Shown here: positions 1 through 12,278 of the stretch, piece after piece | How the letters are laid out: every line of letters begins with the position of its first letter | Numbering within the stretch: the first letter of the stretch is position 1 | Assembly: GCA_023130215.1 (NCBI GenBank) | Contig: JAGMAN010000084.1 | Span: forward strand, 1-12,278 | Origin: a bacterium | GTDB taxonomy: Bacteria; NPL-UPA2; JAGMAN01 | DNA: 12,278 bases | Direction of reading: 5' to 3' | Notes under the pieces: model-generated | The model's database searches: none | What the model was told of the DNA's origin: nothing | What the model saw: only the letters and a program-made list of their open reading frames with translations | Made by a program: the position numbers and the translations under genes

Positions 1-1098
1 AAGGAACAAGGGCAAAGAGAGCCTTTGACCGAAGCTATCTTAGAGGAGGTGGCTAAGCTGAATAGTATTATCTCCCGCTTTCTTGACCGCACTCGCCCGG
101 CGATAGGATACCCGGAGGACCGAAAGTTAGATTACCAGGATATTGTTGGTGAGAGCAAGAGAATGAAAGAGGTATATGAGAGGATAGACAAGATTGCTAA
201 GACCAATAGCACTGTCCTTATCTGTGGGGAAAGCGGCACCGGGAAGGAGTTGGTAGCTCGAGCTATCCACCATAGAGGTCTTCGGCGGGATAATCCCTTT
301 GTGGCTATTGATTGCGGAGCGCTCCCTGAGAGTTTATTGGAGAGTGAACTCTTTGGTCATGTGAAAGGAGCTTTTACCGGAGCTTTTAAGGCGAAAGAAG
401 GACTATTTAAGATAGCTCAGGGAGGAACTATCTTCCTGGATGAGGTAGGAATGACCAGTTCGGCTATCCAGATGAAACTCCTCAGGGTTCTTCAGGAAAG
501 AGAGTTGCGTCCAGTAGGAGGCACAGAGGGAATCAAGGTAGATGTGAGAGTAATTGCCGCTACCAATACAGATTTGGAAGGAGCTGTCCGCCGAGGCGGA
601 TTTCGGAAAGACCTCTTCTATCGCCTTAGTGTTATTCCCCTTCACCTTCCACCCTTAAGAGAAAGGAGGGAAGACATTCCTCTCTTAGTTGAGCATTTTC
701 TGAGGAAATATCAGTCAAGCAATTTACACGAAGGAGTGCTCCCCTTTCGGGGAGCGTCGGTTGACCATCCAACTAAGACAGCTTCCCCGGAAGCGATAAA
801 GATTCTCTGCAGGTACCACTGGCCTGGCAATGTGAGAGAATTGGAGAATGTGGTGGAGAGGGCAGTGGCTCTATCCGATAATACCTCTATTTCTCCCTCA
901 GACCTGCCGGAGGAGATCCAAAAGGGAAGCAAGAAGAAGGCTGAGGGGGGTTCTTTGCGGGATTTGGTGGAGGAGTTTGAGTGTAGTCTTATCAATGAGA
1001 CACTGAGAGAAGTTGATGGAAATAAATATCAAACTGCAAAAAGACTTGGCCTCTCCCGCCAGGACCTTCAGTATAAAGTAAAGAAGTATAGACTGTAG
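1..1098 (+). CDS. Sigma-54-dependent transcriptional activator, AAA+ and Fis-type HTH, 5' end missing
   Basis: The frame is open to base 1, so the gene begins upstream; 365 residues are visible. Residues are numbered from base 1. The AAA+ domain has Walker A GESGTGKE (from residue 76), the sigma-54-contacting GAFTGA loop (123-128), Walker B ending in Asp147-Glu148, the FRKDLFYRL arginine-finger region and the sensor II segment WPGNVRELENV. The C-terminus is a Fis-type helix-turn-helix (QTAKRLGLSRQDLQYKVKKY). Proteins of this family bind upstream sites and use ATP to open RNAP-sigma-54 promoters. The sequence before the AAA+ domain (EEVAKLNSIISRFLDRTRP) does not look like the end of a receiver domain; it resembles HisKA helix 2 of a sensor kinase. 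About 13 extra residues lie between HFLRKY and SPEA (near 242-260). A consensus sigma-54 promoter before the next gene suggests a PilR-like role in pilin control. The family call is certain; the specific target is inferred. Confidence 0.95.
   Translation, partial: KEQGQREPLTEAILEEVAKLNSIISRFLDRTRPAIGYPEDRKLDYQDIVGESKRMKEVYERIDKIAKTNSTVLICGESGTGKELVARAIHHRGLRRDNPFVAIDCGALPESLLESELFGHVKGAFTGAFKAKEGLFKIAQGGTIFLDEVGMTSSAIQMKLLRVLQERELRPVGGTEGIKVDVRVIAATNTDLEGAVRRGGFRKDLFYRLSVIPLHLPPLRERREDIPLLVEHFLRKYQSSNLHEGVLPFRGASVDHPTKTASPEAIKILCRYHWPGNVRELENVVERAVALSDNTSISPSDLPEEIQKGSKKKAEGGSLRDLVEEFECSLINETLREVDGNKYQTAKRLGLSRQDLQYKVKKYRL
733..775. repeat. Palindromic insertion inside the activator coding sequence
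   Basis: Bases 738-755 form a perfect 7-bp hairpin (GCTCCCC, loop TTTC, GGGGAGC), followed by a weaker stem GTTG/CAAC around 760-773. The segment encodes roughly the extra residues GVLPFRGASVDHPTKT that typical NtrC/PilR AAA+ domains lack at this point. By comparison with the usual spacing between HFL and WPGNVR (about 35 residues, here 48), the excess is about 13 codons and keeps frame. It may be a small mobile palindromic element that tolerates insertion in genes. No second copy is in the window. Confidence 0.45.
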
Positions 1099-1142
1099 TA
1101 AAAATATTTTTACATCTGCAAAAATTTTTACAATGTCAGATG
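1098..1142. promoter_or_regulatory. Paired palindromic upstream activator sites
   Basis: Bases 1098-1113 are a perfect 16-bp palindrome, GTAAAAATATTTTTAC, overlapping the last base of the activator stop codon. A near-copy, GCAAAAATTTTTAC, is at 1118-1131, and TTTTTACA recurs 18 bp apart (1107, 1125). An outer inverted repeat CATCTG/CAGATG spans 1113-1118 and 1137-1142. The two sites are about two helical turns apart and 110-145 bp upstream of the -24 element, where sigma-54 enhancer sites normally lie. Binding by the adjacent activator is inferred from position and symmetry. Confidence 0.6.
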
Positions 1143-1189
1143 AACTGCATGGCTAATGAAAGAGGAGCATATAAACATAAGTCACGAAA

Positions 1190-1202
1190 ATTCAATTAGT
1201 TA
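1190..1202 (+). promoter_or_regulatory. IHF-like DNA-bending site
   Basis: ATTCAATTAGTTA matches the E. coli IHF consensus WATCAANNNNTTR with one mismatch. It lies between the paired upstream palindromes and the -24/-12 promoter, the usual place for IHF to bend DNA and bring the activator to RNAP-sigma-54. The region is AT-rich, so a chance match is possible. Confidence 0.35.
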
Positions 1203-1240
1203 ATTAAAGAGAAGTTGACTTTGAGAAAGATGAAAACAAG

Positions 1241-1256
1241 TGGCACAAAACTTGCA
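1241..1256 (+). promoter_or_regulatory. Sigma-54 (-24/-12) promoter of the pilin gene
   Basis: TGGCAC at 1241-1246, a 5-base gap and TTGCA at 1252-1256 match the TGGCAC-N5-TTGC consensus exactly. The invariant GG (1242-1243) and GC (1254-1255) are 10 bases apart, as required. The predicted start near 1267 leaves a leader of about 50 nt before the pilin start codon. Confidence 0.88.
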
Positions 1257-1315
1257 AGTAATATTACTGGGTAAAGAGGAATACAAGAAGAGAAAAAGTG
1301 AGGAGGTGAATCAAG

Positions 1316-1699
1316 ATGAAGCTAAAGAGAAATGGTTTTACGCTGATTGAGATTATGATCGTGGTGGCTATCATTGCTCTCCTGGCCGCTATTGCCATCC
1401 CCAACTTTGTCAAGTACCGAAATCGGGCCAGGGTAGGTGCCTGTGTAGCCAATAGGACTCAAATTGCCAGGGCAGCAGAGAGCTACATTATGGAGTATAA
1501 CATAGATATGACTGCCTTTGCAGGTTACGGGGCCAGTACCATTGCGGGTTATCTAGCTCCTGCTGATGGGACTGGTTACATTAAGGAGTTCCCGAGTTGC
1601 CCATCCGCGGGTACTTATACCTACACTGAGTCAAATGAGATCTTAACGGTAGCATGTAGCGAGGGCGACCATCCCGACGTTACTGCTGCAGGTGAATAG
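1316..1699 (+). CDS. Type IV major-type prepilin
   Basis: This 127-residue prepilin has a short basic leader (MKLKRNG), a prepilin-peptidase cleavage site after Gly7 and the mature N-terminus FTLIE with Glu5. About 20 hydrophobic residues follow, ending in IAIPNF: the assembly helix of pilins and pseudopilins. The small globular part has cysteines at 43, 95 and 114 (mature 36, 88, 107) and the motif SCPSAGTYTY seen in many short environmental pilins. A strong ribosome site AGGAGGTGA (1301-1309) sets the ATG at 1316. It is the only gene between a sigma-54 promoter and a terminator, which suggests high, regulated expression like pilA. A T2SS pseudopilin GspG is possible by sequence alone, but the nearby pilMNOPQ favours T4P. 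Confidence 0.93.
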   Translation: MKLKRNGFTLIEIMIVVAIIALLAAIAIPNFVKYRNRARVGACVANRTQIARAAESYIMEYNIDMTAFAGYGASTIAGYLAPADGTGYIKEFPSCPSAGTYTYTESNEILTVACSEGDHPDVTAAGE

Positions 1700-1715
1700 T
1701 TACGACTCATAAGCC

Positions 1716-1754
1716 AAAAAAAGGAGGTTATGGAAAGCCATACCTCCTTTTTTT
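1716..1754 (+). terminator. Intrinsic terminator after the pilin gene
   Basis: Seven A's and GGAGGTTATGG (1716-1733) pair with CCATACCTCC and seven T's (1738-1754) around an AAAG loop, with one bulged T. The long stem with a U-run is a classical Rho-independent terminator. The A-run makes it potentially bidirectional. It isolates the pilin transcript from the minor pilin operon. Confidence 0.92.
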
Positions 1755-1791
1755 AATCCCTTCCCATTTCCAAAGGACAGGGACAAGAGAA

Positions 1792-1820
1792 TTGACAAAA
1801 TCAGCTATTTTGGGTATAAT
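1792..1820 (+). promoter_or_regulatory. Sigma-70 promoter of the minor pilin operon
   Basis: TTGACA (1792-1797) and TATAAT (1815-1820) are both perfect consensus hexamers with a 17-bp spacer. A start near 1827 gives a leader of about 16 nt containing AAGGGG and the ATG at 1843. It implies constitutive minor pilin expression, in contrast to the sigma-54 pilin. Confidence 0.88.
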
Positions 1821-1842
1821 TAAGGTGAGAAGGGGAATAGTT

Positions 1843-2271
1843 ATGGAGCGGAAAGGATTTACGCTGATAGAGGTTGTAATGTCCATGTTAATCCTGGGGA
1901 TTGCCTTGATCGGGATACTGGGTGCCTTTGTTATGGGAAAGGCGAATATCGTAAGGGCAAGACATAGACTGGAGGTAGCATGCCTTCTTCAGCAGACGAT
2001 GGAGTACTTACAGGATGTAAGTTATGGAAGCATCACCAACAGTAATTACCCAGAGGAACCTGTCACCATAGATGATGCTGGCACCACGACCACATCCGAT
2101 GATCTTATTGGCACCAGGTTAGCCAGGCCACCATTACCAGTGAGTGCTATCGCCGGCGCGGACGGACTCTATAAATCTGTAACCGTTAAAATCAAATGGA
2201 CAGAACGCTCTTGGGGAGGAGGTGAGCAGGGGGTAAGTGAGGAGTTAATCACTTACTTTCGCAAGGAATGA
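1843..2271 (+). CDS. Minor pilin, PilV type
   Basis: This 142-residue protein begins MERKG and then FTLIEVVMSMLILGIALIGI, a prepilin leader cut after Gly5 with Glu at mature position 5. The pattern FTLIEVVMSMLILGI is typical of PilV/GspI-like minor pilins. The remainder is a small polar domain ending in a beta-rich stretch (KSVTVKIKWTERSW). The ATG at 1843 is preceded by AAGGGG; an upstream in-frame TTG at 1792 lies in the -35 box and cannot be used. It is the first gene of the V-W-X series and overlaps the next by ATGA. Minor pilins form a priming complex at the pilus tip. Confidence 0.85.
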   Translation: MERKGFTLIEVVMSMLILGIALIGILGAFVMGKANIVRARHRLEVACLLQQTMEYLQDVSYGSITNSNYPEEPVTIDDAGTTTTSDDLIGTRLARPPLPVSAIAGADGLYKSVTVKIKWTERSWGGGEQGVSEELITYFRKE

Positions 2272-2765
2272 GAGAGGATGGGGTTACCTTAGTAGAGGTC
2301 TTGGTGGTCTCTGTAATCATAATTATAGTCCTAATAGCTGCCACAACTCTCTATCTTGCGTCTGAGACAGTCTGGCATGAGTCTACTGTGCAGGGTCGCC
2401 TGCAGCAGAATGCCAGTATCGTTATGCAGAAGATGATAAAAGGGGTAGAGAAAGGGGTCTATGGGATCAGGGATTCCAAGACAATAAATTACTACCCGCC
2501 CGCTGAAAATTACGGAGTAGAATTTACCGGAATAGATATACCTACTAACATAAATAGGAGGTTTTATCGGAGCGGCTCCGGAAGCGGGTCAGAAATTAAA
2601 TATTGGGACGGGTCTGCTGAATCCACGCTCGCGGAAGATATAAGCAATTTGACATTTACGAAACACGGTAGCGAAAGGCTCACCATAGACTTTACGATGT
2701 CGCGGACTGTCGGGAATAAGGATGTAAATATAACTCTAAAAACGGATGTTACCATACGGAATTGA
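2268..2765 (+). CDS. Minor pilin, PilW type
   Basis: This 165-residue prepilin has the leader MREDG and mature start VTLVE (Glu5 kept), then a strongly hydrophobic helix VLVVSVIIIIVLIAATTLYL. An amphipathic continuation (QGRLQQNASIVMQKMIKGVEKG) and a C-terminal beta domain follow. This matches PilW/GspJ-like minor pilins in size, order and N-terminal pattern. The leader holds acidic residues (Glu3, Asp4) where most prepilins are basic. The ATG overlaps the stop of the preceding gene, so translation is probably coupled. The C-terminal domain gives no specific hint of ligand. Confidence 0.8.
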   Translation: MREDGVTLVEVLVVSVIIIIVLIAATTLYLASETVWHESTVQGRLQQNASIVMQKMIKGVEKGVYGIRDSKTINYYPPAENYGVEFTGIDIPTNINRRFYRSGSGSGSEIKYWDGSAESTLAEDISNLTFTKHGSERLTIDFTMSRTVGNKDVNITLKTDVTIRN

Positions 2766-2778
2766 GGTGGTGAGAAAA

Positions 2779-4344
2779 GTGAACAAGAAGGGAGTAGTTT
2801 TTATCTCTGTGATGTGCATTATATTGGTCTTAGGCATTGGAATAACCGCCTTTATGACATTTAGCAAGAATGAGATATATACTACCAGGCGGAGGATTGA
2901 ATCGACAAAGGCCTTCTATCTTGCCCAGGCAGGTTTGAATAGAGCACTATATGATTTAAAGGAAGAGTTCGAGGCTGATGATGGCGACGACAACTGGAAT
3001 GACGGCGATATAAATGGCACAAGCGCAGGACCTAATTCAAGTAGCTTCTATCCCCTTTATTCCTCCTCATTAGGCGACGGCACCTATACTGTTAGCCTAA
3101 AGAATGTAGGTACCACAACCGATGAGATCCGGGTAAAATCAAGCGGGACTGTGGGCTCAAGGACCAGGACCATCCAGGCCGATGTAAAAGCAAGTAATAT
3201 CTCTCCCTGGAATAATGCCGTCTTTGCTGGAGCTGGGTCGGGCAGTACTACCGTAACTGGAGGTGTCTTCATCCACGGCTCAGTCCATATCCTGGGCACT
3301 GACCTTGCCTCAACAGACGTTGCTATAGATCTAACTGGAGGAGCGGGGATAGGGAATAATTATGACGGCCTACCAGCAGAGTTATCCTCCAGAATCCCTG
3401 ACTGCCCTACGGTCACCTTTGGAGGTGAAACGGTGGATAGCCTGAGTTCTACGTTCAGGGTCAAAAAAGGCCGGGTGGACCTTGGTGGCGCTTCCGTGAT
3501 AGGCGAACCCGATGTACCAGGTGATGCCCAAAACATTAAAGAGACGATAGATGGCTGTTATGTAGATGTGGATTCATATGATGGAGACAATGCAGCTGGC
3601 ACTTACTATGATGGATTTGGAGGAAATAAGGGAGCAAGCAATGTCAGCTCTGATAATGGAACAACCAATGCCTATGATTTAGGCAAGGCGGCCGCATTTC
3701 CAAGTTTAGACGACGCTTATGATAGCGACTCCTCTTATCGGGAGCACTTGACTGATGAATCACTCTCCATAAGCGAAGATACGCTTTCAAATATAAACTC
3801 GACCACCCCCGACTTCAGTTACTCTGATGCCAAAGGAAGCATTAGTTGGGTTCAAGCCACATCTATCCTTAACATCAGCGGTATCGTGCGTATATACGAC
3901 GGTACAGATGCTGATACAGTTGGTGATTTCTCTCTCGGTGCTAATTTCGATCTCAGTAATAATGTAGACATCGAATATACCGGCAAAGGAACTATCTTTA
4001 CGGATAATATCGAGGTTCATGGTGACTTGCTTTCGAAGTATGATGCAGCAATACGGACATTCCCTGACACACATTGTCTTGGTCTAGTTGCCGATGGAGA
4101 TATGAACCTTGCCAGCCCAGGCGATGCCCAACTTAAGATGACAGGGGCATTCTATGCTGAGGGTACGATCACTAGTGCAATGCAGAATGATATTGCTGGC
4201 ACATTCGTAGCCAATTATTTTAATATGGGATCCCAGGTACCAAAGATTTACTATGTCCCTAGCTTATTGGGCAATCTGCCTCCTGGTATGCCTGAAGCGG
4301 AGTCCAACTGGACTGTTACAACAAGTAACTGGCATGAGATATAA
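2779..4344 (+). CDS. Large minor pilin, PilX type with long beta-rich C-terminal region
   Basis: Starting at GTG 2779 (GAGGTGG at 2764-2770), the 521-residue product opens MNKKGVVFISVMCIILVLG: a short leader, cleavage after Gly5, and Ser instead of Glu at mature position 5, as is usual for PilX/GspK-type pilins. A helix with TKAFYLAQAGLNRALYDL follows, the conserved signature of this class. The remaining roughly 420 residues are acidic, rich in Gly, Ser, Asp and Thr, and look like a beta-solenoid or sandwich (for example GTIFTDNIEVHGDLL near 404-418 and GLVADGDMNL near 437). Related long PilX-like proteins occur in many environmental bacteria and carry a domain of unknown function. It is over twice the length of a classical PilX. 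A tip adhesin role is plausible but inferred. An upstream in-frame ATG at 2746 would give a leader too long and poorly placed. Confidence 0.82.
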   Translation: MNKKGVVFISVMCIILVLGIGITAFMTFSKNEIYTTRRRIESTKAFYLAQAGLNRALYDLKEEFEADDGDDNWNDGDINGTSAGPNSSSFYPLYSSSLGDGTYTVSLKNVGTTTDEIRVKSSGTVGSRTRTIQADVKASNISPWNNAVFAGAGSGSTTVTGGVFIHGSVHILGTDLASTDVAIDLTGGAGIGNNYDGLPAELSSRIPDCPTVTFGGETVDSLSSTFRVKKGRVDLGGASVIGEPDVPGDAQNIKETIDGCYVDVDSYDGDNAAGTYYDGFGGNKGASNVSSDNGTTNAYDLGKAAAFPSLDDAYDSDSSYREHLTDESLSISEDTLSNINSTTPDFSYSDAKGSISWVQATSILNISGIVRIYDGTDADTVGDFSLGANFDLSNNVDIEYTGKGTIFTDNIEVHGDLLSKYDAAIRTFPDTHCLGLVADGDMNLASPGDAQLKMTGAFYAEGTITSAMQNDIAGTFVANYFNMGSQVPKIYYVPSLLGNLPPGMPEAESNWTVTTSNWHEI

Positions 4345-4348
4345 GGAC

Positions 4349-4377
4349 TTGACGATTTACATCGCGTGAGGTGTATT
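4349..4377 (+). promoter_or_regulatory. Possible sigma-70 promoter before the second small pilin
   Basis: TTGACG (4349-4354), a 17-bp spacer and TGTATT (4372-4377) match consensus 5/6 and 4/6. It starts 5 bp after the PilX-type gene stops. A start near 4384 would allow separate expression of the downstream pilin. It is weaker than the promoter at 1792. Confidence 0.5.
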
Positions 4378-4403
4378 TATATAGAGATTGGGAGGTGCCT
4401 GGA

Positions 4404-4757
4404 ATGGAAATTATTAAAAAGAAAGGCTATCTAACAGGATTTACATTAATAGAGGTTATGATAACAGTTATCATAATAGCGATATTGAGCGCTATTGCTA
4501 TTCCCAACTTCTTAAAAGGGGCTAACACGGCAAGGAAGAAGGCTTGCATAGGTAACCTGATGAAGATAGATGCAGCCAAGGAACAATATGCCTTAGATTA
4601 CAATCTTTCCTCTGGCGCTAGCGTAACAGATGCACAGATTAACACTTATATGAAAGGTGGAGCGCCAAGCTGTCCCAGTGACGGTACCTATACATACGGG
4701 AATATAGGTACAGACCCTACCTGTAGCCTGAAAGTCTCAAAGGGGCATGAGCTATAA
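4404..4757 (+). CDS. Second type IV prepilin, paralogue of the pilin at 1316
   Basis: The 117-residue product has a 12-residue leader ending YLTG, mature start FTLIEVMITVIIIAILSAIA with Glu5, and IAIPNF closing the hydrophobic helix. Cysteines at 48, 90 and 107 correspond to mature 36, 78 and 95. The first is at exactly the same mature position as in the pilin at 1316, and SCPSDGTYTY matches SCPSAGTYTY there. The C-terminal part (GTDPTCS then GHEL) is the usual ending of this short pilin family. GGGAGGTG (4390-4396) sets the ATG at 4404; a GTG at 4371 lies in the putative promoter. It closes the minor pilin operon. It may be an alternative major pilin or a core minor pilin; sequence alone does not decide. 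Confidence 0.88.
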   Translation: MEIIKKKGYLTGFTLIEVMITVIIIAILSAIAIPNFLKGANTARKKACIGNLMKIDAAKEQYALDYNLSSGASVTDAQINTYMKGGAPSCPSDGTYTYGNIGTDPTCSLKVSKGHEL

Positions 4758-4803
4758 GGATAAGGTTAGGATAAATAGTACAATTTCCATTTTTTCTGCC
4801 GAA

Positions 4804-4832
4804 ATTCCTTTTGGAGATTCCTTTTGGAGATT
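4804..4832. repeat. Short tandem repeat, 13-bp unit
   Basis: The unit ATTCCTTTTGGAG occurs twice head to tail and begins a third time. It lies in the gap between the second pilin and the PIN gene, just before a possible promoter. ATTTCCA and TGGAAAT flank it as an inverted pair. Function is unknown; it could be an operator for the TA pair or a replication-slippage duplication. Confidence 0.6.
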
Positions 4833-4836
4833 TTCC

Positions 4837-4865
4837 TTGCCATTGGAAATGATTTTTGGTAATAT
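4837..4865 (+). promoter_or_regulatory. Possible promoter of the PIN toxin-antitoxin pair
   Basis: TTGCCA (4837-4842), a 17-bp spacer and TAATAT (4860-4865) resemble a sigma-70 promoter. The predicted start near 4872 fits translation from the ATG at 4890 and excludes the upstream GTG at 4869. Confidence 0.45.
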
Positions 4866-4889
4866 ATTGTGCCAAAGATGGGGGTTGCC

Positions 4890-5363
4890 ATGAAGAAAAC
4901 CCGGATTTATGTTGACACTTCTGTAATTGGCGGTTGCTACGACCCAGAATTTAAAAAATGGTCTAAAGGGCTTCTGTCGGATTTTAAAATAGGCATATTT
5001 TCTCTGGTTATCTCCAGGCTCACAGATGCAGAGATTGAAGACGCTCCCGAGGATGTTAAAAAAGCATACAGGGAATTCAGAAACTGTGAGCATGAGTTCT
5101 TTGAATTAGACCCCGAAGCCATAAACCTTGCTGATACATATTTAAGTCATGGTATCCTATCTCCAAACTACAGAAACGATGCGCGCCACATTGCCATAGC
5201 GACTATAGCAGGGGTAGATATTTTAGTGAGTTGGAACTTCCGCCATGTTGTGCGTTTTGATAAAATCAGGCAATTTAATGCGGTAAACCTTGAAAAGGGC
5301 TATAAGACAATATCAATCTATTCCCCAAGGGAGGTGACGACCCGTGACAGTCAAAACGATTGA
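4890..5363 (+). CDS. PIN-domain ribonuclease, probable toxin of a toxin-antitoxin pair
   Basis: The 157-residue protein opens KTRIYVDTSVIGG, the first PIN strand with catalytic Asp9. Further expected acidic positions are Glu48 or Glu50 in the LTDAEIEDAP segment and Asp97 in NDARHIAIAT. The last motif reads DILVSWNFRH, with Asn116 where many PIN enzymes have Asp; Asn is common in this subgroup. PIN proteins are Mg/Mn-dependent RNases, and in TA pairs they often cleave tRNA or mRNA. GGGGG (4880-4884) marks the ATG at 4890; in-frame starts at 4869 and 4878 are less likely. A small ORF overlaps its 3' end by 20 bp in the manner of an antitoxin. It has no evident link to pili and probably inserted as a module. 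Confidence 0.82.
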   Translation: MKKTRIYVDTSVIGGCYDPEFKKWSKGLLSDFKIGIFSLVISRLTDAEIEDAPEDVKKAYREFRNCEHEFFELDPEAINLADTYLSHGILSPNYRNDARHIAIATIAGVDILVSWNFRHVVRFDKIRQFNAVNLEKGYKTISIYSPREVTTRDSQND

Positions 5364-5511
5364 ATTGGTTAGAAGGATACGCGACAAACAATATGAGCAA
5401 ACAAAAAGCTTATCCACCCAAGAACAATTAGAATACACAAAAAGGAAGTCTGAAAAATTGTCGCGAGAGTTTCGTAGCCATCGGCACCCGGCAATGAATG
5501 ACGCAAAGTGA
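5344..5511 (+). CDS. Small protein, probable antitoxin partner of the PIN protein
   Basis: A GTG start at 5344 follows a strong AAGGGAGGTGA (5327-5336) at ideal spacing, inside the end of the PIN gene. It encodes 55 residues beginning MTVKTIELVRRIRDKQYEQ, highly charged and mostly helical, ending at TGA 5509-5511. Small basic-acidic helical proteins with an ELVRRIRD-like start are, to my recollection, frequently encoded directly after PIN genes of this subgroup, giving a toxin-first order. It lacks a recognisable ribbon-helix-helix or AbrB fold, so DNA binding is uncertain. The antitoxin role is inferred from context. Confidence 0.65.
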   Translation: MTVKTIELVRRIRDKQYEQTKSLSTQEQLEYTKRKSEKLSREFRSHRHPAMNDAK

Positions 5512-5527
5512 AAAGGCCTCAACCCAT

Positions 5528-5552
5528 TTCGCCTTAGTAGCACTAAAGCGAA
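5528..5552. repeat. Hairpin between the TA pair and pilM
   Basis: TTCGCCTTAGT and ACTAAAGCGAA form an 11-bp stem with one mismatch around an AGC loop. No T-run follows, so it is not a standard terminator. It precedes the putative pilM promoter and may be an operator, an RNA-stability element or a weak Rho-dependent stop. Confidence 0.5.
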
Positions 5553-5558
5553 TCTTTG

Positions 5559-5587
5559 GTGACAGAAGCCTCTAATTGTGATAGGAT
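5559..5587 (+). promoter_or_regulatory. Possible promoter of the pilMNOPQ operon
   Basis: GTGACA (5559-5564) and an extended -10, TGaTAGGAT (core 5582-5587), are separated by 17 bp. The -35 matches 5/6 and the -10 is weaker but helped by the TG extension. Transcription would begin near 5594, just ahead of the pilM ribosome site. Confidence 0.45.
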
Positions 5588-5604
5588 TAAACGAGAAAAG
5601 GACA

Positions 5605-6639
5605 ATGTTTGCTAAATCTAAGCCTAAAAATGTAGTTGGATTAGATATTGGTAGCCACACGGTAAAGGTGGTGGAAATAAAAGAGAGCCCGGAAGGCAAA
5701 GAGCTGGCCGGCTTCGCTTTAACTGAGATAGCACCAGGCTCCTCCGGAGGTGAGGATGCGGGGACGGAGGCTATTAAGAGAGTTATGGGAGAAAGTAAGA
5801 TAGAGACCGACCGGGTAGTGACGGCTGTCTCCGGCCAGTCGGTCATCGTCCGCCACATTGAGCTGCCTAAGATGTCAAGGGAAGAGGCAGAGAATGCCAT
5901 TAAGTATGAAGCTGAACAACATATCCCCTTTGATATAAAGGAAGTCACCTTAGACTTTCAGATACTGGAACATGCATCTGATTCCAAGAAAATGAATGTG
6001 TTGTTGGTAGCCGCGCGCAATGACCTGATTGACAATCACCTTAAACTCATTCAGTCAGCCGGACTTAAGCCAGCAATCATTGATGTTGATTCATTTGCCC
6101 TCGTTAACACCCTTGAGGCTATCAAGGGGGAGAGAAACAAGGAAGAGACAATTGCCCTGGTCAATATGGGGGCCAAGCTGACCAACATAAACATTGTCCG
6201 AGAGGGTGTCTCCTGCTTTACCCGGGATATCTCCCTGGCGGGGAATAATCTCACCGAGGCTATTCAAAACAGTCTCAATTTAGACCCATCTCAGGCTGAG
6301 AAGTTGAAGAAAGAGGAGGGTGAAGCCGGGGGAGATAACGAGGTGTCCCAGGCGCTAAACCCTGTCCTGAAAGACCTGGTTAGTGAGCTGCGTCTCTCTT
6401 TTGACTACTATGAGAACCAGGCTCTGGAAAGGACTACTAACAGAATTCTCTTCAGCGGGGGAAGTGCCCGGCTTAAGAATCTGGATAAGTTCCTGACTCA
6501 GGCTCTGGGCATACCAACGGAGATCTGGAACTTTCTGGATGGATTGGGAATCAATTCTGACATAGATAAAGAAACATTAACTGATGCGGTTCCCCTGTTA
6601 GCTGTGGGGATTGGCTTAGCTTTGAGGAGAGTCTCCTAA
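5605..6639 (+). CDS. pilM: Type IV pilus inner-membrane platform/alignment protein PilM
   Basis: This 344-residue actin-like ATPase fold protein begins MFAKSKPKNVVGLDIGSHTV, the phosphate-1 nucleotide-binding loop typical of PilM. Other family marks are RHIELPKMSREEAENAIKYE, the segment AEQHIPFDI, IDVDSFALVN, and the late LFSGGSARLKNLDKFL phosphate-2/adenosine region. PilM is cytoplasmic, binds nucleotide, and docks onto the N-terminal peptide of PilN to connect the motor ring to the periplasmic alignment complex. Length is normal. Start at ATG 5605 was chosen because homologues start just before the VGLDIG motif; its AAAGGA site is modest, whereas GTG 5578 has none. The stop overlaps pilN by one base. 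Confidence 0.96.
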   Translation: MFAKSKPKNVVGLDIGSHTVKVVEIKESPEGKELAGFALTEIAPGSSGGEDAGTEAIKRVMGESKIETDRVVTAVSGQSVIVRHIELPKMSREEAENAIKYEAEQHIPFDIKEVTLDFQILEHASDSKKMNVLLVAARNDLIDNHLKLIQSAGLKPAIIDVDSFALVNTLEAIKGERNKEETIALVNMGAKLTNINIVREGVSCFTRDISLAGNNLTEAIQNSLNLDPSQAEKLKKEEGEAGGDNEVSQALNPVLKDLVSELRLSFDYYENQALERTTNRILFSGGSARLKNLDKFLTQALGIPTEIWNFLDGLGINSDIDKETLTDAVPLLAVGIGLALRRVS

Positions 6640-7268
6640 TGATTGAAATAAACCTCCTTCCGGTTTCCCTGAGAGAGAAAAGGAAAAGGGTGGAACTGCC
6701 CCCAACTACATTTCTACTGGTAGGTGGCGGAGTATTAACTCTCCTCCTCCTCGCCTGCCTCGTTTTTGCCACAAGCACACATCTGAAGAGGCGAAATCTC
6801 CAAAAGGCAGAGGAGCAACTTAGAAGCTTACAGCCAGAGAGCGACAGGATTGCCCAACTCAAGAAGGAAAAACAGAAGTTGGGGAAGAAAATGGCTATTA
6901 TTGAACAGTTAGTAGATAATAGAGTACTCTGGGCTCGCAAGCTTAACGAGCTGAGTAACATCATCCCCCGTCAGGTCTGGATAACCTCTATCTTCGTAGA
7001 GGAGAGGTCGCTGGGGAAGAGTTCAAGTGAGGAGAAGGCCAAGAGGGAAAAATTCTTAGCTATCAAGGGGATAGCTATCTCTAAAGGCAAAGAAGAGACA
7101 GGGGAGTTGAAGTTGGTAGGCGATTTTATGGACAGGATAAGAAATGATAGCTCTTTCTGTGCCGATTTCCTTAGTGTTGAACAATGTGGCTCCATCCGCC
7201 GGGACAGGATGGGCGGTTCAGAGATAATGCACTTTGAGCTAAGTTGTCAGTTTAATGAGGGAAAATGA
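6639..7268 (+). CDS. pilN: Type IV pilus assembly protein PilN
   Basis: The 209-residue protein begins MIEINLLP, the conserved PilM-binding peptide of PilN. One transmembrane helix follows (about residues 23-44), then a coiled coil (about 48-92) and a periplasmic ferredoxin-like domain containing NIIPRQVWITSI. PilN pairs with PilO in the inner membrane and with PilM in the cytoplasm. TAATG coupling links it to pilM and ATGA coupling to pilO. The family signature and gene order make the call secure. Confidence 0.94.
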   Translation: MIEINLLPVSLREKRKRVELPPTTFLLVGGGVLTLLLLACLVFATSTHLKRRNLQKAEEQLRSLQPESDRIAQLKKEKQKLGKKMAIIEQLVDNRVLWARKLNELSNIIPRQVWITSIFVEERSLGKSSSEEKAKREKFLAIKGIAISKGKEETGELKLVGDFMDRIRNDSSFCADFLSVEQCGSIRRDRMGGSEIMHFELSCQFNEGK

Positions 7269-7816
7269 AGTTTGATTTGGCTGGATTAGATAAGAAGCAG
7301 ATGGCTGGTTTCGCCGTCGCATACATAATAGTAGCGGTGCTCCTCTCTTTCCTGATAAAGAGTAGAGTGGTTAGCTGGAGGACCACCTCAGTAGAACTCA
7401 AGGAGAAGAGAGCGGCGGTGGAAGAAGCCAAGGGGTTGATAAAGGATGAGGAGAAATATCGGCAGGAAATTGTTCAGATGGAAAGACGAATAAAGAGGTA
7501 TGAGGATAAGCTTCCTGAGCGAAGAGAGGTTCCTAAACTATTTAGAGAGTTAGATGAGATAGCTGAACATTCGCAGATTAAGATCATCTCGGTTGGGTCA
7601 GAAGAATCTGAGGAGAGCCAGCACTACCGCCGTTACTGGAGGAGCTTGGACCTGGAGGGTGGATATCACGAATTGGGTCGCTTTATTAATAAGCTGGAGA
7701 GCTCGGGTCGCTTTATCAAAGTGGATGATATCCAGGTAAGTTCTAATCCTGAAAATGTGCTCAAGCATAATATAAAATTGACAGTTAGCACCTTTGTCTC
7801 CAGGGGGGCAATATGA
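7265..7816 (+). CDS. pilO: Type IV pilus assembly protein PilO
   Basis: This 183-residue bitopic protein has a short cytoplasmic N-terminus, a transmembrane helix around residues 13-32, a periplasmic coiled coil (about 40-85, rich in Glu, Lys and Arg, ending KLPERREVPKLFRELDEIA) and a ferredoxin-like domain with YHELGRFINKLESSGRFIKV, the best-kept PilO motif. It forms a heterodimer with PilN and contacts PilP. It overlaps both pilN and pilP by ATGA. Confidence 0.94.
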   Translation: MKFDLAGLDKKQMAGFAVAYIIVAVLLSFLIKSRVVSWRTTSVELKEKRAAVEEAKGLIKDEEKYRQEIVQMERRIKRYEDKLPERREVPKLFRELDEIAEHSQIKIISVGSEESEESQHYRRYWRSLDLEGGYHELGRFINKLESSGRFIKVDDIQVSSNPENVLKHNIKLTVSTFVSRGAI

Positions 7817-8208
7817 CAAAATGTTGCGCTCTATGCTTTCTGATATTTTCCCTTATGCTTAGCGGGTTGAGTTGTGGGAGAAAAGGGGAACTCCCCCAGG
7901 AAGCCAAGGAAAAGAAGAAAATGGCGAAGAAGGTTGAGTTTGAAATACCTGCTACCAGGCCATTTATTTATGACAGTCAGGGAAAGCGGGACCCCCTCGT
8001 TCCCCTGGCCGGGCTGGAGGAGGGACCGAAGTTGGCCTGGCTTTCCCTGGAGGGTATATTTTGGGACCCAGCGTCTCCCATGGCTATCATAAATGATAAG
8101 ATTGTGGGTGAGGGAGATAAGATTGAGGGTGCTGAGGTAGTAGAGATTAAAGAAGACCGGGTGATTTTACGCTATGGGGAGGAGCAATCCATCCTCAGGC
8201 TAAAGTAA
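7813..8208 (+). CDS. pilP: Type IV pilus inner-membrane lipoprotein PilP
   Basis: The 131-residue product has an N-terminal hydrophobic signal ending LSGLSC with Cys21 as likely lipidated residue. A lysine-rich linker follows, then a C-terminal beta domain opening KRDPLVPLAG and containing LSLEGIFWDPASPMAIINDKIVGEGD, the PilP/GspC-type homology region. PilP bridges PilN/PilO to the periplasmic N domains of PilQ. The lipobox is imperfect (Gly at -3, Leu at -2), so lipidation is probable rather than certain. It starts within the last codons of pilO and ends 9 bp before pilQ. Confidence 0.9.
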   Translation: MTKCCALCFLIFSLMLSGLSCGRKGELPQEAKEKKKMAKKVEFEIPATRPFIYDSQGKRDPLVPLAGLEEGPKLAWLSLEGIFWDPASPMAIINDKIVGEGDKIEGAEVVEIKEDRVILRYGEEQSILRLK

Positions 8209-8217
8209 GGAGAAAAA

Positions 8218-9825
8218 ATGGTCAATAGCAAACGGCTCGTTGTCGGTAGAGGCATAGCTGTAGTTATCTTGTTTGGACTGGTTAGTTGTTGTTTATCGTT
8301 GCCCTGGTGGATTAACCGGGCTTTCGGGCAGGAGGTAGTGGGGGAGAAAAAATACTCAACTGGAGTTAAAGAAGAAGCTCTCATTAGCATCAACATCAAG
8401 GATGCTGATATCAAGAATGTCCTTCGCCTCATAGCTACCAGTGCTAATATTAATATCATTCCCGGTCCTGAGGTGCAGGGATCGGTATCGGTTCGCATCA
8501 AGGATGTTCCCTGGGAAACGGCCCTGGCCACAATCCTCAAAACCTACGGCTTCGCCTATGTGAGGGAGGAGAATATTATCAGAGTAACTACCGTTGGGAA
8601 ATTAAAGGAAGAAGATTTGCAGACCAAGACCTACTTTCTCAATTTCGCTACCGCGTCCACTATCCAGGAATCGGTAAAAGGGATTCTCTCCGAGCGGGGA
8701 AAGATAAAAACGGATGAAAGAACGAATGCTTTAATCATCACCGATATCCCCAGTAATCTGACGAAGATAGAGGAGATAATGAAGGAACTGGATGCGGAGA
8801 CGGTGCAGGTGATGATCGAGGCCAGGATAATAGAGACAAAAATTGAGCCAACAGATAAACTGGGTATAAATTGGGACATTGTTGGAACGGCTGCCGGGGC
8901 AAGGCGTGCTCTGACCTTTCCCTTTGAGACGAAGGAGGAGAGCAAATGGCTACCCGGTGAGATTCCTGCGCCAAGTGGCACTGCCGCTGATACTACTGCG
9001 GCTGGTGAATTTAGATTTGGATATTTAGATGCTACCGGCCTCAAGGCTGTATTACAGCTATTGAACTCAAAGACGGATACAAGGATACTCTCCCATCCCA
9101 GGATTACTACCCTGAACAATCAGAAAGCGATGATTAATGTGGGTGATAAATACCCTATTCCACAATACACCTACAACGCGGAGGTAGGTTACTGGGAAAT
9201 CACCGATTTTGAGTATAAGGACCTTGGGATAAAGCTAACTGTAACTCCCAATGTGAATAAGCAGGGCTATGTCTCACTTAAAATTCATCCAGAGATAAAC
9301 GAGTGGAGCATAACTGATGTTGTTACTTTTGCTCTCGGTGGTCAGGGAAGTGTTGACATACCCAGATACAGCACACGAGAGGCAGAGACCCAGGTTATGG
9401 TCAAAGATGGCGATACATTAGTAATTGGAGGATTACTGAAGGAGAAGAGAGGGGAAACAAGCAAGAAGATCCCTCTGTTAGGAGATATCCCCTTCTTGGG
9501 ATATTTCTTCGGCGGCAAGACTGTAACAGGCATCACCTTAGACCTTCTCATTTTCGTTACCCCACACGTGGTCAAAGTTGGCGAAATGGCTGAAGGCGAC
9601 CGGCTGAGGCTGATAAAGTCAGAGTTTCCGGAAAGAAGAAGAATGGAGGAAGTTAAGAAAGAGGTGATTAAGGGCATTTACCAGGCGGGCAAGAGCTACT
9701 GCCGGGAAAGGAAATATGAGGAAGCTATTGAGCAATTCAATCGTGTTCTGGAACTGGAGCCCACCCACCGCGGTGCCCGCAAGTATCTGCAAAGAGCAGA
9801 AAGACGCCTGGAGAGGAGAAAATAG
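8218..9825 (+). CDS. pilQ: Type IV pilus secretin PilQ with C-terminal TPR
   Basis: This 535-residue outer-membrane secretin forms the pilus exit channel. It has a signal peptide (about 1-37, cleavage near AFG-QE), an STN/N0 domain (about 55-125, INIKDADIKNVLRLIA), one N1 secretin repeat (about 138-200, with KTDERTNALIITDIP), and the secretin core with VQVMIEARIIE, ILSHPRITTLNNQKA and the closing VIGGLLKEK, PLLGDIPFLGYFF and LLIFVTPHVV motifs. Short for PilQ, it lacks the AMIN domains that bind peptidoglycan in proteobacterial PilQ. After the secretin core a linker leads to a TPR-like unit (about 487-520; CRERKYEEAIEQFNRVLELEP) and a basic helix. AAGGAG precedes the ATG. It closes the pilMNOPQ operon. 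Confidence 0.95.
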   Translation: MVNSKRLVVGRGIAVVILFGLVSCCLSLPWWINRAFGQEVVGEKKYSTGVKEEALISINIKDADIKNVLRLIATSANINIIPGPEVQGSVSVRIKDVPWETALATILKTYGFAYVREENIIRVTTVGKLKEEDLQTKTYFLNFATASTIQESVKGILSERGKIKTDERTNALIITDIPSNLTKIEEIMKELDAETVQVMIEARIIETKIEPTDKLGINWDIVGTAAGARRALTFPFETKEESKWLPGEIPAPSGTAADTTAAGEFRFGYLDATGLKAVLQLLNSKTDTRILSHPRITTLNNQKAMINVGDKYPIPQYTYNAEVGYWEITDFEYKDLGIKLTVTPNVNKQGYVSLKIHPEINEWSITDVVTFALGGQGSVDIPRYSTREAETQVMVKDGDTLVIGGLLKEKRGETSKKIPLLGDIPFLGYFFGGKTVTGITLDLLIFVTPHVVKVGEMAEGDRLRLIKSEFPERRRMEEVKKEVIKGIYQAGKSYCRERKYEEAIEQFNRVLELEPTHRGARKYLQRAERRLERRK

Positions 9826-9834
9826 CAGGAGCTA

Positions 9835-9899
9835 CTGTGATTTGGAAATGGGGCTTTACGAAATTCGGATAGGCGGGGTTTTCTAACCCCGCATCACAG
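9835..9899. repeat. REP-like structured element after pilQ
   Basis: An 8-bp GC-rich hairpin (GCGGGGTT, loop TTCT, AACCCCGC; 9873-9892) is enclosed by CTGTGAT (9835-9841) and ATCACAG (9893-9899). The right arm is continuous, while the left arm is split by 31 nt (9842-9872), so the RNA could form a branched structure. No T-run follows, so it is not a normal intrinsic terminator. This build fits a dispersed palindromic intergenic repeat that might trim or stabilise the pil mRNA 3' end. Only one copy is in the window. Confidence 0.6.
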
Positions 9900-9913
9900 A
9901 GGAGGTGTAATCA

Positions 9914-10186
9914 ATGCAGACTCTAACTATGGCAGATGATGCTCTCGACATTGTAAAGTCAAGTATTAACCTAAAGAGACGGATCTTAAAATCTAACTAT
10001 GACGGTTATAAAAACCGCCTGAGAGCATTTGAGGCAAAATACAGGATGTCCAGTAAACAGTTTATCAAGAAATACAACTCAGGCCAACTTGGTGATGACC
10101 AAAAGTGGTTCGATTGGCTTTTTGTTTATGAAGCCTTTTCCGAAATCAATCGTGAATTATCTCTTCTGCGCCAGTTGAGAATATGA
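9914..10186 (+). CDS. Small helical protein, possible antitoxin of a two-gene module
   Basis: A 90-residue protein with a strong ribosome site (GAGGAGGTG, 9900-9908). It starts MQTLTMADDALDIVKSSINL, is predicted to be largely helical, and has a central MSSKQFIKKYNSGQLGDDQKWFDWLF motif. The layout (a first gene of about 90 codons, GLGDD-WF-like motif, ATGA overlap with a second gene) resembles the upstream partner of TumE-like TA pairs as I recall them, but I cannot confirm the family. It is unrelated to pili and lies between pilQ and rng. Function unproven. Confidence 0.7.
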   Translation: MQTLTMADDALDIVKSSINLKRRILKSNYDGYKNRLRAFEAKYRMSSKQFIKKYNSGQLGDDQKWFDWLFVYEAFSEINRELSLLRQLRI

Positions 10187-10326
10187 TTTCAGAATACATC
10201 GCCAAGGTAGAAGCTAAGATTAATCAAACTCACTCGCATACTCCAAAGACTGTCTTTGGATCAAAGCCTTTAAACATTTTACAAATTTTAGATATTATAG
10301 GTGATTCCATACGCAAATCACTTTAG
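10183..10326 (+). CDS. Short ORF coupled to the preceding gene, possibly a truncated toxin partner
   Basis: ATG 10183 overlaps the previous stop as ATGA, and the frame runs 47 codons to TAG 10324-10326. The start (MISEYIAKVEAKINQTHSH) resembles the N-terminus of a toxin partner that would normally be near 100-130 residues. The rest (KTVFGSKPLNILQILDIIG) shows no clear continuation. A perfect palindrome at 10242-10260 lies where the similarity seems to end, so the gene may have been truncated by deletion or insertion. It could instead be a genuine short protein. Confidence 0.45.
   Translation: MISEYIAKVEAKINQTHSHTPKTVFGSKPLNILQILDIIGDSIRKSL
10242..10260. repeat. Perfect 19-bp palindrome
   Basis: TCCAAAGAC, a single T, then GTCTTTGGA: a perfect 9-bp inverted repeat with a one-base centre. 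It lies within the short ORF following the 90-codon gene. It could be an operator, a recombination scar or a cruciform; no second copy was seen. Confidence 0.6.
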
Positions 10327-10375
10327 TTTACTAATTTAACTCTGCATTACACCTTGGCCGGTTAGGAAGTTTCAT

Positions 10376-10416
10376 TTCTAATGGGTCTTGATGGTGTATT
10401 TTTTTGTGGGTATAAT
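10376..10416 (+). promoter_or_regulatory. Promoter-like region at the rng start
   Basis: TTCTAATGGGTCTTGA (10376-10391) is a near-copy of the motif before rplU. TTGATG (10388-10393) and a perfect TATAAT (10411-10416) are 17 bp apart. The -10 box overlaps the likely rng start codon at 10415, so a transcript from here would begin after it. Either the start site is unusual or rng is translated from longer upstream transcripts. Confidence 0.55.
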
Positions 10417-11947
10417 GTATAAAGAAGTTGTCATTAGTGTGGATGAGAGCGAAGTAAGGATAGCTCTTCTGGAAGATAAGGTCCTGCAGGAATTTTTCGT
10501 TGAGCGCAAGGGACGCAGAGGAATTGCCGGCAATATTTATAAGGGAAGGGTAGAGAGCATCTTGCCGGGTATGGAGGCATCCTTCGTTGATGTCGGCCTG
10601 GAGAAAAGCGGCTTCTTGTATGTCTCTGATGTGGCTAAGGAGGTGGACATCTTTGAGGAGATGGTAGCCACTTATGGGGAGGAAGAAGCTACCAAATCAA
10701 AGTCTGATAAGAGAACTCATCTCCGCCTGTCCATAGAAGATATGTTGAAGAAAGGACAGGAGATATTGGTGCAGGTGATTAAGGAGCCAATGGGAACTAA
10801 GGGAGCTCGCATCTCCTCCCACATAAGTCTGCCGGGTAGATTCCTGGTCCTTATGCCAACGGTGGAGCATATCGGAGTTTCTCGCAGGATTGCCGATGAG
10901 AAGGAGCGGGAAAGGCTGAGGGGGCTCCTCAAAAAACTGCGTCCGGCCGGTATGGGTTTTATCCTCCGCACCGCGGGGGAGGGAAAGGGGAGAAAAGAAT
11001 TTCTTGCCGATATCAGGTATTTGATCCATCTTTGGCGCAGAATAGAAAAAATAGCCCGGAGATGCCGAGCCCCGAAGCTTATCCATCAGGAATTAGGATT
11101 GATTTGCCGGGTAGCCAGGGACTTTTTTTACTCCGACATTAATAGAGTGGTGATTGACTCTAAAGAGGAGGGATCTGCGCTAAAGAGATTCTTAAAGACT
11201 TTCCTCCCCGATTTAAGGCCGAGGGTGGAAATCTATAGAGGCCAGGATCCACTATTTTCTTCTTATGGTTTGGAAAAAGAAATAGAAGGGGCACTAAGAA
11301 ACAAAGCCTGGTTAAAGAGCGGAGGGAATCTGGTCATTGAGGAAGGAACAGCAGGCACAACCATTGATGTGAATAGCGGAAAATATGTCGGCCGGGAGAG
11401 TTTGGAGGGGACAGCTCTTCGGATAAATTTAGAGGCGGCTTCTGCAATTGCCAGGCAGCTACGGCTTCGGGACATAGGTGGGATTATTATCATTGATTTC
11501 ATTGATATGGAATTGCAGAAGAACAGGAAGAAGGTTTTAAGAAAACTGGAAGAAGCTCTCAAGCGTGACCGCTCAAAAACAGAAATTCTTCAGTATAGTC
11601 CATTAGGATTGGTGGAGATGACCAGGCAGAGAATAAGGGAAAATCTATCCCGGACCTTATGCCAGTCCTGTCCTTACTGTCAAGGTCGAGGGGTAGTTAA
11701 GTCTACAGTTACTGTCAGCATCGGCGCCCAGAGGAAGCTGCGGAGGCTCTTTTCCCGGTCGGCAGAGAAGGAAATAGTGATTAGAGCTCATCCGCAGGTT
11801 GTTTCCCATCTTCTAAATGAAGCCAAGGAAAGCATCTCTAAATTGGAGAGGCAGTTCCGAAAGCAAGTGGTGGTTGAAGAGGACAGGGATCTACATTTAG
11901 AGGATGTTAAATTTCTCTCAAAGATGGGGGAGGAGCTTGACCCGTAG
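10415..11947 (+). CDS. rng: Ribonuclease G (RNase E/G family)
   Basis: A 510-residue endoribonuclease that processes rRNA and mRNA, usually cutting AU-rich single strands from a 5' monophosphate end. It begins MYKEVVISVDESEVRIALLE, followed by the RGIAGNIYKGRV segment that opens the S1 domain (about 38-125), the 5' sensor and RNase H-like region, and the DNase I-like catalytic part. The metal-binding aspartates are Asp318 (TIDVNSGKYVG) and Asp361 (IIIIDFIDME). The zinc-link cysteines are Cys419 and Cys422 (CPYC). Spacings Asp-Asp (43) and Asp-Cys (58) equal those of E. coli RNase E. There is no long C-terminal scaffold, so it is the RNase G type. The S1 domain has an acidic and lysine-rich insertion around residues 76-105. 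ATG 10415 matches family starts; TTG 10388 and ATG 10391 add a hydrophobic stretch from promoter sequence. Confidence 0.95.
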   Translation: MYKEVVISVDESEVRIALLEDKVLQEFFVERKGRRGIAGNIYKGRVESILPGMEASFVDVGLEKSGFLYVSDVAKEVDIFEEMVATYGEEEATKSKSDKRTHLRLSIEDMLKKGQEILVQVIKEPMGTKGARISSHISLPGRFLVLMPTVEHIGVSRRIADEKERERLRGLLKKLRPAGMGFILRTAGEGKGRKEFLADIRYLIHLWRRIEKIARRCRAPKLIHQELGLICRVARDFFYSDINRVVIDSKEEGSALKRFLKTFLPDLRPRVEIYRGQDPLFSSYGLEKEIEGALRNKAWLKSGGNLVIEEGTAGTTIDVNSGKYVGRESLEGTALRINLEAASAIARQLRLRDIGGIIIIDFIDMELQKNRKKVLRKLEEALKRDRSKTEILQYSPLGLVEMTRQRIRENLSRTLCQSCPYCQGRGVVKSTVTVSIGAQRKLRRLFSRSAEKEIVIRAHPQVVSHLLNEAKESISKLERQFRKQVVVEEDRDLHLEDVKFLSKMGEELDP

Positions 11948-11960
11948 ATTCTAACGGGTC
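11939..11960. repeat. Hairpin at the end of rng, before the rplU promoter
   Basis: GACCCGT (11939-11945) and ACGGGTC (11954-11960) form a perfect 7-bp stem with an 8-nt loop across the rng stop codon. The right arm abuts the TTGACA of the rplU promoter. There is no T-run. It may act as an operator or a processing site between rng and rplU. Confidence 0.5.
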
Positions 11961-11989
11961 TTGACACAGAGTAAGTTCCATGATATTAT
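11961..11989 (+). promoter_or_regulatory. Sigma-70 promoter of rplU
   Basis: TTGACA (11961-11966) is a perfect -35, followed after 17 bp by TATTAT (11984-11989). The predicted start near 11996 lies just ahead of the AGAGAGG ribosome site. It gives the ribosomal gene its own promoter, independent of rng. Confidence 0.75.
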
Positions 11990-12015
11990 TCTTACACTAA
12001 AGAGAGGTTTCTACC

Positions 12016-12278
12016 ATGTATGCTATTGTTGAAATCGGCGGCGAGCAGCATCGGGTCTCAGAGGGAGACCTGATTAAAGTTGAGAAACTTGATGTGGAAG
12101 TCGGTCAGAGGATGGAGTTTAATGATATCCTTCTGGTTGCGGGGCAGGGAGAAGTTGCTGTTGGCCGACCCAAGATAGAGCAGGCAAAGGTAATCGCAGA
12201 AGTAGTGCGGCAAGGGAAGGGTAAGAAGATCATTGTCTTCACGTACCGCCGAAGGAAGGATTCTAGTAGAAAGCTGGG
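12016..12278 (+). CDS. rplU: 50S ribosomal protein L21, 3' end beyond the window
   Basis: The first 87 residues are present and open at the window edge. They begin MYAIVEIGGEQHRVSEGDLI and include KVEKLDVEVGQ and the RNA-binding stretch GKGKKIIVFTYRRRKDSSRK, all standard for bacterial L21, which binds 23S rRNA in the large subunit. Complete L21 is usually about 100-105 residues, so some 15 are missing. AGAGAGG lies 9 bp upstream of the ATG. An RNase E/G gene directly before rplU is a common bacterial order, normally followed by rpmA. Confidence 0.97.
   Translation, partial: MYAIVEIGGEQHRVSEGDLIKVEKLDVEVGQRMEFNDILLVAGQGEVAVGRPKIEQAKVIAEVVRQGKGKKIIVFTYRRRKDSSRKL

Follow-up and report, generated by a model that had tools for sequence, protein, structure and literature searches.

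The activator gene and its inserted segment

The window, which here means the whole stretch of 12,278 nucleotides that was analyzed, is contig C120 of a draft genome of 1.01 Mb (G000) from a bacterium of the NPL-UPA2 lineage. It starts within a gene for a sigma-54 activator, the 5' part of which lies on another contig (C119), and the encoded protein is a PAS/HisKA-like activator of the NtrC type with Sigma54_activat, AAA lid and HTH_8 domains. The orthologue in a sister genome (G001) is a single frame of 757 amino acids with 84% identity. Pilin-like genes with prepilin N-terminal motifs, together with PilM/PilN/PilO-like and secretin-like genes, occupy positions 1316-4757 and 5578-9825 of the window; as recognized from their sequences, they probably constitute a type IV pilus/type II secretion cluster adjoining the activator. 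The features of the activator gene that concern the insert are as follows.

1..1098, + strand: 3' part (365 codons) of the sigma-54 activator gene, based on the ORF and domain profiles
1..4, + strand: AAGG, probable right-hand target flank of another copy, based on the end of C119 and the target motif
726..726, + strand: target base A at position -1 (A in 61 of 66 copies)
727..756, + strand: 30-bp mobile unit CACGAAGGAGTGCTCCCCTTTCGGGGAGCG, in frame, encoding HEGVLPFRGA (residues 243-252), based on comparison with other copies
727..740, + strand: family-wide 5' tag CACGAAGGAGTGCT (CACG[T/A]A[A/G]GAGTGCT), common to the family copies
738..755, + strand: hairpin centre GCTCCCC-TTTC-GGGGAGC, in place of the GCTGCAAGC of the 21-bp form, based on the pattern and on folding
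757..783, + strand: rest of the loop, SVDHPTKTA, outside the unit; it holds a weak second stem and is present in G001 too

The perfect GCTCCCC/GGGGAGC hairpin described in the initial annotation of this DNA is present at 738-755, with a 7-bp stem and a TTTC loop. Its minimum free energy as DNA is -8.4 kcal/mol (z -2.5), 5 of 200 shuffled sequences doing at least as well, and a pattern search found the exact pattern once in the window's genome. By itself the hairpin would be marginal evidence; what carries the case is the existence of a repeat family and of empty sites. As had been stated, both strands are open across the segment, the 365-aa ORF crossing it in the sense direction and an ORF at 711-995 in the antisense direction. 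The loop is 13 residues longer than in ZraR (PDB 1ojl), which agrees with the original estimate of about 13. In an AlphaFold2 model of the window protein, residues 243-255 have pLDDT values below 50 and lie between helices 223-243 and 263-271. The element-encoded residues 243-252 coincide with this low-confidence, presumably exposed loop, and the model is consistent with the surface-loop position that had been proposed.

Among 23 aligned sigma-54 activators, the window protein and the G001 orthologue were the only two with the insert, the 21 others lacking it. The initial annotation had proposed checking orthologous activators for presence or absence at this site; distant ones do lack the insert, but no close orthologue without the copy was found, G001 being filled and the second sister genome (G002, 69% complete) having no close orthologue. 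The window site thus has no empty allele.

Definition of the 30-bp unit

When relatives were searched with an 86-base query, matching DNA was found in both sister genomes: the copies in lpxC-fabZ and, in G001, the nested copy. The lpxC-fabZ genes of G001 and G002 carry a 30-bp unit in the linker between the LpxC (4-272) and FabA-like (304-427) Pfam domains. In G000 the same gene is an empty site, shorter by exactly 30 bp (AGATT^AAGGAGG vs AGATT-CACGAAAAAGTGCTCCCCTTTCAGGGAGCG-AAGGAGG), and this exact difference defines the unit as 30 bp, corresponding to 727-756 in the window. The initial annotation had suggested looking in other genes for the same peptide, and HEKVLPFQGA of LpxC-FabZ, encoded in the same frame as the window copy, is close to it. 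The element itself had been placed at 733-775; the insert is real, but these boundaries were wrong, and the unit comprises ten codons. The weak second stem (about 757-775), formerly counted as part of the element, lies outside the unit and was rejected as a component, having no copies elsewhere.

An ordinary, slightly long loop with a chance palindrome in its DNA would require no mobile element. The moderately unusual hairpin and its single exact occurrence in the genome are compatible with this view, and unrelated short inserts are present at this loop in the activators L005, L011 and L022. A chance loop does not account, however, for the 30-bp unit of lpxC-fabZ, which two sister species carry in the same frame and the third precisely lacks, nor for a tag with 63 occurrences in the genus and practically none outside it. 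This reading is already refuted and is hardly credible.

Copy number, forms and distribution

The commonest form of the repeat is 21 bp long (CACGTAAGAGTGCTGCAAGCG). The genus contains 66 copies (10 in G000, 31 in G001 and 25 in G002; tag matches plus the lpxC-fabZ and pseudopilin copies), with effectively none in ten more distant genomes; copies common to orthologues are not independent, so that these counts overstate the number of events. With one mismatch allowed, the 5' tag ACACGHARGAGTGCT matched 10, 30 and 23 times in G000, G001 and G002, respectively, once outside the genus (G006) and not at all in nine other genomes, and the reversed-pattern control gave no match in the genus. A 22-mer around the 21-bp form gave 36 matches, all in G000-G002, with none in seven more distant genomes and none for the reversed control. 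The searches with CACGWARGAGTGCTGCAAGCG covered 13 genomes and viral contigs, and in the wider GTDB only the 20-base core of the hairpin was searched for. No match of the unit was found in the viral contigs. A 20-mer match in Geomonas has only the hairpin in common and was considered a chance match; the hits in G008:C2 and G006:C122 were likewise attributed to chance. Among the genomes searched, the family is confined to one NPL-UPA2 genus. The suggestion that it might be an undescribed family of this lineage is supported. No repeat of NPL-UPA2 was found in the literature searched; the encoded peptide TRKSAASE was not found there either. The opposite picture, a single segment carried by all orthologues as a loop, is contradicted by the 66 copies, by presence/absence differences of exactly 21 or 30 bp and by the distant activators without insert.

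All three genomes of the genus are draft MAGs, and the sister genomes are deposited in GenBank as candidate division NPL-UPA2 and as 'Nitrospirota' MAG CSMAG_2268. The fragmentation of these MAGs, and the end of contig C119 within a copy, might raise the suspicion of an assembly or binning artefact. The separately deposited assemblies nevertheless agree on the sites (lpxC-fabZ, ychF, fusA and coaE), with the copies in frame and at the target motif, and the probability of an artefact is practically negligible.

The forms vary at the centre: the 21-bp form has GCTGCAAGC there and the window copy GCTCCCC..GGGGAGC, and others hold longer palindromic filler, with a total length of up to 105 bp. A covariance model recovered the hairpin subfamily and ranked the 21-bp form low; it was the weak matches that led to the latter. 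The 21-bp form folds no better than shuffled sequences (z +0.7), and a clear stem exists only in the 30-bp and nested forms, so the word 'palindromic' fits only the longer forms. The likeness to the in-frame palindromic elements of Rickettsia (RPEs) drawn in the initial annotation stands as regards an in-frame mobile repeat, with the caveat that the commonest form is hardly palindromic. Hairpin relatives (CACTAAAGTGCTCCCCAAAGGGAGTGAA), sometimes in tandem, were also observed between genes (G001:C72:3558-3655, G001:C68:3525, G002:C109:2900 and G002:C40:101-152; L112, L110, L119 and L109), where they lie within a longer MITE-like unit of the same genus with ends like AGTATAGGAA...TTCCTATACAGT.

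Empty sites and insertion target

Orthologues were found by concatenated query and aligned both as protein and as DNA. Within the genus, filled and empty alleles that differ by exactly 21 bp were found for mlaF, coaE (site 2), rpoD, murC, thrC, rplO, a histidine kinase gene and a second NtrC-like activator gene, the last at the same loop as in the window gene. Comparison with the outgroup G003 revealed the same exact difference in fusA, mfd, rmlD and the gene for L25; the outgroup has no units, so these differences are gains. For coaE site 1 and dTMP kinase, a difference of seven residues was detected at the protein level. Filled and empty sites differ by the unit alone, and the junctions have no target duplication. 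The units are thus mobile, as judged by presence and absence, and they insert precisely.

The insertion target is A^AARG, with A at -1 in 61 of 66 copies, A at +2 in 52 of 65 and G at +4 in 53 of 65. It is present in the empty alleles of rpoD (TTAA^AAGG), the kinase gene (TTTA^AAGA), rplO (ATCA^AAGG) and, on the other strand, thrC (TTTA^GAGG). Two insertion sites exist in coaE, with three occupancy patterns in the three species (G001:C128:2475-2981, G000:C6:506-1066, G002:C5:11312-11761). Of the three species, only G002 has site 1 empty; LpxC-FabZ identity suggests that G001 and G002 are closer to each other (92% vs 88%), and this pattern then needs re-insertion or precise loss.

The target motif is also recognizable where the window begins. 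The upstream half of the activator gene lies on C119, whose last bases are ...GTTTTA-CACGAAGGAGTGCTG, and the first bases of the window, AAGGAACAAGG, are the right target flank expected for a copy. The break between the two contigs appears to fall within another copy of the element, on which the assembly would have broken, and the predicted junction is TTTTA-CACGAAGGAGTGCTGCAAGCG (or a longer form)-AAGGAAC.

Insertion in genes and in frame

The element does not avoid genes: 60 of the 66 copies (91%) lie within ORFs of at least 120 codons, compared with 88% of random 21-mers. All 57 coding copies of resolved length are multiples of three, 31 being 21 bp and 26 of other lengths (range, 21-105 bp). 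The usual tag reads TAA in one sense phase, and each of the five copies in that phase has the stop-free A variant, which is present in 16 of the 60 coding copies (hypergeometric p about 8e-4, the copies not all being independent). Both orientations occur, with 51 sense and 9 antisense coding copies. This bias results mostly from target availability, given that AAARG is itself in sense excess in the window's genes (58:21, sense:antisense).

The hosts were checked by NCBIfam/Pfam profiles and comprise rpoD, fusA (EF-G), rplO (L15), the L25 gene, aspS, coaE, fabD, murG, murC, ychF, thrC, mfd, the genes for dTMP kinase, trigger factor, asparagine synthase and PSP1, moeA, mnmE, mlaF, rmlD and lpxC-fabZ; TRKSAASE, HVRVLQA and HEGVLPF are among the peptides encoded. 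The fabD gene of G001 (G001:C76, L167:895-1956) has two inserts, one of which is in antisense orientation at the N-terminus, beside the first conserved strand (MVAF-ACLRHCLRLCSTLTC-LFPGQGAQ).

Essential and conserved hosts such as fusA, rpoD, rplO, coaE and murC, and an insert so near the first strand of FabD (MVAF-insert-LFPGQG), would be understandable if the inserts were taken out of the transcript or passed over by the ribosome, as with mitochondrial byp elements, and were thus missing from the protein. Under such a scheme frame and stops need not matter, yet all 57 resolved coding copies are multiples of three and the phase that reads TAA is used with the A variant only; the best-characterized sites, moreover, are loops or linkers. 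Removal or skipping is highly improbable. The inserts are probably translated, and the peptide would be retained in the protein and near-neutral in loops.

Probable later growth of the units

In the G001 orthologue of the window activator, the unit occupies the equivalent site and a second 30-bp copy is nested inside it in reverse orientation, also at A^AGG, the arrangement being a 20-bp perfect inverted repeat. Units at other sites differ in length between species. In ychF, the G001 unit exceeds the short one of G000 and G002 by 51 bp, and the units of murG and coaE site 1 have a G000-specific filler (GTCCACAGGACGCCCTTTAGGGC type) vs another filler (CAGCCGAAGGCAGTGCCG type) or none in G001/G002. 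The simplest reading of these sequence differences is nested insertion into existing units.

The direction of change might also be the reverse, the long forms being original and the 21-bp units being deletion derivatives or scars of a larger transposon with the ends CACGTAAGAGTGCTGCA and GGCAAGCG. The long-form filler is flanked by GCA repeats, from which slippage would yield exactly the 21-bp form; ychF has long and short forms at one site, and the MoeA of G002 has a truncated unit. Against this order of events, ychF is short in two of the three species, the outlying G000 included, the filler at shared sites (murG, coaE site 1) is species-specific, as expected of later nested insertion, and 31 coding copies at many independent sites are exactly 21 bp. 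Deletion from a larger element is unlikely, although it retains some weight.

Two further observations concern individual genes. The truncated unit in moeA of G002 (G002:C42:2228-2518, L300) is CACGTAAGAGTG; G001 has a 72-bp form there and G000 none, and the G002 unit is possibly a decaying copy. In G002, mnmE and a V-ATPase subunit I-like gene (G002:C2:3091-3453, L303; G002:C31:2779-3183, L298) have in-frame, filler-type inserts without the 5' tag, with the peptides QPKAMPK... and GSADSQAVPLG, and filler palindromes may invade genes by themselves.

Proposed mechanism

It is very probable that the segment in the window is a copy of a very short interspersed mobile family that inserts at A^AARG, adds loops in frame and is later enlarged by nesting. 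In the proposed sequence of events, the elements would insert without target duplication, in genes as readily as elsewhere, and would persist in genes because most forms are stop-free in the frames used and have a length of 3n. Every insertion would add 7 (21 bp), 10 (30 bp) or more residues to a tolerant loop or linker, and nested palindromic filler, varying from species to species, would then enlarge existing units where they stand. Since insertion is precise and without target duplication, one may guess at a transposase of the single-strand (HUH/Y1) type, or at template switching in the course of replication, as the cause of movement.

A candidate, one Y1_Tnp gene of the RAYT/IS200-like type encoding 234 amino acids, was found in G001. 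No elements were found beside this gene, no Y1_Tnp was found in G000 or G002 (69% complete), and Y1_Tnp genes are also present in G003-G006, which are free of the element; the Y1 transposase was therefore not supported as the mobilizer. These observations weigh equally on the possibility that the repeats are a REP family moved by a REP-associated Y1 transposase (RAYT). A short tagged repeat, the hairpin in longer forms, the lack of target duplication and the Y1_Tnp gene of G001 would fit such a family, and intragenic REPs are known (PMC3733652). The tag is neither the GTAG nor the CGTC terminal tag, however, and genes are not avoided, which together with the distribution of Y1_Tnp makes a RAYT-driven REP family doubtful.

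Significance

Most known elements that invade coding sequences come from the Rickettsiales, other groups contributing isolated cases, and their mode of spread is a standing question. The present repeats form a family of their own, with exactly matching filled and empty alleles of orthologous essential genes, a clear target motif, growth by nesting and a form as small as 21 bp, a combination that makes both the insertion mechanism and the tolerance of proteins testable. A bolder view, which we put forward tentatively and do not prefer, is that a 21-bp unit inserting precisely at A^AARG without duplication can add seven residues to almost any protein, and that its sites become docking points for nested, loop-enlarging palindromes, by which the core proteome of one uncultured genus is being rewritten. 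To our knowledge, few mobile DNA units as small as 21 bp have been recorded. For annotators, TRKSAASE, HVRVLQA and HEGVLPF in these proteins are to be regarded as inserts rather than conserved features, and contigs may break at copies of the element.

Comparison with known systems

REPs of the GTAG and CGTC super-families include intragenic cases in Opitutus terrae and Rickettsia conorii (PMC3733652). Like REPs, the present elements are repeats of 20-40 bp that bear a tag at one end, have a hairpin in their longer forms and occur at times within ORFs and also in clusters (PMC3733652). REPs are mainly intergenic with a GTAG/CGTC tag, whereas here the tag is CACG[T/A]A[A/G]GAGTGCT and 91% of copies are in ORFs; the unit ends are CACG...AGCG, and the GCGTC seen in the window derives from the target flank, not from a REP tag. 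Bacterial MITEs (ERIC, Correia/NEMIS, RUP) are likewise small and non-autonomous and sometimes form in-frame ORF fusions (PMC2229807), but they are about 100-200 bp long and most have terminal inverted repeats and target duplications, neither of which is found in the coding unit. The byp elements are undecoded, with frame and stops irrelevant, in contrast to the 3n lengths and the A-variant-only phase found here. Palindromic repeats with coding potential were reported in Methanocaldococcus jannaschii (Suyama et al. 2005, as cited in PMC2229807); as far as that citation describes them, they resemble the present elements in being open-frame repeat DNA fused into protein genes outside the Rickettsiales, although their host is an archaeon.

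The closest parallel is provided by RPEs and the Wolbachia palindromic elements, which are small in-frame repeats in many unrelated, often essential genes and in intergenic regions; RPE peptides occupy exposed loops, and RPEs persist in orthologues (PMC2229807, PMC3767692, PMC10969869). The genic insertions described here are similarly in frame and stop-free (60/66 in ORFs of at least 120 aa, 57/57 lengths of 3n), and the encoded segment probably lies at the protein surface, as indicated by the modeled loop of the window protein and the interdomain linker of LpxC-FabZ. RPEs, however, are 100-150 bp with long stems, while the main form here is 21 bp and barely structured; the hosts belong to different phyla (Rickettsiales vs NPL-UPA2), the peptide differs as well, and exact empty sites and the short target motif A^AARG are seen here. 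Because size, sequence, host and target all differ, the element would not be a member of the RPEs, with which it was compared by description, although it appears to work in the same way.
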